Assembly (NCBI GenBank): GCA_024413595.1 | Contig: JAKSUC010000010.1 | Coordinates: forward strand, 1-64,000 | Direction of reading: 5' to 3' | Origin: Bacteroidales bacterium | GTDB lineage: Bacteria; Bacteroidota; Bacteroidia; Bacteroidales; UBA3824 | Length of the DNA: 64,000 nucleotides | Shown: positions 1-64,000 of the stretch, in pieces | How positions within the stretch are numbered: position 1 is the first letter of the stretch | How the letters are laid out: every line of letters begins with the position of its first letter | The notes under the pieces: model-generated | The model's database searches: none | Told to the model about the DNA's origin: nothing | Seen by the model: the letters and a program-made list of their open reading frames with translations, nothing else | Position numbers and translations under genes: made by a program

Positions 1-49
1 ACGCAAGATTTTCATTCTTGTAACACCGGTTCGATTCCGGTAGGGACTA
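1..49 (+). tRNA. tRNA-Glu (TTC), 3' part only
   Basis: The window opens inside a tRNA. An anticodon stem pairs 4-8 with 16-20 around a 7-nt loop at 9-15, with T at position 33 and anticodon TTC at 11-13. A T-arm pairs 25-29 with 37-41 around a loop starting TTCGA. The 3' acceptor strand AGGGACT (42-48) and an A discriminator follow, and CCA is not encoded. The D-arm and the 5' half lie before base 1. The anticodon reading is clear; the acceptor pairing cannot be checked here. Confidence 0.8.
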
Positions 50-52
50 CAG

Positions 53-83
53 AGGCTTACAGAAATGTAAGCCTTTTTCTTTT
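53..83 (+). terminator. Intrinsic terminator after the tRNA
   Basis: A perfect 8-bp stem (53-60 AGGCTTAC with 67-74 GTAAGCCT) with a 6-nt loop, followed by a T-rich run. Confidence 0.85.
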
Positions 84-132
84 TATGTAGTTATCATTTC
101 AGAAATAATCTTTTAAATAAAAATAAAAAAAT

Positions 133-247
133 GCGGAACTATTCAGTCCCGCATAAAATTAATTTGGTTAAATAATAATTGTAAATTGAATTTTATTTAG
201 AAGGTGGAATAACTTTATATTTGCCACTTAAATGCATGAATGCTATA
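133..247 (-). pseudogene. Detached 3' end and terminator of a GH8-type gene
   Basis: Read on the minus strand, 193-243 encodes AFMHLSGKYKVIPPSK and a stop. This nearly matches the last residues of the GH8 protein at 1913-3169 (FAFMHLSGKYRVIPPSK). The 3' flank, including the hairpin at 133-152, matches 1856-1912 with scattered substitutions. The single stem difference is still a G-U pair in minus-strand RNA. A stop codon lies upstream in frame, so this is a remnant, not a gene. It implies a former duplicate of the GH8 gene or a recombination between copies. Confidence 0.7.
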
Positions 248-412
248 GAGTCGTTTTGTCAACTTTTTGGTAATGGATATTGGTCAATAACAGATATTTC
301 AGTTTGAAAATTTTTATTATTTTAACTACAATTTCAAATTTGTTTTTTGGAATATGAGTTAATTTTTTTTAGCAAGGTGTAAGTTTTAATAAATCTAAGT
401 AATTAAAAATGC

Positions 413-439
413 CTCATTAATATTCATTTTATTAATGAG
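413..439 (-). terminator. Terminator of the 523-1440 gene
   Basis: CTCATTAAT at 413-421 pairs with ATTAATGAG at 431-439. On the minus strand it is followed by GC and then TTTTT. It lies about 85 bp past the stop of the upstream membrane-protein gene. Confidence 0.7.
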
Positions 440-522
440 ACAAATATTTTATAATGAATTTACAACTTGATAAAAAAATTCTCGGATAGTATAATTTAAT
501 CATTTGTAATGTTATCTATCTC

Positions 523-1440
523 CTAATTAAATTCATGAACTATAAAAAACAATATACTTCCAATAATAAATATAATTGACCAAATATATATTGTTGAATT
601 TTCGTCATCAGAATATTTTTCTCGCAAATTTTCTTTGTTTCCTTGTGTTACAAATTTGCTATTACATAAATAAGCAATTTTTATTGTATCGTTTCCTATA
701 TCTGCAATCAATGAAATATTAGAATTATTTTTTATATAGTTAAAAATTTGACGAGTATTATTACTATAATCTCCTATTTTGTTTGGATAATAATAATTGT
801 CAGCAAATTTTGATTTATATTTTTCAAATACGTCATTCATATTAATAGGAAGGCTAGAAACAAAATATAATTTATTTAAACTAATTTTATATTTATCACA
901 TAATAATGTACTATCAGATTCATAAGAATAGTTATAAATATTATGCCAACTTTGAGCATGTTTTCTATTTGCGCTAGAATATTCTTCAGTAGATGATTTT
1001 AAATATAATAATTCAGAAGAAAATAAGTCGTTATAATCTGTTATTGGTTTCCCTGAAATAAGTAGATTATCGATGATGTAAGTTTTACATGAATTATGAA
1101 AAGCATTTTCAAGACTTGCTTCGTCTTTTATTATTGGTGTTTTTTCAAAAAAATCATTAATTTCATTCTTATTTATAAAATAATTAATTAATATATATAC
1201 ATATAAGGCTAAAAATGGTATAAAACAACAAATGTTGAAAATTTTGTTTCCATGAACTAATGAATTTATAGTTTCAAAAATTCTTTCACATATTAAATAT
1301 GATAAACCTAAGGCAAAAATAATTATTCCAAAAATTTGACACATTATTTCGTGAACTGAATCATTAAAAAAATTGAAATATCCAGTAAAGAATAAGAGTA
1401 TTCCAATAATAATAAAACCAATTGCAATTTTAAATCTCAT
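523..1440 (-). CDS. Hypothetical multi-pass membrane protein
   Basis: A 305-residue protein I do not recognise. Strongly hydrophobic segments lie near residues 4-22, 33-50 and 67-88, with a fourth near 283-300. The roughly 190 residues between the third and fourth are polar and rich in Asn, Ser and Tyr, so this looks like a membrane protein with one large soluble loop. No catalytic motif was seen. It is monocistronic, with its own terminator at 413-439, and it lies between the two copies of the GH8 3' end, so it may have arrived with or between the duplicated segments. Codon use is extremely AT-rich, as in the other accessory genes here. Confidence 0.6.
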   Translation of the reverse strand: MRFKIAIGFIIIGILLFFTGYFNFFNDSVHEIMCQIFGIIIFALGLSYLICERIFETINSLVHGNKIFNICCFIPFLALYVYILINYFINKNEINDFFEKTPIIKDEASLENAFHNSCKTYIIDNLLISGKPITDYNDLFSSELLYLKSSTEEYSSANRKHAQSWHNIYNYSYESDSTLLCDKYKISLNKLYFVSSLPINMNDVFEKYKSKFADNYYYPNKIGDYSNNTRQIFNYIKNNSNISLIADIGNDTIKIAYLCNSKFVTQGNKENLREKYSDDENSTIYIWSIIFIIGSILFFIVHEFN

Positions 1441-1855
1441 AATTTTTTATTTGTTTATAATTTGTTGTATTGTTATAGTTTATGTTATTTTATTATTTTT
1501 TTACAATAATATCAAATAGTAAGAAAATTTACTTTAATATCTAATAAAGATAATCATATTATTTGAATAGTATCTATTAAATAGATTAGTATTTTCAAAA
1601 ATTCCATAAAAATAAAGTTAAAAAATAATATAAGAATTATTATTTGTTTGAAAAAATTGATTTTAGCTAATTTATTTTTCTTTGTAAGTATATTATATTT
1701 TAAAAGGAAGAAATTATAATGGGCAGATATATCAATCCAGAAACTGGTCTAAAGTTAAATTAGAAATTCAATATTGTAAAATGAGTTAATTTCCAAAAGA
1801 AGTAAATTTTTTTATATATTTAGTTTTAATTAAAAACTTTAATTACAATAAAAAA
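1441..1855. other. Gene-poor AT-rich gap with a 14-codon ORF
   Basis: No full gene. The only structure seen is at 1719-1763 on the plus strand: ATG after an AAAAGGAAG ribosome-site-like stretch, encoding MGRYINPETGLKLN and a stop. The opening resembles the start of Bacteroidales PD-(D/E)XK nuclease transposases (M[AG]RY[IL]NP). It may therefore be a stub of a degraded mobile gene, but 14 residues is weak evidence. Confidence 0.3.
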
Positions 1856-1877
1856 GCGGAACTAAAATTAGTTCCGC
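1856..1877 (-). terminator. Terminator of the GH8 gene
   Basis: GCGGAACTA pairs with TAGTTCCGC around a short loop, with a T run following on the minus strand, 36 bp past the GH8 stop. It is duplicated with changes at 133-152. Confidence 0.85.
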
Positions 1878-1912
1878 TAAACTTTGGTAAAATAATAATT
1901 GAAAATTGAAAT

Positions 1913-3169
1913 TTATTTTGAAGGTGGAATAACTCTATATTTACCACTTAGATGCATGAAAGCAAACAAACGAAGAAGTCCATCGTAATAAGCATCGAAA
2001 TAGCCATCTTCGAAAGGTTTGTTTTCACATTCCCACAATTCTTTTACAAATTCAATAGCGTGAGGATTTTTAGAAGCAAGAGAAATTGCTCCAATAGTAC
2101 CAATAAGTCCAACAGAGTGACGTAAAGCAGTTTTACCGCCAGCAGACATAGGACGTTCAGGAGTTGAACCATCAACATTATATTGATCTACAAAAGTTTT
2201 AACACCTTGTTTGTAGAAGAAATTTTGAATTGTGTTAGCATAATTTTGTTGCCATTCAATATCTTTACAAGCCCAAGAATAGTCAAGAGCAATATTCATA
2301 GGAACACGCCAAGAGTCATACATAAAAGATTTGCCCCAAGGGAAAGGTGATTTTTGAAGAGTTCCATCAAAATTGCAATTATCAGGATTTAAACCTGTTT
2401 CGCTATTAATACATTTATGAAGGAAAGCTCTACTGCTATCAGCGCAACTTTGCCAATATTCAGATCTTCCATCGTCAGCCCATTTAGCCCAAACTTCATA
2501 AAAAGCAGGCAAATGATAAGAAGGATCTGTATATTTACTACCAAAACCAGTTGGAACAAAAGTGATTAATCTAGTTTCGCGGTCAATAAGAGGAGTAACT
2601 TGTCCACCAGGTTTACTTTCCGAAAGGTTAAGAATTTTTTGAGCTTCAGCTTTATAATTAATACCAGTATTGTCACCCCAAAGATTAGAAGCAAAAATTA
2701 AAGAAGTAACAAAATAAAGTTCACCATCGCTAGCAGGCCCTTCTGCATTTCTTGTTCCATCAGTTTTGCAACTCCATGCAAAATAACCAGCCATAGGGCC
2801 ATCTTGATGTTGCATATAAGTTTTTGCCCAACGCCAAAGTTTATCAAAAATATCTTTTCTGTTCATTTGAACGGCAATCATCATTCCGTAAGACATGCCT
2901 TCAGTTCTTGCGTCATTGTTTTTGATATCAGAAATATACGCCATTGTGTCGTTTACTTCAAAATATATGTGTTTATCTTTAGAAAAGAAAACTTCATCAA
3001 AAACTTCATTAACTTTTTTGTCGATATCTTTTTGTTTGTAACCAGCTTCAAGAAAAACGTTTCGATATTTTCCAGTTTCAAAACCTCCTTGAGTGTTTGG
3101 CTGTTTCAATTGTCCGAACGACATGGTTGAAATTAAAGCCAATGAAAGTGTAATTGGTAATTTTTTCAT
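1913..3169 (-). CDS. Secreted glycoside hydrolase family 8 (exo-oligoxylanase type)
   Basis: A 418-residue protein with an N-terminal signal peptide (residues 1-20, ending SFGQ) and a full GH8 (alpha/alpha)6-barrel. The motif ARTEGMSYGMM contains the expected general acid at Glu90. Regions such as GYFAWSC, GPASDGELYF, WGKSFMYDSWR and SAGGKTALRHSVG resemble reducing-end xylose-releasing exo-oligoxylanases (Rex) more than chitosanases or cellulases. The likely role is trimming xylo-oligosaccharides in the periplasm or outside the cell, which suits the arabinose operon and GH9 gene in this window. The start is set by the signal peptide. It is monocistronic with its own terminator. Substrate is inferred from resemblance only. 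Confidence 0.88.
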   Translation of the reverse strand: MKKLPITLSLALISTMSFGQLKQPNTQGGFETGKYRNVFLEAGYKQKDIDKKVNEVFDEVFFSKDKHIYFEVNDTMAYISDIKNNDARTEGMSYGMMIAVQMNRKDIFDKLWRWAKTYMQHQDGPMAGYFAWSCKTDGTRNAEGPASDGELYFVTSLIFASNLWGDNTGINYKAEAQKILNLSESKPGGQVTPLIDRETRLITFVPTGFGSKYTDPSYHLPAFYEVWAKWADDGRSEYWQSCADSSRAFLHKCINSETGLNPDNCNFDGTLQKSPFPWGKSFMYDSWRVPMNIALDYSWACKDIEWQQNYANTIQNFFYKQGVKTFVDQYNVDGSTPERPMSAGGKTALRHSVGLIGTIGAISLASKNPHAIEFVKELWECENKPFEDGYFDAYYDGLLRLFAFMHLSGKYRVIPPSK

Positions 3170-3192
3170 TTTGTTATTATTAAGTGTTTTTT

Positions 3193-3200
3193 CAAAACTA
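3193..3200 (-). promoter_or_regulatory. Possible -7 box for the GH8 gene
   Basis: CAAAACTA on the plus strand reads TAGTTTTG on the minus strand, matching the Bacteroidetes -7 consensus TAnnTTTG 24 bp before the start. No matching -33 TTTG was found at the usual spacing. Confidence 0.35.
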
Positions 3201-3276
3201 AAATTAAATAAACATTTGTTTGATGTTAAAAAATGAATTTGGTTTAATTGTAATTGAATTTATTTTATAAAAAAAA

Positions 3277-3305
3277 AGCGAAATCAAAGAAATATTGATT
3301 TCGCT
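3277..3305 (-). terminator. Terminator of the 3329-3739 gene
   Basis: AGCGAAATCAA (3277-3287) pairs perfectly with TTGATTTCGCT (3295-3305) and is followed on the minus strand by a long T run. Confidence 0.9.
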
Positions 3306-3328
3306 TATATAATTAAGATAAATAATGA

Positions 3329-3739
3329 TTATTCTTTGTGAGTAGGAACGGTTGCAGAAAGAGTATTTCCTTCAATGTCAATATTGTCATAAATTGCTAA
3401 AACATAGAAATATACGTTGTAAGGTTCATCTCTAAATTTACATTCTTTTCTAGAATTTGCAGAGTCACCAGAACCAGAGTCTATTCTTTCCCAATTTTCT
3501 TCGTCATAAGAAAAAAATACTTGATAAAAAACACCTTCTTCAACTCTTTGACCTGTATGTCCATCTTCTAAATAAGCTTCACACCAATAAGTGTAATGAT
3601 CATTATGTTTAGAGTGTTTAAGATTAGAATGAAGTTCCCACCCATCAACAGAAACAATGTCGTCATCGTCTTTGTGACAAGAAACTAACACAAACATACA
3701 TAATAATAATGCTGATAATTTAAATGCAATTTTATTCAT
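3329..3739 (-). CDS. Small hypothetical lipoprotein
   Basis: 136 residues. Residues 1-21 form a lipoprotein signal with lipobox LVSC, followed by HKDDDD, an acidic tail that in Bacteroidetes often marks surface export (inference). The mature part has an alternating, beta-like pattern with YWCEAYLEDG and VFFSYDEENWERIDSG. No family recognised. It is monocistronic with a strong terminator and a possible -7 box at 3781-3788. Confidence 0.7.
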   Translation of the reverse strand: MNKIAFKLSALLLCMFVLVSCHKDDDDIVSVDGWELHSNLKHSKHNDHYTYWCEAYLEDGHTGQRVEEGVFYQVFFSYDEENWERIDSGSGDSANSRKECKFRDEPYNVYFYVLAIYDNIDIEGNTLSATVPTHKE

Positions 3740-3780
3740 AGTTAATTTTATTTTTAATTATATAAATATTTATTGTTTTG

Positions 3781-3788
3781 CAAATATA
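3781..3788 (-). promoter_or_regulatory. Possible -7 box for the 3329-3739 lipoprotein gene
   Basis: CAAATATA reads TATATTTG on the minus strand, matching TAnnTTTG, 41 bp before the start. The -33 box is not evident. Confidence 0.35.
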
Positions 3789-3901
3789 TTTAGTTTTTGA
3801 AAAAATAAAAAAGGTGAAAGCAAATAATAATGAATATTTACCTATAAAAATTAAGTTTTGATAATTTTGAAAATAAACAAAATATAACTTACTCTTTTCT
3901 C

Positions 3902-4384
3902 CTATTTTTGTTCAATTTCTTTGATCCATTTTAAGCAAATAAATAATGGAATTGAACCGAAAATACCAAAAGAACAATCAATTATTTGCCAATAAAAAGG
4001 AATTTCTCGAATATAACCACAAATTAACGCTAATGGAATGATTGATGCACAACAAACTAATCCCCAATAAAATACCAATTTGTTTTTTACTGGATTTTTC
4101 AAAGTTCCAGCAAACAAAAATGCAATCATAATATGAGCGTATGCTAACCAATCATAGCCATAAGCAATAAAAGGATATTTTATATTTATATCAGAAAAAC
4201 CATTGTTTGCAATTAAAATCCATGCTTTAATATTTAAATTTGGATTTTCAGAAATGTTTTGTATATCAAAAATATTACATAAAAAATTTAATTCTGTTTC
4301 TATAGGAAAAGCAGTAATTCCAGAAAGAATTAAAGCTATAATAAAAAATATAGTTAGGTATTTTATTTTATTAATAGTAGCCAT
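3902..4384 (-). CDS. Hypothetical four-helix membrane protein
   Basis: 160 residues with hydrophobic segments near 8-26, 78-96, 103-123 and 130-150. The loop between the first two is 50 residues long and probably extracytoplasmic. No enzymatic motif is visible and I do not recognise the family, although its compact, tryptophan- and tyrosine-bearing helices look like a conserved Bacteroidetes membrane protein. Its stop is about 160 bp upstream of the 3739 start, and its start is 14 bp from the stop of the upstream ATPase gene on the same strand, so the two may be cotranscribed. Confidence 0.6.
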   Translation of the reverse strand: MATINKIKYLTIFFIIALILSGITAFPIETELNFLCNIFDIQNISENPNLNIKAWILIANNGFSDINIKYPFIAYGYDWLAYAHIMIAFLFAGTLKNPVKNKLVFYWGLVCCASIIPLALICGYIREIPFYWQIIDCSFGIFGSIPLFICLKWIKEIEQK

Positions 4385-4398
4385 CTGTGAATATTAAT

Positions 4399-5685
4399 TT
4401 AAAAATTATCAACACAATAAAGAGGTATATTTGTTAACCAATCTTGTTCTCTATATAAAGACATTGAAAATCTAATTCCATGAAGTTCAGGATTTTTTTT
4501 AATAAAAGCATATAAACTTTTAGATTGTAAATTTTCAGATGCTTTCACTTCAATAGGAATAATTTTTCCACGTTGTTGAATAATAAAATCTATTTCACTT
4601 GTATTGCTTTCGTTTGACCAATAAAAAATATCAGTATCGTTAAAAAAATTAATTTGTTGCAACACATATTGTTCTGTTAATGCACCTTTATAATCTTGAA
4701 AAAGTTTATCACCATCGATAATTATTTCCGAAGGTAATTTACACATTGCAATTGTTAATCCTATATCTAACATAAAAATTTTAAATGCAGAAAAATCTTC
4801 GTATGCAGACAATGGTAAATGAGCTGATTTAATACGATTTACTTTATATATAAGACCTGCATCTTTTAACCATTCTAAAGCAAGTTCAAAATCTTTTGCG
4901 CGAGCACCTTTTTTTAAAAAGCCATATATAAATTTTTTGTTTTCTTTAGATAATTGTGCAATTATTGATTTCCAAATTAAACGAATTCTTGGAACTTCTT
5001 TAATCGGAGCATGTTTTGAAAAATCTTTATCGTATGTTTCAAGAATATTGTTTTGAATTTTTCTAACATATTCAAAATCTTGAGTTTCTATAAAAATTTT
5101 AACAGCTTCTGGCATTCCTCCTACGTAATAATATTTCTTTAAAAGTATTTCAAATTTATCTTTTACTGATGATATTAAATCATATTTTTTATTGATTATT
5201 AAATTTAGTAAGTCATTTTCGCCTAAAGCATCAAGAAATTCACAAAAATTCATTGGATATAGTTCTAAAAAATCAACTTTTCCAACTGGAAACGAGGCGT
5301 TTGGATGAATTCCAACGCCAAGAAGAGAACCTGCGGAAATTATATCATATTCAGGTGCTTTTTCTTGAAAATATTTTAAAGCTGTTACACCTTTAGGTGC
5401 TGATTGTATTTCATCAAAAATTAATAATGTTTCTGTGTCGATTTTTACTTTATTACGAATATTTATTGTTTCGATAATACGATCAATATCAAAGTCTTGC
5501 TCAAAAATATTATTTATAAATTCGTCGTCTTCAAAATTAATATAAACAAAATTTTTATAATATTTTTGACCAAATTCTTTCATTAGCCAAGTTTTGCCAA
5601 CTTGACGTGCTCCTTTGATAATAAGAGGTTTATGATTAGGAGTGTTTTTCCATTTTAGTAAGCCTTCAATAGCAAGACGATTCAT
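4399..5685 (-). CDS. AAA_14 / DUF4143 ATP-binding protein
   Basis: 428 residues. The Walker A motif GARQVGKT is at about residues 20-27 and the Walker B motif LLIFDEIQ near 86-93, within the AAA_14 domain. The C-terminal third has the DUF4143 signature (YKGALTEQYVLQQ, then FYWSNESNTSEIDFIIQ and IIPIEVKASEN), which is a PD-(D/E)XK-like fold with the acidic-ExK arrangement. Length and domain order match the large Bacteroidales family of orphan AAA/DUF4143 proteins, which is expanded in gut species and of unknown function. Three iterated palindromes lie 46-145 bp upstream of its start. Confidence 0.9.
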   Translation of the reverse strand: MNRLAIEGLLKWKNTPNHKPLIIKGARQVGKTWLMKEFGQKYYKNFVYINFEDDEFINNIFEQDFDIDRIIETINIRNKVKIDTETLLIFDEIQSAPKGVTALKYFQEKAPEYDIISAGSLLGVGIHPNASFPVGKVDFLELYPMNFCEFLDALGENDLLNLIINKKYDLISSVKDKFEILLKKYYYVGGMPEAVKIFIETQDFEYVRKIQNNILETYDKDFSKHAPIKEVPRIRLIWKSIIAQLSKENKKFIYGFLKKGARAKDFELALEWLKDAGLIYKVNRIKSAHLPLSAYEDFSAFKIFMLDIGLTIAMCKLPSEIIIDGDKLFQDYKGALTEQYVLQQINFFNDTDIFYWSNESNTSEIDFIIQQRGKIIPIEVKASENLQSKSLYAFIKKNPELHGIRFSMSLYREQDWLTNIPLYCVDNF

Positions 5686-5730
5686 ATTTTATAAATTATA
5701 TTTTTTACAAAAATAATAAAAATAATCATT

Positions 5731-5830
5731 ATTTACAAAAACTTCCTACAACTTTTTGTAAATATTCGCAAAAACACCACACGTCTTTTTGTGAATATTT
5801 ACAAAAACTCCCCACAACTTTTTGTAAATA
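5731..5830. repeat. Three tandem palindromes, 33-bp period
   Basis: Units at 5731-5765, 5763-5797 and 5796-5830 each have the form ATTTACAAAAA, a 10-12 nt variable centre, then TTTTTGTAAAT. The middle unit has TTCGCAAAAA opposite TTTTTGTGAA, so both arms changed while the pairing was kept. The array sits between the terminator of the 5882 gene and the start of the ATPase gene. It could be an operator array, a REP-like element or an RNA hairpin series in the ATPase leader. Confidence 0.85.
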
Positions 5831-5845
5831 TTATATACAAAAAAA

Positions 5846-5869
5846 GCTCAACATATTATTGTTGAGCTT
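5846..5869 (-). terminator. Terminator of the 5882-6469 gene
   Basis: AGCTCAACA (5846-5854) pairs with TGTTGAGCT (5861-5869). T runs flank it on both strands, so it may work both ways. Confidence 0.85.
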
Positions 5870-5881
5870 TTTATATTTTTT

Positions 5882-6469
5882 TTAGAAATTAAAATTCATA
5901 CCAGTCCAAGTAGCAGTTTTTTGTGGTTTGTTATAAAAACCGTAGATTATATTTTTGCCAGTTTTAGGAAGTTTGATAGAGTATCCTTTTTCTACAATAG
6001 GAACAAATTTTTCATAAAGATTTAAATCAGGTTCCATAGCGTTAGTAGCAGGATTGTAATCATAAAACAACAAACAAGCATTTTCATAATCACCTTCGCC
6101 ACTTTCATAAACATAAATAGCTAATAATTTATGACCATTAGTACGTTTCCAATAACAAGATTCAATGTAATTACTATATTGAACAGCCATGTCAATTTTT
6201 GCATATCCGTTTTGTGGTGCATAATCAATATAATACATACTATTATTGTAAGCATCTTTGTTTTTTAAATATTGATTAAAAGCATCCATAAATTCTCCGC
6301 CGAAATTGTCACCAAATGCTTTAAGCATATCTCCTATTCCAGCATTAGCTTTGGCATAAATAGTTGTTCCGTTTTGGTATTCGCCATTGTCAAGAACTGA
6401 CGATACTGTTTGCGCATTTACATTGAGTGCAAATATTGTTGCACATACAATTAATAATATTTTTCTCAT
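5882..6469 (-). CDS. Secreted hypothetical protein
   Basis: 195 residues beginning with a classical signal peptide (MRKILLIVCATIFALNVNAQ, cleavage after NAQ-like motif). The mature part is mixed alpha/beta, contains two short Lys/Asn-rich stretches, and ends KTATWTGMNFNF, a C-terminal aromatic strand. No recognised domain. It is monocistronic, with a terminator at 5846-5869. Confidence 0.65.
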   Translation of the reverse strand: MRKILLIVCATIFALNVNAQTVSSVLDNGEYQNGTTIYAKANAGIGDMLKAFGDNFGGEFMDAFNQYLKNKDAYNNSMYYIDYAPQNGYAKIDMAVQYSNYIESCYWKRTNGHKLLAIYVYESGEGDYENACLLFYDYNPATNAMEPDLNLYEKFVPIVEKGYSIKLPKTGKNIIYGFYNKPQKTATWTGMNFNF

Positions 6470-6615
6470 TTTTTATTATTTTTTATTATTTAAAAATTCA
6501 TTTATTTGTTGATAATTAACGTAAAAAATGAAATTATTTTTTTGATAAAGATATTAAATTTGATTGAAATCTAAGTTTGTTTTTGTATTCACTATGAAAT
6601 ATTATCAAAAAAATG

Positions 6616-6623
6616 TATTTTTG
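6616..6623 (+). promoter_or_regulatory. -7 box for the DUF3791/DUF3990 cassette
   Basis: TATTTTTG matches the Bacteroidetes -7 consensus TAnnTTTG exactly and lies 25 bp before the ATG at 6648. It also falls downstream of an earlier in-frame ATG at 6564, which argues for the later start. Confidence 0.45.
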
Positions 6624-6647
6624 TATTTAATATATAAAGAAATAATT

Positions 6648-6881
6648 ATGTTGCCATTATCTAAAGAAGAAATTTTGATGACTTTTGTGGCGTCATGTGT
6701 TGAGACTGTTGCTGAAAAATTAAATATTCCGTCAAAGGAAATATTAAATAGAATGATTAATGTAAATCTTATAGATGGATATATTTTGCCATGTTATGAA
6801 GTTTTACATTCAGAAAGTAGAGAAAATATAACTCAAGATATTATTAATTGTTTATTAAATTGGGAAAATCTAAAAAAATAA
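6648..6881 (+). CDS. DUF3791 protein, first gene of the cassette
   Basis: 77 residues from the ATG at 6648. An in-frame ATG at 6564 would add 28 basic and aromatic residues unlike the family and would start upstream of the probable -7 box. The pattern ILMTFVASCVETVAEKLN, then LIDGYILPCYEVLHSESRE, is typical of DUF3791, a small helical family found next to DUF3990 in Bacteroidales and Firmicutes. It is followed by the DUF3990 gene after 3 bp, so the two are translationally close. The suggested role, antitoxin or helper for the ADP-ribosyltransferase-like DUF3990 protein, is inferred from context. Confidence 0.75.
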   Translation: MLPLSKEEILMTFVASCVETVAEKLNIPSKEILNRMINVNLIDGYILPCYEVLHSESRENITQDIINCLLNWENLKK

Positions 6882-6884
6882 ACT

Positions 6885-7361
6885 ATGTTACTTTTTCATG
6901 GGGGAACTGAAATCGTTGAAAAACCATTATGTCATGTAGGTCGTCAAAATTTAGATTTTGGACAAGGTTTTTATTTAACTGATTTAAAAGAACAGAGTTT
7001 AAATTGGGCAATTAGACATGGAAAACTCAGAAACAAGAAACCTATTATTAATGTTTATTCGTTTGATAAAATATCTATACTTAATAAGTTTTCTTGCTTG
7101 ATATTTGACTCATATAATAAAGAATGGTTAGATTTTATAGTAAAATCAAGAAATTCAGAAAAACCTTGGAAAAAATTTGATTATATAGAAGGTGGAATTG
7201 CGGACGACAGAGTTGTTGATACTGTTGTGCTTTATTCATTAGGTTTACTGTCAGCAACTGATGCATTACAAAGACTTGCATTTTATTCTCCAAATAATCA
7301 GATATGTATTTTAAATCAAAATATTATTGATAAATATTTAAAATTTGAAGGTTATGAATAA
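6885..7361 (+). CDS. DUF3990 protein, putative ADP-ribosyltransferase toxin
   Basis: 158 residues. The N-terminus carries the family's hallmark: LFHGGTEIVEKP, then GRQNLDFGQGFYLTD and LNWAIRHGK. The order His-Gly, DFG-GFY-T and W-A recalls the NAD-binding core of H-Y-type ADP-ribosyltransferases. Toxin activity is inferred, not shown. The C-terminus (YSPNNQICILNQNIIDKYLKFEGYE) is the usual closing strand of the family. It lies between two DUF3791 genes and overlaps the second by 8 nt (ATGAATAA), an arrangement typical of toxin-antitoxin operons. A decayed second copy follows at 7679-8023. Confidence 0.75.
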   Translation: MLLFHGGTEIVEKPLCHVGRQNLDFGQGFYLTDLKEQSLNWAIRHGKLRNKKPIINVYSFDKISILNKFSCLIFDSYNKEWLDFIVKSRNSEKPWKKFDYIEGGIADDRVVDTVVLYSLGLLSATDALQRLAFYSPNNQICILNQNIIDKYLKFEGYE

Positions 7362-7596
7362 CGATATAGATATTATAAACAATAAAAAAGTACAGGATAT
7401 AATACTTTGGCATAGAATAGGTTGTATATCAGTTATTCTTGCAAAACAACTTGACGTTTCACCTACAAGAGCAATGCAAATATTTTATGATAGTGAGGTT
7501 TATGATAGATTTGTTGATAAATCTTCAATGTTATATATTTTTAATGATTATTATATTGCAGATGAGGTGATTATAAGTTTGAAAATAAATAAGTAA
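7354..7596 (+). CDS. Second DUF3791-like protein
   Basis: 80 residues from the ATG at 7354, whose ATGAATAA overlaps the stop of the DUF3990 gene. A TTG at 7345 is the only earlier alternative. The sequence pattern (VQDIILWHRIGCISVILAKQLDVSPTRAMQIFYDSEVYD and a short C-terminal helix) resembles the shorter DUF3791 subgroup that closes DUF3990 cassettes. Partner or antitoxin function is inferred from its position. Confidence 0.65.
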   Translation: MNNDIDIINNKKVQDIILWHRIGCISVILAKQLDVSPTRAMQIFYDSEVYDRFVDKSSMLYIFNDYYIADEVIISLKINK

Positions 7597-7678
7597 ATTT
7601 TTAAAATAAAATTTCTTATAAATATTGAGCAAAAATAATATAGATTAGGAATAAAATTTATAACGAAATATTGGATTT

Positions 7679-7822
7679 TTTTCAAGAGAACAATTTTGGT
7701 CATTTGCTAAATTCAAGTATACAACCCACCAAATTAATTTCGCTACAGAAAGAGCTTTAAAATGTATCAAGTTTATAAATCTCAAAATGTTGAAAGATGG
7801 AGAAAATAATAAGAGAAGATAA
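7679..7822 (+). pseudogene. C-terminal remnant of a second DUF3990 gene
   Basis: An open stretch of 47 codons reading FSREQFWSFAKFKYTT, then HQINFATERALKCIKF. This corresponds to the last strand-helix part of DUF3990 proteins (compare NNQICILNQNIIDKYLKF in the intact copy). No start or N-terminal HGG/GFYLT part remains upstream. Confidence 0.55.
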
Positions 7823-7825
7823 AAA

Positions 7826-8023
7826 TCTAATGACCTATTTTTTGTATGTAGTTTGATAGAATATATTGGTCGTAAAACATTAAACGAAAGAGGTTTTATT
7901 GTTAATACACTTGGTAAAGAAGAAATTTTAAAAATATATGATTTAGCCGAAGTTTATCATTGTTTCCAAATACTATTATCATTAATTTTCTCAATAATAA
8001 AAATAAGTTTTTTTCAAAAATAG
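7826..8023 (+). pseudogene. Remnant of a DUF3791-cassette third gene
   Basis: In frame it reads SNDLFFVCSLIEYIGRKTLN, then ERGFIVNTLGKEEILKIYDL and AEVYHC, before running into unrelated residues and a TAG. The IEYIGRKT...VN.LG...YDLA.VYHC pattern is one I associate with the larger companion proteins of DUF3990 cassettes in Bacteroides. The start and C-terminal half are missing, so this is the tail of a decayed duplicate cassette. Confidence 0.5.
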
Positions 8024-8077
8024 TTGTATATTGCAAATAAATAAAGAATAATTATTAAATCCATAAATATACAAATT

Positions 8078-9673
8078 ATGAAAGAAATAAGTTTAGATAA
8101 AAAGTTAACTCAATTTATTGACAAATTATTAGATAAAATAGGCGAAAAAGCATTTTCTGATCAAGAATTTAAAAAGCCACGTGTTTTAAAAGCAGATAAA
8201 GATTTGGCTCTTGAATTTTTAAATTCAGCAATTGAAAACGAAAAAAATAATAATTTTGAAAATGCTATTCAAGATTTAAAACAATCTTCAATAAAATATA
8301 ATACAGATGCAATGTATAAACTAGCAAATTATTATCTTTCAGGAGAATATATCGAAAAAGATAAAGTTTTTGCTAGTAAATTATTGTTTGTATCAGCCAC
8401 TTTAGGTAATAATGATGCTGATATTTTAATAGAAAAATTAGGTAATGAAGCCAAAAAACAAGAACCTAAAAATACAGATTATCAACCTAAATATTATATC
8501 TTTTTAGATGAAAATATTTATCTAAAATATCTAAAAGACAGAGAAACAGGATTAGATTTCTTGAAAGTAAAATTGGTAGGTGAAATTAAGGTTATAGTTC
8601 CAAAATGTGTTCAAGAAATTCTTAAAAAATCAGATAAAAATTTTTATAATGAATTGATTGATAAAGAAGTAGTAGAATTGTATGAAGAAGAAGGTGATTT
8701 AGTTGATTGTGCTGAAAAATACCGTCATGATGAATTTCCTAAAAAAATAGTAATTTCTGAAAATTATAAATTGATTTATAAAGCATTGCAAATATATAGT
8801 CTTGATATTGAATTGCCATTAAATAGTGAATTCCAAATTTTAAATTCATACATGTTTAGAACATTAAATGAAAATTTGATAGAAGATGCAAAAACTGATG
8901 ATTATGCCAAAATGATATTTGTTTATAATAATAAATCATTATATCCAGAACAAGTTTTTGAATATTCGCAATATTTATCAGATAAAAAAAATCCATTTGG
9001 CGAATTTCAACTAGGCTATTGTTATCAAAGAGGAATAGGTTGTGAACCAGATTTAGAAAAAGCAATTGAATATTATGAAAAATCAGCATCACAAAATTAT
9101 TCAGATGCCGAACTTCAACTTGGTTCGTATGAATATTCAAAATCCGAATATTCAGAAAAAACAATAAATTGGTTATTAAAATCTTCAAATCATGGTAATT
9201 GTATAGCACAAAACAATTTAGGAAATTATTATAGAAAAATTGACGATTACGAAACAGCATTTAAATATTATTCGTTATCGTCACAACAAGGGAATATTGA
9301 TGCAATGTATTATTTATCAATGTTATATAAACAAGGCGCAGGATGTGAAAAAAATCTTGAGAAATCATTTTATTGGATAAAACTTGCATCAGAAAAAGGC
9401 GACTCAGATGCACAATTTTCGTTGGGATTTTGTTATTATTCAGGTTCTGGATGCGAAAAAGATGAAACAAAAGCATTTGAATGGTTTAAAAAATCGGCAG
9501 AACAAGGAAATAAAGTTGCGCAATATAATGTAGGTTTGTGTTATGAACAAGGAATTGGTTGCGAAACAAATGGCGATCAAGCCTTTATTTGGATACAAAA
9601 ATCAGCAAAACAAGGTTATCAACCTGCAATTGAAAAATACGACTCAATGGATAATTTGTTGAAATATTTGTAG
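8078..9673 (+). CDS. Sel1-repeat protein with an internal PIN-like domain
   Basis: 531 residues. Residues 1-125 contain one Sel1-like unit. Residues about 138-260 look like a PIN nuclease fold: YYIFLDENIYLKYL (Asp), VIVPKCVQEILK (Glu), EEGDLVDCAEKY (Asp) and IVISENYKLIYKAL, where the usual T-N-D is S-E-N. From residue 305 to the end there are about six Sel1 repeats of around 36 residues (FQLGYCYQRGIGCEPDLEKA, AQFSLGFCYYSGSGCEKDET, AQYNVGLCYEQGIGCETNGD). Sel1 arrays bind proteins; the PIN call rests on motif order alone. It lies next to the DUF3990 remnants and ends at a bidirectional terminator. Confidence 0.75.
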   Translation: MKEISLDKKLTQFIDKLLDKIGEKAFSDQEFKKPRVLKADKDLALEFLNSAIENEKNNNFENAIQDLKQSSIKYNTDAMYKLANYYLSGEYIEKDKVFASKLLFVSATLGNNDADILIEKLGNEAKKQEPKNTDYQPKYYIFLDENIYLKYLKDRETGLDFLKVKLVGEIKVIVPKCVQEILKKSDKNFYNELIDKEVVELYEEEGDLVDCAEKYRHDEFPKKIVISENYKLIYKALQIYSLDIELPLNSEFQILNSYMFRTLNENLIEDAKTDDYAKMIFVYNNKSLYPEQVFEYSQYLSDKKNPFGEFQLGYCYQRGIGCEPDLEKAIEYYEKSASQNYSDAELQLGSYEYSKSEYSEKTINWLLKSSNHGNCIAQNNLGNYYRKIDDYETAFKYYSLSSQQGNIDAMYYLSMLYKQGAGCEKNLEKSFYWIKLASEKGDSDAQFSLGFCYYSGSGCEKDETKAFEWFKKSAEQGNKVAQYNVGLCYEQGIGCETNGDQAFIWIQKSAKQGYQPAIEKYDSMDNLLKYL

Positions 9674-9722
9674 TTATTTTTATGTAAATTTTATATTATT
9701 AGTATAATAAATGCACTTATAA

Positions 9723-9751
9723 AAAACCGAACATTATAAATGTTCGGTTTT
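9723..9751. terminator. Bidirectional terminator between the Sel1 gene and araK
   Basis: AAAACCGAACATT (9723-9735) pairs with AATGTTCGGTTTT (9739-9751), with A and T tracts on either side serving both convergent genes. Confidence 0.9.
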
Positions 9752-9768
9752 TTTTATAAAATTAATTG

Positions 9769-11358
9769 TTATGCTTTAGCTTCAACGGCAGATTTTTCGA
9801 TAACTAATCCTTTTTTGTAGTTTTCGATATATTTGTTAAAACCTTCAACATCTTCAGCTGTTGGAGCAATTTCAACACCAGTATTTCCAGCAAAAACATT
9901 TTTATCAAGCCAATCGGCAAGATTAAGATTATTTTTGTTGATAACATAAGATGCAAGTAAAGCAATACCCCAAGCTCCGCCTTCACCAGCAGTTTCCATA
10001 ACAGAAATTGGAGAGTTGAGCGCAGCTGCAAGAACTCTTTGTCCTACGCCTTTAGTTTTAAATAATCCACCGTGACCTGTTATGCGGTCAATTTTGATTT
10101 TTTCTTCTTTTAAAAGAATATCATTACCAATTTTTAAAACACCAATTGAGCCATAAAGATGAACTCTCATAAAGTTTGCAAGATTAAATTTGTCGTTAGC
10201 CGAACGAACAAACATAGGACGACCTTCTGCTAAACCTGTTACAGGTTCGCCAGAAATATAGTTGTATGCTAACAAACCACCACAATCAGCATCGCCATTA
10301 AGAGCATTGTTGTAAAGTTTGCCATAAAGTTCGTTCATATCAACTTTATGTCCCATAAGTTCGAGTGACTCTTTAAACAAATTTACCCAAGCGTTAAGGT
10401 CAGAAGTACAGTTATTGCAGTGAACCATGGCAACTAAACTACCATCAGGAGTTGTAACCATGTCGATAGGTTCATAAGGTTTAGAAAGTTCTTTTTCAAG
10501 AACAATCATAGAAAAAGAAGAAGTACCAGCAGAAACATTACCAGTACGTTGTTTAACAGCGTTTGTTGCAACCATACCAGTACCAGCGTCACCTTCTGGA
10601 GGACAGAATGGAATACCTGCTTCAAGATTACCAGAAACATCAAGTTTTTTAGCACCTTCTTTAGTTAAACAACCAGCATTTTCACCAGCTTCCAAAACTT
10701 TTGGGAAAATATCTAACAATTTCCAACCAAAATTGTATGGCGCAATCAAATTGTCAAATTTTTCAACCATTTTAGCGTTGTAAGTTTTTGTGTTAGGGTC
10801 GATTGGTATCATACCAGAAGCATCACCAACACCTAAAACTTTTTCACCAGTAAGTTGCCAATGAATATAACCAGCAAGAGTTGTTTGGAATTTAATATCT
10901 TTAACGTGGCTTTCTTTATTTAAAATACATTGATAAAGGTGAGAAATACTCCAACGCAAAGGAATATTATAAACAAAAAGTTTAGATAATTCAGCCGCTG
11001 CTTTTCCAGTATTAGTGTTACGCCATGTGCGGAATGGTACAAGAATTTGGTTTTTATCGTCAAAAGCCATATATCCGTGCATCATTGCGCTAATACCAAT
11101 AGCTGCTAGTTTTTTGATTTCAACGCCATATTGTTTTTTAACATCATTGCGCAAATCTGTATAACAATCTTGTAAGCCTTTCCAAATAATATCAATGCTA
11201 TAAGTCCAAAGATTGTCAACTAATTGATTTTCCCATTCAAAACTACCTTGAGCAATTGGTTTGTTATTTTGATCTATTAAAACAGCTTTTATTCTTGTAG
11301 AACCAAATTCAATTCCAAGAATAGCTTTACCTGTTTCGATTAATTCTTTTGAAGTCAT
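9769..11358 (-). CDS. araK: FGGY carbohydrate kinase, L-ribulokinase of the arabinose operon
   Basis: 529 residues of the FGGY family. The N-terminal nucleotide-binding motif is [17 protein letters not shown], followed by [11 protein letters not shown] and, in the second domain, [13 protein letters not shown] and [16 protein letters not shown]. It is annotated as xylulokinase-like by sequence. As the last gene of an araR-araD-araA-kinase operon it is best read as the non-AraB ribulokinase that in Bacteroides phosphorylates L-ribulose to L-ribulose 5-phosphate in the cytoplasm. The gap before it is filled by a heptad-repeat element ending 12 bp from its ATG. Xylulokinase activity is the alternative. 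Confidence 0.85.
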
Positions 11359-11370
11359 AATATATTCAAT

Positions 11371-11405
11371 TTACGAATTACGAATTACGAATTACGAATT
11401 ACGAA
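11371..11405. repeat. Heptad array (TTACGAA)x5, left end of element 1
   Basis: Five exact copies of the 7-mer TTACGAA, 35 bp, ending 12 bp upstream of the araK start. It is complementary to the degenerate array at 11886-11906 and its flank (20 of 23 positions). Confidence 0.95.
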
Positions 11406-11458
11406 CTCAAAAATTAAAATAATTAAATTCTACATTCTATAATCCAAATGAATTAATA

Positions 11459-11827
11459 TTATTCTTTATTAATTTTTTTTTCCATGGATTTGATAATTGA
11501 GGTTAGTATTTTTAGAAATTCCTCACAATCATTTTTCATAGAAATAGTAATTTTTTCTTCAAGATATTCTCCACGAAAAAGTAGTTCTAACCAAAACATC
11601 GTTTCTTGAGCTTCTTTTCTTGCAATTTTTTATTTATGAACAAAATCTAAATTCGACTCTGCTCGTGTTGCTTCAGAAACGTTTGCACCAATCGAGGTTC
11701 AGCTTCTAAATATTTGTTTACTAATAATGTATTCTAGAATTGAACTATCTTGAAGATATTTAAATAAATTTACGATACGAATTGCGAAATCCATGACTTT
11801 ATCAACCAATATATTGTTCTCTTTCAT
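11459..11827 (-). pseudogene. Four-helix-bundle (S23/23S rRNA IVS-type) protein gene, two nonsense codons
   Basis: One continuous frame of 123 codons encodes MKENNILVDKVMDFAIRIV, then FRS, a stop, TSIGANVSEATRAESNLDFV, HK, a stop, KIARKEAQETMFWLELL and a normal C-terminus. This is the TIGR02436-type family (consensus RSGTSIGANVxEA and FIHKLxIAxKEAxET). The TGA at 11701-11699 replaces the family Gly (GGA) and the TAA at 11632-11630 replaces the family Leu (TTA), so each is one substitution. No frameshift is present, which suggests recent inactivation. Confidence 0.85.
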
Positions 11828-11885
11828 ATAAATAATTAAAAATATTATTTAATTGAAATAACTATGCTTGTAAAGTCATTCGGAT

Positions 11886-11906
11886 TTCGTAATTCATTAT
11901 TTGTAA
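11886..11906. repeat. Degenerate inverted heptads, right end of element 1
   Basis: TTCGTAA, TTCATTA and TTTGTAA in register, the last ending one base before the araA stop codon at 11907-11909. TTCGTAA is the complement of the left-end unit. Confidence 0.8.
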
Positions 11907-13439
11907 TTATTTAAGAGCTTTATTAAGCATATAATAAACTTCGTTGTTGCGGAGTTGTTGTTTAAAACCACTGATTGTGGTATCTTTATCAATGTTGATA
12001 AATTCAATACCAGTCATTTCTGCAAAATCTTCCCAATATTCAGCAGTAATATCGTAAGAGAATGCGCTGTGGTGAGTACCACCAGCTAAAATCCATGCAC
12101 CAGCACCAATTTCAAATGTAGGTTGTGGAACCCAAAGAGCAGAAGCAACAGGAAGTTTAGGCATTGGTTTTGGTTCGATACATTCAACTTCGCTTGTAAT
12201 CAAACGGAAACGGTTGCCAAGGTCAACGATTGTAGCTTTGATACCTTTTCCTGTTTTAGAAGTAAATACCAAACGAGCTGTTTGTTGTTTACGAATACCA
12301 ATACCTAAGTGATGAACTTCCAATTTAGGTTTGTCGGTAGAAATTAATGGACAAATTTCAAGCATGTGTGATTGTAAACTTGAAGTACAATCTTTAGCAA
12401 AATTTAAAGTATAATCTTCAAGGAAAGAACAACCTTTAGCTAAACCTTGGTTCATAATCCAAAGAGAACGGAACAAACAAGCAGTTTTCCAGTCACCTTC
12501 AGCACCAAAACCATAACCTTCTTCCATTAAACGTTGAGAAGCTAAACCAGGAATTTGGTCAAAACCAACAAAGTTTGGATCGTTGATGTCTGCATCACCT
12601 AAATCGTCGAAGTTAGTTGTAAATGCTGTTGCTCCTTCGTCTTTTAAAACACGACGTATAGCTATTTCTGCTTTAGCAGCGTTTTTAACTTTTTGCCAAT
12701 AAACTTGTTCTCCAGACTCGTCAATCTTAATTGTGTATAATTTTTTGTATTCTTCAACAAGAGCATCAGCTTCTGCATCTGTAACTTTTTTGAAATAATC
12801 CATCAAAGAAGAAACTGGATAATAATCAACATGATAACCAAGACGTTGTTCAAATTCAACGCGATCACCATCAGTTACAGCAACATTGTTCATGTTCATA
12901 CCAAACATTAAACAGCGAACGTCATGAGCGTCAGCAACTGCTGCTGCAACACGAGCCCAAACTGCAATTTTCTTTTGTGCTTCTTCGCTCTTCCAATATC
13001 CTACAACAACTTTACGAGCAATACGCATACGAGTGCAAATGTGACCGTATTCGATGTCTCCGTGTGCAGATTGGTTCAAGTTCATAAAGTCCATGTCCAT
13101 TGTATCCCATGGAATTTCTGCGTTATATTGTGTGTGGAAATGTAATAAAGGTTTCTTTAATTGTTGAAGTCCTTTAATCCACATTTTTGCAGGTGAAAAA
13201 GTGTGCATCCATGTAATAACACCAATACATTTTTTGTCACTATTTGCTGCTAACATTATTTCTTCTACTTCTTTTGAAGAATTAGCAGTTCCTTTATAAA
13301 CTATTTTTATAGGAATAATTCCGCCTTTGTTAAGACCTTCAACCATTTCTTTTGAGTGGCCATCTACTGCAACAACTGCATCACCACCATAAAGTAACTG
13401 TGCTCCAGTTACCCACCAAAGTTCTAAATTTTCAAACAT
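11907..13439 (-). CDS. araA: L-arabinose isomerase
   Basis: 510 residues, the usual length. The start MFENLELWWVTGAQLLYG is family-typical. Metal and active-site regions are present: EGYGFGAEGDWKTA (Glu), LQSHMLEICP with its His/Glu, and ILAGGTHHSAFSYD near the C-terminus with the conserved His pair. It converts L-arabinose to L-ribulose in the cytoplasm. It lies third in the araR-araD-araA-araK order, but heptad elements occupy both gaps around it (0 bp from the stop and 13 bp from the start). Confidence 0.97.
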   Translation of the reverse strand: MFENLELWWVTGAQLLYGGDAVVAVDGHSKEMVEGLNKGGIIPIKIVYKGTANSSKEVEEIMLAANSDKKCIGVITWMHTFSPAKMWIKGLQQLKKPLLHFHTQYNAEIPWDTMDMDFMNLNQSAHGDIEYGHICTRMRIARKVVVGYWKSEEAQKKIAVWARVAAAVADAHDVRCLMFGMNMNNVAVTDGDRVEFEQRLGYHVDYYPVSSLMDYFKKVTDAEADALVEEYKKLYTIKIDESGEQVYWQKVKNAAKAEIAIRRVLKDEGATAFTTNFDDLGDADINDPNFVGFDQIPGLASQRLMEEGYGFGAEGDWKTACLFRSLWIMNQGLAKGCSFLEDYTLNFAKDCTSSLQSHMLEICPLISTDKPKLEVHHLGIGIRKQQTARLVFTSKTGKGIKATIVDLGNRFRLITSEVECIEPKPMPKLPVASALWVPQPTFEIGAGAWILAGGTHHSAFSYDITAEYWEDFAEMTGIEFINIDKDTTISGFKQQLRNNEVYYMLNKALK

Positions 13440-13452
13440 AGTTTTAAAATTT

Positions 13453-13484
13453 AATTGATAATTGATAATTGATAATTGATAATT
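13453..13484. repeat. Heptad array (TTGATAA)x4, left end of element 2
   Basis: Four exact 7-bp units starting 14 bp upstream of the araA ATG. Positions 13453-13482 match the reverse complement of 13772-13801 at 28 of 30 positions. Confidence 0.95.
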
Positions 13485-13542
13485 ATAGAATTGATGAAAA
13501 GTTTGATAAATATCAATAAATCAGTTATTAATTATCATGTTA

Positions 13543-13696
13543 TTAATTATTATTATCTTTAGTTTTTTTTATTATAGCTGTTAAAATTTTTATGATTTCT
13601 TGACAATCATTTGTAATACTTACCTATTTTAATGAAATTGATAATTTTTGCTATAAAATCTGTAGTACTAAAATCTTTTACTATATTATTTTTCAT
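13543..13696 (-). pseudogene. Internally deleted four-helix-bundle gene
   Basis: The frame from the ATG at 13696 gives MKNNIVKDFSTTDFIAKIIN and FIKIGK, then a stop. Shifting frame at that point gives VSITNDCQEIIKILTAIIKK and a short tail ending at the TAA at 13543. These match the first 25 and last 30 residues of copy 1 (MKENNILVDKV...; ISMKNDCEEFLKILTSIIKS). The central residues, about 70, including TSIGANV, are gone. Confidence 0.75.
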
Positions 13697-13771
13697 AGCT
13701 GAGAATTATTGATTATCAATATTCTTAATCAAGTGTCAGATTATTATTAATTATTTTTTTTTAGTAGTGAA

Positions 13772-13799
13772 TTATCAATTTTCAATTGTCAATTATCAA
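13772..13799. repeat. Inverted heptads, right end of element 2
   Basis: TTATCAA, TTTTCAA, TTGTCAA and TTATCAA in register, complementary to the left array at 13453-13484. It begins next to a small AAAACAC/GTGTTTT hairpin (about 13804-13821) that overlaps the end of araD. Confidence 0.9.
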
Positions 13800-13811
13800 T
13801 TAAAAAACACT

Positions 13812-14516
13812 TTAGTGTTTTTTTTGCCCATAATATGCATTAGGACCATGTTTTCTGTTATAGTGTTTTTCTATTAATAATGGGTTCATTGTTAAATTTG
13901 GATTAACACTAAATGCTACAAAAGCCATTTTAGCGCATTGTTCCATAACTTTTGCGTTATAAACAGCATTTGCAGGAGATGTTCCCCATGAAAAAGGACC
14001 ATGATTTTTTACTAAAACTGCAGGTGTATGATCTGGATTTATTTTGCGAATGTTAAGTATTTCATCTACAATAACATTACCTGTTTCAAGTTCATATTGA
14101 CCTTCAACTTCAGCTTTTGTCATATCTCGAGTACATGGAATATTTTGATAAAAATAGTCAGCATGTGTTGTTCCAATATTTGGAATATCTTTTCCTGCTT
14201 GAGCAAAAGCTGTTGCATATGTAGAGTGAGTATGAACTACTCCTTGAATATTAGGAAAAGATTTATAAAGAACAAGGTGTGTTGGAGTGTCGGATGATGG
14301 ATTTAAATCACCTTCAACAGTTTTTCCTGTATTTAGGTCAACTACCACCATATCAGATGGTTTCATAACATCATAGTCTACACCAGAAGGTTTTATTACA
14401 ACTAAACCTTTTTCACGGTCAATTCCTGATACATTTCCCCAAGTAAATATAACAAGACCTTGTTTTACTAATGCAATATTTGCATCAAATACTTTTTGTT
14501 TAAGTTCTTCTAACAT
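13812..14516 (-). CDS. araD: L-ribulose-5-phosphate 4-epimerase
   Basis: 234 residues of the class II aldolase/epimerase family. [20 protein letters not shown] binds phosphate. [12 protein letters not shown] supplies two zinc-binding His residues, [11 protein letters not shown] a third, and YYGQ near the C-terminus is the usual catalytic-Tyr end. It converts L-ribulose 5-phosphate to D-xylulose 5-phosphate for the pentose phosphate pathway. It follows araR after 6 bp, so they share an mRNA. The last codons overlap a short hairpin before heptad element 2. Confidence 0.96.
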
Positions 14517-14522
14517 AAAGAC

Positions 14523-15197
14523 TTAGAGTTTAAAATTTTGTTGTTTATTGTAAATTTTTGTATTAAATCTGTATAATTTAGCGCCTCGTTTACAAGTTGT
14601 TTTATCAATATCGCCTGTATTTTCGATATATTCCATATCGTTTAAGCGTTTACGAAAGTTACGTTTGTCAATTTCGTTTCCATATACAGCTTCGTAAAGT
14701 TTTTGCAATTGTGTAAGAGTAAATTTTTCAGGCAAAAGATTAAATCCAACAGGTTCGTTAGCAAATTTTTGTTGCATCATAATTCTTGCTTTTTCAACCA
14801 TAACTGAGTGGTCAGAAAATAAAGGTGGTAATTCGTCAATTGGAGTCCAAACGGCATGATATTTTTCACGGATATTTTCATCATAATCAGCCACTTTTAT
14901 AAGAGCATAATAGCAAACAGAAATAACACGTTGACCAGGGTCTCGATCAACATTTCCAAATGCACCAACTTGTTGAATATAAATATTTTCTAGTCCTGTA
15001 AGATTTTTTAAAATCCTATTTGCTGCTTGATCAATACTTTCGTTTGTATTAACAAATCCGCCTAACAGAGACCATGAGTCGCGTCCAGGATCAAAATCTC
15101 TTTTTCTTATCAACAATTGTAATTTTCCTTTGTCAAATCCAAAAATTATACAGTCTGTTGATATTAAAAATTTTGGATATTCAGAATAAAATTCCAT
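14523..15197 (-). CDS. araR: Nudix-family arabinose regulator AraR
   Basis: 224 residues. Residues about 10-145 form a Nudix fold whose box GGFVNTNESIDQAANRILKN keeps the first Gly and Glu but lacks the REUxEE residues needed for catalysis. Residues 155-215 look like a winged helix (LTQLQKLYEAVYGNEIDKRN, FRKRLNDMEYIE). This matches the Nudix-derived regulators (NrtR/AraR group), of which the Bacteroides thetaiotaomicron AraR senses L-arabinose. It probably represses or activates this operon. It sits just before araD with a terminator upstream, so it likely has its own promoter between 15198 and 15258. Confidence 0.88.
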   Translation of the reverse strand: MEFYSEYPKFLISTDCIIFGFDKGKLQLLIRKRDFDPGRDSWSLLGGFVNTNESIDQAANRILKNLTGLENIYIQQVGAFGNVDRDPGQRVISVCYYALIKVADYDENIREKYHAVWTPIDELPPLFSDHSVMVEKARIMMQQKFANEPVGFNLLPEKFTLTQLQKLYEAVYGNEIDKRNFRKRLNDMEYIENTGDIDKTTCKRGAKLYRFNTKIYNKQQNFKL

Positions 15198-15258
15198 TTA
15201 AATTTAATCAGTCCTTTAAGTTTAATTTCAAAAAGAATCGATTTGAATAACTAATTAT

Positions 15259-15291
15259 AAAATTGGGAACCAAAATTTGGTTCCCAATTTT
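15259..15291 (-). terminator. Terminator between the symporter and araR
   Basis: AAAATTGGGAACC (15259-15271) pairs perfectly with GGTTCCCAATTTT (15279-15291), with T-rich sequence after it on either strand. It separates the galM-symporter transcript from araR-araD-araA-araK. Confidence 0.85.
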
Positions 15292-15309
15292 AATTTTATT
15301 GTTTTAATA

Positions 15310-17259
15310 TTACCACAACCAAATATAAAGTATTGTAAGAATAACAATTACACCAATTGCGCCAATATTAAATGTACGGTCTGTACGGAAAATTGCTAAA
15401 TCTACACTTAATGCTTTTGGATCTTTTACTTTATCTTTTGCATTGCTACGCAAGTAGATAAACAATACTAAAAACATTGTTGCTAAGAAGAATATAGCTT
15501 CAAAACCATAATTTCTTAGGGTTTCATTTGTCATTGCAATTATACCAACCAAGTAGCATACTACTGAGCAGATTAACATAATTTTACCCCAGAAAAGTTG
15601 TGTTTTTATTGTGTGATTATCAATTTCGTTTGTTTCGTCAAGGTCATCTGGAACTGTTTTCTTGCTCATCAAAGAAATTGAGAAGAATAATATTACCAAT
15701 ACTACAAATACATATCCCATACGTAACAAGAATGGTACATCAGGCATTGCAAATTTGAATATGATTGAGAATAAGAATGTTCCTATTGCTGCTACAACTG
15801 CAGCTGTTCCTGAAGAACGTTTCCATAACAATCCTAAACCAAAGATGGTAACTACTCCTGGATATACAAATCCTGAATATTCTTGAATAACTTGGAATGC
15901 TTGATCGGCACCTCCCATTATTGGATATACTGCTATTAATGCTATTACTAAAGCTGCAACTGATGTTAAACGTCCTACTGTAACAAGTTTCTTTTCTGAT
16001 GCATCTTTATTAAAGAATTGTTTGTAAATATCCATTGTAAAAATGGTTGATGTGGAGTTAAACATTGATGCCAATGAAGATATTACTGCTGCTGCAAGGG
16101 CTGCAAATGATAACCCTTTAACAACAACTGGTGTAAAGTTTCTAATTAAGAATGGATAAGCATCATCTGAACGATCGATACTTCCTGCCAAATCTGCTTT
16201 TAACCCAGCACATTCTGGAGCATTCATAATGTAGAATGCGCAAACTCCTGGGATACAAACGATAAATGGAATTAAAATTTTCAAGAAAGCAGCGAAAATC
16301 ATACCTTTTTTAGCTTCTGCTAATGATTTTGCAGCTAAACCTTTTTGAATAATATATTGGTTAAAGCCCCAATATCCTAAGTTTGTTAACCAAAGAGCTC
16401 CTACAATTACAACTATACCTGGAATATCAAAATATGGATCTTTTGTTATATCAGCAATTTCTGGGTTACGTGAAACAACTAAATTAAAGTGTCGGTCGGC
16501 AGCATCTTGTGCTAGATAATCTTTAATATGACCTAATGCATCAATTGCACCACCAAATCCCATTCTTTCACCAATAACTGAAAGAGCAGCGTATGCTGTA
16601 ATTAAACCACCACCTACTAAGAAGGTTACTTGCATAACGTCGGTCCAAGCTACTGAACTTAAACCTCCATAAATTGAGTAAACACCAGCTATTAAGAATA
16701 AGAAAAGAATGATTACTAATAATGTGTAGTCAACATCCATTCCTAATAATTCTCCTGGTACAGCTGGTAAACCTAAAATTTGTTTAATTGCTAAAGCTCC
16801 TAACCAAGAAACTGAAGTTAAATTGATAAATACATAAAGGAATAACCAGAAAATTGAGAATGCTAAACCAACACCCCAATTATAACGATCACGCAAAAAT
16901 TGAGGAATTGTAAAAATTTTCTTTTCAATCATCAAAGGCAATAAAAATTTACCTACAACGATTAAAGTAGCTGCAGCCATCAATTCGTATGCTGCCATGG
17001 CTATACCTGAAACATAAGCTGAACCTGACATTCCAATAAATTGTTCAGCAGAAATATTTGCTGCAATAAGTGATGCACCAACTGCCCACCATGTCAGCGT
17101 ATTACCAGCTAGGAAATAGTCGGTAGAAGATTTTTCTTCTCCTTTTTTGCCTCTTGACAAAAATATTCCCAAGCCAACAAGACAAAGGATATATAAGCCG
17201 AAAATTACGTAATCAGCAGGCTTAAATCCATTGTTTTGTAATGCTTCGATTATACTCAT
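15310..17259 (-). CDS. SSS-family sodium:sugar symporter (arabinose)
   Basis: 649 residues and about 14 membrane helices. It opens with DYVIFGLYILCLVGLGIFLS and has the SSS signatures ANISAEQFIGMSGSAYVSGI, YGGLSSVAWTDVMQVTFLVGGG, GYWGFNQYIIQKGLAAKS and ISSLASMFNSTSTIFTMDIY, the latter bearing the Na2-site Ser/Thr pattern. It is an SglT-like inner-membrane sodium-sugar symporter; arabinose is inferred from the operon, as in the B. theta cluster. The mutarotase gene lies upstream, with a hairpin at 17292-17323 between them and a strong terminator after this gene. Confidence 0.93.
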   Translation of the reverse strand: MSIIEALQNNGFKPADYVIFGLYILCLVGLGIFLSRGKKGEEKSSTDYFLAGNTLTWWAVGASLIAANISAEQFIGMSGSAYVSGIAMAAYELMAAATLIVVGKFLLPLMIEKKIFTIPQFLRDRYNWGVGLAFSIFWLFLYVFINLTSVSWLGALAIKQILGLPAVPGELLGMDVDYTLLVIILFLFLIAGVYSIYGGLSSVAWTDVMQVTFLVGGGLITAYAALSVIGERMGFGGAIDALGHIKDYLAQDAADRHFNLVVSRNPEIADITKDPYFDIPGIVVIVGALWLTNLGYWGFNQYIIQKGLAAKSLAEAKKGMIFAAFLKILIPFIVCIPGVCAFYIMNAPECAGLKADLAGSIDRSDDAYPFLIRNFTPVVVKGLSFAALAAAVISSLASMFNSTSTIFTMDIYKQFFNKDASEKKLVTVGRLTSVAALVIALIAVYPIMGGADQAFQVIQEYSGFVYPGVVTIFGLGLLWKRSSGTAAVVAAIGTFLFSIIFKFAMPDVPFLLRMGYVFVVLVILFFSISLMSKKTVPDDLDETNEIDNHTIKTQLFWGKIMLICSVVCYLVGIIAMTNETLRNYGFEAIFFLATMFLVLFIYLRSNAKDKVKDPKALSVDLAIFRTDRTFNIGAIGVIVILTILYIWLW

Positions 17260-17291
17260 GATTTTATTTTATTGATTAAAAATTAGTAATT

Positions 17292-17323
17292 AACTTGATA
17301 CTGATTTTACTAAGTATCAAGTT
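17292..17323 (-). other. Intergenic hairpin between galM and the symporter gene
   Basis: AACTTGATACT pairs with AGTATCAAGTT around a 10-nt loop. There is no immediate T run on the minus strand, so it fits an mRNA-stabilising or processing hairpin better than a terminator. Confidence 0.55.
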
Positions 17324-17334
17324 GTTATGTTAAA

Positions 17335-18495
17335 TTATTTTTTTACACTAAATGCAAATTTACAATAACTATGATATGTTTCACCAGGATTTAAAGTAGC
17401 TGTAGGCCATTCTGTCATATTTGGTGAATTTGGATATTTTTGTGTTTCAAGACAAATTCCAGCATGTTTTTTATAAACAATACCAGCCTTTCCTGTAACA
17501 GTTCCGTCAAGGAAATTGCCTGAATAACATTGAATACCAGGTTCGTTTGTATAAACATCTAATTGAATTCCAGTTAATGGACTATAAAGTGAAGCAGCAA
17601 TTACAGAAGCATCACCTTTTGTTTCATCATTATAAGTGTTTAAACACCAGTTGTGGTCAAAACCATTACCAGTTTTTACTTGAGGATCACTCATATTGTC
17701 AATTTTGTCGCCAATTTCTGCCATTGTGTTCAAATCAAATGGAGTTCCAGCAACTGGAGCAATTTCACCAGTTGGAATCATGTGATCGTTAATTGGTGTG
17801 TAATTATCTGAATTGATGTATAAATGACAATTGTTGATTGTCATATTTGGATCACCATTCAAATTAAAATAACTATGATTTGTCATGTTGATTACAGTTG
17901 ATTTATCTGTTGTTGCGCTGTAATCAATTTCAAGTTCGTTGTTTTCTGTAAGTGTGTATTTTACAGTTGCAACAACATTACCAGGGAATAATCCATCACC
18001 ATCTGGACTATTATAAACTAAAGTAATAGATTGGTCATTTACTTCTTTTACTTCGTAAATTTTGTATTGCCATCCTTTAAAACCACCATGAAGACAGTTT
18101 ACACCATCATTACTTTCTAGTTTTACAGTATCTCCGTTCAATACATATCTTGAACTATCAATTCTGTTTGCATAACGACCAATTGATGCTCCAAAATCTG
18201 AAGGTACTGAAACATAAGATGCAACATTGTCAAAACCTAATACTACATCTTTTGCTTCTCCGTTTTTGTCATTTATACTAAATGAAACCAAACGTCCACC
18301 AAAATTAGTTATTGCAGCTACTGTTCCTTTGGTGTTTTTTAGGAAATAAAGACCTGTTTTTTGTCCATCAATTGTTGAATCAAATTTTACAGGATCAACA
18401 AATGTTTTTGAACATTGATTTGAACATGAAGATGATAATAAGGTAGCTCCTATTAAACATCCACTTAACATTAATTTAAATTGTTTTTTATTCAT
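17335..18495 (-). CDS. galM: Lipoprotein aldose 1-epimerase (mutarotase)
   Basis: 386 residues from the ATG at 18495. The reading frame is open to 18558, but the later Met begins a lipoprotein signal (MNKKQFKLMLSGCLIG, then LLSSSC), whereas the 21 extra residues look non-coding. Galactose mutarotase motifs are present: VVLGFDNVASYV, FGASIGRYANRID, CLHGGFKGWQYKIY (His), MTNHSYFNLNGDP (His) and the C-terminal GICLETQKYPNSPN (Glu). It interconverts sugar anomers, probably in the periplasm, feeding the SSS symporter. It is first in the arabinose cluster. Confidence 0.92.
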   Translation of the reverse strand: MNKKQFKLMLSGCLIGATLLSSSCSNQCSKTFVDPVKFDSTIDGQKTGLYFLKNTKGTVAAITNFGGRLVSFSINDKNGEAKDVVLGFDNVASYVSVPSDFGASIGRYANRIDSSRYVLNGDTVKLESNDGVNCLHGGFKGWQYKIYEVKEVNDQSITLVYNSPDGDGLFPGNVVATVKYTLTENNELEIDYSATTDKSTVINMTNHSYFNLNGDPNMTINNCHLYINSDNYTPINDHMIPTGEIAPVAGTPFDLNTMAEIGDKIDNMSDPQVKTGNGFDHNWCLNTYNDETKGDASVIAASLYSPLTGIQLDVYTNEPGIQCYSGNFLDGTVTGKAGIVYKKHAGICLETQKYPNSPNMTEWPTATLNPGETYHSYCKFAFSVKK

Positions 18496-18945
18496 TGTTC
18501 TAAAAGTTGGAATTGAATTAAAATAATGTGAAAATTTTGAGTGTAAATCTACAATCATTTTTTGAATTTTTAGCTAAAAAAAGTGTTTTTTTTCGATATA
18601 ATTGATTTTTTTTATTTTTAACTTGTATATCTCGCTGAGTTTTAGATATTAACATTAACATAATATTGTTATTTTTTTTTAGTTATTTTAAAAATTTAAT
18701 TTTTACTGAATATTAATTATGTTGAATTAATACAAAAAATATGTTTTTACACCTTATTATATTATACAAAATATTAGCTAAAAAATTGTGAATATAAATT
18801 TGTTAAAAAAAATTGATAATCTATTTTTCAATAAATTTAATAATTTCTTGTTTTTTCAAAAAATAATATAGATATTTGTACGTATGTTAAAATAATTATT
18901 TTTTATTATTAATAACTAATCTAAAAATTTAAAACAAATATATAA
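18496..18945. promoter_or_regulatory. Divergent control region, galM versus terD operon
   Basis: 450 bp without a gene. An imperfect palindrome AACATAATATTGTT near 18656-18669 and the CTCGCTGAG stretch near 18632 are the only structured parts seen. Either could be a regulator site, but no AraR motif was confirmed. TAGATATTTG near 18871 resembles, but does not match, a -7 box toward the Ter operon. Confidence 0.3.
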
Positions 18946-20409
18946 ATGTCTTTGAATATAAGAAAAGGTGATAATATACAAGTAGATTTAAAAAATCTCA
19001 CTGTTGAGATTGGTTGGAAAACAGATGAAGTTCAACCTCCTTACGATTTAGACGTGTCGGCTTTTTTGCTTGATAATAATGGAAAAATGAATAATTCTGA
19101 TGATTTAGTTTTTTATAACTCATCTAATTTTATTGAAACTGAAGATGGTAAAAAATGTCCATGCTCTTACGATAAAAGTGTTGTTCTTTCTCCTGACGAT
19201 TTTGGTGAAAATAAATCGGTTACTAATTTCGAAGAATTTATCAATATAAATTTAGATGATACTACAAATGAAGTAAAAGAAATTGTTTTTGCTACAAGCA
19301 TATATTGGGAACCTTCTGATCAAAACGATGACTTCCTAAAAAAACGTATCTATTATAACTTTGGACAAGTTCGTGACGCATATATTCAAATAAAAAATGC
19401 TGACGACAACGACTCTGTTATTGCACGTTACGATTTAAACGAAGACTTTTCTTCCGCTAAAGGTGTTGTTTTTGGTAAACTTTATCGCGAAAGTGATATT
19501 TGGCAATTTGAAGCTTTAGGCGACGCTTTTGTTGATGGTTTAAAACCAATGGTTGATAAATATACTTCGCTTGTTATTGACATTAAAAAGAATCACAAAA
19601 TTGAACGTCCTATTGTTGTTGCTCAAAAGAAAAAAAATCAAACATCTTTTAATCAACCTCAAAAGTCTGTTTTTGAACAACCAAGAGTTTTCAATTTCCC
19701 TGATCCTGCAAACAAACATAACAATACTAATTTCAATAATAATCCTAGTATTATTTCTAGTCAAAATCCATTACCAGTAGATTTTACTATAGAATGTAAT
19801 TGGGACCAAGCTCAAATTCCTTACACTGCAAATGTTGTTGATAAACCTGGATTTTTAGGGTTGTTTAAAAAATCGCACCAAGAAACTCGTTATAATTTAA
19901 TTGACACTGATGTAGATTTAAGTTGTATTGTACTTGATGCAAATAAAAATATTATAGATAATATATATTCGCCTTTATACAGAGTTGAATATCTTGCAAA
20001 ATTTGGTCTTCCTACTGGAAAAAGCGTTTTCAAAGATCAATCTTTAGTTTTAATGGTTGATGAAAGTAAAAAAACTAAAGATTTTAAATCTGAAGCTATC
20101 ACTGGTAAATTGACTAATATTTCAAGTGCTGCACAACAAATTTATTTCTTTATAAATAATTATGGCACTTCTGATTTTGCTTCTATTACAAAAACATCAA
20201 TATATGTTTACGAAGGTAGTCCTTTGGATATCAAACAAATATATAGCAACAATCCAATTACTGGCGACCAACGTTTCAGAGGCAAAAATGCAATAGTTAT
20301 TTGTCGTCTTGTTCGTCGTCAAAAATGGGAATTAGAAGATATTTATGATGGATATAACGATAAAGATATCTGTCAAACAATTAATAGAATTTTAACAAAC
20401 TACAATTAA
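18946..20409 (+). CDS. terD: Double TerD-domain protein
   Basis: 487 residues. Residues 1-200 form a TerD domain (IRKGDNIQVDLKN, WKTDEVQPPYDLDVSAFLLD with the calcium-binding DLD motif, DLVFYNSSN, NLDDTTNEVKEIVFATSIY). A Gln/Asn-rich linker (about 225-285) leads to a second, more divergent TerD-like domain (about 290-470: VDFTIECNWDQ, NLIDTDVDLSCIVLDANKNI, DQSLVLMVDES, QQIYFFINNYG). It is the first gene of a five-gene TerY-P operon, the module linking TerD, vWA proteins, PP2C and a kinase in a cytoplasmic stress or signalling system. Its role in tellurite or phage response here is unknown. Confidence 0.88.
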   Translation: MSLNIRKGDNIQVDLKNLTVEIGWKTDEVQPPYDLDVSAFLLDNNGKMNNSDDLVFYNSSNFIETEDGKKCPCSYDKSVVLSPDDFGENKSVTNFEEFININLDDTTNEVKEIVFATSIYWEPSDQNDDFLKKRIYYNFGQVRDAYIQIKNADDNDSVIARYDLNEDFSSAKGVVFGKLYRESDIWQFEALGDAFVDGLKPMVDKYTSLVIDIKKNHKIERPIVVAQKKKNQTSFNQPQKSVFEQPRVFNFPDPANKHNNTNFNNNPSIISSQNPLPVDFTIECNWDQAQIPYTANVVDKPGFLGLFKKSHQETRYNLIDTDVDLSCIVLDANKNIIDNIYSPLYRVEYLAKFGLPTGKSVFKDQSLVLMVDESKKTKDFKSEAITGKLTNISSAAQQIYFFINNYGTSDFASITKTSIYVYEGSPLDIKQIYSNNPITGDQRFRGKNAIVICRLVRRQKWELEDIYDGYNDKDICQTINRILTNYN

Positions 20410-20415
20410 TAAATT

Positions 20416-21051
20416 ATGAGAAGATTACCAGTTTATTTAGTATTAGATACATCTGCATCTATGCAAGGTGAACCTATTGCTGCTGTTCGTCGTGGTGTAA
20501 AAACTCTTATTGACACACTTCGTACAGATCCTTACGCCTTAGAAACTGCATTTTTAAGTATAATAACTTTCAATACAAATGCTCATTTAGCAATGCCATT
20601 AACAGAATTAATGTCGTTTAAAGAACCTGATTTAAACGCTTCTGGTTGTACTGCTTTAGGCGAAGCCCTTGAATTATTGTCTGTTAAAAGTGATATTGAC
20701 GTCATAAAAACTGATCAAAATGTTAAAGGTGACTGGAAACCTTTAGTTTTTATTATGACTGACGGTGCTCCTACTGATGATTATCGTTATGGTTTAGCTG
20801 AATTTAAAAAACGTAAATTTGGTATGGTTGTAGCATGTGCTGCTGGTCGAAATGCTAATATCAATGTATTGAAAAAAATAACTGACAATGTTGTTCAACT
20901 TGAAACTGCTGACTCTAGAACTATTAGCGCATTCTTTAAATGGGTTTCTGCTTCTGTTAGCACATCAAGTATGAAAATTGAATCTGGAGCTGAAACGGGT
21001 TTGCTTAGCGAATTACCACCACCTCCTCCTGAAATCAATGTTGTCATTTAA
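20416..21051 (+). CDS. vWA (TerY-like) protein 1
   Basis: 211 residues forming one von Willebrand A domain with a complete MIDAS: YLVLDTSASMQGEPI (DxSxS), GCTALGEAL (Thr) and FIMTDGAPTDD (Asp). The C-terminus (SELPPPPPEINVVI) is a proline-rich tail. It is TerY-like, a metal-dependent protein-binding partner in Ter complexes. It starts 6 bp after terD and is paralogous to the next gene. Confidence 0.92.
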   Translation: MRRLPVYLVLDTSASMQGEPIAAVRRGVKTLIDTLRTDPYALETAFLSIITFNTNAHLAMPLTELMSFKEPDLNASGCTALGEALELLSVKSDIDVIKTDQNVKGDWKPLVFIMTDGAPTDDYRYGLAEFKKRKFGMVVACAAGRNANINVLKKITDNVVQLETADSRTISAFFKWVSASVSTSSMKIESGAETGLLSELPPPPPEINVVI

Positions 21052-21062
21052 TTTATTTTAAA

Positions 21063-21698
21063 ATGAGACGTTTACCAGTTTATATTTTAATTGATACGTC
21101 GGGTTCAATGAAAGGGGAACCAATCGAAGCTGTTAAGGTGTGTTTGTCGGATATGTTTTCTACTTTAAAAAACGATCCTTATTCACTTGAAACGGTTTGG
21201 GTTAGTGTTATTACTTTTAACAAAGAAGCTCAAGTTCTTTTCCCTTTAACTGAACTTGACAAAATTGTTGTTCCTAAAATTTCAGTTCCTGATGATGGAC
21301 CTACTCACATTGGGCGTGCTTTAGAATTATTGTGCAATCAATATGACGCTGAAGTGCGAAATACTAATGTTGAACAAAAAGGTGATTGGAGACCTCTTTT
21401 ATTTATATTAACAGACGGAAAACCTTCTGACATATTGCATTATAACAATATGGTAGAAGAAGTTAAATTGCGAAAATTTGGAAATATTTTTGCTTGTGCT
21501 GCTGGTATGAAAGCAAAAAAAGAACCTTTACTCCAATTAACTTCTAATGTATTAGAAAGTGCTTCTATCGATGCAGGTACTTTTAAACAATTTTTCCAAT
21601 ACGTAAGTGTTACTATTACTGAAGGTGGTAAAAGTGTTCAAATGACTCCTGACATTGACAATCCACCTGAAGAAATAGAAATTCAACTTGACTTTTAA
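21063..21698 (+). CDS. vWA (TerY-like) protein 2
   Basis: 211 residues, the same length as the preceding paralogue and sharing MRRLPVY at its start, with MIDAS motifs LIDTSGSMKGEPIEAV, GPTHIGRALE and LFILTDGKPSDI. It ends PPEEIEIQLDF. The pair probably arose by tandem duplication. The third gene of the TerY-P operon, it presumably scaffolds the phosphatase and kinase encoded next. Confidence 0.92.
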   Translation: MRRLPVYILIDTSGSMKGEPIEAVKVCLSDMFSTLKNDPYSLETVWVSVITFNKEAQVLFPLTELDKIVVPKISVPDDGPTHIGRALELLCNQYDAEVRNTNVEQKGDWRPLLFILTDGKPSDILHYNNMVEEVKLRKFGNIFACAAGMKAKKEPLLQLTSNVLESASIDAGTFKQFFQYVSVTITEGGKSVQMTPDIDNPPEEIEIQLDF

Positions 21699-21712
21699 TT
21701 TGATAGTTTAAA

Positions 21713-22957
21713 ATGAGTTTTACACCTAATATCCCTAATGCTTCGGTTAATAAAGAGTATTCTTATCTTATAACTTTTCCACCTATTTACCATGGTATTG
21801 TAATTAGTGGAATTGATAAAGATGAAATTGGTTTAGAAATCGAATCTATCACAGAAAATAGTTTTAAAATTTTTGGAACTCCTATTAAGAGTGGAACCAT
21901 TGAAATTAAAGTAAAATATATTCAAGAAGGTTTATTTTCTAATAAATCAAAAGAAGAAATTTTTGAATTGATTATCAATCCTGACCCTCGTGATTTATGG
22001 AAAGATTTACCTGTTCCTGATGATATTGAATACAAAAAAGAAAACGAATTTACAAAATGCGTTATTCCTCAAAAAGAGGGACTTAAAAATGTTATAGCAG
22101 CTAGTAAAAGAGGGCGTTCGCATGCTCAAGAAGCTAAATCGAGAGACGATCATTTTAAAATTACTTTCAACCCAGATAATGAATGGTATATTTTAGCTGT
22201 GGCTGATGGTGCGGGTTCTGCTGAATTTTCTCGCGAAGGTGCTAGAATTGCTTGCGAAACTGTTTGGGAATTTTGTAATCAAAAACTTTCTGAAAATCAA
22301 GATTTTGATAATGCAATCATCGCATATAAACAAGCTGCTGACTCTAAAGATGAAGCCAAAGAACTAGAAGCTCGTAAAGTTATTGGAAATCAATTATATT
22401 CGCTTTTAGTTATGGCTGCATATAAAGCTCATGTTGCTATCAACAAAGAAGCTACACAAAAAGAACGTCAAGCTAAAGCATATTCTACAACTCTTTTGTT
22501 GTCGGTGGTTAAAAAATTTGATTTTGGTTGGTTTACGTCCGCTTTTTGGATTGGTGACGGAGCTATTTGTTTGTTTGATATGAATAACAAAACTGCAAAA
22601 TTGCTTGGTATACCTGACGAAGGTGAATATTCTGGACAAACTCGTTTTGTTACAATGTCTGAAGTTTTCACCGATAGCACTGCTTTGTTTAAAAGATTAA
22701 GATTTAATATCGTTGACGATTTTACTGCATTATTTTTAATGAGTGACGGTGTTAGTGATCCTATGTTTGAAACCGATTTTAATCTTAACAATTACGATAA
22801 GTGGGTTGAATTTTATAAAAATATAACTGAAAATCAAGAAAATCCTGTTGATTTAAGTCACGAAAAATCTGAAGAGGCTAAACAAGCTCTTCTTAATTGG
22901 TTGAATTTCTGGTCGCCAGGTAATCATGATGACAGAACAATAGCAATTCTTTATTAA
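21713..22957 (+). CDS. PP2C phosphatase with N-terminal Ig-like domain
   Basis: 414 residues. Residues 1-95 resemble a putative-Ig/cadherin-like domain (PNASVNKEYSYLITFPPIYH, FKIFGTPIKSGTIEIKVKYI). Residues about 130-410 are a PP2C Ser/Thr phosphatase with metal-binding motifs SRDDHFKI, ILAVADGAGSAEFSREGARI, AFWIGDGAICLFD, ALFLMSDGVSDP and NHDDRTIAILY. The fourth gene of the TerY-P operon, it probably opposes the kinase encoded 6 bp downstream. Confidence 0.93.
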   Translation: MSFTPNIPNASVNKEYSYLITFPPIYHGIVISGIDKDEIGLEIESITENSFKIFGTPIKSGTIEIKVKYIQEGLFSNKSKEEIFELIINPDPRDLWKDLPVPDDIEYKKENEFTKCVIPQKEGLKNVIAASKRGRSHAQEAKSRDDHFKITFNPDNEWYILAVADGAGSAEFSREGARIACETVWEFCNQKLSENQDFDNAIIAYKQAADSKDEAKELEARKVIGNQLYSLLVMAAYKAHVAINKEATQKERQAKAYSTTLLLSVVKKFDFGWFTSAFWIGDGAICLFDMNNKTAKLLGIPDEGEYSGQTRFVTMSEVFTDSTALFKRLRFNIVDDFTALFLMSDGVSDPMFETDFNLNNYDKWVEFYKNITENQENPVDLSHEKSEEAKQALLNWLNFWSPGNHDDRTIAILY

Positions 22958-22963
22958 TCTATT

Positions 22964-24445
22964 ATGTCACAGTTAATTACAGTTAAAGCTACTGACGGAA
23001 CATATTTCGATTTTATCGACGAAGTTATTGGTTCGGGGGCTATGAAAGACGTTTATTTCAGTCCTGATCATAAGTATGTTGTTGGTTTTTTTAGAAATAA
23101 TCAAGACGGTCGTTCTATCGACCGATTAATGAATATTGTTGGAATATATCGCGACAAGATTTTTAAACAAGCTGGTGGTGATTATTTCAAAGATTATTTT
23201 TGTTGGCCTGAAAAACTTGTTGAATGGAATGGTAAAATTGGCGTTGTTTGTCCTGCTTACAATAAAAAGTTTTTCTTTGAATCTGGAATGTTTAAAGGAA
23301 AAGAGAAGGAGGGCAAATGGTTTGCTTCGGCTAAACTTCGCAATAAATTTCTTCCAGCAAGTGAAAAGGGTACTTGGTTAAATTATCTTCAAATTTGTAT
23401 TAGAATAGCGCGTGCTGTACGTCGTTTACATGCTGCTGGTTTGGCTCATTCTGACCTTTCTTATAAGAATGTTTTAGTTGATCCTCAAACTGGTAGTGCT
23501 TGTATTATCGACTGCGATGGTCTTGTTGTTCCTGGTAAATATCCTCCCGACGTGGCTGGTTCTCCTGATTTTATTGCTCCTGAAGTTATGCAAACAAAAA
23601 CTTTAAAAGTGGGAGATCCTAACAAAGCTTTACCTAGTATTTATACCGACCGTCACGCTTTGGCGGTGCTTATTTATATGTATTTGCTTTATCGTCATCC
23701 TCTTCGTGGCGGAAAAGTTTTCAACACTGATCCAGCTAAAGATGAAGAACTTGCAATGGGTAAATTCGCTTTGTTTATCGAACATCCAACAGACTTTTCT
23801 AACCGTCCTAATTATAAGCAAATTTCAGAAAGTGAAATGCCTCAAAGTGACATCGACAAACGTCCATACACTCTTGTGGGACCATATCTAAAAGCTCTTT
23901 TTGATCGTGCTTTTATCGAAGGTCTTCACAATCCTGAAAAACGTCCTAGTGCTGCTGAATGGGAAGATGCTCTTGTTAAAACTGCCGATTTAGTTGTTCA
24001 GTGTAACAATTCTAAATGCGATAGTCATTGGTTCGTTTTTAACAATAACGAAAAATGTCAATGTCCTTTCTGTGGCGCTAAATTTAAGGAAAAAGTTCCA
24101 ATTTTTAATTTTTATTATTCTAAGAGTAAAGGAACTTTCCGCCCTGAAAATTATAGTTTAGTTATTCATGATAACGGACCGTTATTTACTTGGCATGTAA
24201 ATAGATACGTTACACCTAATGAAAAAATTAACGCTAAAGACAAAGTTCCAGTTGGTGATTTCCATTGTCAAAGAGGTAATTGGTATTTTGTTAATCGTTC
24301 GCTTGAATCTCTCTGGGATTTTTCTAATTCTGAAAAGAAACATATTAAACCTGGAGAACAAGTTGAATTAAAACAAGGTCAAAAACTGCTTTTAACAACA
24401 GAAGAAGGAGGCCGTTTAGCAATTGTTCAATTCTCTGAAAATTAA
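22964..24445 (+). CDS. TerY-P protein kinase with zinc ribbon
   Basis: 493 residues. A kinase domain (about 15-330) has GSGAMKDVYF as a degenerate glycine loop, LAHSDLSYKNVLVD as the catalytic loop and IIDCDGLVV in place of DFG, then SPDFIAPEVMQ. A canonical beta-3 Lys is not apparent (KYVVGFFRNN). A zinc ribbon follows near 345-370 (CNNSKC ... CQCPFC), and the final 115 residues look FHA-like (YSLVIHDNG, GDFHCQRGNWYFVNRS). The last gene of the TerY-P operon. Confidence 0.9.
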   Translation: MSQLITVKATDGTYFDFIDEVIGSGAMKDVYFSPDHKYVVGFFRNNQDGRSIDRLMNIVGIYRDKIFKQAGGDYFKDYFCWPEKLVEWNGKIGVVCPAYNKKFFFESGMFKGKEKEGKWFASAKLRNKFLPASEKGTWLNYLQICIRIARAVRRLHAAGLAHSDLSYKNVLVDPQTGSACIIDCDGLVVPGKYPPDVAGSPDFIAPEVMQTKTLKVGDPNKALPSIYTDRHALAVLIYMYLLYRHPLRGGKVFNTDPAKDEELAMGKFALFIEHPTDFSNRPNYKQISESEMPQSDIDKRPYTLVGPYLKALFDRAFIEGLHNPEKRPSAAEWEDALVKTADLVVQCNNSKCDSHWFVFNNNEKCQCPFCGAKFKEKVPIFNFYYSKSKGTFRPENYSLVIHDNGPLFTWHVNRYVTPNEKINAKDKVPVGDFHCQRGNWYFVNRSLESLWDFSNSEKKHIKPGEQVELKQGQKLLLTTEEGGRLAIVQFSEN

Positions 24446-24461
24446 TATTTTATGTATAATC

Positions 24462-24491
24462 AACTGTCTAAAAATTTATTTTTAGACAGTT
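24462..24491 (+). terminator. Terminator of the TerY-P operon
   Basis: AACTGTCTAAAA pairs with TTTTAGACAGTT, followed by a long T run. Confidence 0.9.
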
Positions 24492-24510
24492 TTTTTTTTA
24501 ACATCTCTCT

Positions 24511-24722
24511 TAATACATTATATTTCTAAAGTTTCTACATATAGAAAACTAAAAAATATTAAACCTAGTTATACTCCAATCGTTATATCAAAAAATAATT
24601 TAATGATTAAAATTAAATGTAATGATTTGAATATAATTATTACAGATTTTTCAACAAATAATGAATTTCAAAAATCTATAATTCAAATAAGCCATGTTAC
24701 CAACTCTGAAAATATCAAATAA
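24511..24722 (+). pseudogene. C-terminal remnant, array A copy 1
   Basis: In frame it reads YISKVSTYRKLKNIKPSYTP, continues through FSTNNEFQKSIIQ, and ends ISHVTNSENIK with a stop. This matches the C-terminus of the next copy (VKYRETKNIKP..., IEISHVTNSENIK, stop at 26307). No start or upstream domain remains. Its last 29 nt overlap the start of the next copy in another frame. Confidence 0.8.
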
Positions 24723-26307
24723 AATAACTATTCAAGGAGAATTTTATATTATAAAATCATATAATGTTTTTTCGCATAATAATGATTTTTATTACGAATA
24801 TTGTTTAAAAACGGGAAATAACGAAATTGCATATCTCGCTGATTTATCTCAAATTGATAAAGAAATTGGTGTTATTTTTTATAAAGAAACTAATAAAATT
24901 GATACAACAGAAAAACCAACTTTTGAAGTTGAAGAAATTTTGTTAAAATCAGTTTCTGATAAACAAATATTTAGTCGCAAAAGATTTAATTGTGATTATT
25001 ATAAAAATAATGAAGAAATTTTAATAATCAAAGCAAATTTTATTACTATCAATGATAGAGATTTTTATACAGGATTAAAATTTGAATCTCAATATTCTTA
25101 TAAAGAAGAATCTAGATTTCGTCAAAAATCAACTTCTAAAAAATATTATTATAAAGGAATTGTTTTAAATGATATTAATTCAATTAAAATTAACGAATCA
25201 AATAATTTAAATTTTGATGATTTAAATACATATAATAATAGACCAATCAAAGATAAACTTTTTGATTTAAAATCAATTGATGACTTAAAAATTGGTTCAG
25301 AATTTTATATAAATGGTGAAAGATTAATTTTAATAGGAATAAATGAACAATTATTTGATTATAATATAAATCCACGCCAAATAAAAGAATATAATTTTTC
25401 CGATGTTAGTTTTACAAATTTTTTTTAAATTATAAAAGACTATAATAAATTATATTATTTAACTTTATCAAACAAAGTTTTTAACATTGATGAAAAATCT
25501 TTTTTCAAAAATTATTATATAAATCTTTTAGGTGTTGTTATAAATCAATATTATAAATTTTGTGATAATCGAGATTTTTTTATAGTAAAAAATAAAGACA
25601 ATGAACAATTTGTTTATAAAAAAGAATTAATTAATTTGTTTGATATCAAAACTGTTAAAAAAGGAAATATAATTCAACCTCCAAATGTTGAAAATGAAAT
25701 AGAGCAAAAAAATGATAAAAAAAATCTCAAAATCGCTTTATTTTGTGCTATTTTAGCTGTTATAGTATCTATAATATTTTATATTTTTATTTCTAATAAT
25801 CCAAAAGAATTTACTTTTAAATATTCAGACGTAAATAATGAATTAGTTTATTTAAAGAAAATAGAATCAACAAATGATGTTGTAAATTATTCAAATAAGT
25901 TAAAGAAAATAAAAGTCAACAAATTAGGATTTCCTGAATATGTTTCACCATTAAGTAGTATGTTTTTTGAAAATCAAAACGAAATGCTTAACGTTTTATC
26001 TAAACTTTTTGATATAATTGATAATGTATATTTATTAGAAATAACTGATACTCAATATAAATATCACATTTATAGTTCAGTTTCAAAAACTGAATCTAAA
26101 ATTGAGGATTATTTTAATGAATTGGTTAAATATAGAGAAACTAAAAATATTAAACCTCATAATTTTTCAGTTGTTGAAAATAAAACTAAATTTGCTTTGG
26201 TGAATTTTAATGATTTTGAAATTAAAATTTCTGACAATTCAACCGATAATGTTCATCAATGTATAATAGAAATTTCGCATGTTACCAACTCTGAAAATAT
26301 CAAATAA
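24694..26307 (+). pseudogene. Array A copy 2: tail-anchored protein split by one TAA
   Basis: Codons 1-244 (to the TAA at 25426-25428) and codons 246-537 are in the same frame with no indel; 69 open codons separate the TAA from the first possible restart at 25636. Reading through gives ...FSDVSFTNFF, stop, IIKDYNKLYYL.... The joined product would be 537 residues: two beta-rich regions loosely like DUF4178 (IQGEFYIIKSYNVF; LKIGSEFYINGERLILIG), a transmembrane helix near residues 345-365 (IALFCAILAVIVSIIFYIFI) and a C-terminal domain. A single GAA-to-TAA change would explain the split. The function is unknown. Confidence 0.75.
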
Positions 26308-26646
26308 AATAACTATTCAAGGCGAATGTTATACTATAAAATCATATAATGTTTTTTCGCATAATAATGATTTTTATTACGAATATTGTTTAATTTGTTT
26401 ATCGAAAAAAAATCTTAAGATGAGCAATTTGTTTTTTCAATAAATGCCATTGATTTATCTGAAATTAAATTAGTTAAATAAGTTTATTTTACAAACAATA
26501 ATTCCATTAATCAAAATACAAAAGATAATACAAATCTTAAAAAAGGTTTAATATGCGCTATTTTTACTATAGTATTAGTAATATTTTTTACTTTTTATTA
26601 TTTTAATTATAATATAACCAATGCTTATAATATTAAGCACAATTAA
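26279..26646 (+). pseudogene. Array A copy 3: eroded
   Basis: It begins ATG at 26279 with the same nucleotides as copy 2 for about 115 bp (MLPTLKISNKITIQGE, then NVFSHNNDFYYEYC). It then diverges to a stop. Further on, 26515-26646 encodes a Lys-rich stretch and a membrane helix (KKGLICAIFTIVLVIFFTFY) like the anchor of copy 2. The middle is deleted and frameshifted. Confidence 0.7.
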
Positions 26647-26665
26647 TTTTTTGATTAATTGTGCT
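26636..26665. terminator. Bidirectional terminator
   Basis: AGCACAATTAAT (26636-26647) pairs with ATTAATTGTGCT (26654-26665). It ends array A and the convergent gene at 26673-27524. Confidence 0.85.
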
Positions 26666-26672
26666 CTATTTT

Positions 26673-27524
26673 TTAAAATCCATTTCCAAACAAATTTTGA
26701 GCGGGAATATTTAGCTCATCAAGTTTTGGTTTAAGTTCGTTGATTATTTCGTTTTCGTTGCCAGCAAGTTCAACAAAATGAATACTTTCAACGTCTCTTG
26801 AAAATCTTAATTCTCCAAAAAATTGAAGTTCATAGTTTTCAAAACCAGGAACATCGTCGCAATTTATTGCCAATTGGTTTGGTGCTGATGTTGAAACTTT
26901 TCCGTTTATTATTTGATCATAAAAAAAGTCAAAACCACGAAACATTGGAATTGGTTTAGGCAACATTTTAGTTGCGTGACCTTTGATACACATTGGAAAT
27001 ACATCCCATACTGGAACAGGTGATTTTAATATTGACTCATTAAAATTTAAACTACTTCCAACTGTTAATGTTGTACGATTAAACAAATTTTCTTTTTTAA
27101 AGGTCAACATAACAGAGCCATAATGCCAAAAAATATCAATATCGGCTCCTAAATCTTTCATTAAATCTTTTCCTGATAAAAAACCAAATTTGGGATAATC
27201 TGAAGGCTTTAAATCTTTGGGTAATTCTCCATAAAGATTTTCTGTGGCTTCTCTCCTAACCTCATTTCCTCCAATTGTACTTCCTTTTGAAGCTCCTGTT
27301 TCCATTGCGTTTTTTATCAAATCTGACTCAATAATTTTGGGCAAATTTTCTATGGGTAAACACATCGAAAAATTTGATGCTTCTACTATTTTTTTTAAAA
27401 AATCGGTTACAACTTTAATTTTTTCTGGATTGCGTCCGTTGATAAAATTAAATAAATTCCAACGTTTTTTAAAAACCTCGCTATATGATTGTAAAATAGG
27501 ATTTTCTGACTCTGATAAATTCAT
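26673..27524 (-). CDS. Hypothetical protein, weak DUF3626-like features
   Basis: 283 residues without signal or membrane segments. Its middle (YGELPKDLKPSDYPKFGFLS, then IDIFWHYGSVMLTFKKENL and RTTLTVGSSLNF) recalls the DUF3626/ADP-ribosyltransferase-like toxins, in which a gene product described as a pliant shell binds NAD through a YG-V-L-K, R-T-T-T-GDS pattern. The similarity is by eye and modest. It is monocistronic, between the decayed array A and an oxidoreductase gene, with its own terminator. Confidence 0.45.
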   Translation of the reverse strand: MNLSESENPILQSYSEVFKKRWNLFNFINGRNPEKIKVVTDFLKKIVEASNFSMCLPIENLPKIIESDLIKNAMETGASKGSTIGGNEVRREATENLYGELPKDLKPSDYPKFGFLSGKDLMKDLGADIDIFWHYGSVMLTFKKENLFNRTTLTVGSSLNFNESILKSPVPVWDVFPMCIKGHATKMLPKPIPMFRGFDFFYDQIINGKVSTSAPNQLAINCDDVPGFENYELQFFGELRFSRDVESIHFVELAGNENEIINELKPKLDELNIPAQNLFGNGF

Positions 27525-27785
27525 TTTTTTGCAGTTTTATTTTTTTCAAATTTAGAATTTTTTTTGTAAAAAAGAGAAAATTTAAATTATAAATTAACAA
27601 GTTTTTCTAAGTCCAAGGATACACAAAATTCTCAATTAAATTAATAAATAGATTAATTAAATCTCTGACTAATAATTAATTAAATAAATTTTAGATGTTT
27701 AAAATATATATATTTTTCTGTAAAAATATCGGTAATTTTATCGTCAAAATGTAGTTTTAACAAAAATATTAAAAGAAAATTTTAT
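27525..27785. other. AT-rich gap
   Basis: No gene, hairpin with T tract or repeat was recognised. It contains short poly-A/T runs only. Confidence 0.5.
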
Positions 27786-28364
27786 CTATTTCAAGCATTT
27801 TTTTACAGCTTTTTTGCATTTTTTTATTATACTTTCGTTGATAGTAGTGTCGTTTTTGGTTCCACCTTTTTCAATTTTAGCCACAACTTTAAAACCTGAA
27901 TATTTACAAATTTCTTTCAAAGCATTAATTACACCTCTTGTTTGTTTAAATATTATATTCCATGGCCAAGGGGTTGTTGAAGTGCTAACAAATATACATT
28001 TTTTACCTTTATGTAGTCCAATTGGAATATTTCTTTTCGACTCTCCCATCATTCCGTAAACAATTCTATCAAAAAGAATTTTTAAAGTTCCTGGAATATT
28101 TCCCCAAAAACATGGTGAGCCAATTACAAGAACTTGACATTCAGTAATTTTTAATAATAATTTTTGTGCGTCATCTTCTGGTAAAATACATTTTAAAGAT
28201 TTTCTACATGTCATACAGGCTATACATGGTTTTATATTTAGGTTGTTTGTGTTAATTGTTTCAACTTCGATATCTTGAGACTCAAATTCTTTTTTTATAA
28301 CATCTAACATTTGACAAATATTACCATTTTTACGTGGACTTGCATTCAAAATTAATACTTTCAT
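27786..28364 (-). CDS. Flavodoxin-like NAD(P)H oxidoreductase
   Basis: 192 residues of the FMN-reductase/flavodoxin_2 family. VLILNASPRKNGNICQML is the FMN-phosphate loop. IKPCIACMTCRKSLKCILPE is the cysteine-rich segment typical of iron-sulfur flavoprotein relatives, and VIGSPCFWGNIPGTLKILFD is the second FMN-binding motif. It probably reduces quinone-like or nitro substrates or flavins in the cytoplasm. It is monocistronic and unrelated to its neighbours. Confidence 0.88.
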   Translation of the reverse strand: MKVLILNASPRKNGNICQMLDVIKKEFESQDIEVETINTNNLNIKPCIACMTCRKSLKCILPEDDAQKLLLKITECQVLVIGSPCFWGNIPGTLKILFDRIVYGMMGESKRNIPIGLHKGKKCIFVSTSTTPWPWNIIFKQTRGVINALKEICKYSGFKVVAKIEKGGTKNDTTINESIIKKCKKAVKKCLK

Positions 28365-28484
28365 TTTAGTCTTTTTTATTGTAAATTTATAAATAGTTTG
28401 AGAAAAAAGAGATTTTTTATAAAATTTTTATAAATATCAATCTTTATCTCATAAATTTTTCTTAATATTACAAAAAAAATAATC

Positions 28485-29639
28485 ATGAATAGTGATATTT
28501 TCTTAGGCTCGGTATTAAACATACGAAATATTTCAGGAGTTGTGGTTTCGTATGCTGAAATTGATCATATTAATCTAACTAATAATTATTTAAATAAAGG
28601 TCATGAATTTCGTTTGGTTGATAATAAAGGTAAAGAATGTTTTTTGATATTGTTTGAATATCCTATTTATTTTGGAAACGAATTTCATAATAATTCTAAT
28701 ATGATGTTAGTTGTGCCATATCATCAAATTAAATGTTATGATAGTGTACATCTTGATTGGGGAAAAGAAATAATAATAAAGAAAATTGGATTTTCTAATT
28801 ATACTGATAATCAACGATTTGACTATAATTATTATTATGATAAAAAAACTAAAAATGTATATGTTGAACGAGATTTAGAGGATAAAATTCATATTAGATT
28901 ATTTGGAACTTTTGTTGATAGTCAAGAGGTTATTATTGGTCAACAACTATCTACATTACCAATGCCATTAAAACCTTATATCGAAGGCGAACCCATAAAA
29001 CAAAAACCACAAGATCTTTTTTCATCTAATGATATTGATGAAATATCAATAAATGGAGACATATATTTTGTAAAAAATAGTTTAGATTATTTTAAACAAA
29101 ATAAAAATGGATTTATTGTTAATAAAAAATTATGGAGAGATTTCGCATTAAAAAATTCAAAATCCAATGAATATTGTCGCCTATCCGTATATAAAAATAA
29201 GTCAATTTTGTGGAAATTGACTGATAATAAGGAAGTAAATACATCACAGTTAAAACAAACTTGTAAAAATACTATATATGATGTTAAAAATAATGAAAAA
29301 GTCGAATTTGAAGAATATAGTTTGCCAAATAATGAAGGTTTTATTTCACTTGAAAAAAAATCAAATAATAATGATTTAAAATGTTATATAGGAGAAGAAA
29401 TTCCAAATGAAAATATATATTCAAATTTTACTAAATCAACTTCAATTTTTAAACCTACACAAATCAAATCTGAATTTCTTCTTTCCTTTAAAGATTTATC
29501 ATTATATTCAAAATCAAGTGTTAAACCTCCAATTTATTTTGATCCTAAAACAAAACTTCCTATTGGAATTAAAATATTTCTTTTTTTATTATATATTGTA
29601 GCACTAATTATTCTATTATGTATAAAGATATTTTCTTAG
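28485..29639 (+). CDS. Array B copy 1: tail-anchored DUF4178-like protein
   Basis: 384 residues. The N-terminal part (1-165) contains SGVVVSYAEIDHINLTN, FRLVDNKGKECFLILFEYPI and the conserved HLDWGKEI. A second domain (about 185-250: INGDIYFVKNS, LWRDFALKNS, EYCRLSVYKNKSILW) has the W-(R)-[DE]-[FY]-L, RLSV, LW order of DUF4178. A single C-terminal helix (365-382) and a short basic end suggest a tail anchor with the body in the cytoplasm. It is the first of four tandem paralogues and overlaps the next by 22 nt. The function is unknown. Confidence 0.7.
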   Translation: MNSDIFLGSVLNIRNISGVVVSYAEIDHINLTNNYLNKGHEFRLVDNKGKECFLILFEYPIYFGNEFHNNSNMMLVVPYHQIKCYDSVHLDWGKEIIIKKIGFSNYTDNQRFDYNYYYDKKTKNVYVERDLEDKIHIRLFGTFVDSQEVIIGQQLSTLPMPLKPYIEGEPIKQKPQDLFSSNDIDEISINGDIYFVKNSLDYFKQNKNGFIVNKKLWRDFALKNSKSNEYCRLSVYKNKSILWKLTDNKEVNTSQLKQTCKNTIYDVKNNEKVEFEEYSLPNNEGFISLEKKSNNNDLKCYIGEEIPNENIYSNFTKSTSIFKPTQIKSEFLLSFKDLSLYSKSSVKPPIYFDPKTKLPIGIKIFLFLLYIVALIILLCIKIFS

Positions 29640-30787
29640 GCTCGGTATTAAACATACGAAATATTTCAGGAGTTGTGGTTTCGTATGCTGAAATTGATCA
29701 TATTAATCTAACTAATAATTATTTAAATAAAGGTCATGAATTTCGTTTGGTTGATAATAAAGGTAAAGAATGTTTTTTGATATTGTTTGAATATCCTATT
29801 TATTTTGGAAACGAATTTCATTATTATTCTAATATGATGTTAGTTGAGCCATATCATCAAATTAAATGTTATGATAGTGTACATCTTGACTGGGGAAAAG
29901 AAATAATAAAAAAGAAAATTGGATTTTCTAATTATGCAGATAATCAACGATTTGACTTTAATTATTATTATGATAAAAAAAATAAAAATGTATATGTTGA
30001 ACGAGATTTAGAAGAAAAAATTCATATTAGATTATTTGGTACTTTTGTTGATAGTCAAGAGGTTAATATTGGTCAACAACTAACTTCATTACCAATGCCA
30101 TTAAAACCTTATATCGAAGGCGAACCCATAAAACAAAAACCACAAAATCTTTTTTCATCTGATGATATTTATGAGATAGCAATAAATGGAGACTCTTATT
30201 TTGTAAAAAATAGTTCAGATTATGTTCAACAAAATTTTATGGGATATATTGGTGAACAAAAATTATGGAGAGATTTCGCTTTGCAAAATTCAAAAACAAA
30301 TGAATATTGTCGTCTATCTGTATATAAAAATAAATCAATTTTGTGGAAATCAACTGATAATAATGAAGTTAATACATTACAGCTAAATCAAACTTTTAAA
30401 GATATGGTTTATGATGTTAAAAATAATGAAAAAGTCGAATTTGAAGAATATTGTTTACCAAATAATGAAGGTTTTATTTCACTTGAAAAAAAATCAAATA
30501 ATAATGATTTAAAATGTTATATAGGAGAAGAAATTCCAAATAAATATATATATCCAAATTTTACTAAATCTACTCCTATTTTTAAACCTACACAAATTAA
30601 ACCTGAATTTCTTCTTTCTTTTAAAGATTTATCATTACATTCAAAAACAAGTGCGAGACCTCCATTTTCTGATTATACTATGCTAAATCCTCGAAAATCA
30701 AAACTTCCTTCTTGGGGTAAATTTTTGATTATATTTTTTATATTATATATAATTATATATATTATTATATTATTATATTATGCTTGA
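29618..30787 (+). CDS. Array B copy 2
   Basis: 389 residues. The first 170 codons are nearly identical to copy 1 at nucleotide level. Differences rise after EGEPIKQKP, and the C-terminal anchor (about 366-385, ILYIIIYIIILLYYA) is unrelated. The DUF4178-like core reads INGDSYFVKNSSDY, LWRDFALQNS, YCRLSVYKNKSILW. It overlaps copies 1 and 3 by 22 and 8 nt, so the four are one operon. Confidence 0.7.
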   Translation: MYKDIFLGSVLNIRNISGVVVSYAEIDHINLTNNYLNKGHEFRLVDNKGKECFLILFEYPIYFGNEFHYYSNMMLVEPYHQIKCYDSVHLDWGKEIIKKKIGFSNYADNQRFDFNYYYDKKNKNVYVERDLEEKIHIRLFGTFVDSQEVNIGQQLTSLPMPLKPYIEGEPIKQKPQNLFSSDDIYEIAINGDSYFVKNSSDYVQQNFMGYIGEQKLWRDFALQNSKTNEYCRLSVYKNKSILWKSTDNNEVNTLQLNQTFKDMVYDVKNNEKVEFEEYCLPNNEGFISLEKKSNNNDLKCYIGEEIPNKYIYPNFTKSTPIFKPTQIKPEFLLSFKDLSLHSKTSARPPFSDYTMLNPRKSKLPSWGKFLIIFFILYIIIYIIILLYYA

Positions 30788-31970
30788 AATAATTTACTTA
30801 GGCACGGTATTAAAAATAAGAAATATTTCTGGTGTGGTTGTTTCGTATGCTGAAATTGATCATATCAGTAATAATTCTTTAAATAAAGTCTACGAATTTC
30901 GTTTGGTTGATAACATAGGAAAAGAATATTTTTTGATAGTATTTAGATATTCAATTTATTTAGGAAACGAATTTGATTATAATTCTAATATGATGTTAGT
31001 TGAGCCATATCATCAAATAAAATGTTATGATAGTGTACATCTTGATTGGGGAAAAGAAATAATAAAAAAGAAAATTGGATATTCTAATTATGCAGATAAT
31101 CAACGATTTGATTTTAATTATTATTACGATAAAAAAACTAAAAATGTATATGTTGAACGAGATTTAGAAGAAAAAATTCATATTAGATTATTTGGTACTT
31201 TTGTCAAATATAATGATATAATTATAGAACAATGTTTAAGTAAATTTCCAATTATTTCTAATACATACATTGAAGGAGAGCCTATAAAACGACAATCTGT
31301 AAGTCCAAGATTTGGAAATGATGTTGGTGAAATTTTAATTGATGGTAATTCTTATAATGTTTTAAAATATAATAATTTAGCAGAAACAAATTTTTTAGGT
31401 TTTATTAATCATAAAAAAAATTGGCGACAATATGTTTTACAAAATTCAAATTCTGGTGAAATTTGCAATTTAACTATTTCAAATGATAAACAAATATTAT
31501 GGCATTCAATTACTAATCAGAATATAAATTTAAAAAATTTAAAAAAGATAAATAGTAAAGGTGCCGTTGATATAAACACAAAACGAAAAGAATTTTCTTT
31601 TAAAGAATATCAAATGCGTAATAACAAAGATTTTATAAAAATTGAAAAGCATAATAATAATCAACTAAAGTTTTTTGAAGGAGATGATATATCTGACAAC
31701 AAAATTATAGCCTATAAAGGTTTTAATGAAAAAAAAATGATTAATAATGTACTTGAAAATCAATATATTATGAATACTGATGATTTATTTATCTGTTCAG
31801 TAAATACATTACTTCATGCACCGACGATAAATAATAATAAAAATAATATCAGTAGTAAAAATCTAAAAACTCTAAATAATTTTAAAAAAATTGATAAAAG
31901 ATTTGAAATTTTTTTTATAGGTTTATTGATATTTTTTATTTTTTGTATAATATTGGCTATCTTTTTCTAG
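30780..31970 (+). CDS. Array B copy 3
   Basis: 396 residues. It shares long exact nucleotide blocks with copy 2 up to FGTFV (about residue 147), including MMLVEPYHQIKCYDSVHLDW, and then becomes a distinct protein (IIEQCLSKFPIISNTYIEGE, NWRQYVLQNSNSGEICNLTI, ILWHS). The C-terminal helix is FIGLLIFFIFCIILAIFF. This mosaic pattern suggests gene conversion of the N-terminal domain. Confidence 0.7.
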   Translation: MLEIIYLGTVLKIRNISGVVVSYAEIDHISNNSLNKVYEFRLVDNIGKEYFLIVFRYSIYLGNEFDYNSNMMLVEPYHQIKCYDSVHLDWGKEIIKKKIGYSNYADNQRFDFNYYYDKKTKNVYVERDLEEKIHIRLFGTFVKYNDIIIEQCLSKFPIISNTYIEGEPIKRQSVSPRFGNDVGEILIDGNSYNVLKYNNLAETNFLGFINHKKNWRQYVLQNSNSGEICNLTISNDKQILWHSITNQNINLKNLKKINSKGAVDINTKRKEFSFKEYQMRNNKDFIKIEKHNNNQLKFFEGDDISDNKIIAYKGFNEKKMINNVLENQYIMNTDDLFICSVNTLLHAPTINNNKNNISSKNLKTLNNFKKIDKRFEIFFIGLLIFFIFCIILAIFF

Positions 31971-31982
31971 AAAAAAAATAAA

Positions 31983-33137
31983 ATGATTAATAGAATATTT
32001 ATCGGAACATTTTTAACTATAAAACAGCGAGTTGCAGGAATTGTTGTTTCTTATTCATCTATTCAGCATATTTCTAAAGGAATTTCAATTCAAGGTCACG
32101 AATTGCGTATATTAGATAAAAATGGTGTAGAATATTTTTTAATAATGTTTGAAAAACCTATTTATCAAGGTAATGAATTTAATTATGACACAAGTGTAAT
32201 GTTGGTTAAGCAATATTATAATGTTGAAAATTATAATGCAATTCATCTTGATTGGGGAAAAGAAATAATTCAAAACAATATTGGAAATTCTAATTATAAA
32301 GAAAAACAGCGTTTTGACTTTAATTATTATTATGATACATCAAATAAATATATATTTATTGAACGTTATCTTGAAGATAAAATAAACCTAAGATATATTG
32401 GAGAATTTGTATATAGTTCTGATATTTTTGTTGGAAATACAGTAAATTCATTCCCTTTATTTTCAAAAACTTATATCGAAGGTGAACCTATAAAACGAAA
32501 TATTTTAGATATTAATAAAAGTAATAATATTGGAGAAATTTTAATAAAAGGTGACACTTATAATGTATTAAATTCTGGTTATTGGTCAGAAACAAAAAAT
32601 TTGGGAAATGGAAACGCTAATAAAACTTGGCGGGAATTTGCTTTACAACATTCAGGATCTGGAGATTTTTGTCGTTTGTCTATTTTGGATGATAAATGTT
32701 TTTTGTGGAAAACTTCTAATTCAAAAATTAATACACAAAATCTAACTCAAATCAGTGATAGTGAAGCAATTAATGTAAATACAAATAGAACATATACATT
32801 TAAAGAATTTGCAATGCCAAATAATGATGGAATTATTTCGTTAGAAAACCATTCATCAAAAAACTCGAATGATGTTGAATATTATATAGGTAAAGAATAC
32901 TCATTTTCTGATTTAAAAGCAGTTGAAGGTAATAATAATCAAAATTTATCTTTACTAAAAATCGAAAATAGATATGTTATGGAATTTTCTCAAATTGAAA
33001 AATGCACAAATTTACCTGCAATATATAAAACAACAACACCTCCAAAATACCAAAATAAAAACTCTAAAACATCAAATTTCTTAGCAATTGGCGTAGTTAT
33101 TTTTCATATTTTAATATTATGGTCTAAAGGTTGCTAG
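31983..33137 (+). CDS. Array B copy 4
   Basis: 384 residues and the most divergent member. Family marks are kept (GIVVSYSSIQHIS, HLDWGKEI, YIEGEPIKR, TWREFALQHSGSGDFCRLSI, FLWKT, FAMPNNDGIISLE). The C-terminal helix is FLAIGVVIFHILILW. It follows copy 3 after 12 bp. A 149-bp gap without a gene separates it from the first lipoprotein. Confidence 0.7.
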   Translation: MINRIFIGTFLTIKQRVAGIVVSYSSIQHISKGISIQGHELRILDKNGVEYFLIMFEKPIYQGNEFNYDTSVMLVKQYYNVENYNAIHLDWGKEIIQNNIGNSNYKEKQRFDFNYYYDTSNKYIFIERYLEDKINLRYIGEFVYSSDIFVGNTVNSFPLFSKTYIEGEPIKRNILDINKSNNIGEILIKGDTYNVLNSGYWSETKNLGNGNANKTWREFALQHSGSGDFCRLSILDDKCFLWKTSNSKINTQNLTQISDSEAINVNTNRTYTFKEFAMPNNDGIISLENHSSKNSNDVEYYIGKEYSFSDLKAVEGNNNQNLSLLKIENRYVMEFSQIEKCTNLPAIYKTTTPPKYQNKNSKTSNFLAIGVVIFHILILWSKGC

Positions 33138-33286
33138 TAATAATTAAACAATATCTTTTTATATTATTCTTAAAATCAAATATTTACATTAAAAAAATAG
33201 ATTTTTTATTAAAAATATTCTTGAAAATCTATATATTAATATATTTTATTAATTTTGTAAATTATAAAATCTTAAACAAAAACATT

Positions 33287-33781
33287 ATGAAATATTTATC
33301 ATCAATTTTTTCGGCAATTATTTGTACAATTTTTTTTGTATCGTGCCAACCATCTGCAGAACAAGTTAAAACATCTGCAGAAAGTTTAAATAATATATAT
33401 AAGTCAGTTTTAGAAAAATATGCAGAACTAGAAAATTCATACGAATTATGTTATGCAGAAACAATGGATAATGCTTTAGCAAATCTAAATAGTGAAATAG
33501 CAAAAGCAACCGAAGAATTAAACAAATTTCAAATGGTTTCTGGTTGTGAACCTTTATTTAATGCAGTAAAATCAAGCATTGAAGTTTATAAATCTATTGC
33601 AGAAAAAGACTCTAAAGAACAAGTTAGAATGTATAAAGTTCCAGACGAAGAATTTACAGAAGAACTTCGTAATTCTTGGGACCAAATTGCAAAATCTGTT
33701 GAAACTCGTACTAAAGATGCAAATGCTTCTGTAGAAAAGGCTTATAATGAAGTTTCAAAATTATTTACAACTGCAAAATAA
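33287..33781 (+). CDS. Lipoprotein 1 of a tandem pair
   Basis: 164 residues from the ATG at 33287. A TTG-started extension back to 33131 would add 52 hydrophobic, Ile/Lys-rich residues encoded by spacer-like DNA. The Met chosen opens a lipoprotein signal (MKYLSSIFSAIICTIFFVSC). The mature part is all-helical with the pattern LENSYELCYAETMDNALANL, IEVYKSIAEKDSKEQVRMYK, VPDEEF. It is paralogous to the next gene, whose ATG overlaps its stop by one base, and is probably cotranscribed with array B. Confidence 0.8.
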   Translation: MKYLSSIFSAIICTIFFVSCQPSAEQVKTSAESLNNIYKSVLEKYAELENSYELCYAETMDNALANLNSEIAKATEELNKFQMVSGCEPLFNAVKSSIEVYKSIAEKDSKEQVRMYKVPDEEFTEELRNSWDQIAKSVETRTKDANASVEKAYNEVSKLFTTAK

Positions 33782-34281
33782 TGAAAAAAATATTTGGATT
33801 TTTAATGTTTGTATGTGTTTTGACCTCTTGTGGTCCAACACGTCAAGAAGCTGCTGATTATAATGATAGAGTTATTGAACTTCAACGACTTGTAATCACA
33901 AAATATGATGCTCTTCTTGAAACATACGATACATACGTTGCTTCAAAAATGGATGACGCGCTTATTGAATTTGAAGAACAAATTGATCTTTCTGAAAAAG
34001 CTGTTAAAGCTATTCCTATTATTGAGAGTGCTGAATATTATACAGCTGAAATTTTAAATTATTTTGAAGTTTATAAAAGTATTGCTGAAAACGAAAGTCG
34101 CGAACTTGTAAGACTTTATAAAGTTCCTGAAAATGAGTTTTCTAGCGAAATGCGTGTTCAATGGGATGCTCTTTATAAACAAAGCGACGACAAAGCTAAA
34201 GCTGCTGACAAAAAATTACAAGAAGTTCAAACTAAATTTGCTGAACAATTTAATCTTGTTCTTAATAAGAAAAGTTTGTAA
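33781..34281 (+). CDS. Lipoprotein 2 of a tandem pair
   Basis: 166 residues: lipobox LTSC after an 18-residue signal, then a helical body (AADYNDRVIELQRLVITKYD, FEVYKSIAENESRELVRLYK, VPENEF) sharing EVYKSIAE-(S)RE-VR-YKVP with lipoprotein 1. It probably forms an elongated helical bundle at the envelope. It ends at a strong terminator, closing the array B operon. Confidence 0.82.
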   Translation: MKKIFGFLMFVCVLTSCGPTRQEAADYNDRVIELQRLVITKYDALLETYDTYVASKMDDALIEFEEQIDLSEKAVKAIPIIESAEYYTAEILNYFEVYKSIAENESRELVRLYKVPENEFSSEMRVQWDALYKQSDDKAKAADKKLQEVQTKFAEQFNLVLNKKSL

Positions 34282-34293
34282 TTATTTAAATAT

Positions 34294-34323
34294 TAGCTAG
34301 ATATAAACTTTTATATCTAGCTA
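34294..34323 (+). terminator. Terminator of the array B/lipoprotein operon
   Basis: TAGCTAGATATA pairs perfectly with TATATCTAGCTA and is followed by TTTTT. Confidence 0.9.
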
Positions 34324-34391
34324 TTTTTGTTTTTATAAAACAATATTTTATTATTATCGTAAATATTCTAAAATTTTAAATTATATAAAAA

Positions 34392-34610
34392 ATGACAAAG
34401 AAAAAGAAAACAAAAGATAGCGTTAACCAATATTTAAACGCTATAAAAAAGGCTGACAGAGAATTAGAAATTCAGTTACATGGAAAGTTGATTTCAACAC
34501 GTCCAACGCGAGTGGCAAAGTCGAAAAAAATCTACAGTAGAAAAGGTTACAATAAAAAAAATCCGGATTTTTTAAGTCCGGATTTTTTTTATTGTATAAT
34601 CAATATTTAA
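34392..34610 (+). CDS. Small basic protein whose frame runs through its terminator
   Basis: 72 residues. The core (MTKKKKTKDSVNQYLNAIKK, ADRELEIQLHGKLISTRPTR, SKKIYSRKGYNKK) resembles a small, very basic protein I associate with Bacteroidales (ExEIxLHGKxIxxRxTxxKSKKxYxRK). The last 16 codons (NPDFLSPDFFYCIINI) are the terminator hairpin, its T tract and six codons beyond. No stop precedes the T tract, so transcripts ending there would lack a stop codon. The function is unknown; nucleic-acid binding is plausible from charge. Confidence 0.6.
   Translation: MTKKKKTKDSVNQYLNAIKKADRELEIQLHGKLISTRPTRVAKSKKIYSRKGYNKKNPDFLSPDFFYCIINI
34559..34592. terminator. Terminator shared by the small basic gene and the CAP gene
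   Basis: AAATCCGGA pairs with TCCGGATTT around a T-rich loop. T runs follow on both strands and the hairpin lies inside the 34392-34610 frame. Confidence 0.8.
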
Positions 34611-35317
34611 TCACCTTTGCTATCTGAAAAATCTTGAACACAACAATATCTGTAAGTTGGGTGTTTGTCAATACCAACTCCAATTCTACAATAATTGCTG
34701 CCTAAAATATTTTTTCTATGACCAAGAGAAGGTGTATTTTTATCTATAAGTAATTGTTTTACAATAGATAAAGCGTCAGAATATCCTCCTGAAATATTTT
34801 CAGCCATATATCCACCTTTATAATATTTTTTTACACGATCAAAACATCCTGTTCCATCATAAGAGTCATGAGCAAAAAAATTGTTTTTGTTCATATCGCT
34901 TGCATGAGCTTTTGAGGCTTTACATAAATTTTCATTTGGATATAAAAGTTGAACATCTTTAACATCTTTTAAATCAGAAATTAAAGTTTTTTCGTATTCA
35001 TTATTTGAATTTTTTATATTATCAAGATAAGCATTTGTAAAAGCCACGCCATCCATACGCGCAAGATTACAATATAATATTACAAGTTTTTCCTGTTCTG
35101 ACAAATAATCAGCGTCTTTGGCTGTGTTTGCTTGATTTATTTGTTTTTCGCTAAAATAATCATTGCCTTTAGGTGTATTGTTATCACCATTTGAATTTCC
35201 ATTATTGTCTTCATTATTTTCTGGAATATTATCGTCATCATCGGTGCTGCATTCAAAACTAGAAAACAACAAAAACGATATTATTAAAAGTGGAATAAAT
35301 TTAGTGAATTTTTTCAT
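34607..35317 (-). CDS. CAP (SCP/PR-1) domain lipoprotein
   Basis: 236 residues. The lipoprotein signal ends SSFEC, followed by an acidic/Asn spacer (STDDDDNIPENNEDNNGNSN). The CAP domain has HASDMNKNNFFAHDSYDG (His), AENISGGYSDA, then SLGHRKNILGSNYCRIGVGI with the second His. CAP proteins are secreted or surface proteins whose role in bacteria is unsettled. It is monocistronic and overlaps the end of the small basic gene by 4 nt, convergently. Confidence 0.9.
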   Translation of the reverse strand: MKKFTKFIPLLIISFLLFSSFECSTDDDDNIPENNEDNNGNSNGDNNTPKGNDYFSEKQINQANTAKDADYLSEQEKLVILYCNLARMDGVAFTNAYLDNIKNSNNEYEKTLISDLKDVKDVQLLYPNENLCKASKAHASDMNKNNFFAHDSYDGTGCFDRVKKYYKGGYMAENISGGYSDALSIVKQLLIDKNTPSLGHRKNILGSNYCRIGVGIDKHPTYRYCCVQDFSDSKGD

Positions 35318-35375
35318 AGTTTTATATTTTAAGGATTAGTATTCATTTTATTAAAACGTTTATAAAATGAATAAG

Positions 35376-36023
35376 TTATGAAACTTTGATTATTTTCTCA
35401 AAATTTGTATTTATAGAATTGATTAATGTGTTATAATCTAAATTACTGAACGTTGAAATAAATTTTACAGTGTCATCAATTTTAAAATCAGAATTATCAG
35501 TTTCAACAAGAATTTTGTTTATAGGAATAAATTTTAATGATTTTTGAGCTCCACAATTTGGAATTTTACACTTGTCTGAAAAAGAAAAAAATACATTTTC
35601 GTATCTTAAAAATTGTTGTGTATCATGCAAATTTCCATTATAAGAATGAAGAATTATTGGAAATTGAAATTTAGTAATTTTTAATGCAGAAATAATTTCA
35701 GAATATGCTTTAACACAATGAATTATAATAGGTTTGTGTTTATGTTGAGCAATTTCAATTTGTTTTATAAAAATAGATTTTTGAATATTAATATTAAAAT
35801 TAGAATAAATATCAATACCACACTCTCCTATTGCTTTACAATTTTGATTATCAGCAAGTTTAGATATTTCTAACAAAATATTTTCATAATTATTGTCAAT
35901 AAATTTTGGATGAATTCCAATAGAAAAAAAATTGACATTCTGTAAATTATTAAAATTATCAGAAATATCAACAATAGAAAAACTATTAAAGACAATTTTG
36001 TGTGTATGAATATCAGTAATCAT
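35376..36023 (-). CDS. TatD-family metal-dependent hydrolase
   Basis: 215 residues, shorter than the usual 255-265. Metal ligands are present: TDIHTHKI (HxH), IGECGIDIYS (Glu), PIIIHCVKAYSEI (His), FPIILHSYNG (His) and KILVETDNSD (Asp). TatD proteins are cytoplasmic 3'-5' nucleases. The N-terminal and C-terminal parts are reduced, so a different substrate is possible. It is followed by the GH9 gene on the same strand after 50 bp. Confidence 0.85.
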   Translation of the reverse strand: MITDIHTHKIVFNSFSIVDISDNFNNLQNVNFFSIGIHPKFIDNNYENILLEISKLADNQNCKAIGECGIDIYSNFNINIQKSIFIKQIEIAQHKHKPIIIHCVKAYSEIISALKITKFQFPIILHSYNGNLHDTQQFLRYENVFFSFSDKCKIPNCGAQKSLKFIPINKILVETDNSDFKIDDTVKFISTFSNLDYNTLINSINTNFEKIIKVS

Positions 36024-36073
36024 AATTAAAAAAGGGGATAAAATATCCCCTTAAATTATTAAAAATCAATAAA

Positions 36074-37798
36074 TTATTCGTTTTCTAAAGCAATTACTAA
36101 CATAACCAAAGCTGCATTCCAATTAATAGCAATTTCGTTAGTAGAATAACTTTCAAAAAAATCATAATATTTCATAGCAGGGTGTTGGTCTTTGTAACAA
36201 TCTTCGCCACAATCAGCACCAGCAGCCCAAAAAGGACCGCCTGCTAAATAACCAGGAACAGGTAAAGGATTTTTATCAGCAACAGATCTACGATCGTGAA
36301 TATCCTTTGATGATTTTGTACCAAATCCAGTTACAAAACAATTGTCAAGCGGATTTCTACCCAAAATATAATGTAAACATGCTTGAGCAGCTTCTAAATA
36401 TTTGACATCATTTGTAACTTTATATGCTGATAATAAAATAATTCCACGATTTGCGCATTCACTATTACTTCCCCATGGAAAAACGTTTAATGGTGTTTTA
36501 TAAGCTGAATTTTCGTATTCTGTATATAATTGTGTAGCCAAATCTACAATTTTGTTTTTAGCAAAATTTACCAAATCTGAATTTTGTTGAATAACTAAAT
36601 CTTTTTGATTTAAAATAGAACATAAAGCAAGACAAGAAGTTGAGTCCCAAGAAGGTACAGCAATTATATAATCATTTTCATTAATTTGGTTTAAATATTT
36701 TATGTCGTTAAAAGTTAAAAACATTTCAACAGCCGCCCAAGTCCATTCGTCACTAATTTTAGTGTCGTTATATGCACCAGTAGAAACACCTTCAGGATTT
36801 TTATCATAAAGTACATTCGGATTTTTAACAGCCCAATTCCAAGCATTTTTAGCGGTTTTATTTAGAGAGTCTACCAATCCTGGAAGTTGATTTTCATAAT
36901 TTTTAATAATTCTGCTAGCTTTAGCGCAAGTTGCTGCTAAATCAAGAGTTGCAGAAGTTGATTTTTGTATAACATATCTTTCAAGACTATCATTTTCAGG
37001 CATAACCATTCCACAAAAATTTAGAGAAGTAAGTTTGTGATAAGCACCGCCATCATCAGGATCTTGCATAGTTAACATCCAACGCAAATTAAACAAAATT
37101 TCATCAAGAATATCAGGTAAATTGTTGTTACTTTCTGGAATATTTAATTTAAAATTTTGGATGTAATTTGGATAAAGTTCGCAAGCATTTAATAATTCCC
37201 AAACAGAAATAGAAGAATTTACAACATATTTGTTATAATCACCTGCATCGTACCAACCACGAGGAGAACTAATTATATCACCTTCCTTTCTTTTAGGGCC
37301 TGTTGCAGTTTTGTGAATTTTGATTTTAGTATCTTCATGACCAGCAGGACGAGCATATTTTCCTCCAAATTGTTCTGTAATTTCTACGCCAGCTCTTGCA
37401 AAATAATAAGATTTCATTGCAGCAATTGCAAGTTCGTTGTATACATTATTTCCAATTGCAAAAGGATAAGACTCTGTTGCTCCGTTGCATGTAATTTTGT
37501 AAATTCCTTCAGTGTTAAAATCTGAAAAATCAGCTTCTTTCACTTTTGTTCCAGAATATTTCCATTCTTTAGGTTCAGTAGTTTTTCCGCTAAAAACAGT
37601 TTCGCCAGTTACTACATTTACTAAATTAAATTCGTTAGAAGTTGAGTCTGGAATAATAGCAATTTTTTTACTAATTGATTTATAACCAACTTGGTCAATT
37701 TTAATTTGTTGTCCTGTGTCTTTAAAATTACTTTTTGAATTACTACATGAATAAAAAGATAATGATAAAGCAAGGATAAAAGAAATTTTTTTTATCAT
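36074..37798 (-). CDS. GH9 glycoside hydrolase, lipoprotein
   Basis: 574 residues. A lipoprotein signal (ending FYSC) leads to an N-terminal CelD-type immunoglobulin-like domain (about 30-120: IKIDQVGYKSISKKIAI). The GH9 barrel has SPRGWYDAGDYNKYVVN with the catalytic Asp residues, NPEGVSTGAYNDTKISDEWT, ILGRNPLDNCFVTGFGTKSS, HDRRS and the C-terminal FESYSTNEIAINWNAALV with the general-acid Glu. It is probably a surface endo-beta-glucanase (cellulose, xyloglucan or mixed-linkage glucan). Substrate is not determined by sequence alone. Confidence 0.92.
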   Translation of the reverse strand: MIKKISFILALSLSFYSCSNSKSNFKDTGQQIKIDQVGYKSISKKIAIIPDSTSNEFNLVNVVTGETVFSGKTTEPKEWKYSGTKVKEADFSDFNTEGIYKITCNGATESYPFAIGNNVYNELAIAAMKSYYFARAGVEITEQFGGKYARPAGHEDTKIKIHKTATGPKRKEGDIISSPRGWYDAGDYNKYVVNSSISVWELLNACELYPNYIQNFKLNIPESNNNLPDILDEILFNLRWMLTMQDPDDGGAYHKLTSLNFCGMVMPENDSLERYVIQKSTSATLDLAATCAKASRIIKNYENQLPGLVDSLNKTAKNAWNWAVKNPNVLYDKNPEGVSTGAYNDTKISDEWTWAAVEMFLTFNDIKYLNQINENDYIIAVPSWDSTSCLALCSILNQKDLVIQQNSDLVNFAKNKIVDLATQLYTEYENSAYKTPLNVFPWGSNSECANRGIILLSAYKVTNDVKYLEAAQACLHYILGRNPLDNCFVTGFGTKSSKDIHDRRSVADKNPLPVPGYLAGGPFWAAGADCGEDCYKDQHPAMKYYDFFESYSTNEIAINWNAALVMLVIALENE

Positions 37799-37818
37799 GA
37801 TATTTTTACATTAAAAAT

Positions 37819-38562
37819 TTATTTATTATTTTTTGATTGATATGCTTTTTTTATATTGTTTTTAGTAATTTCAGAAATATTTGATTTATACCAAAGCCAA
37901 TTAATATAGTCTTTATCAGTTTTACATATTTCATAAATAGTTTTGTTTGCGTATTTTCCTTTAGCAAAAACAATTTCACCGCTATCGTTTCTTTTTATAA
38001 ATCCTTCAGGCGAAAGAATATCAAGATTAGAATTTTCAATTTGTTCTTGATTAATTTCTAATTGTTTTTTAAAAACTTTGATAGTAGCATTCACATCTGC
38101 AAAAGCATCGTGAGCTGCAAAATCTTCGTTGTAATATCTTTTATAAACATCCGTTAATTTAAAACTATGTAATTGTTTTTCAATAATAAAAGCGTCGTAA
38201 TATTTACAATCTGGTAAATTCCAATTTATACCAATAGCATTTAAATTATTAAGAAGAATGGCAACATCAAAAGAATTACCATTATAAGTAAGAATGTCGC
38301 AATCATTAAAAAAATTAATAATTTTATTAGCTATTTCTTTAATAGGAACCCCATTTTTTAAAATAAAATCTTTAGTTAAGCCATGAACATCAATAGCTTC
38401 TTGAGGAATATCCCATTCTCCATCAGGAATTATATAACTATTTAGTTTATCAATGGTTTCAAAATTATTTCTATCAAACTTTACCATTGCAATTTGAATA
38501 ATTTTATCTTTTTGAGTATCAACTCCTGTGGTTTCTGTGTCGAAACAAACAATATTTTTCAT
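37819..38562 (-). CDS. DnaQ-like 3'-5' exonuclease with DUF3820-like tail
   Basis: 247 residues. The DEDDh exonuclease motifs are FDTETTGVDTQKDKIIQIAM (D-E), ILTYNGNSFDVAILLNNL (Asp) and AAHDAFADVNATIKVF (His/Asp). The C-terminal 60 residues (IVFAKGKYANKTIYEICKTD, YINWLWYK) look like the DUF3820 'GKYKGKTIxEI...YIxWLxxK' module. It is probably a DNA-proofreading-like or repair exonuclease. It shares its strand with GH9 but has a separate start. Confidence 0.9.
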   Translation of the reverse strand: MKNIVCFDTETTGVDTQKDKIIQIAMVKFDRNNFETIDKLNSYIIPDGEWDIPQEAIDVHGLTKDFILKNGVPIKEIANKIINFFNDCDILTYNGNSFDVAILLNNLNAIGINWNLPDCKYYDAFIIEKQLHSFKLTDVYKRYYNEDFAAHDAFADVNATIKVFKKQLEINQEQIENSNLDILSPEGFIKRNDSGEIVFAKGKYANKTIYEICKTDKDYINWLWYKSNISEITKNNIKKAYQSKNNK

Positions 38563-38644
38563 GATTAAAGATTTAAATTTTTTGCTAAAGTAATTAAAAA
38601 AGTGTCAAAATTTCAATAAAAACACGATTATTTATAAAAAAAGA

Positions 38645-38664
38645 ACGCCGTAAAAATACGGCGT
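38645..38664 (-). terminator. Terminator of dnaE
   Basis: ACGCCGTA pairs with TACGGCGT and is followed by TCTTTTTTT on the minus strand, about 85 bp past the dnaE stop. Confidence 0.8.
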
Positions 38665-38749
38665 CTTTGTCATCAGCAAAAAATACGGAATTCTCTAATT
38701 GTTTTATTTACAGAAATTTCCGCTGTATAAATAAAAGGATATGTATTAT

Positions 38750-41700
38750 CTAAGTTATAGAATATTCAATTTGTTCGTCTTTTAATTTTGTAATTAAATC
38801 ATTATCAATCTTTATTCTGTAAGATCTTGAGTGCATTTTTATGCTAATTCTAGAGTTTTTAGGGTCAAAAAATTGAAATCCCAATTGACTACTACCTTTC
38901 CTTTCTGTCAACTTTTTTATACGTTGTATCATTTCTGAATTTAAATCAGAAATTGGCATTTTTAAAGTAATTCCATTAAGCATTTTATCCTTAACATCGT
39001 TAAGCATTTCAATACTTTGAACTTTAAATTCATAATCAGTAGGATCATTGAATTTTGGCATAGCTTTTCCTTTTACTAAAAGCGCATAACCTACAGTAAA
39101 ATATTGTTTATAATTTATGTAATCTTTACCAAACATAACAATTTTAAAACCTCCAGAAAAATCTTCTAAAGTAAAAGTTCCAAAAGGATTACCAGATTTT
39201 GAAGTTCTACTTTCAACAGCAGAAATAATACCAGCAATTTTTATATCTTTATTTTTAAAATTGTTAATTTCGTTAAGTTCAGAACAAGTTGCGTTACAAT
39301 AATTTTCTATTTCAAGTCGGTATGGATCAAGAGGATGTGCAGAAAGATAAATACCCACAAGTTCTTTTTCCTTATTGAGTTTCACTAAATTAGACCATTC
39401 TTCAGTAGGAGCTGGCATTGGTTTTTTTACTTCTACAACCACAGTGTCTCCAAAAAGACTATTTTGAACTTTACCTGCATCAGTTTGCATTCTTGAACCA
39501 TATTTTGACAAAGCTTCACTAAAAGTCATATTTTCACCTAGAGCTTGTCCCATAAATTGAGTTCTAGTAATACAATTAAAAGAGTCAAACGCACCTGCAA
39601 GAGCAAGATTTTCAAGAGTTCTGCGGTTTACTTGTGACAAATTAACGCGTTCGGCAAAATTGTAAATATCTTTGTAAGGTCCATTTTTTTCGCGTTCTTT
39701 AACAATAGCTTCAACAGCAGCCTCTCCTACTCCTTTTATACCTCCAAGTCCAAAGCGAATACCTCCATCTTTAGTAACAGAAAAGTTTAGTTCCGACTCG
39801 TTAACATCAGGACCTTTAACTTCTATTTTCATGGCTTTACACTCTTCCATAAACTTGGTTACATCTGTAATTGAGTCTTTGTTTCGTGTAAGATTGGCGG
39901 CCATATATTCTGCTGGATAATGAGCTTTAAGATAACCTGTTTGATAAGCTACCCAACCATAACATGCTGCGTGTGATTTATTAAAAGCGTATGAAGCAAA
40001 TTTTTCCCAATCTTTCCAAATTTTTTCCAATACTTCTTTTGGGTGTCCATTTTTAACACCACCATCAAGGAATTTTGGTTTAAGATCTGCCAACATGGCT
40101 TCTAGTTTTTTACCCATTGCTTTACGCAAAGTATCGGCTTGACCTCTTGTAAATCCTGCTAATAATCTTGAAAGCAACATAACTTGTTCCTGATATACAG
40201 TAACTCCGTAAGTATCTTTCAAATATTTTTCCATAACAGGTAAATCATATTCTATGGGTTCTTTTCCTAATTTACGGTTAATAAATGTTGGAATATAATC
40301 CATAGGTCCTGGACGATAAAGTGCGTTCATGGCAATTAAGTCAGAAATTTGAGTTGGTTTCAACTCTTTTAAATATTTCTGCATACCAGGCGACTCAAAT
40401 TGGAATGTTCCAATTGTTCTACCTTCACTATATAATTTATAAGTTTCTGGGTCATCAATTGGAATTGCTTCTATATCAATATCTTCTCCACGATGTTTTT
40501 TTATGTTTTTTAAAGTTTCTTTTATCAAAGATAAAGTTTTTAAACCTAAAAAGTCCATTTTAATAAGACCAACACTTTCAACAACGTGACCATCATATTG
40601 AGTAACAACAACATCTTGTCCCGAGTCTTTATCTTTAATAGTACAAACTGGAGCAATATCTGTTAAATCTTGAGCACCAATAATAACACCGCAGGCGTGA
40701 ATACCAATTTGTCGGTTTGTATCTTCCAAATCTTTTGCATATTTCAGCATTGAAGAAACATTATTGTTTTGACCTTCAAGTTGAAATCCTTCAGGTTCTT
40801 CTCCGTCAACAAGTTGATGTAATTCAGGAATATATTTAAAACATGTACCTAAATTTACCTTTGGCATTTTTTTAGGAACAGTTCCATCAACAGCTTTTAC
40901 TTGAGTTTCTTCAAAAGTTTTTTCAGGAATATAACTCTTTATTTTGTTAACAATTGGAAGCGGAATTTTTTGAACTCTACTAACATCGGCAATAGACGAT
41001 TTAGTTGCCATAGTGCCGTATGTAATAATGTGAGCAACTTTTTCAGCTCCATATTTATGAGTAACCCAATCAAGAACTTTTCCACGACCATCATCATCAA
41101 AGTCAACATCAATATCGGGCAATGAAATACGGTCAGGATTTAAGAAACGTTCAAAAAGTAAATCATATTTTAATGGGTCTAAGTTTGTGATACCCAAACA
41201 ATAAGCAACAACACTACCAGCCGCAGATCCACGACCTGGACCAACAGAAACACCAAGTTCTTCTCTTGCACCTCTAATATAATCTTGAACAATTAAGAAG
41301 TAACCAGGGAAACCCATGGTTTTCATTATATGTAGTTCAAATTTAATACGTTCGGCTTGTTCTTCATTAAGTTTTTCTCCATAACGTTTAACAGAACCTT
41401 CGTATGCCAATTTGCTTAAATAATCTGCTTCAAGTTTAATACGATATAATTTTTCGTAACCACCAAGTTTTTTGATTTTCTTTTCAGCATCTTCTTGAGA
41501 AAGAACTACTTTACCATTTTCATCTTGAGTAAATTCATCAAATAAATCCTTTTCGGAAAATTTTTTACGATATTCTTCCTCTGTTCCAAATTCTTGAGGA
41601 ATTGGGAATTTAGGCATAATAGGGTCAGAATTTATATCATAAACTTCAACCTTATTTGCAATTTCTAAAGTGTTAGACAAAGCTTCAGGAATATCGCTAA

Positions 41701-42622
41701 AAATTTGAGCCATTTCGTCAGGCGTTTTTAGCCATTCTTGTTTGGTATATTTCATACGATCAGGATCGTCGTAATCTTTGCCTGTACTTAAACAAATTAA
41801 TCTATCGTGAGCTTCGCCATGTTCTTCTTCAACAAAGTGAACATCATTTGTAGCTATTAATTTGATATTAAACTCTTTAGCAAATTCAATTAAAACTTTA
41901 TTAGCTTGTTCTTGAAGTTCAAAAGTTTCTGTATTAGAGTTTTCTTTGTCGGTTTTATGGCGTTGTAATTCAAGATAATAATCATCACCAAAAAGGTTTT
42001 TAAACCATTTTACAGACTCTTTAGCACCTTCAATATCACCTTGTAAAATTTTAGAAGGCACTTCACCACCAATACAAGCAGAACAAACAATTAAACCTTC
42101 GTGATATTTTTCAAGAGAAGCTTTATCAATTCTTGGTTTATAGTGATAACCTTTAGTAAAAGCTAAAGAACTTAATTTACAAAGACTTTTATAACCAGTT
42201 TTGTTTTTAGCAATAAGAATTAAGTGCCAACCTCCACGACTTTTTTCATGACCTTTTTGAGTTTCCACATCAAAATTTTCGTGAGCACAATAAGTTTCTA
42301 TACCAATAATTGGTTTAAAAGGAACATATTCAGCAGCTTCCTTTTTTAATTGTTCAAGTTTAGCTTCAAGTTCCGCAGTTTTTTCAGGGTCGGTATTTTT
42401 TTTGATTTCGTCTTCGCAATCGCTTATTTTTCCTTTTGGTTTCCCATTAATTTTTTTGCAAGTGTCAAACAAATCTTTTATACCGTACATATTTCCATGG
42501 TCAGTTAAAGCCATGGCTTTCATTCCATTTTTAATACATTTATTCACTAAATCAGGCACTTTCGACATGCCGTCAAGTATTGAATAATGTGAGTGTACGT
42601 GTAAGTGTATAAATTCCGTCAT
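38750..42622 (-). CDS. dnaE: DNA polymerase III subunit alpha
   Basis: 1290 residues from the ATG at 42622. The frame opens at 42652 but MTEFIHLHVHSHYSILDGMS is the usual DnaE start. A PHP domain (HLHVHSHYS, LTDHGNMYG) is first; the polymerase core has VGPGRGSAAGSVVAYCLGIT, LPDIDVDFDDDGRGKVLDWV with the catalytic Asp residues, and TYGTMATKSSIADV. Fingers (VTVYQEQVMLLSRLLAGFTR), HhH (FGLGGIKGVGEAAVEAIV) and a C-terminal OB fold (IKIAGIISAVESRTSKSGNP) follow. It is the replicative polymerase. Confidence 0.97.
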   Translation of the reverse strand: MTEFIHLHVHSHYSILDGMSKVPDLVNKCIKNGMKAMALTDHGNMYGIKDLFDTCKKINGKPKGKISDCEDEIKKNTDPEKTAELEAKLEQLKKEAAEYVPFKPIIGIETYCAHENFDVETQKGHEKSRGGWHLILIAKNKTGYKSLCKLSSLAFTKGYHYKPRIDKASLEKYHEGLIVCSACIGGEVPSKILQGDIEGAKESVKWFKNLFGDDYYLELQRHKTDKENSNTETFELQEQANKVLIEFAKEFNIKLIATNDVHFVEEEHGEAHDRLICLSTGKDYDDPDRMKYTKQEWLKTPDEMAQIFSDIPEALSNTLEIANKVEVYDINSDPIMPKFPIPQEFGTEEEYRKKFSEKDLFDEFTQDENGKVVLSQEDAEKKIKKLGGYEKLYRIKLEADYLSKLAYEGSVKRYGEKLNEEQAERIKFELHIMKTMGFPGYFLIVQDYIRGAREELGVSVGPGRGSAAGSVVAYCLGITNLDPLKYDLLFERFLNPDRISLPDIDVDFDDDGRGKVLDWVTHKYGAEKVAHIITYGTMATKSSIADVSRVQKIPLPIVNKIKSYIPEKTFEETQVKAVDGTVPKKMPKVNLGTCFKYIPELHQLVDGEEPEGFQLEGQNNNVSSMLKYAKDLEDTNRQIGIHACGVIIGAQDLTDIAPVCTIKDKDSGQDVVVTQYDGHVVESVGLIKMDFLGLKTLSLIKETLKNIKKHRGEDIDIEAIPIDDPETYKLYSEGRTIGTFQFESPGMQKYLKELKPTQISDLIAMNALYRPGPMDYIPTFINRKLGKEPIEYDLPVMEKYLKDTYGVTVYQEQVMLLSRLLAGFTRGQADTLRKAMGKKLEAMLADLKPKFLDGGVKNGHPKEVLEKIWKDWEKFASYAFNKSHAACYGWVAYQTGYLKAHYPAEYMAANLTRNKDSITDVTKFMEECKAMKIEVKGPDVNESELNFSVTKDGGIRFGLGGIKGVGEAAVEAIVKEREKNGPYKDIYNFAERVNLSQVNRRTLENLALAGAFDSFNCITRTQFMGQALGENMTFSEALSKYGSRMQTDAGKVQNSLFGDTVVVEVKKPMPAPTEEWSNLVKLNKEKELVGIYLSAHPLDPYRLEIENYCNATCSELNEINNFKNKDIKIAGIISAVESRTSKSGNPFGTFTLEDFSGGFKIVMFGKDYINYKQYFTVGYALLVKGKAMPKFNDPTDYEFKVQSIEMLNDVKDKMLNGITLKMPISDLNSEMIQRIKKLTERKGSSQLGFQFFDPKNSRISIKMHSRSYRIKIDNDLITKLKDEQIEYSIT

Positions 42623-42839
42623 CTTGTTTATTTGAGTAGTTAATTTCCGCAATAAAATTATTAAAAAAACAAATCAGTTTTTTAATTGTTGATAAATTAA
42701 TTTTGGCACGAATTATAACAATTGAAAATCAAATAAATAAGAAATAAAAAAAGGTATTAACACATTGTTGATAATTATTTTTGAAATAGCTAAAATTCTG
42801 ATTAAAAGAAAATTAATATTAATATACCGAAAAAAAACT

Positions 42840-43733
42840 TTAACATTCTGATTTTTGGCACTTTTTAATAACATGTACCTTATTACCTTTACCAAGATAT
42901 TCAACAGAGTCAAAGAAAAATTTAGAAATAAAAATACCTCTACCGCTTAGATTTTCTAAATTTTCATCAGCAATAGGGTTTGGAACTTTATTAGGATCAA
43001 AACCATCACCTTCATCGGTAATAATCCATTCACATTGGTTTTCAGAAAAAGAATATTCAACAGTAACTTGTCTTGAAGCTAACTTTTGGTCATTTAATCT
43101 ATTTTGATATAATTCAGTTAGTTTATCATTTTTAAGAACTTCAGTTTTTTCTTTATAAGTAATATTTAAATTTCCATGTTCAATAGCATTTGTAACTAAT
43201 TCAGAAAGTCCCAATTCAATACTAGTTCTAGCTTCTTCTTCAAAATAATTTTCAGCAACTTCAGACATTAATCTATCAACAATCATTCTCGGCGCACCGA
43301 TTTCAGTATTAAATTTCATAACAATTCTCCCCGAGTCGATAGCACCATATCTAAAATTATTATCATCATCAAGATTAATTTTACTTCCAATTCGTTTTAA
43401 AGTTGGTAAAATATCATTATCTTGAATAGGTTTTTGAATATAATCATTAGCACCAAGACGTAAAGCATTAATAGCCAAACGTTCAGAACTAAAATTTGTA
43501 ATCATAATAATAATAGTGTGACGATCTAAAGATCTAATTTTTTGTAAATATTCTAACCCAGAAATACCAGGCATAATAATATTACAAATAATAGCATTAG
43601 GTTTAAAACTATAATAAAGGTCTAATCCTTCGGACGCATTTTTAGCCGTAACACATTCATAACCTGAATATTTAATCAAGTCACGAAGGTATTTTCTAGA
43701 AATAAAATCGTCCTCTATAATTAGTACTTTCAA
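42840..43733 (-). CDS. Receiver-HATPase protein with Asn at the phosphoacceptor site
   Basis: 297 residues. Residues 1-120 form a receiver domain: IIEDD keeps the acidic pocket, but AIICNIIMPGISG has Asn where Asp is phosphorylated (codon AAT for GAT). Thr in MITNFSS and Lys in IQKPI are retained. Residues about 140-290 form an RsbW-like HATPase (IELGLSELVTNAIEHGNLNI, WIITDEGDGFDP, LSGRGIFISKFFFD). It is probably an anti-sigma or partner-switching kinase whose receiver no longer needs phosphorylation. A candidate -7 box (CAAATATA at 43762-43769) lies upstream. Confidence 0.9.
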   Translation of the reverse strand: MKVLIIEDDFISRKYLRDLIKYSGYECVTAKNASEGLDLYYSFKPNAIICNIIMPGISGLEYLQKIRSLDRHTIIIMITNFSSERLAINALRLGANDYIQKPIQDNDILPTLKRIGSKINLDDDNNFRYGAIDSGRIVMKFNTEIGAPRMIVDRLMSEVAENYFEEEARTSIELGLSELVTNAIEHGNLNITYKEKTEVLKNDKLTELYQNRLNDQKLASRQVTVEYSFSENQCEWIITDEGDGFDPNKVPNPIADENLENLSGRGIFISKFFFDSVEYLGKGNKVHVIKKCQKSEC

Positions 43734-43956
43734 AATAAAAACCTTTAAATAATTAAAATCACAAATATATATTACGAAAAATAAATAAATTAGTTCGCTA
43801 TATAATATAAGGTGTAAAAATTTAAATTAAATAATATATATAACTAATATTTAATAAAATAGCTATAAATATAAAAAAAAATAGCAAAATAACTAGAAAA
43901 ATAAATTATAAAAAACATCTATAAAATGTTGAAAATAAAAAAGTATAATGAAAATA

Positions 43957-43988
43957 TTTGAATTTTTAAAAAGTATGTCATATTTTTG
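43957..43988 (+). promoter_or_regulatory. Bacteroidetes promoter of the zap operon
   Basis: TTTG (43957-43960), a 20-bp spacer and TATTTTTG (43981-43988) match the -33/-7 consensus TTTG-N19-21-TAnnTTTG exactly, 22 bp before the ATG at 44010. Confidence 0.8.
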
Positions 43989-44009
43989 TAATATGATTTT
44001 GGTAAAAGA

Positions 44010-44303
44010 ATGACAAACGAAAAAGAGATATTAATAAACGAATTCAGAGAGAAATTCAAGCAATTGACTACAATCTGTGATCGATTGAGAGACGAGAATA
44101 GAATGCTCTTGTCAAAAAATAAGTCATTAGAAAAAGTTATAGAAGACAAAGAAAAAGAATTGTCAACTATAAATACAAAATATGACAATCTGAAAACTAT
44201 GAGTTCTCTAATTTCGGGAGAAAACGCGCATGATACCAAAATTAAATTAAATAGAATTGTGCGGGAAATAGACAAATGTTTATCTTTAATAGATAATAAT
44301 TAA
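44010..44303 (+). CDS. Coiled-coil protein upstream of zapA
   Basis: 97 residues forming one coiled coil (INEFREKFKQLTTICDRLRD, ENRMLLSKNKSLEKVIEDKE) with a short C-terminal helix. The same arrangement, a small coiled-coil gene before zapA, is common in Bacteroidetes. A ZapB-like or divisome-accessory role is inferred from position. The start follows an exact promoter. Confidence 0.8.
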   Translation: MTNEKEILINEFREKFKQLTTICDRLRDENRMLLSKNKSLEKVIEDKEKELSTINTKYDNLKTMSSLISGENAHDTKIKLNRIVREIDKCLSLIDNN

Positions 44304-44336
44304 ATAGATTTTTGGTAAGTTTATTATATTTTGTTA

Positions 44337-44642
44337 ATGGACGAGAAATTATCAATAAAAGTGTCGATAGATGGTCACGTGTTTCAAATGAAAGTGAAAC
44401 GCAGTGATGAAGAAGTTATACGTAAAGCCGCTCAGCTAATAAATGAGAGGTTGTTAATGTATAAGCAAAAATTTAACGTAACAGATAAAAATGCGTTTGA
44501 TTTTCTTGCTATGGTATCACTTGACCTAGTAACAAAATATTTAAATAACGAAAAAACAACAGACGATACAGAATTTATGTCTCAATTAGGAGATTTGTCT
44601 GATGAAATAGATGATTATATCCAAAAATCTAACGTTCTTTAA
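44337..44642 (+). CDS. zapA: Cell division protein ZapA
   Basis: 101 residues from the ATG at 44337 (a TTG lies 6 bp earlier). The pattern LSIKVSIDGHVFQMKVKRSD, EEVIRKAAQLINERLLMYKQ and DFLAMVSLDLVTKYL is the ZapA fold, followed by a C-terminal coiled coil. It bundles FtsZ filaments at the division septum. Its position before a 6S-like RNA and rny is a conserved Bacteroidetes arrangement. Confidence 0.93.
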   Translation: MDEKLSIKVSIDGHVFQMKVKRSDEEVIRKAAQLINERLLMYKQKFNVTDKNAFDFLAMVSLDLVTKYLNNEKTTDDTEFMSQLGDLSDEIDDYIQKSNVL

Positions 44643-44671
44643 AAGAAGTAAATAATTAATTTACAAGATAT

Positions 44672-44895
44672 TGCCCGTATCATTTCACTAAGAGGTGAGA
44701 AACTCAACATTAAAAATCTTAGGGATTAAGATTCATGGCTACGTATAACAGGCCTTATACTACGGACCGCCGTAAATCAGCTCTATTTCTTCGGAAATAC
44801 TCTGACGTTGGAAGTTAAAAATAGTCGACTGATCCCGCCCATGTTTATCAGGGGTTTCTTCAACTATTTATTGATTTTGGTACGGGTTTTTTATT
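44672..44895 (+). ncRNA. ssrS: 6S-like RNA between zapA and rny
   Basis: GCCCGTATCA at 44673-44682 pairs over 10 bp with TGGTACGGGT at 44878-44887 (two G-U pairs), enclosing about 195 nt that fold into smaller helices (such as ACGG/CCGT near 44763-44774). A TTTTTTATT tract follows. The gap of about 275 bp before rny's true start is otherwise non-coding, and the location beside zapA is the 6S locus in many bacteria. I take it as the Bacteroidales 6S RNA (Rfam Bacteroidales-1 type), which regulates RNA polymerase in stationary phase. Confidence 0.7.
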
Positions 44896-44918
44896 ATATA
44901 TTTATTAATTTAACTGAA

Positions 44919-46475
44919 ATGATAATTACAATTTGTATAGCAATTATTGCTTTATTAGGAGGATATTTCATCGGTTATCATCTAAAAATTAAAGCTACAG
45001 AAAAAAAAGCTAAAGAAATTATTGATGCAGCTGAAAAGGATTCTGAAATTATAAAGCAAAAAAAACTCTTGCAAGTTCAAGATGAAGCCATGAAGATGAA
45101 GACTGAAAATGAAAGAATTGCAAATGAAAGAAATGGTCGTCTTCAACAATGGGAACAAAAATTAAGACAAAAAGACAATACTCTTAATCAAAGCAAAAAC
45201 GAATTGCAAAGAAAACAAAAAGAGGTTGAGTTAAAAAAGAATGAAACAGATGCTTTAAAAGAAACACTTGAACGTCAATTAGAAAAAGCAGAAGTTAAAA
45301 ATAAAGAATTAGAAGAACTTCATCAAAAAGCAATTGAAAATTTAGAGGCTATAGCTGGAATTTCGGCTGTGGACGCTAAACAACAATTAAAAGATAGTTT
45401 AATAGCTGAAGCTAAAACAGAAGCTTTAAGTCTTCAAAATGATATAATTGAAGATGCAAAACTAACAGCAACAAAAGAAGCTAAAAAGATTGTTATTCAA
45501 ACAATTCAACGTGTTGGAGCAGAAACAGCTATAGAAAATGCTGTTACAGTATTTAATATCGATAATGATGAAATTAAAGGTAGAATAATTGGTCGTGAAG
45601 GTCGAAATATTAGAGCATTAGAAGCTGCAACTGGTATTGAAATTATTGTAGATGATACACCAGAGGCAATTGTACTTTCAGGTTTTGATCCAGTAAGACG
45701 TGAGGTTGCTAGACTATCTTTGCATCAGTTGGTAACTGACGGACGTATTCACCCTGCAAGAATTGAAGAAGTAGTTTCTAAAACAAGAAAACAACTTGAA
45801 GATGAAATTGCCGAAGTTGGAAAACGTACTTATATCGATTTAGGTATTCATGGTCTTCATCCTGAGTTAGTTAGATTGATAGGAAAAATGAAATATCGTT
45901 CTTCATACGGTCAAAATTTATTACAACACTCACGCGAAACAGCAAATTTATGTGCTGTAATGGCATCTGAATTAGATTTACCTGTAAAAACAGCAAAACG
46001 TGCTGGTTTATTGCATGATATAGGAAAGGTTCCAGACGAAGAACCAGATTTGCCACATGCAATAGTAGGTATGAAATTAGCAGAAAAATATAAAGAAAAG
46101 CCAGAAATTTGTAATGCAATTGGAGCACACCATGATGAAGTTGAAATGACTTCAATAATAGCTCCAATAGTTCAAGTTTGTGATGCAATATCGGGAGCTC
46201 GTCCAGGAGCGCGTCGTGAAATTGCTGAAAGTTATATTAAACGTTTAAAAGGACTTGAAGATTTAGCACTTTCATATCCTGGTGTTTTAAAAACTTACGC
46301 TATTCAAGCAGGTCGTGAACTTCGTGTTATTGTTGGAAGTGATAAAGTTACAGATCAAGAAGCAGAAGTTTTATCATCAGATATAGCAAAGAAAATTCAA
46401 GACGAAATGACTTATCCTGGTCAAATAAAAATTACAGTTATTAGAGAAACACGTGCTGTAAATTACGCTAAGTAA
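44919..46475 (+). CDS. rny: Ribonuclease Y
   Basis: 518 residues from the ATG at 44919. The frame is open to 44808, but that part lies inside the 6S-like RNA, and [20 protein letters not shown] is the expected membrane anchor. A long coiled coil (about 25-170), KH domain ([40 protein letters not shown]) and HD domain ([39 protein letters not shown]) follow in the usual order. It initiates mRNA decay at the membrane. Confidence 0.97.
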
Positions 46476-46496
46476 ATTTGGTTTAAATATAACCAA

Positions 46497-46527
46497 AGAG
46501 CGAATTATAAAAATTATAATTCGCTCT
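46497..46527. terminator. Bidirectional terminator rny / thioesterase
   Basis: AGAGCGAATTATAA pairs with TTATAATTCGCTCT; T runs follow on the plus strand. Confidence 0.9.
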
Positions 46528-46532
46528 TTTTT

Positions 46533-46967
46533 TTATTCTTGATTGTTAGTAATCAATTTTACAAACGATTGCGGCAAAGAGTCAAATCTAACAGGTCGAC
46601 CGTTAATAGTTGTAGCACAAGTTATTAATCCATTGAGGATTAGTTTGTTAGAGTTTTTTAGATAAATATCTTCAACAAATTGAAATTTAACAAAACTAAC
46701 AGGTTTTAAACCTAATTTGCAAATAAAAATATCACCACTTTTTAAAGGATATTTGTAATCTAATTCTGCTCTAACAACAACAGGGTCAATACCTTGATTA
46801 TGAAGTTCAGCAAAGTCATCACCTAAACTACGCAAAAATTCATGTCTAGTATGTTCTAAATAATTTTGATAAACTGCATTATTTACAATACCTTGTAAAT
46901 CACATTCATAATCTCTAACTTTAAATTCAAGTTCAAAAATGTAATTTTCTAAATTTTGTTTATTCAT
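46533..46967 (-). CDS. Acyl-CoA thioesterase (4HBT, YbgC-like)
   Basis: 144 residues with the hot-dog thioesterase fold: [60 protein letters not shown]. The D-x-x-G-I-V-N-N and HT-R-F regions are those of YbgC/FadM-like enzymes. It hydrolyses acyl-CoA esters in the cytoplasm. It is monocistronic. Confidence 0.9.
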
Positions 46968-47049
46968 ATTTTTATTTGTTTAATTGTAATTTTATATTTT
47001 TGTAAAAATATAAAATAATTAATTTATTAACGAAAATAATAACCTTATT

Positions 47050-47979
47050 ATGAAACAAATATTTTTAATATTATTGATTAGTATATTATCAAAATTTAGT
47101 TTTTCACAAATTAGTTTTGGAGGATATTTAAATGATAGTTATTTAACAGATTATGCAATTGACACAATATCAGGATTTTTAGGAATTCCAGATGGATATT
47201 CAATTAATGATTTTTCAATATCAGTTGTATTAAATGGATTTGTAGTAGAAGAATTTTCAGATAATGGAAAATTAACCTCAGTTCAAAAAGCATTATTACA
47301 TAAAGCTCGTCCAGGAGCCAAAATTTATATTGAAAATTTGTCAATAATAAATAATAGAACCAAAAAAATAAGAACAGAAAATTCATTAGTTCTTAATAAA
47401 GATGGTTTAGTAGCAGATTTAAGAAGGGATTTTAATACACGATCAAAAAAATTAAACAATCCTAAGATATATGTATATCCAACAATAAATTCTTCTGATA
47501 CAACAATTTATAAAGTTACATCATTTTGTATAAATTCAATTCAGCCCGATTTTATTTGCAATCAGTGCTTTGAAGGAGATGAAATAGACATCACAACATT
47601 TGAAAGTTTAAAAAAAGCAGATCGTAATTTTTTAATAAATAAAATAAATTGCATTGAAGTATCAACAGGCAATAAATATACAGTAAAACCATTATTAATT
47701 GATTTACAAGAAGATAATTATATTTGTAGGTCAAAATATTTTTTATATGATAAAAATACAAAAATAAGTAGTATATTTTTGTCGCAACAAAATATAGATT
47801 CAACATCAATAGAGATTAAATATCCGTATGGAAAAATTGAAAAATTTACATTTATAGGTGATTGTATACCCAAAAATGTTAAAAAAAATTTTAAAGATTT
47901 AGATTTATATTCAATTATGCATATAACAATCTATTATGAAAACAAAAATACTAAAGTCGATTTGATGATTGTTGAATAA
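47050..47979 (+). CDS. Secreted GldM C-terminal-like protein
   Basis: 309 residues. The signal peptide ends FSFSQ. The first 110 mature residues (IPDGYSINDFSISVVLNGFV, LTSVQKALLHKARPGAKIYI, ENLSII) resemble the beta domain of GldM/PorM (tF.v...G......G..l...qkalik.akPGdkvfiEdi). The rest has a beta-rich pattern with no clear match. It is not in a gliding or type IX secretion cluster, so the role is unknown. The -7 box TATTTTTG at 46995-47002 with TTTG at 46975-46978 (16-bp spacing) may be its promoter. Confidence 0.6.
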   Translation: MKQIFLILLISILSKFSFSQISFGGYLNDSYLTDYAIDTISGFLGIPDGYSINDFSISVVLNGFVVEEFSDNGKLTSVQKALLHKARPGAKIYIENLSIINNRTKKIRTENSLVLNKDGLVADLRRDFNTRSKKLNNPKIYVYPTINSSDTTIYKVTSFCINSIQPDFICNQCFEGDEIDITTFESLKKADRNFLINKINCIEVSTGNKYTVKPLLIDLQEDNYICRSKYFLYDKNTKISSIFLSQQNIDSTSIEIKYPYGKIEKFTFIGDCIPKNVKKNFKDLDLYSIMHITIYYENKNTKVDLMIVE

Positions 47980-48059
47980 AATATTTTTTTATAAAAATAA
48001 TAAAATGTTTTATAAAAAAAATTTATTATATTTGCTTAATAGATTTATATAAGAGAATA

Positions 48060-48830
48060 ATGATTAAATCGCTAGCTATAAATCAATTAACAGAAGAACA
48101 ATTGGTTAATTGGTATGCAAAAATAGAAGCCAACAAAAAATTTGTTGATTTCTATACTTCAGAATTAAAAAAATTTCAAGGTCCAATGTTAGAAATTAAT
48201 TGTGGAACTGGAGAAATTTTATCAAAACTTTTATCGGCAGGGATATCTTGTGATGGTTTAGAAAGTTCGTCAGAACAAATAAAGATTTGTAATAATCATT
48301 TATCAGAAATGAATTTAACCACAAATCTATATAATTTGGATTTTACAGATTTTAATCTTCCAAATAAATATAATACCATTTTTATTCCACAGGCAACTTT
48401 CTGTATGATAAGTGATATCGAAAAGGCAAAACATTTTTTAGCAAATGTTTTTTCTTTACTTGAAAATGGAGGGTCATTGATTTTTGATGTCTTTATTCCT
48501 TGGAAAGATATAGCAGAATATGATTCTCGCCAATGGAAAATAGGAAATACACTTTTTGATTTAGAAACTTCTGAAGATTTTGTTCATAGTTATAATTATT
48601 CATTTGATTTATCAGAACAAATTAGAATTGTACATTCTAAATATGAATTATATAAAAATGGAGAACTTGTTGCTCAATATTTTGATGTATCAAAAAGTAG
48701 ATGGTATGGTAACAACGAGTTAACTATGATTCTTGAAAGTATTGGTTTTAATACAATTGAGAAAAGAAAAATATTTGAAAATAATGGTAATGATTATTCA
48801 ACACTATTTATTGCATCAAAATTAAAATAA
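48060..48830 (+). CDS. Class I SAM-dependent methyltransferase
   Basis: 256 residues. Motif I is MLEINCGTGEILSKLLSAGI, followed by CDGLESSSEQIKICNNHL, NTIFIPQATFCMISDIEKAK and GGSLIFDVFIPWKD, in the Methyltransf_25 order. The substrate is unknown. A -7 box TATATTTG (48027-48034) lies 25 bp before the ATG. It ends at a bidirectional terminator. Confidence 0.9.
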   Translation: MIKSLAINQLTEEQLVNWYAKIEANKKFVDFYTSELKKFQGPMLEINCGTGEILSKLLSAGISCDGLESSSEQIKICNNHLSEMNLTTNLYNLDFTDFNLPNKYNTIFIPQATFCMISDIEKAKHFLANVFSLLENGGSLIFDVFIPWKDIAEYDSRQWKIGNTLFDLETSEDFVHSYNYSFDLSEQIRIVHSKYELYKNGELVAQYFDVSKSRWYGNNELTMILESIGFNTIEKRKIFENNGNDYSTLFIASKLK

Positions 48831-48853
48831 TAGATTAAATATAACAATATAAG

Positions 48854-48890
48854 AAGACTTTTTGTAATTAATTAAATTATAAAAAGTCTT
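48854..48890. terminator. Bidirectional terminator between the methyltransferase genes
   Basis: AAGACTTTTT pairs with AAAAAGTCTT, extended by inner A-T pairs, with a T tract after each arm. Confidence 0.8.
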
Positions 48891-48892
48891 TT

Positions 48893-49666
48893 TTAATATC
48901 TAGTGCAATAATATTTAGGTGTCAGTTTAGGATTTAGAAAAATTATCCCCATTCTAGATGTTTCGATAGAAACAATTGATTTTTTATTATTCAAAATTTC
49001 GTACCAAGCACGAGTCATTCCTTTTGACCAATTAATATCATCAAAAAAAATTACAGAATTTTGATTTAAATTTTCGGATAGAATTTTAAAATATTTTATA
49101 GTTGATTCGTAAGTATGGTTGCCGTCTACGTATACAAAGTCGATGTCGTTGTTGTATATCAAAATCTCATTGAGTTTATCATCGAAATTTGAATTTATTA
49201 ATTCTATATTATTAATATTTAATTTTTGAAAATTATTATTTGCAATTTTTTGAGTTTCAGTACAAGCATCTAAACTGATAATTTTTGATTCAAGATTTCC
49301 ACTTGCCATGTAAAGAGTACCTATACCAAGAGATGTTCCTAATTCTAAAATTTTTCTTGGCTTTAAAAAATAGACACTTCGTTGAAGTAAACGACCATAT
49401 TTTCCTTTAGAAGAACTTGATTTTGCAATGTTAGAAATTTTTTTTGAAATTTTTTCACCATTACCTTTTGCTCCCACAGATAGAGTATCAATAGAAATAT
49501 CGGAATTCAAAAAATCTTTGTATGAATTTTCAGCTAATGAATAATCAAATTTTTCTTTACTAAAAATAGAATATTTAAAAAAATTAAAAATGTTTGGAGA
49601 ATGAACTCTATGTCCATTAAAATAACCAGCTTTTATAAAATGTTTTAAAGAAAAAAAGAGATTCAA
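48893..49666 (-). CDS. Class I methyltransferase (O-MT-like)
   Basis: 257 residues. Motif I is ILELGTSLGIGTLYMASGNL, with SLDACTETQKIANNNFQKLN and IDFVYVDGNHTYESTIKYFK, the CmcI/O-methyltransferase pattern for acidic motif positions. The N-terminus (LFFSLKHFIKAGYFNGHRVHS) has the family's characteristic start. The substrate is unknown. It is monocistronic, upstream of purA's end. Confidence 0.85.
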   Translation of the reverse strand: MNLFFSLKHFIKAGYFNGHRVHSPNIFNFFKYSIFSKEKFDYSLAENSYKDFLNSDISIDTLSVGAKGNGEKISKKISNIAKSSSSKGKYGRLLQRSVYFLKPRKILELGTSLGIGTLYMASGNLESKIISLDACTETQKIANNNFQKLNINNIELINSNFDDKLNEILIYNNDIDFVYVDGNHTYESTIKYFKILSENLNQNSVIFFDDINWSKGMTRAWYEILNNKKSIVSIETSRMGIIFLNPKLTPKYYCTRY

Positions 49667-49686
49667 TTTTGAAAAAAATTAAAAAA

Positions 49687-49711
49687 TCGGGACGTAATAT
49701 TAACGTCCCGA
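49687..49711 (-). terminator. Terminator of purA
   Basis: TCGGGACGT pairs with ACGTCCCGA; the minus-strand product ends in TTTTTT. Confidence 0.85.
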
Positions 49712-49732
49712 AAGTTATAGAAATTAAAAAAA

Positions 49733-50998
49733 TTATCTGATAATTGTAGCTTTTCTATCTGGACCTACAGAAATCATTTTGATAGGAACTTTAACAAAAT
49801 TAGCAATAAATGCAAGATAATCAACTAATTCAGTTGGTAAATCTTTTTCATTTTGGATATTGCAAATATCTTTTTTCCAACCTTTGAATTCTTTATAAAC
49901 AGGTTCAACAGTTTGGTTGCTATCAAAAGGCATAGCCATAGTTTCTTTACCATCAATTTTGTATGCAACGCAAGCTTTAATAGTATCAAAATCGTTCATT
50001 ACATCGCTCTTAGTTACAATTAGTTGAGTTACACCGTTTATCATACAAGAATATTTTAATTCAACTAAGTCTAACCAACCGCAACGACGAGGACGACCAG
50101 TAGTTGCACCAAATTCATGACCAGCAGCGCGAAGTTTTTCGCCAGTTTCGTCAAAAAGTTCAGTTGGGAATGGCCCAGCACCAACTCTAGTACAGTATGC
50201 TTTAAAAATACCATAAACTTCACCAATTTTTTGAGGAGCCACACCCATACCAGTACAAGCACCAGCACAAATTGTATTAGAACTTGTTACAAAAGGATAA
50301 GAACCAAAGTCAATGTCAAGCATTGTACCTTGAGCACCTTCAGCTAAAACAGAGCGGTTTTGGTCAAGTTTTTCGTTGATAAACATTTCAGCATCAACAA
50401 ATTCAAATTCTTTTAAACATTCAATACCTTCGAACCAACCTTTAGTAAATTCAGCTAAATCAAAATCTTTGAAACCAAGAGATTCAATTTCACGAAGATG
50501 ACGTTGAGTTAAAGCGTCAAATTTTTGTTTAAAGTCAGGCATCAATATATCACCGATTCTCAATCCGTTACGACTAATTTTATCAGTGTAGCAAGGACCG
50601 ATACCTTTTAAAGTACTTCCAATCTTAGATTTACCTTTAGCAGCTTCGTTAGCAGCATCAAGAATTCTATGAGTTGGGAGAATTAAATTTGTTCTTTTTG
50701 ATATTTTTAGAAGTTCTTTAATTTTAGGATTTTGTCCTATAACATTGTCAATTTCGCTTTTAAAAATAGCAGGATCTAAAACAACACCATTACCAATCAA
50801 ATTAATGGCGCCATTAGTAAAAATACCAGAAGGAATTGTGTGGAGAACAAATTTTTTACCACTAAATTCAAGAGTGTGACCAGCATTAGGACCACCTTGA
50901 AATCTTGTAACCACATTGTAACGAGGAGCAAGAACGTCTACAATCTTACCCTTTCCTTCGTCGCCCCATTGGAGGCCTAGTAAAACGTCTATTTTCAT
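49733..50998 (-). CDS. purA: Adenylosuccinate synthetase
   Basis: 421 residues, the usual length. Active-site motifs are LLGLQWGDEGKGKIVDVLAP with the catalytic Asp and His pair region, QGGPNAGHTLEFSGKKFVLH, GIGPCYTDKISRNGLRIGD, AEGAQGTMLDIDFGSYPFVT and FGATTGRPRRCGWLD. It makes adenylosuccinate from IMP, Asp and GTP in purine synthesis. The -7 box CAAATTTA (51104-51111) may be its promoter, giving a leader of about 100 nt. Confidence 0.97.
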   Translation of the reverse strand: MKIDVLLGLQWGDEGKGKIVDVLAPRYNVVTRFQGGPNAGHTLEFSGKKFVLHTIPSGIFTNGAINLIGNGVVLDPAIFKSEIDNVIGQNPKIKELLKISKRTNLILPTHRILDAANEAAKGKSKIGSTLKGIGPCYTDKISRNGLRIGDILMPDFKQKFDALTQRHLREIESLGFKDFDLAEFTKGWFEGIECLKEFEFVDAEMFINEKLDQNRSVLAEGAQGTMLDIDFGSYPFVTSSNTICAGACTGMGVAPQKIGEVYGIFKAYCTRVGAGPFPTELFDETGEKLRAAGHEFGATTGRPRRCGWLDLVELKYSCMINGVTQLIVTKSDVMNDFDTIKACVAYKIDGKETMAMPFDSNQTVEPVYKEFKGWKKDICNIQNEKDLPTELVDYLAFIANFVKVPIKMISVGPDRKATIIR

Positions 50999-51172
50999 TT
51001 TATTTATGTTTATTTTATTATATCAATTTTAAAAGCACACTAATTTAAATAGAATTATCTATTATTCCATATTTTTTATTTGATTTTTCTGCAAAATTTT
51101 GCTCAAATTTACTTTTGTTTATTCACATAAAAAAAAAGTCTGCAAAAAAAATTTTTCTTTTTCTAAAGTTTA

Positions 51173-51180
51173 TACATTTG
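51173..51180 (+). promoter_or_regulatory. -7 box of the 51208 small gene
   Basis: TACATTTG matches TAnnTTTG, 27 bp before the ATG; a TTTG -33 box was not found at the usual spacing. Confidence 0.45.
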
Positions 51181-51207
51181 CAAGATGTTAAATTAATATT
51201 TTAGAAT

Positions 51208-51441
51208 ATGCTACCAGAATTTTTATTGGCAGACAATATGGAATTGCCAGACAAATTTTTTGTTGTTCATACAAGTGAACCACGTTTTATTTTACAAACT
51301 GATTCAGAAGATTTTAACAAAGATCAAGTTTTTCATTGGATTGATTCAAAACCAAGTGATGATGAAGTTGCTAATCTTTTAAAAGCATCTGAAGAGTTCT
51401 TAAATCGTGAACTTGCAGACATTGACAGTATGGAAGACTAA
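51208..51441 (+). CDS. Small acidic hypothetical protein
   Basis: 77 residues: MELPDKFFVVHTSEPRFILQ, DFNKDQVFHWIDSKPSDDEV, ANLLKASEEFLNRELADID. It is soluble and acidic, with a beta-strand N-terminus and a C-terminal helix. It looks like a conserved Bacteroidales small protein of unknown function. It is divergent from purA and ends at a shared terminator. Confidence 0.7.
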   Translation: MLPEFLLADNMELPDKFFVVHTSEPRFILQTDSEDFNKDQVFHWIDSKPSDDEVANLLKASEEFLNRELADIDSMED

Positions 51442-51443
51442 AA

Positions 51444-51477
51444 AATTAAGGTTGAAATTAAATTTTCAGCCTTAATT
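51444..51477. terminator. Bidirectional terminator, small gene / Hhe helicase
   Basis: AATTAAGGTTGAAA pairs with TTTCAGCCTTAATT with one G-U, with T runs on both sides. Confidence 0.85.
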
Positions 51478-51478
51478 T

Positions 51479-54400
51479 TTATTGTAATACTATTTTATTA
51501 TCAGAAATAGCAATTTCAAATTTTTCACTTAACATAGTTAATGCGTTTTGAATTGCAGATTCAATTTGCGCACCACTTCGCGAAAATCCTAATTCTTTTG
51601 CAGTTTCGCGTTTTAAATCTTCGATTGGTAAAGCAATTTGATTTTCCAAAACATATTTTATTGCATTTGCATATTCATAAATTGGAATTTCGGTAGCGTC
51701 TCTAATTTCGTCAACTCTAAAAAAATTGAAATTATTAATGTTTACATCTGAACTCCAACATGTTATACAACCATTATAACTTGTATAAATTAAATTCATT
51801 TTTTCTGCAATTGAACCTAAAATATCTGCAGTAGATTGACTTACACGAGCAATTCCCCATGCACGAGCAATTTTTTTGTATAAATATGCAAGAGTTATTG
51901 GCGCTTCGGTATTGATTATTTGTAATAATTGATTTCTAATTAATTCAGAGTTTGAGTCTAACGCTAATTCATTTGTACCATTACCACAATTTGATAACAC
52001 TGCGTCAAAATATGGTTGTTTTTTTATTATATTTGTATTTGAACGATAATTATCTTGTTCATTTTTAGATATTTGTTCAAGTTTTATTATGATTGGATTT
52101 TCTTTTTCTTTAATTATAGTTTTTGAATTTTTAAATTCGTTGATTTTAGAAATTATGTTATTTATAACATTTTCTTTATTATTGAACCATTCTATCGACC
52201 ATATTTTCAATACATTCCAACCAAGAGAATTTAAAATAGAAGGTTGAATAATTTCACGGTCACGAGCAGTTTTGATTCTTGACGATTCGTTGCTATCTAA
52301 TAATAAAGCAATCAAATATTTATCTTTGTCATCAGGATGACAAATAGCAACGTCAATTTTAAAATTAGAACTTCCAATCATAATATCGCTTTCAAAACCT
52401 CTGCGCATTAATTCATGTTGAATTTGTTCAGCAATAATGTTTTTGTTATTTATATCAGAATTAAATTTAATAGAAGAAATGCCATTTTGTGCAAAAGCAA
52501 GGAATTTTTTTAAACCTTCAACACCTTTAGAAGAAGTTTTGTTAAGATTTATCATGTCGGAAGTAAGTGTTGAGAAAATTTTCATTTCGCATCTAGCTCT
52601 AGAAACTGCAACATTCAATCTACGTTCCCCACCCTTTTGATTTAAAGGACCAAAATTCATACTAACTTTACCGTCTTTGTCAGGACCATAACCAACTGAA
52701 AATAAGATTACATCGCGTTCATCACCTTGAACACTTTCTAGATTTTTTATAAACAAAGGTTCTTGAGAATTCATTGCTATTTTTTCTAAATCAGGTTTTG
52801 TTGCAAACAAATTTGACAACAAATCATCAATAAGTTGTTGTTGAACAATACTGAATGTTACAACACCAATACTTAATTTAGATAAATCAGGATCAGATAA
52901 ACGTTTGTCAATTTCGTTTATAATAGCTTGTGCTTCAGCAAGATTTCTTCTAGTTTTTCCTTTATCATAAAAACCTTCAATTTTTTCGAATGTAACTTTG
53001 CTAATTCTATTGTCAGTAGAAGGAAAAGTTAATAAAGAATTGTTATAATATTCAGAATTACTGAAAGTTATAAGAGTTTCATGTTTACTTCTATAATGCC
53101 ATAATAAATTTTTAGAATTAATATTTAAAGCCAAAGAGTCGTCTAAAATGCTTTCAAGATCTTCAATTTCAATATTATCTTCGTCAGTTGAAGTAGAATT
53201 AAAGAAACTAGTAGGTGGCATTTGTTTAGGATCACCCGTAATAATAACATTTTCGCTTCGAGCAATAGCCCCAACAGCATCACTTGTAGGCATTTGAGAA
53301 GCTTCATCAAAAATAGTAATGTCAAATTGAGGTTTGTCCGTAAGTGTAAGATATTGAGCTACAGACATTGGACTCATCAACATACACGGACATAAACGAG
53401 GTAGCAAATTTGGAATTTGATCAAAAATTTTACGAATAGAAGTACCTCTTCCATTGCTTCTAATGTTTTTCATCAAAATACCTGGTTCAGAATTTTTAGA
53501 AGATTCTGTTGATAAATTTGGAGTACGAGAAGCCATTATTGCAAATAGCTCAGCTTTAGCTAGTTCAGTATATTTATTATTTAATTCGCGATAACGTTTA
53601 ATTTTATCGTCAAAAATATCACCTTTAAATAATTTAGCATTTTCGTCAGCACTAAAAACATAATCAGCAAGAGCTTTGTAAAAACTTTTTTGGAAAATTT
53701 CAAGCCATTTGTTAGGTGAAATATCAGTATTATCAAAAAAATCGTAGGCAAAACTCATAGAATTATTTTCAGCTTTTCGTTTATTTTCTAAATATAAGTA
53801 CCAATCTCTTAAACCATTAAGATTATTTTTGATATTTGTTAATAAACTAATACGTTTTTCGATAGTAGATTCAGTTGAAATATTTTCATTTAAAGCATTA
53901 GGATCAAGACCACCAATTTCAAATAATTTTTGAGAAGTAATTTCTACACAATTAATATTAGTAGATGCTTCTAAAAATTTTTCACCATAAAAATCTAAAT
54001 AAGTTTTATAACCTTGAGCAAATAATTGAGCAAAATTTTTCTTAATATTTTGATATTCAAAAGGATTGGCAGAAAGTTTTTTAATAATATCATCAATTTC
54101 ATATTCTTTTTTCAAAGCGTTTAAAACCTTATCCCAATTATCAGTTTCAGTTTTGTCAATTTGTCGAGTAATTTCATTGATTTCAGCAAATTTTTCTGAT
54201 TTTGATAGTTCTTCTTGATATTGAATAATTTGAGAAATATCTTCTTGAGGTTGTGGAGTGTTAATACCAATAATGTATTGTTTTAAAGAAGATTTAATTT
54301 TTCTTCTGATAAAAAATTTACTAATAAAGAATTTATTTTCAGATTGTTTCCAAGTTTCTAACTCAGAATTCCAATTTTTTGAAAGAATATTTTCGTTATA

Positions 54401-57292
54401 CTTTTTTATGATATTTTTTCTTGTAATAGAAGCATCTTTACCATATTTTAAAGATAAAAAATATTGATCTTTAAAATTTTCAGTGTCATTGAACGAAGCA
54501 ATTTGAAAATTCATGTAATTTAAAGAATTAATTAAATAGATAAATTGTTTATAATTATCAATATTTTCAATAGCTTGATAATTAGAAATTTTTAACCATT
54601 CATTACAAGTTTCTAAACTTTTATTAAGTTTTTGTAGAGCTTCTAAACTTTCTGTGCATTCAACGTCTAAATCATGTTCTAAATTTTGAGAGAAATTGCT
54701 GAAATTTAATTTATTAAGTTTATTATCAGCAGGATTTCCGCAACTACTGCAAATTACAGATGCTTCGTTAGCAATATCAAACCAAAGTTCTTTAAGTTCT
54801 TTAGAAATAGTACCAACTAAACCATAAGGAAATTGAACTTTTGGTTCAATGTTTTCATCCATAGAAAGATATACCGACATTGTTTCATAAAGCGAAAGCC
54901 CACAATTAGTTTTTTTATGAAGCGATTCCATAAAACCATTGAGTTCTTTTCTTAATTCAAACAATTTTTGTGCATCTAATTTAAAATCAGCAGGTTCTTT
55001 ATATCTAGAGACTTCAATACTATTATTTAGTTGTTTTAAAACATCAGTTTTGTTTGCTTTATTAGAAAAAACATCTAAACAAAAAGGAGAAAGCCCGAGT
55101 TTGTCAAGACGAGTTCTAACAACCTCTAATGCAGCAGCTTTTTGAGCAACAAATAAAACACGTTTACCATTATAAAGAGCATTTGCAATTATATTAGTGA
55201 TAGTCTGAGATTTACCAGTTCCTGGAGGACCAAAAAGAATAAAACTTTTACCAGAAGTAGCTTCTTGAATAGCTTCAAGTTGAGAACTGTCAGCACTAAC
55301 AGGCAAAAGTATTTCTGAAGGACTATATTTTTTGTCCATATCTTGGGCAGAAAGAGAATTAAAATCTTGTTCAAATGTAAGTTTTCCATCAATTAAACTA
55401 TTAACAATCTTGCTGTTTTTCAATAAGTCAGCGTGACTATGAATATCATTCCACATCACAAATTTATTGAAACTAAAATTACCAATAACAGCTTTTTCTT
55501 CAACATCCCAACGTTTCATGTTGAGAATAGAATTACGAACAATAGCTAAAATTTTAGGAACATCTACCCCACTTTCGTCAGTTGGTAAAGGATCAGGCAA
55601 CCCCAAATTTAGTCCAAAATTTTGTCGTAACATTTCAGACAAAGTGATATTTGGAACAACGTCTTCTTCCCTACTTCTAATGATATAACCTGATGTTACA
55701 CTACGTCTTATAATTTCGATTGGTAATAATAAAATAGGAGCATATCTTGGAGTTTCACTTGTTGATGTTTCGTACCAACGTAAAAGACCAATTGCTAAAT
55801 ATAAAGTATTAGCTCCATTTTCTTCCATAGAAGATTTACTATTTCGATAGATGAATTTAAGAGCATTAGCATTTTCGGTTTCACTATAAAAAGAATGTAA
55901 TCTTTTAGATTCTATCTCTCTGATAATAAAGTTTTCAAGAGTAGAACCAGGCATTATAGTAATATTTCCACCATCAAAATCTTCATCACAACCAGGTAAA
56001 TCTTTAGGACGCGGAAGAATTTTAAATTCTTCACCACTAGCAAGAATATCTTCAATTTTGTTAATACCAGATGATAATAATAAAAGAGTTTTTCTACTAA
56101 AACGAAGATTTAAAAGAGAATTTCTAAGACTTAAATCCAAAAGTTTACGTTCCCAAATAGTTTGTTTGGTTATAGGTGAATTGTCAGAATTTATAGAAGG
56201 AATGTCGTATATACTTAATTCTTGAGGCTTTTGATAATTAGTTTTATCAGTATTATCTTCAATATCGATTGAATAAACACCATCAATTTTATTAAGTCTA
56301 GGCAATGGCATAATACCAGAAAATCTACAACGTTCAATATCAATAAAGCATTGAAAATCAGCAATTGATACAAGATTTTGTTCAGCAACTAAACACGCTG
56401 ATTCAAAATCAAATTTAGAATTATCATCAATCATTGTAGATTCAATAACAGCAATTGTACTTAAACCACGTCCCAAACGTTTTGTAAGTTCTGTAATATC
56501 ATCACAAACAGTATCTTGAAAAGTTTCAGGAACTAAATGTACTCCAACAAAAGCATGACCATTAATCAAAATGATTAGAGGATAAAGATTTGCAGCTTCG
56601 AGACAAGATGCAAAAAGTAAAGCTGTATCAATACAAGTACCAGAACCAATGTTGACAACGTCATCAGCAAATCTAATACGTTGACCAATTTCAGTAAAAG
56701 ATTTATCAGGAAGTTGGTAAGAAATATTTAATTCTTTTAAAGCTTCGTAAATAGAAGCAACAATGAGTCTTACATGATTTATATTACGAGAGTCATAACC
56801 TGTAAATCTAGCATCAGAAGAAAAATTTTGTAAAATTTTGGAAGCTTTACTAATTATTTGTTTAACTTGAATAACATTAGGTGTAACATAACAAGCTGTT
56901 AATTCAGGTAAAAACGAAGAACCTGGCCAATAATCAGCAGGTAAAATTGTTATTGGAAATAGTTTTTCAACTAAAGTTTCAGATTCAGAACTTATTATAA
57001 TAGATAAATTACCTTCAATTTTTTCAGATAATTGAAGTATATATTGTTGATTAATATTAATTTGAGTAGGAATTTCAATAATTTGACCTTCATCAATATT
57101 TGAAATTTTAATATTGAAAGGTTCAGCAAAAGGAATGTCAGATTTAATTTGTAAATTTAGATTTTGAAATTTATTTGACGATTTATTTTCTAAATTTAGC
57201 GAACGAATAACATTAATTTTGTTTTGAAGTATTGATAAACAAATAACATTAATATATTGAAAATCAATTGATAATAAGTTAATATCTTCCAT
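51479..57292 (-). CDS. DUF4011-helicase-Vsr-DUF3320 protein (Hhe defence type)
   Basis: 1937 residues. A transglutaminase-like region (about 215-245: GSGTCIDTALLFASCLEAAN, GHAFVGVHL) precedes DUF4011. A superfamily 1 helicase follows with Walker A FGPPGTGKSQ (about 686-695), FDEASQMPTSDAVGA (about 1330) and C-terminal helicase motifs (VQGDERDVILFSVGYG, LNVAVSRAR). A Vsr/MTES_1575-type endonuclease is near 1625-1720 (AEQIQHELMRRGFESDIMIG, FKIDVAICHPDDKDKYLIAL), and DUF3320 is at the end (ALPIEDLKRETAKELGFSRS). The domain order is that of Hhe, a single-protein antiphage system. It is intact, with no breaks in the frame. Confidence 0.9.
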   Translation of the reverse strand: MEDINLLSIDFQYINVICLSILQNKINVIRSLNLENKSSNKFQNLNLQIKSDIPFAEPFNIKISNIDEGQIIEIPTQININQQYILQLSEKIEGNLSIIISSESETLVEKLFPITILPADYWPGSSFLPELTACYVTPNVIQVKQIISKASKILQNFSSDARFTGYDSRNINHVRLIVASIYEALKELNISYQLPDKSFTEIGQRIRFADDVVNIGSGTCIDTALLFASCLEAANLYPLIILINGHAFVGVHLVPETFQDTVCDDITELTKRLGRGLSTIAVIESTMIDDNSKFDFESACLVAEQNLVSIADFQCFIDIERCRFSGIMPLPRLNKIDGVYSIDIEDNTDKTNYQKPQELSIYDIPSINSDNSPITKQTIWERKLLDLSLRNSLLNLRFSRKTLLLLSSGINKIEDILASGEEFKILPRPKDLPGCDEDFDGGNITIMPGSTLENFIIREIESKRLHSFYSETENANALKFIYRNSKSSMEENGANTLYLAIGLLRWYETSTSETPRYAPILLLPIEIIRRSVTSGYIIRSREEDVVPNITLSEMLRQNFGLNLGLPDPLPTDESGVDVPKILAIVRNSILNMKRWDVEEKAVIGNFSFNKFVMWNDIHSHADLLKNSKIVNSLIDGKLTFEQDFNSLSAQDMDKKYSPSEILLPVSADSSQLEAIQEATSGKSFILFGPPGTGKSQTITNIIANALYNGKRVLFVAQKAAALEVVRTRLDKLGLSPFCLDVFSNKANKTDVLKQLNNSIEVSRYKEPADFKLDAQKLFELRKELNGFMESLHKKTNCGLSLYETMSVYLSMDENIEPKVQFPYGLVGTISKELKELWFDIANEASVICSSCGNPADNKLNKLNFSNFSQNLEHDLDVECTESLEALQKLNKSLETCNEWLKISNYQAIENIDNYKQFIYLINSLNYMNFQIASFNDTENFKDQYFLSLKYGKDASITRKNIIKKYNENILSKNWNSELETWKQSENKFFISKFFIRRKIKSSLKQYIIGINTPQPQEDISQIIQYQEELSKSEKFAEINEITRQIDKTETDNWDKVLNALKKEYEIDDIIKKLSANPFEYQNIKKNFAQLFAQGYKTYLDFYGEKFLEASTNINCVEITSQKLFEIGGLDPNALNENISTESTIEKRISLLTNIKNNLNGLRDWYLYLENKRKAENNSMSFAYDFFDNTDISPNKWLEIFQKSFYKALADYVFSADENAKLFKGDIFDDKIKRYRELNNKYTELAKAELFAIMASRTPNLSTESSKNSEPGILMKNIRSNGRGTSIRKIFDQIPNLLPRLCPCMLMSPMSVAQYLTLTDKPQFDITIFDEASQMPTSDAVGAIARSENVIITGDPKQMPPTSFFNSTSTDEDNIEIEDLESILDDSLALNINSKNLLWHYRSKHETLITFSNSEYYNNSLLTFPSTDNRISKVTFEKIEGFYDKGKTRRNLAEAQAIINEIDKRLSDPDLSKLSIGVVTFSIVQQQLIDDLLSNLFATKPDLEKIAMNSQEPLFIKNLESVQGDERDVILFSVGYGPDKDGKVSMNFGPLNQKGGERRLNVAVSRARCEMKIFSTLTSDMINLNKTSSKGVEGLKKFLAFAQNGISSIKFNSDINNKNIIAEQIQHELMRRGFESDIMIGSSNFKIDVAICHPDDKDKYLIALLLDSNESSRIKTARDREIIQPSILNSLGWNVLKIWSIEWFNNKENVINNIISKINEFKNSKTIIKEKENPIIIKLEQISKNEQDNYRSNTNIIKKQPYFDAVLSNCGNGTNELALDSNSELIRNQLLQIINTEAPITLAYLYKKIARAWGIARVSQSTADILGSIAEKMNLIYTSYNGCITCWSSDVNINNFNFFRVDEIRDATEIPIYEYANAIKYVLENQIALPIEDLKRETAKELGFSRSGAQIESAIQNALTMLSEKFEIAISDNKIVLQ

Positions 57293-57390
57293 TATTTTAC
57301 AATTTACAATAATTTTTTTTCAGATTGTAATTTACGGAATAAAAAAAATCAAATCAAGAATAAAAATCAATTTTTTTTCATAATTTTACA

Positions 57391-58110
57391 ATGAATAGTA
57401 AAAATACTAAGTTGCAAGAAAAAGAAATGCAAAATTTAGAAATAAAGCCAATAGCACACATTGAAAGTCAGTTTCATGATAAATTTGGGATACCACGACA
57501 GGCAAATTTAGCACCATCTTTAATGGCAGATATTATATTTGAACCAGAATTTCGTAATCCAGATTGTATCAGAGGTTTAGAATGTGTTTCTCATATTTGG
57601 ATATTATGGGAATTTTCTGAATTTAGAAACAAAGAATGGTCGCCATTAGTTCGTCCACCAAGATTGGGAGGAAACAAAAAAATGGGAGTATTTGCAACAC
57701 GAAGTCCTTTGAGACCCAATCCGTTAGCATTATCAGCTGTAAAAATTGAAAATATAAATTTGAACACATCAAATGGACCAATTATTACAATTTCAGGTGC
57801 TGATATTATGAATGGAACACCAATTTATGACATAAAACCTTATGTTCCATACGCCGACTCGATATCAGAAGCCACTTCTACCCTATTTACAAAGCCACTT
57901 CAATTAGAAAAAGTAAATTTTGGAAAGATTTCAACAAAAAAAATTAATCCCAAAACACTTAAAGCATTGGAAGAAATTTTGTTACAAGATCCACGACCTG
58001 CATATAAAAAATTAGGCACCGATAATTATTCATTTGAATTTGCAGAATATCATATAGAATTTTATGTTGAAAATAATATAGTAAATATTACAAAACTTAT
58101 AAAAATATAA
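57391..58110 (+). CDS. trmO: tRNA (N6-threonylcarbamoyladenosine37-N6)-methyltransferase TrmO
   Basis: 239 residues from the ATG at 57391; another in-frame ATG at 57427 follows a purine-rich AAGAAAAAGAA. The TrmO/TsaA fold motif is IAHIESQFHDKFGIPRQANL, then WSPLVRPPRLGGNKKMGVFA and TRSPLRPNPLALSAVKIENI. The C-terminal region (DIKPYVPYADS) is the family's RNA-binding part. It methylates t6A37 in tRNA(Thr). It is followed 4 bp later by a nitroreductase. Confidence 0.93.
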   Translation: MNSKNTKLQEKEMQNLEIKPIAHIESQFHDKFGIPRQANLAPSLMADIIFEPEFRNPDCIRGLECVSHIWILWEFSEFRNKEWSPLVRPPRLGGNKKMGVFATRSPLRPNPLALSAVKIENINLNTSNGPIITISGADIMNGTPIYDIKPYVPYADSISEATSTLFTKPLQLEKVNFGKISTKKINPKTLKALEEILLQDPRPAYKKLGTDNYSFEFAEYHIEFYVENNIVNITKLIKI

Positions 58111-58113
58111 ATC

Positions 58114-58638
58114 ATGGAAAATGTAGTTTTAAAAGCACTTAAAGAACGCAGAAGTATAAGAAAATATCAGAAAAAACAAATTACAGACGAAGAACTTCAA
58201 GCAGTTTTAGAAGCAGGAACATTTGCTCCAACAGCATATGGAGCTCAAGATCCATTTATAGTTGCAGTTCAAAACCAAGAAATTATAAATCAGTTGGTTA
58301 AAATGAATTCAGCAGTTCGAGGAAAAGATGGAAATCCTTATTATGATGCACCAACAATTGTTTTGGTATTTGCTTCAAAATCAGCTTCTAACAATTTTAG
58401 AGATGGAAGTTTAGTTTTAGGAAACATGATGAATGCAGCACATGCAATAAATCTTGGTTCATGTTGGATAAATCGTGAATTTGAAATGTTTTCCACTCCA
58501 GAAGGCATCGAATTAATGAAAAAATTTAATCTTCCTGAAGGATTAATTGGAATTGGCGCAATTTCGTTAGGTTATGCAGATTGCGAAAATCCAAAACCAA
58601 TTGAACGTAAAAAAGATTATATTAGAATTATAAAATAA
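58114..58638 (+). CDS. Nitroreductase family protein
   Basis: 174 residues. FMN-binding marks are LKALKERRSIRKYQKKQITD, LEAGTFAPTAYGAQDPFIVA, DGSLVLGNMMNAAHAINLGS, CWINREFE and LIGIGAISLGYAD. It is an NAD(P)H-dependent FMN enzyme acting on nitro compounds, quinones or halogenated substrates. It is cotranscribed with trmO (4-bp gap) and ends at a bidirectional terminator. Confidence 0.92.
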   Translation: MENVVLKALKERRSIRKYQKKQITDEELQAVLEAGTFAPTAYGAQDPFIVAVQNQEIINQLVKMNSAVRGKDGNPYYDAPTIVLVFASKSASNNFRDGSLVLGNMMNAAHAINLGSCWINREFEMFSTPEGIELMKKFNLPEGLIGIGAISLGYADCENPKPIERKKDYIRIIK

Positions 58639-58648
58639 TAAATTACAT

Positions 58649-58680
58649 AATAAACTGATTTATAATTAAATCAGTTTATT
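58649..58680. terminator. Bidirectional terminator nitroreductase / pflA
   Basis: AATAAACTGATTT pairs with AAATCAGTTTATT, with a T run after it. Confidence 0.85.
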
Positions 58681-58684
58681 ATTT

Positions 58685-59419
58685 TTATTGAATATCAATA
58701 TTTTTAAGTATATTTTTGAATATATTTCTTGCATTTTCAATTCTATTATTAGGTAAATCATTTAAATGTTCTAAGGCATATTTAATACCTAAATTTTGAT
58801 ATTTAAATTTTCCCATTGTGTGATAAGGGAGTAATTCAACTTTCTTAATAACAGAATATTGCGATAAATAATTTGCAAGAATTGTTAGTTTATTATCATC
58901 GTCTGTAATAGTTGGAACCACAACATGACGTATCCAAGTAGGTTTATTAATTTGTTGAAGAAAATCTAAAAATTTTTTATTGTTTTCACGAGTATGACCA
59001 GTATAAATTTTATGAAAATCATCGTCAATAGTTTTAATATCTAATAAGACTAAATCAGTATAATTCAAAACATTAACAACTTTTTCAGAAAAAATAACAC
59101 CAGAAGTATCTAATGCAGTATGAATATTATTTTGTTTACAAATTTTGAAAAAATCCTCTACAAAATCTACTTGAACTAAAGGTTCACCACCAGTAAGAGT
59201 AACACCACCTTTTTTGATAAAATTTTTATATTTACAAACCTCTTCAAAAAGTTGTTCTGGAGTTAAATTGTATTGAGTTTTAGCGTTAATATCCCAAGTA
59301 TCAGGATTATGACAAAACAAACATCTCATAGGACATCCTTGCAAAAAAACAACAAATCTAATACCCGGACCATCAACAGTTCCAAAACTTTCTAAAGAAT
59401 GAATTTTACCAATATTCAT
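58685..59419 (-). CDS. pflA: Pyruvate formate-lyase activating enzyme
   Basis: 244 residues of the radical SAM superfamily. The cluster motif CPMRCLFC gives Cys29, Cys33 and Cys36 in CX3CX2C spacing. GGVTLTGGEPLVQVDFVEDF binds SAM, and the C-terminal VVPTITDDDNKLTILANYLS and ELLPYHTMGKFKY are typical of PflA. It places the glycyl radical on PflB (59489-61723). A terminator lies between the two genes, so they may be transcribed separately. Confidence 0.95.
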   Translation of the reverse strand: MNIGKIHSLESFGTVDGPGIRFVVFLQGCPMRCLFCHNPDTWDINAKTQYNLTPEQLFEEVCKYKNFIKKGGVTLTGGEPLVQVDFVEDFFKICKQNNIHTALDTSGVIFSEKVVNVLNYTDLVLLDIKTIDDDFHKIYTGHTRENNKKFLDFLQQINKPTWIRHVVVPTITDDDNKLTILANYLSQYSVIKKVELLPYHTMGKFKYQNLGIKYALEHLNDLPNNRIENARNIFKNILKNIDIQ

Positions 59420-59436
59420 ATTAATTTATAATAAAA

Positions 59437-59466
59437 AACGGTTTTAGTTTTTGAGCTAAAACCGTT
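59437..59466 (-). terminator. Terminator of pflB
   Basis: AACGGTTTTAG pairs with CTAAAACCGTT around an 8-nt loop; on the minus strand the product continues in T-rich sequence. It separates pflB from pflA. Confidence 0.8.
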
Positions 59467-59488
59467 AAAAAATTATATTAAATCATTA

Positions 59489-61723
59489 TTATAATGATTG
59501 ATTAATTGTTCTAGAAATAACATCAAGTTGCTGTTCTTTAGTAAGTTTTACGAAGTTAACAGCATATCCAGAAACACGAATAGTAAGTTGCGGATATTTT
59601 TCAGGATGATTCATAGCATCAATCAAAAGTTCACGATCAAAAACATTAACATTCAAATGATGACCACCATCAGGAGTGAAATAACCATCCATTAAACTAA
59701 CTAAGTTATTTATTTGGATATCAATAGATTTACCTAAAGTAGCAGGACTAATAGCAAAAGTGTAAGAAATACCATCGTGAGAATGTTGGAAAGGTAATTT
59801 AGCAACAGAACTCAAAGCAGCAACAGCGCCTTTAGTATCACGACCATTCATTGGATTTGCACCTGGAGCAAAAGGAACTCCCGCAGGACGACCATCTGGA
59901 GTTGCACCAGTACGTTTACCGTAAACAACATTAGATGTGATAGTTAAAATAGATTGAGTAGGCACTGCATGACGATAAGTTTCATGTTGACGCATAAATT
60001 CCATAAATTTTTCAGTAATCATAAGAGCAAGATTATCAGTTTTATCGTCATTATTTCCAAAAGGAACATAGCCAGTATTTTCAAACCCAACCGCAATACC
60101 TTTTTCATTGCGAATAACTTTCACTTTACCAAATTTAATAGCAGCCAAAGAGTCTGTAACAACAGATAATCCTGCAATACCAGTAGCACGTGTACGTTCA
60201 ACTTGACCATCATGAAGAGCCATTTCAAAAGCTTCGTAGTCATATTTATCGTGCATATAGTGAATGATTTTCAAAGCGTTAACATACACTTTTGCTAACC
60301 AACGCATCATTTGTTCAAATTTAGCCATAACATCGTCATAATCAAGATATTCAGAAGTTATTGGAGCATATTCTGGAGAAACTTGTTCACCAGTAATTTC
60401 ATCTTTACCACCATTAATGGCGTAAAGAAGACATTTAGCCAAATTAGCACGAGCACCGAAAAATTGCATTTGTTTTCCAATTTTCATAGGAGAAACACAA
60501 CAAGCAATACCGTAATCATCACCATAGTCAACTCTCATTAAATCATCGTTTTCGTATTGAATAGCAGAAGATTTAATAGAAATTTTAGCACAATATTTTT
60601 TCCAAGCTTCAGGCAAACGTTCTGACCAAAGAATAGTTAAATTAGGTTCAGGAGCAGGACCTAAATTTTCAAGAGTATGAAGCATTCTGTAACAAGTTTT
60701 TGTTACTAAAGTACGACCATCAATACCCATACCACCTTCAGAAGCAGTAACCCAAACAGGATCACCAGAAAACAAATCATTATATTCAGGAGTACGCAAG
60801 AAACGAACAATTCTTAATTTAATAACCATTTGGTCTATAAGTTCTTGCGCTTCTTTTTCAGTTAAAATACCATCTTTTAAATCTTTTTCAATAAAAATAT
60901 CGAGGAAAGTAGAAATTCTACCAATACTCATAGCAGCGCCATCTTGATCTTTAACCGCACCAAGATATCCGAAATAAACAAATTGAACAGCTTCTTTAGC
61001 ATTTTTAGCAGGAAGAGTAACGTCAAAACCATAATTTGCGCACATCTTAACAAAATCTTTCAAAGCCTTAATTTGTTCAGAAATTTCTTCACGTTGTTGA
61101 ATAACCTCTTCAGTCATTTCTTGAATATCAAGACGATCGAGAAAACGTTTCTTTTCTTCAATTAAATTATTCACACCATAAAGAGCAATTCTACGATAAT
61201 CACCAATAATACGACCACGACCATAAGCATCAGGTAATCCAGTAATTATGTGAGCATGACGAGCAGCACGAATATCAGCGGTATAAGCAGAAAAAACACC
61301 TTCATTGTGAGTTTTGCGATAGCGTGTGTAAATATCTTTTGTAGCAGGATCAAGTTTATAACCGTATGCTTGTAAAGCAGATTCCACCATACGAATACCA
61401 CCTTTAGGAAAAATACCGCGTTTTAAAGGAGCGTCGGTTTGAAGACCTACAATAACTTCGTTTTCTTTATCAATATATCCAGCGCCGTAAGTATCAAGAG
61501 ATTGAGGCAATTTAGTTTCAGTGTCGTAAACGCCTTTTTCGCGTTCCACCTTAAACATTTCAGATAATTTGTTCCAAATTTTTAAAGTTTTTTCAGTAGG
61601 ACCTTCTAAAAAAGATTCGTCACCTAAATAAGGTGTGTAATTGTGTTGAATAAAATCGCGAACATTAATTTCACGTTTCCAAATAAAACCATCAAAATCG
61701 GTTGGTAGGTTTCCAAGTTTCAT
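59489..61723 (-). CDS. pflB: Formate C-acetyltransferase (pyruvate formate-lyase)
   Basis: 744 residues, the usual length. The active-site Cys pair is in [15 protein letters not shown], and the glycyl radical is in [20 protein letters not shown] at Gly719. Other PFL marks are [20 protein letters not shown] and [20 protein letters not shown]. It cleaves pyruvate with CoA to acetyl-CoA and formate, an oxygen-sensitive step of mixed-acid fermentation, so an anaerobic organism is expected. The promoter -7 box is at 61758-61765. Confidence 0.97.
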
Positions 61724-61757
61724 ATCAATTAAATTAATCTATGTTTGTTTATTGATG

Positions 61758-61789
61758 CAAAGGTAATTTGAATTAGTTATTTTTACAAT
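61758..61789 (-). promoter_or_regulatory. Promoter of pflB
   Basis: On the minus strand, ATTG (-33, one mismatch from TTTG) is followed by a 20-bp spacer and TACCTTTG (exact TAnnTTTG), 34 bp before the start. Confidence 0.6.
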
Positions 61790-61869
61790 TTTTGAAAATG
61801 TTAATTTCGTTAAATTAGAGTAAATTTAATAATTTGTCTATAAAATATTGATATTTAATAATATAAAAT

Positions 61870-61904
61870 AAAATAGCGAACAATTGTAAATTGTTCGCTA
61901 TTTT
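61870..61904 (-). terminator. Terminator of the I9-like gene pair
   Basis: AAAATAGCGAACAATT pairs perfectly with AATTGTTCGCTATTTT, a 16-bp stem. Confidence 0.9.
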
Positions 61905-61923
61905 ATGAAAAAAACTTAAACAA

Positions 61924-62256
61924 TCAATCAGTTTTAGTAAGATTGTCGATTTTACCTTGTTCAACTTTTAAAACGCCATTGATATTTTTAAATTCTTCAA
62001 TAGCGGAATTTAAATTACTCGTAAAAGGTAAGCAAATGGCAATAGCTTTAATTGATTCATACTTGTGAACTAAAATTGCATTTAATTTACCAGCGATTTT
62101 AAAAACCTGTTCAAAATCAACACCTTCAGAGTAATACAAAGTAACCTTTAAAGAGTCATCAATTTGAGTTTCTGACTTTTGCTTAGTTTGTTGTTGCGCA
62201 AAAGTAGCCGACATAGACGACAACAACAAAATTGCAATTAGTAATAATTTTTTCAT
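61924..62256 (-). CDS. Small secreted protein, peptidase-inhibitor-I9-like fold
   Basis: 110 residues. A signal peptide ends ATFAQ. The mature 85 residues (VTLYYSEGVDFEQVFKIAGK, YESIKAIAICLPFTSNLNSA, IEEFKNINGVLKVEQGKI) have the beta-alpha-beta-beta-alpha-beta order and the closing gV..VE of I9/subtilisin-propeptide domains. No partner protease is nearby. It is paralogous to the gene 21 bp upstream on the same strand, which it probably shares an mRNA with. Confidence 0.7.
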   Translation of the reverse strand: MKKLLLIAILLLSSMSATFAQQQTKQKSETQIDDSLKVTLYYSEGVDFEQVFKIAGKLNAILVHKYESIKAIAICLPFTSNLNSAIEEFKNINGVLKVEQGKIDNLTKTD

Positions 62257-62277
62257 ATCTTTATATTTTTAGTTATT

Positions 62278-62655
62278 TTAATGAAGTTTTGGCTTTTTGT
62301 ATAATTTTTCCTTTTCTACATTTTCAACATATTTAAGTGATTTAAAGTAAGATATAATAGTATCAATATCCATATTATTAGGAATACAAATAGAAATAGC
62401 ATTAATACTATCATAATAAAATTCAATTTTTGCGTTATATTTTTCTACTTCATTTATCAAATTTACTAAATTCTTTTCAGATTTATAATAAATTTTAAAA
62501 GAATTTTTAGAATTTTGATTATTATCAAGTTCATTAAACTCAATAAGATTAGTAGAGTTATCTTGATTATTTTGTGGCACAAAAATTGTTTTTTCTTGAC
62601 TAAAAACAGACAAAGAAATAAAAAGTAATAATTGAGTGATACAAAGTTTTTTCAT
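62278..62655 (-). CDS. Small secreted protein, I9-like paralogue
   Basis: 125 residues: signal peptide ending SVFSQ, a Gln/Asn-rich linker (PQNNQDNSTNLIEFNELDNN), then an I9-like domain (FKIYYKSEKNLVNLINEVEK, YDSINAISICIPNNMDIDTI, ISYFKSLKYVENVEKEKLY). It is paralogous to the gene at 61924-62256. The function is unknown; propeptide-like inhibition or chaperoning is only a fold inference. Confidence 0.7.
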   Translation of the reverse strand: MKKLCITQLLLFISLSVFSQEKTIFVPQNNQDNSTNLIEFNELDNNQNSKNSFKIYYKSEKNLVNLINEVEKYNAKIEFYYDSINAISICIPNNMDIDTIISYFKSLKYVENVEKEKLYKKPKLH

Positions 62656-62837
62656 TATATGATTGTTATTTATTTAGTTATTACGCATAAATAAAATGTT
62701 TGTTTAGATTTTTTAAAGATTTTACATAAAATTATCATTTTTCAAAATTATAGAGAATATTATATAAAAACAATTTTTTTAGATTAGTAGTTTACGATAA
62801 ATTTATTATGTCATTGATTATTATTACATTAATGGGC

Positions 62838-62861
62838 AACCGGATTTGAAAAAATCCGGTT
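62838..62861 (+). terminator. Orphan terminator upstream of the antiporter gene
   Basis: AACCGGATTT pairs with AAATCCGGTT, followed by TTTTTT. No known gene ends here, so a small RNA, a short leader transcript or an attenuator is implied. Confidence 0.75.
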
Positions 62862-62894
62862 TTTTATTTTCTATAAAAACAAAATATATAAAAA

Positions 62895-62926
62895 TTTATT
62901 TATCTATAAAAAAAACACTAATTTTG
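62895..62926 (+). promoter_or_regulatory. Promoter of the calcium/sodium antiporter gene
   Basis: TTTA (-33, one mismatch), 20-bp spacer and TAATTTTG (exact TAnnTTTG), 31 bp before the ATG at 62958. Confidence 0.6.
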
Positions 62927-62957
62927 CCATATTAATAACAAAAAATAAAATTAAACA

Positions 62958-63980
62958 ATGGTACTAAATATAATCTTTATTATTGTTGGAATAGCAATAG
63001 TATTATGGGGAGCAGATCGATTAACAGATGGTGCAGTAGCACTTGCTCAAAAAATGAATATTCCAGAAATAGTTATCGGACTTACAATTGTAGCAATGGG
63101 AACATCTATGCCCGAATTCTTTGTAAGTTTAATGTCAGCAATAAATGGAACACCAGATTTAGCAGTAGGAAATGTTGTTGGATCTAATATATTTAACTCC
63201 TTATTAATAGTAGGTGTAGCAGCAATAGTAGCTCCAATGGTAATTTCAAAATCAACAGTAAAAAAAGATATACCATTTGCAGTATTAGCATCTGCATTAT
63301 TATTTGGATTAGGTTTGGATAATAATATTTCAAGAATTGACGCTTTAATATTATCAATTGTATTTGTATTTTTTATGATTTATACAGTTCGAACAGGAAA
63401 ACAAGGATCTCAAGAAAATACAAATGAAAACAGCAATAAAATAGAAAATAAAGAAAAACAAGCAAAAAATCAAAATACACTAAGTCAATTTTTTAAGTTT
63501 TTAATAGGAAAAGAAAAAGAAAAGTTAATGCCAATATGGATAGCAATAATCTTATTATTAATAGGATTAGCATGTTTAATATTTGGAAGTAATTTATTTG
63601 TAAATGCCGCAACCGAAGTAGCCACAGCATTGGGCGTATCACAAGCAATAATAGGTTTAACAATAGTTGCAGGAGGAACATCCTTACCCGAATTAGCAAC
63701 AAGCGTTGTAGCAGCCAAAAAAGGACAAAGTGCAATTGCAATGGGCAATGTTATTGGATCAAATGTAATGAATATACTTATGATATTAGGAATTACAGGT
63801 TTAATATGTCCAATGCAAGTAAACGGAATTACAATTGTAGATTTATCAATATTATTATTAAGTGCTGTTTTATTGTGGTTATTTTCTTACACAAAATATA
63901 CAGTTCAAAGATGGGAAGGCGTTGTATTATGTGCAATATTTGGAGGTTACATGGCATGGCTAATTAGCAGTGCAATTTAA
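62958..63980 (+). CDS. Calcium/sodium antiporter (YrbG/CaxA type)
   Basis: 340 residues and ten predicted membrane helices in two homologous halves. The alpha-1 and alpha-2 repeats are LTIVAMGTSMPEFFVSLMSA (about residues 42-61) and LTIVAGGTSLPELATSVVAA (about 233-252), each with the catalytic GTSxPE acidic motif, and GNVVGSNIFNSLLIVG / GNVIGSNVMNILMILG follow them. A polar Gln/Asn/Lys loop (about 150-190) separates the halves. It exchanges Ca2+ for Na+ at the inner membrane. Its start follows an exact -7 box. Confidence 0.93.
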   Translation: MVLNIIFIIVGIAIVLWGADRLTDGAVALAQKMNIPEIVIGLTIVAMGTSMPEFFVSLMSAINGTPDLAVGNVVGSNIFNSLLIVGVAAIVAPMVISKSTVKKDIPFAVLASALLFGLGLDNNISRIDALILSIVFVFFMIYTVRTGKQGSQENTNENSNKIENKEKQAKNQNTLSQFFKFLIGKEKEKLMPIWIAIILLLIGLACLIFGSNLFVNAATEVATALGVSQAIIGLTIVAGGTSLPELATSVVAAKKGQSAIAMGNVIGSNVMNILMILGITGLICPMQVNGITIVDLSILLLSAVLLWLFSYTKYTVQRWEGVVLCAIFGGYMAWLISSAI

Positions 63981-64000
63981 CAATATTATTATTTTTGTTA

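Follow-up and report, generated by a model that had tools for sequence, protein, structure and literature searches.

Decayed S23 elements with inverted heptad arrays in the spacers of a Bacteroidales arabinose operon as probable copies of a small mobile element

S23 genes and heptameric repeats in described systems

Intervening sequences (IVS) of rRNA with an S23 open reading frame occur in Coxiella and Leptospira and are, to our knowledge, the only form in which S23 elements have been described. We know of no role for the S23 (IVS) proteins, whose solved relatives are pentameric four-helix bundles related to Avd, the accessory protein of diversity-generating retroelements (DGR). The IVS of the Coxiella 23S rRNA bears two to three tandem GACAGAT heptamers and a degenerate one just upstream of the S23 reading frame, with a heptamer number that varies between strains, and has complementary ends and undergoes RNase III cleavage (PMC4990558). 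Heptameric intergenic repeats have been reported separately in Xanthomonas (GGGAATC), Nostoc and Beggiatoaceae (TAACTGA) (PMC4692102; PMC4679880). Like the arrays considered here, these are 7-bp arrays located right behind a stop codon, often in convergent pairs (PMC4692102), or directly upstream of a start codon (PMC4679880); they were tied, however, to G-quadruplexes or regulation, and a term search of both papers returned no mention of S23. In the open-access literature, no paper joining S23 with heptad arrays in operons was found, the link between S23 and heptads being made only for the Coxiella IVS (PMC4990558).

The elements described below share with the rRNA IVS the PF05635 protein, the tandem heptamers known from Coxiella (PMC4990558) and the hallmark of complementary termini around a single sense S23 reading frame. 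They differ from it in lying between protein genes of operons and in carrying repeat units that differ in almost all elements. The Coxiella heptamers are independent evidence that rRNA IVS and operon elements are of one kind, of which the IVS would be a special case. Some of the heptamers of Xanthomonas, Nostoc and Beggiatoaceae may, in turn, be gene-less relatives of S23 elements.

The two spacers of the arabinose operon

The window, i.e., the whole stretch of 64 kb that was analyzed, carries on its minus strand the genes araD, araA (L-arabinose isomerase) and an FGGY kinase gene (araK), in this order, with two spacers between them. The original prediction had placed in each spacer an S23 gene on the operon strand, surrounded by inverted arrays of 7-bp repeats. 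The arrays proved real and the S23 sequences do lie on the operon strand, as remnants instead of genes. The araA-araK spacer (11359..11906, minus strand), between the open reading frames 9769-11358 and 11907-13439, is a decayed S23 element. Its 3′ arm in the operon sense is a (TTACGAA)x5 array (11371..11405, minus strand; TRF period 7, 5 copies, 100%), and its 5′ arm is a degenerate inverted partner of TTCGTAA/TTTGTAA type (11875..11906, minus strand) that extends up to the araA stop codon and is 81-83% complementary to 11371-11405. Between the arms lies an S23 (TIGR02436) pseudogene (11459..11827, minus strand; ends read from the sequence), whose translation scores above the TIGR02436 family cut-off (E=1.8e-26) despite two in-frame stops, a TGA at 11699-11701 and a TAA at 11630-11632.

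Decay is stronger in the araD-araA spacer (13440..13811, minus strand). There, the 5′ arm is a heptad array located about 10 nt past the araD stop codon (13770..13804, minus strand), and the 3′ arm, an array reading TTATCAATTATCAATT in sense (13450..13484, minus strand; TRF period 7, 100%), stands directly upstream of the araA start codon; these (TTGATAA)-type arms of 35 nt are 94% complementary. S23 is reduced to fragments read from the frames, namely a C-terminal remnant (TNDCQEIIKILTAIIKKTKDNNN; 13543..13614, minus strand; HMM E=0.005) and a probable N-terminal remnant (MKNNIVKDFSTTDFIAKIINFIK; 13626..13696, minus strand), a weak assignment based on position and on likeness to the N-terminus of intact congener copies. 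The E-value of 0.005 comes from a search of all six frames, where chance matches scored 0.034 at best, and the TIGR02436 profile itself gave no match in this spacer. Hence, both S23 copies of the window are dead as genes. They are not inside a 16S or 23S rRNA gene, being sited between araD, araA and the kinase gene, and all three period-7 arrays with a TRF score of at least 50 in the window fall within these two spacers. Two further S23 loci of the source genome (L001 and L003) likewise lie between inverted arrays, with periods 7 and 8. Besides, a 249-residue open frame of the same genome (L004, G000:C109:21684-21818) encodes a longer protein that matches S23 in part, as do sequences in several congeners; proteins of this type seem to form a family of their own and could serve as an array-free control.

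Layout, arms and position of S23 elements across phyla

S23 loci were gathered at the levels of congeners, order and phylum, giving 103 Bacteroidota loci, and 78 named loci, ranging from Flavobacteriia to Clostridia, Deltaproteobacteria, Acidobacteria, Planctomycetes and others, formed the second sample. S23 proteins were present in 153 of the 198 sampled Bacteroidota genomes. A tandem array was located at most 500 bp from S23 at 55 of the 103 Bacteroidota loci on each side, compared with 1.0% in dinucleotide shuffles and 6% in windows more than 900 bp away, with array thresholds that were arbitrary but identical for the controls and with loci that, within one genus, are not independent. The periods of these arrays were mostly 7, 14 (i.e., 7+7) and 8. 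In the named sample, arrays were found at 46.8% of S23 flanks vs. 2.8% in controls. The same layout was observed at further loci in 12 genomes from other phyla and on cyanobacterial, spirochaete and clostridial plasmids, as in cas6-S23-cas4, sufA-S23-sufB and hsdS-S23-hsdR, and no 23S rRNA was found next to S23 at 40 tested non-Bacteroidota loci. Phage records contained no S23. Heptad arrays also occur without S23 and far from it, either as solo arrays or as gene-less derivatives. MITE-like inverted heptad pairs with no gene inside were seen at L194 1588-1719, L201 5177-5393 and L212 2101-2351.

When matches between flanks were counted at a score of at least 18 in the Bacteroidota sample, the 5′ flank matched its own 3′ flank as reverse complement in 40% and directly in 15% of cases, vs. 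0.3% for the 3′ flank of another element; in the named sample, inverted arm matches reached 38% vs. 0.4% with control geometry. The two arms are therefore inverted and element-specific. The 5′ arrays are mostly G-rich and the 3′ arrays C-rich (40:13 and 43:8, respectively; 32:2 and 32:4 in the named sample), so that units point one way relative to the S23 gene. Almost all units are distinct (54 of 59), and they evolve faster than the S23 protein while both arms of one element remain alike. An AATT/AATG core, noticed first and tested afterwards, is present in 22 of the 27 units of clade A, for which within-unit shuffles predict 7.7, and in 1 of the 32 units of clade B (Fisher p about 2e-10). 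Because this core tracks the S23 clade while the remaining unit changes jointly in both arms, it suggests that array units may be recognized by S23 or by a co-evolving factor.

The elements are also strongly oriented. With co-directional neighbors, 77 elements were in sense and 2 in antisense in Bacteroidota, and 62 vs. 2 in the named sample. The 5′ array starts at a median of 3 nt from the upstream stop codon (33 of 40 within −15 to +30), and in several cases this stop codon is provided by the first repeat. Since the stem is symmetric, the sense bias suggests that the element is coupled to transcription or that S23 has to be expressed. Antisense elements are rare; one of them is located between cas2 and cas1 on a plasmid of Nostoc sp. 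TCL26-01 (L343). In another operon, which encodes thiolase, carbonic-anhydrase-like and enoyl-CoA-hydratase-like proteins as read from sequence alone, consecutive spacers each hold an S23 element (L146, L150 and L155), as do both ara spacers, and S23 elements seem to cluster within operons. A hairpin-like motif, GTAAGGAATT..TTTGA/TTTAG..GTCTTAC, is found upstream of S23 elements in one genus, at two separate sites, being common to L145 and L163 and to L282, L283 and L287.

Gain, loss and target duplications

In a genus labeled g89, seven sites were scored as filled or empty in species with about 90-95% identical flanks and in more distant ones. Site 1 was filled in G084, G158, G221 and G123 and empty in G096, G112, G233 and G127, and site 7 was filled in G096, G112 and G123 and empty in G084, G158, G221, G233 and G127. 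At the base level, the stop and start codons of an empty site form a 4-bp junction or overlap, and in some of the “empty” species a solo array is left as a scar. Three compared sites bear different elements in different species. Turnover can be followed around the ara genes as well, where the 3′ side of araA has, depending on the species, a relic of S23, a GxxExxY gene accompanied by other arrays, or short hairpins. The comparison of orthologous ara operons had been proposed as a search for empty sites; these were found elsewhere, but all five readable congeneric araD-araA spacers hold an S23 element, with different units, and therefore no close empty site is available for the window copies. 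In the S23 tree, the ara-spacer copy of G003 stands apart, but an AU test does not reject one clade (p=0.27), and the ara-spacer copies may still derive from a single S23 by vertical descent.

The insertion itself is best seen on plasmids of Nostocales. On plasmid C of Trichormus variabilis ATCC 29413 (L327), a 428-bp insertion lies between two copies of GTAAT, which is single in the empty sites of Nostoc linckia NIES-25 and Tolypothrix PCC 7601 (L332/L333), with flanks 97.5% identical. Likewise, the comparison of Nostoc sp. ATCC 53789 (L344) with Nostoc sp. C057 (L351), at 91.7% identity, revealed a 5-bp duplication of TTCTA. Both duplications contain bases of the upstream stop codon. Clear 5-bp duplications were found at these two sites only, both on cyanobacterial plasmids; at a fourth plasmid site (L346 vs. 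L348/L349) the junction is too diverged for a duplication to be read, and gene-less insertions at other sites suggest duplications of other lengths. Relatives of the Nostocales element (78-83% nucleotide identity) occur in three unrelated plasmid contexts with a homology confined to the element, and gene-less derivatives of 185 bp that share its ends are scattered over many Nostocales plasmids. At the sites compared above, truncated or gene-less versions are present in other species. In Bacteroidota, instead, S23 copies inside one genome share a median of 33% identity, and only 1 of 156 pairs, a tandem duplicate, reaches at least 90%; this scarcity of close within-genome copies is unlike an active transposon.

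Taken at the level of sequence comparison and not of experiment, these data show an element that comes and goes as a unit. Its insertions are placed at a stop codon between co-directional genes, nearly always in the sense orientation, and can be accompanied by a 5-bp target duplication; gene-less derivatives arise from it, and one element has given way to another time and again in the same spacers. The idea of IVS-like elements in mRNA spacers, put forward in the original prediction, is thereby well supported, both by insertion and empty sites and by the occurrence of S23 with inverted heptads in operon spacers of many phyla.

Nature of the element and rival explanations

We consider, with a probability of about 0.72, that each ara spacer is the decayed copy of a small mobile element made of inverted 7-bp (sometimes 8-bp) arrays with S23 as sole gene. 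In such an element, S23 or a co-evolving factor would recognize the array units, and S23 would insert or maintain the element in concert with an enzyme of the host or one acting in trans. A transcribed hairpin might be tolerated at intercistronic junctions and in rRNA loops; in the latter case, the 23S rRNA IVS would be this very element at a different location. The elements contain S23 only, with no transposase, recombinase or reverse transcriptase, and no candidate acting in trans was identified. They resemble MITEs and insertion sequences in being short, with inverted ends, target duplication, gene-less derivatives and empty sites, but they are devoid of transposase, at their ends stand tandem arrays that keep a constant period while varying in sequence, they are sense-only in operons, and they have few close within-genome copies in Bacteroidota. 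As for the S23 protein, all 15 intact relatives examined match PF05635 (15/15), solved structures among its relatives being 2rld and 2gsc, and no match to anti-phage defence families was found. A dN/dS of 0.02-0.10 in ortholog pairs indicates purifying selection, and hence a functional S23 protein, though the window copies are not.

The elements could act mainly as RNA through the mRNA stem that the complementary arrays form, RNase III cutting this stem as in rRNA IVS and thereby separating the cistrons or tuning how the following gene is translated, which is the view taken in the original prediction. Such a role, which does not conflict with mobility, is a possibility to be taken seriously, though we would not bet on it. 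In its favor, both window spacers fold into predicted stems better than shuffles (z of −4.2 and −4.4), the elements are intercistronic and biased toward the sense orientation, and RNase III excises the Coxiella IVS, where heptameric repeats precede the S23 reading frame (PMC4990558). However, among the transitions that distinguish the arms, the G.U pairs in sense (227) are not in excess over the mirror class (316), the relation being slightly reversed, which gives no sign of selection for an RNA stem. Besides, the arms agree unit by unit and not position by position, and a stem alone fails to explain the sense bias, an inverted repeat giving the same stem in both orientations. A retroelement-like process, in which an Avd-related S23 and a reverse transcriptase acting in trans copy the element RNA into mRNA-coupled targets, would account for the bias, and the targeting of stop codons agrees with it. 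S23 has a weak profile similarity to Avd (bAvd, matched by 11 of the 15 S23 proteins), but it differs from DGR in that its elements have neither reverse transcriptase nor template and variable repeats, their repeats being 7-bp arrays. Moreover, RVT_1 is absent from 23 of the 43 Bacteroidota genomes with at least 8 S23 copies; a reverse transcriptase in the genome as a requirement for S23 maintenance was rejected on this ground, and the retroelement-like process as a whole is unlikely.

A history of vertical inheritance, with spacers kept as regulatory sequences of benefit to the host and arrays drifting through replication slippage, would agree with the strong purifying selection on S23 and with the congeneric araD-araA spacer being always filled. 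It is disfavored, and improbable, in view of the empty sites, the occupation of a single site by different elements among close species, the target duplications and the dead copies persisting in the window. Finally, the arrays might be chance microsatellites that lie beside an unrelated gene family, since short repeats do arise in AT-rich genomes and heptad arrays are also found far from S23. This was refuted by the shuffle, distal, mismatched-partner and geometry controls, and its probability is negligible.

Beyond the two ara spacers, the mobile-element reading can be widened, tentatively and at somewhat less than even odds, to a separate class of mobile elements across phyla. This class would be defined by one non-enzymatic protein and self-matching 7-bp arrays, its specificity shifting in both arms together and its insertion being tied to transcription direction and stop codons, and the rRNA IVS would be one of its side branches, as would, perhaps, many of the orphan heptamer arrays. 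Linking S23 to inverted heptads, stop-codon insertion and target duplications would provide a testable function for S23. It would also account for the heptamers that separate reports describe from rRNA IVS, Xanthomonas and cyanobacteria, and would reveal, in catabolic, cas, restriction and Fe-S operons, an element that settles between cistrons.

Two observations concern other sequences located close to S23 elements or arranged in a similar manner. In a KSB1 bacterium, two Acido-Lenti-1 RNAs (RF01687; L176 4026-4071 and 4599-4644) lie about 1.3 kb or less from an S23 element. Genes of the GxxExxY family (TIGR04256) were found between short tandem repeats at L118, L119, L124, L131, L138 and others, as well as at L036, downstream of araA. 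Their flanking repeats have a period of 9-11 and are both inverted and direct, and these genes with their repeats are possibly a second family of the same life style.
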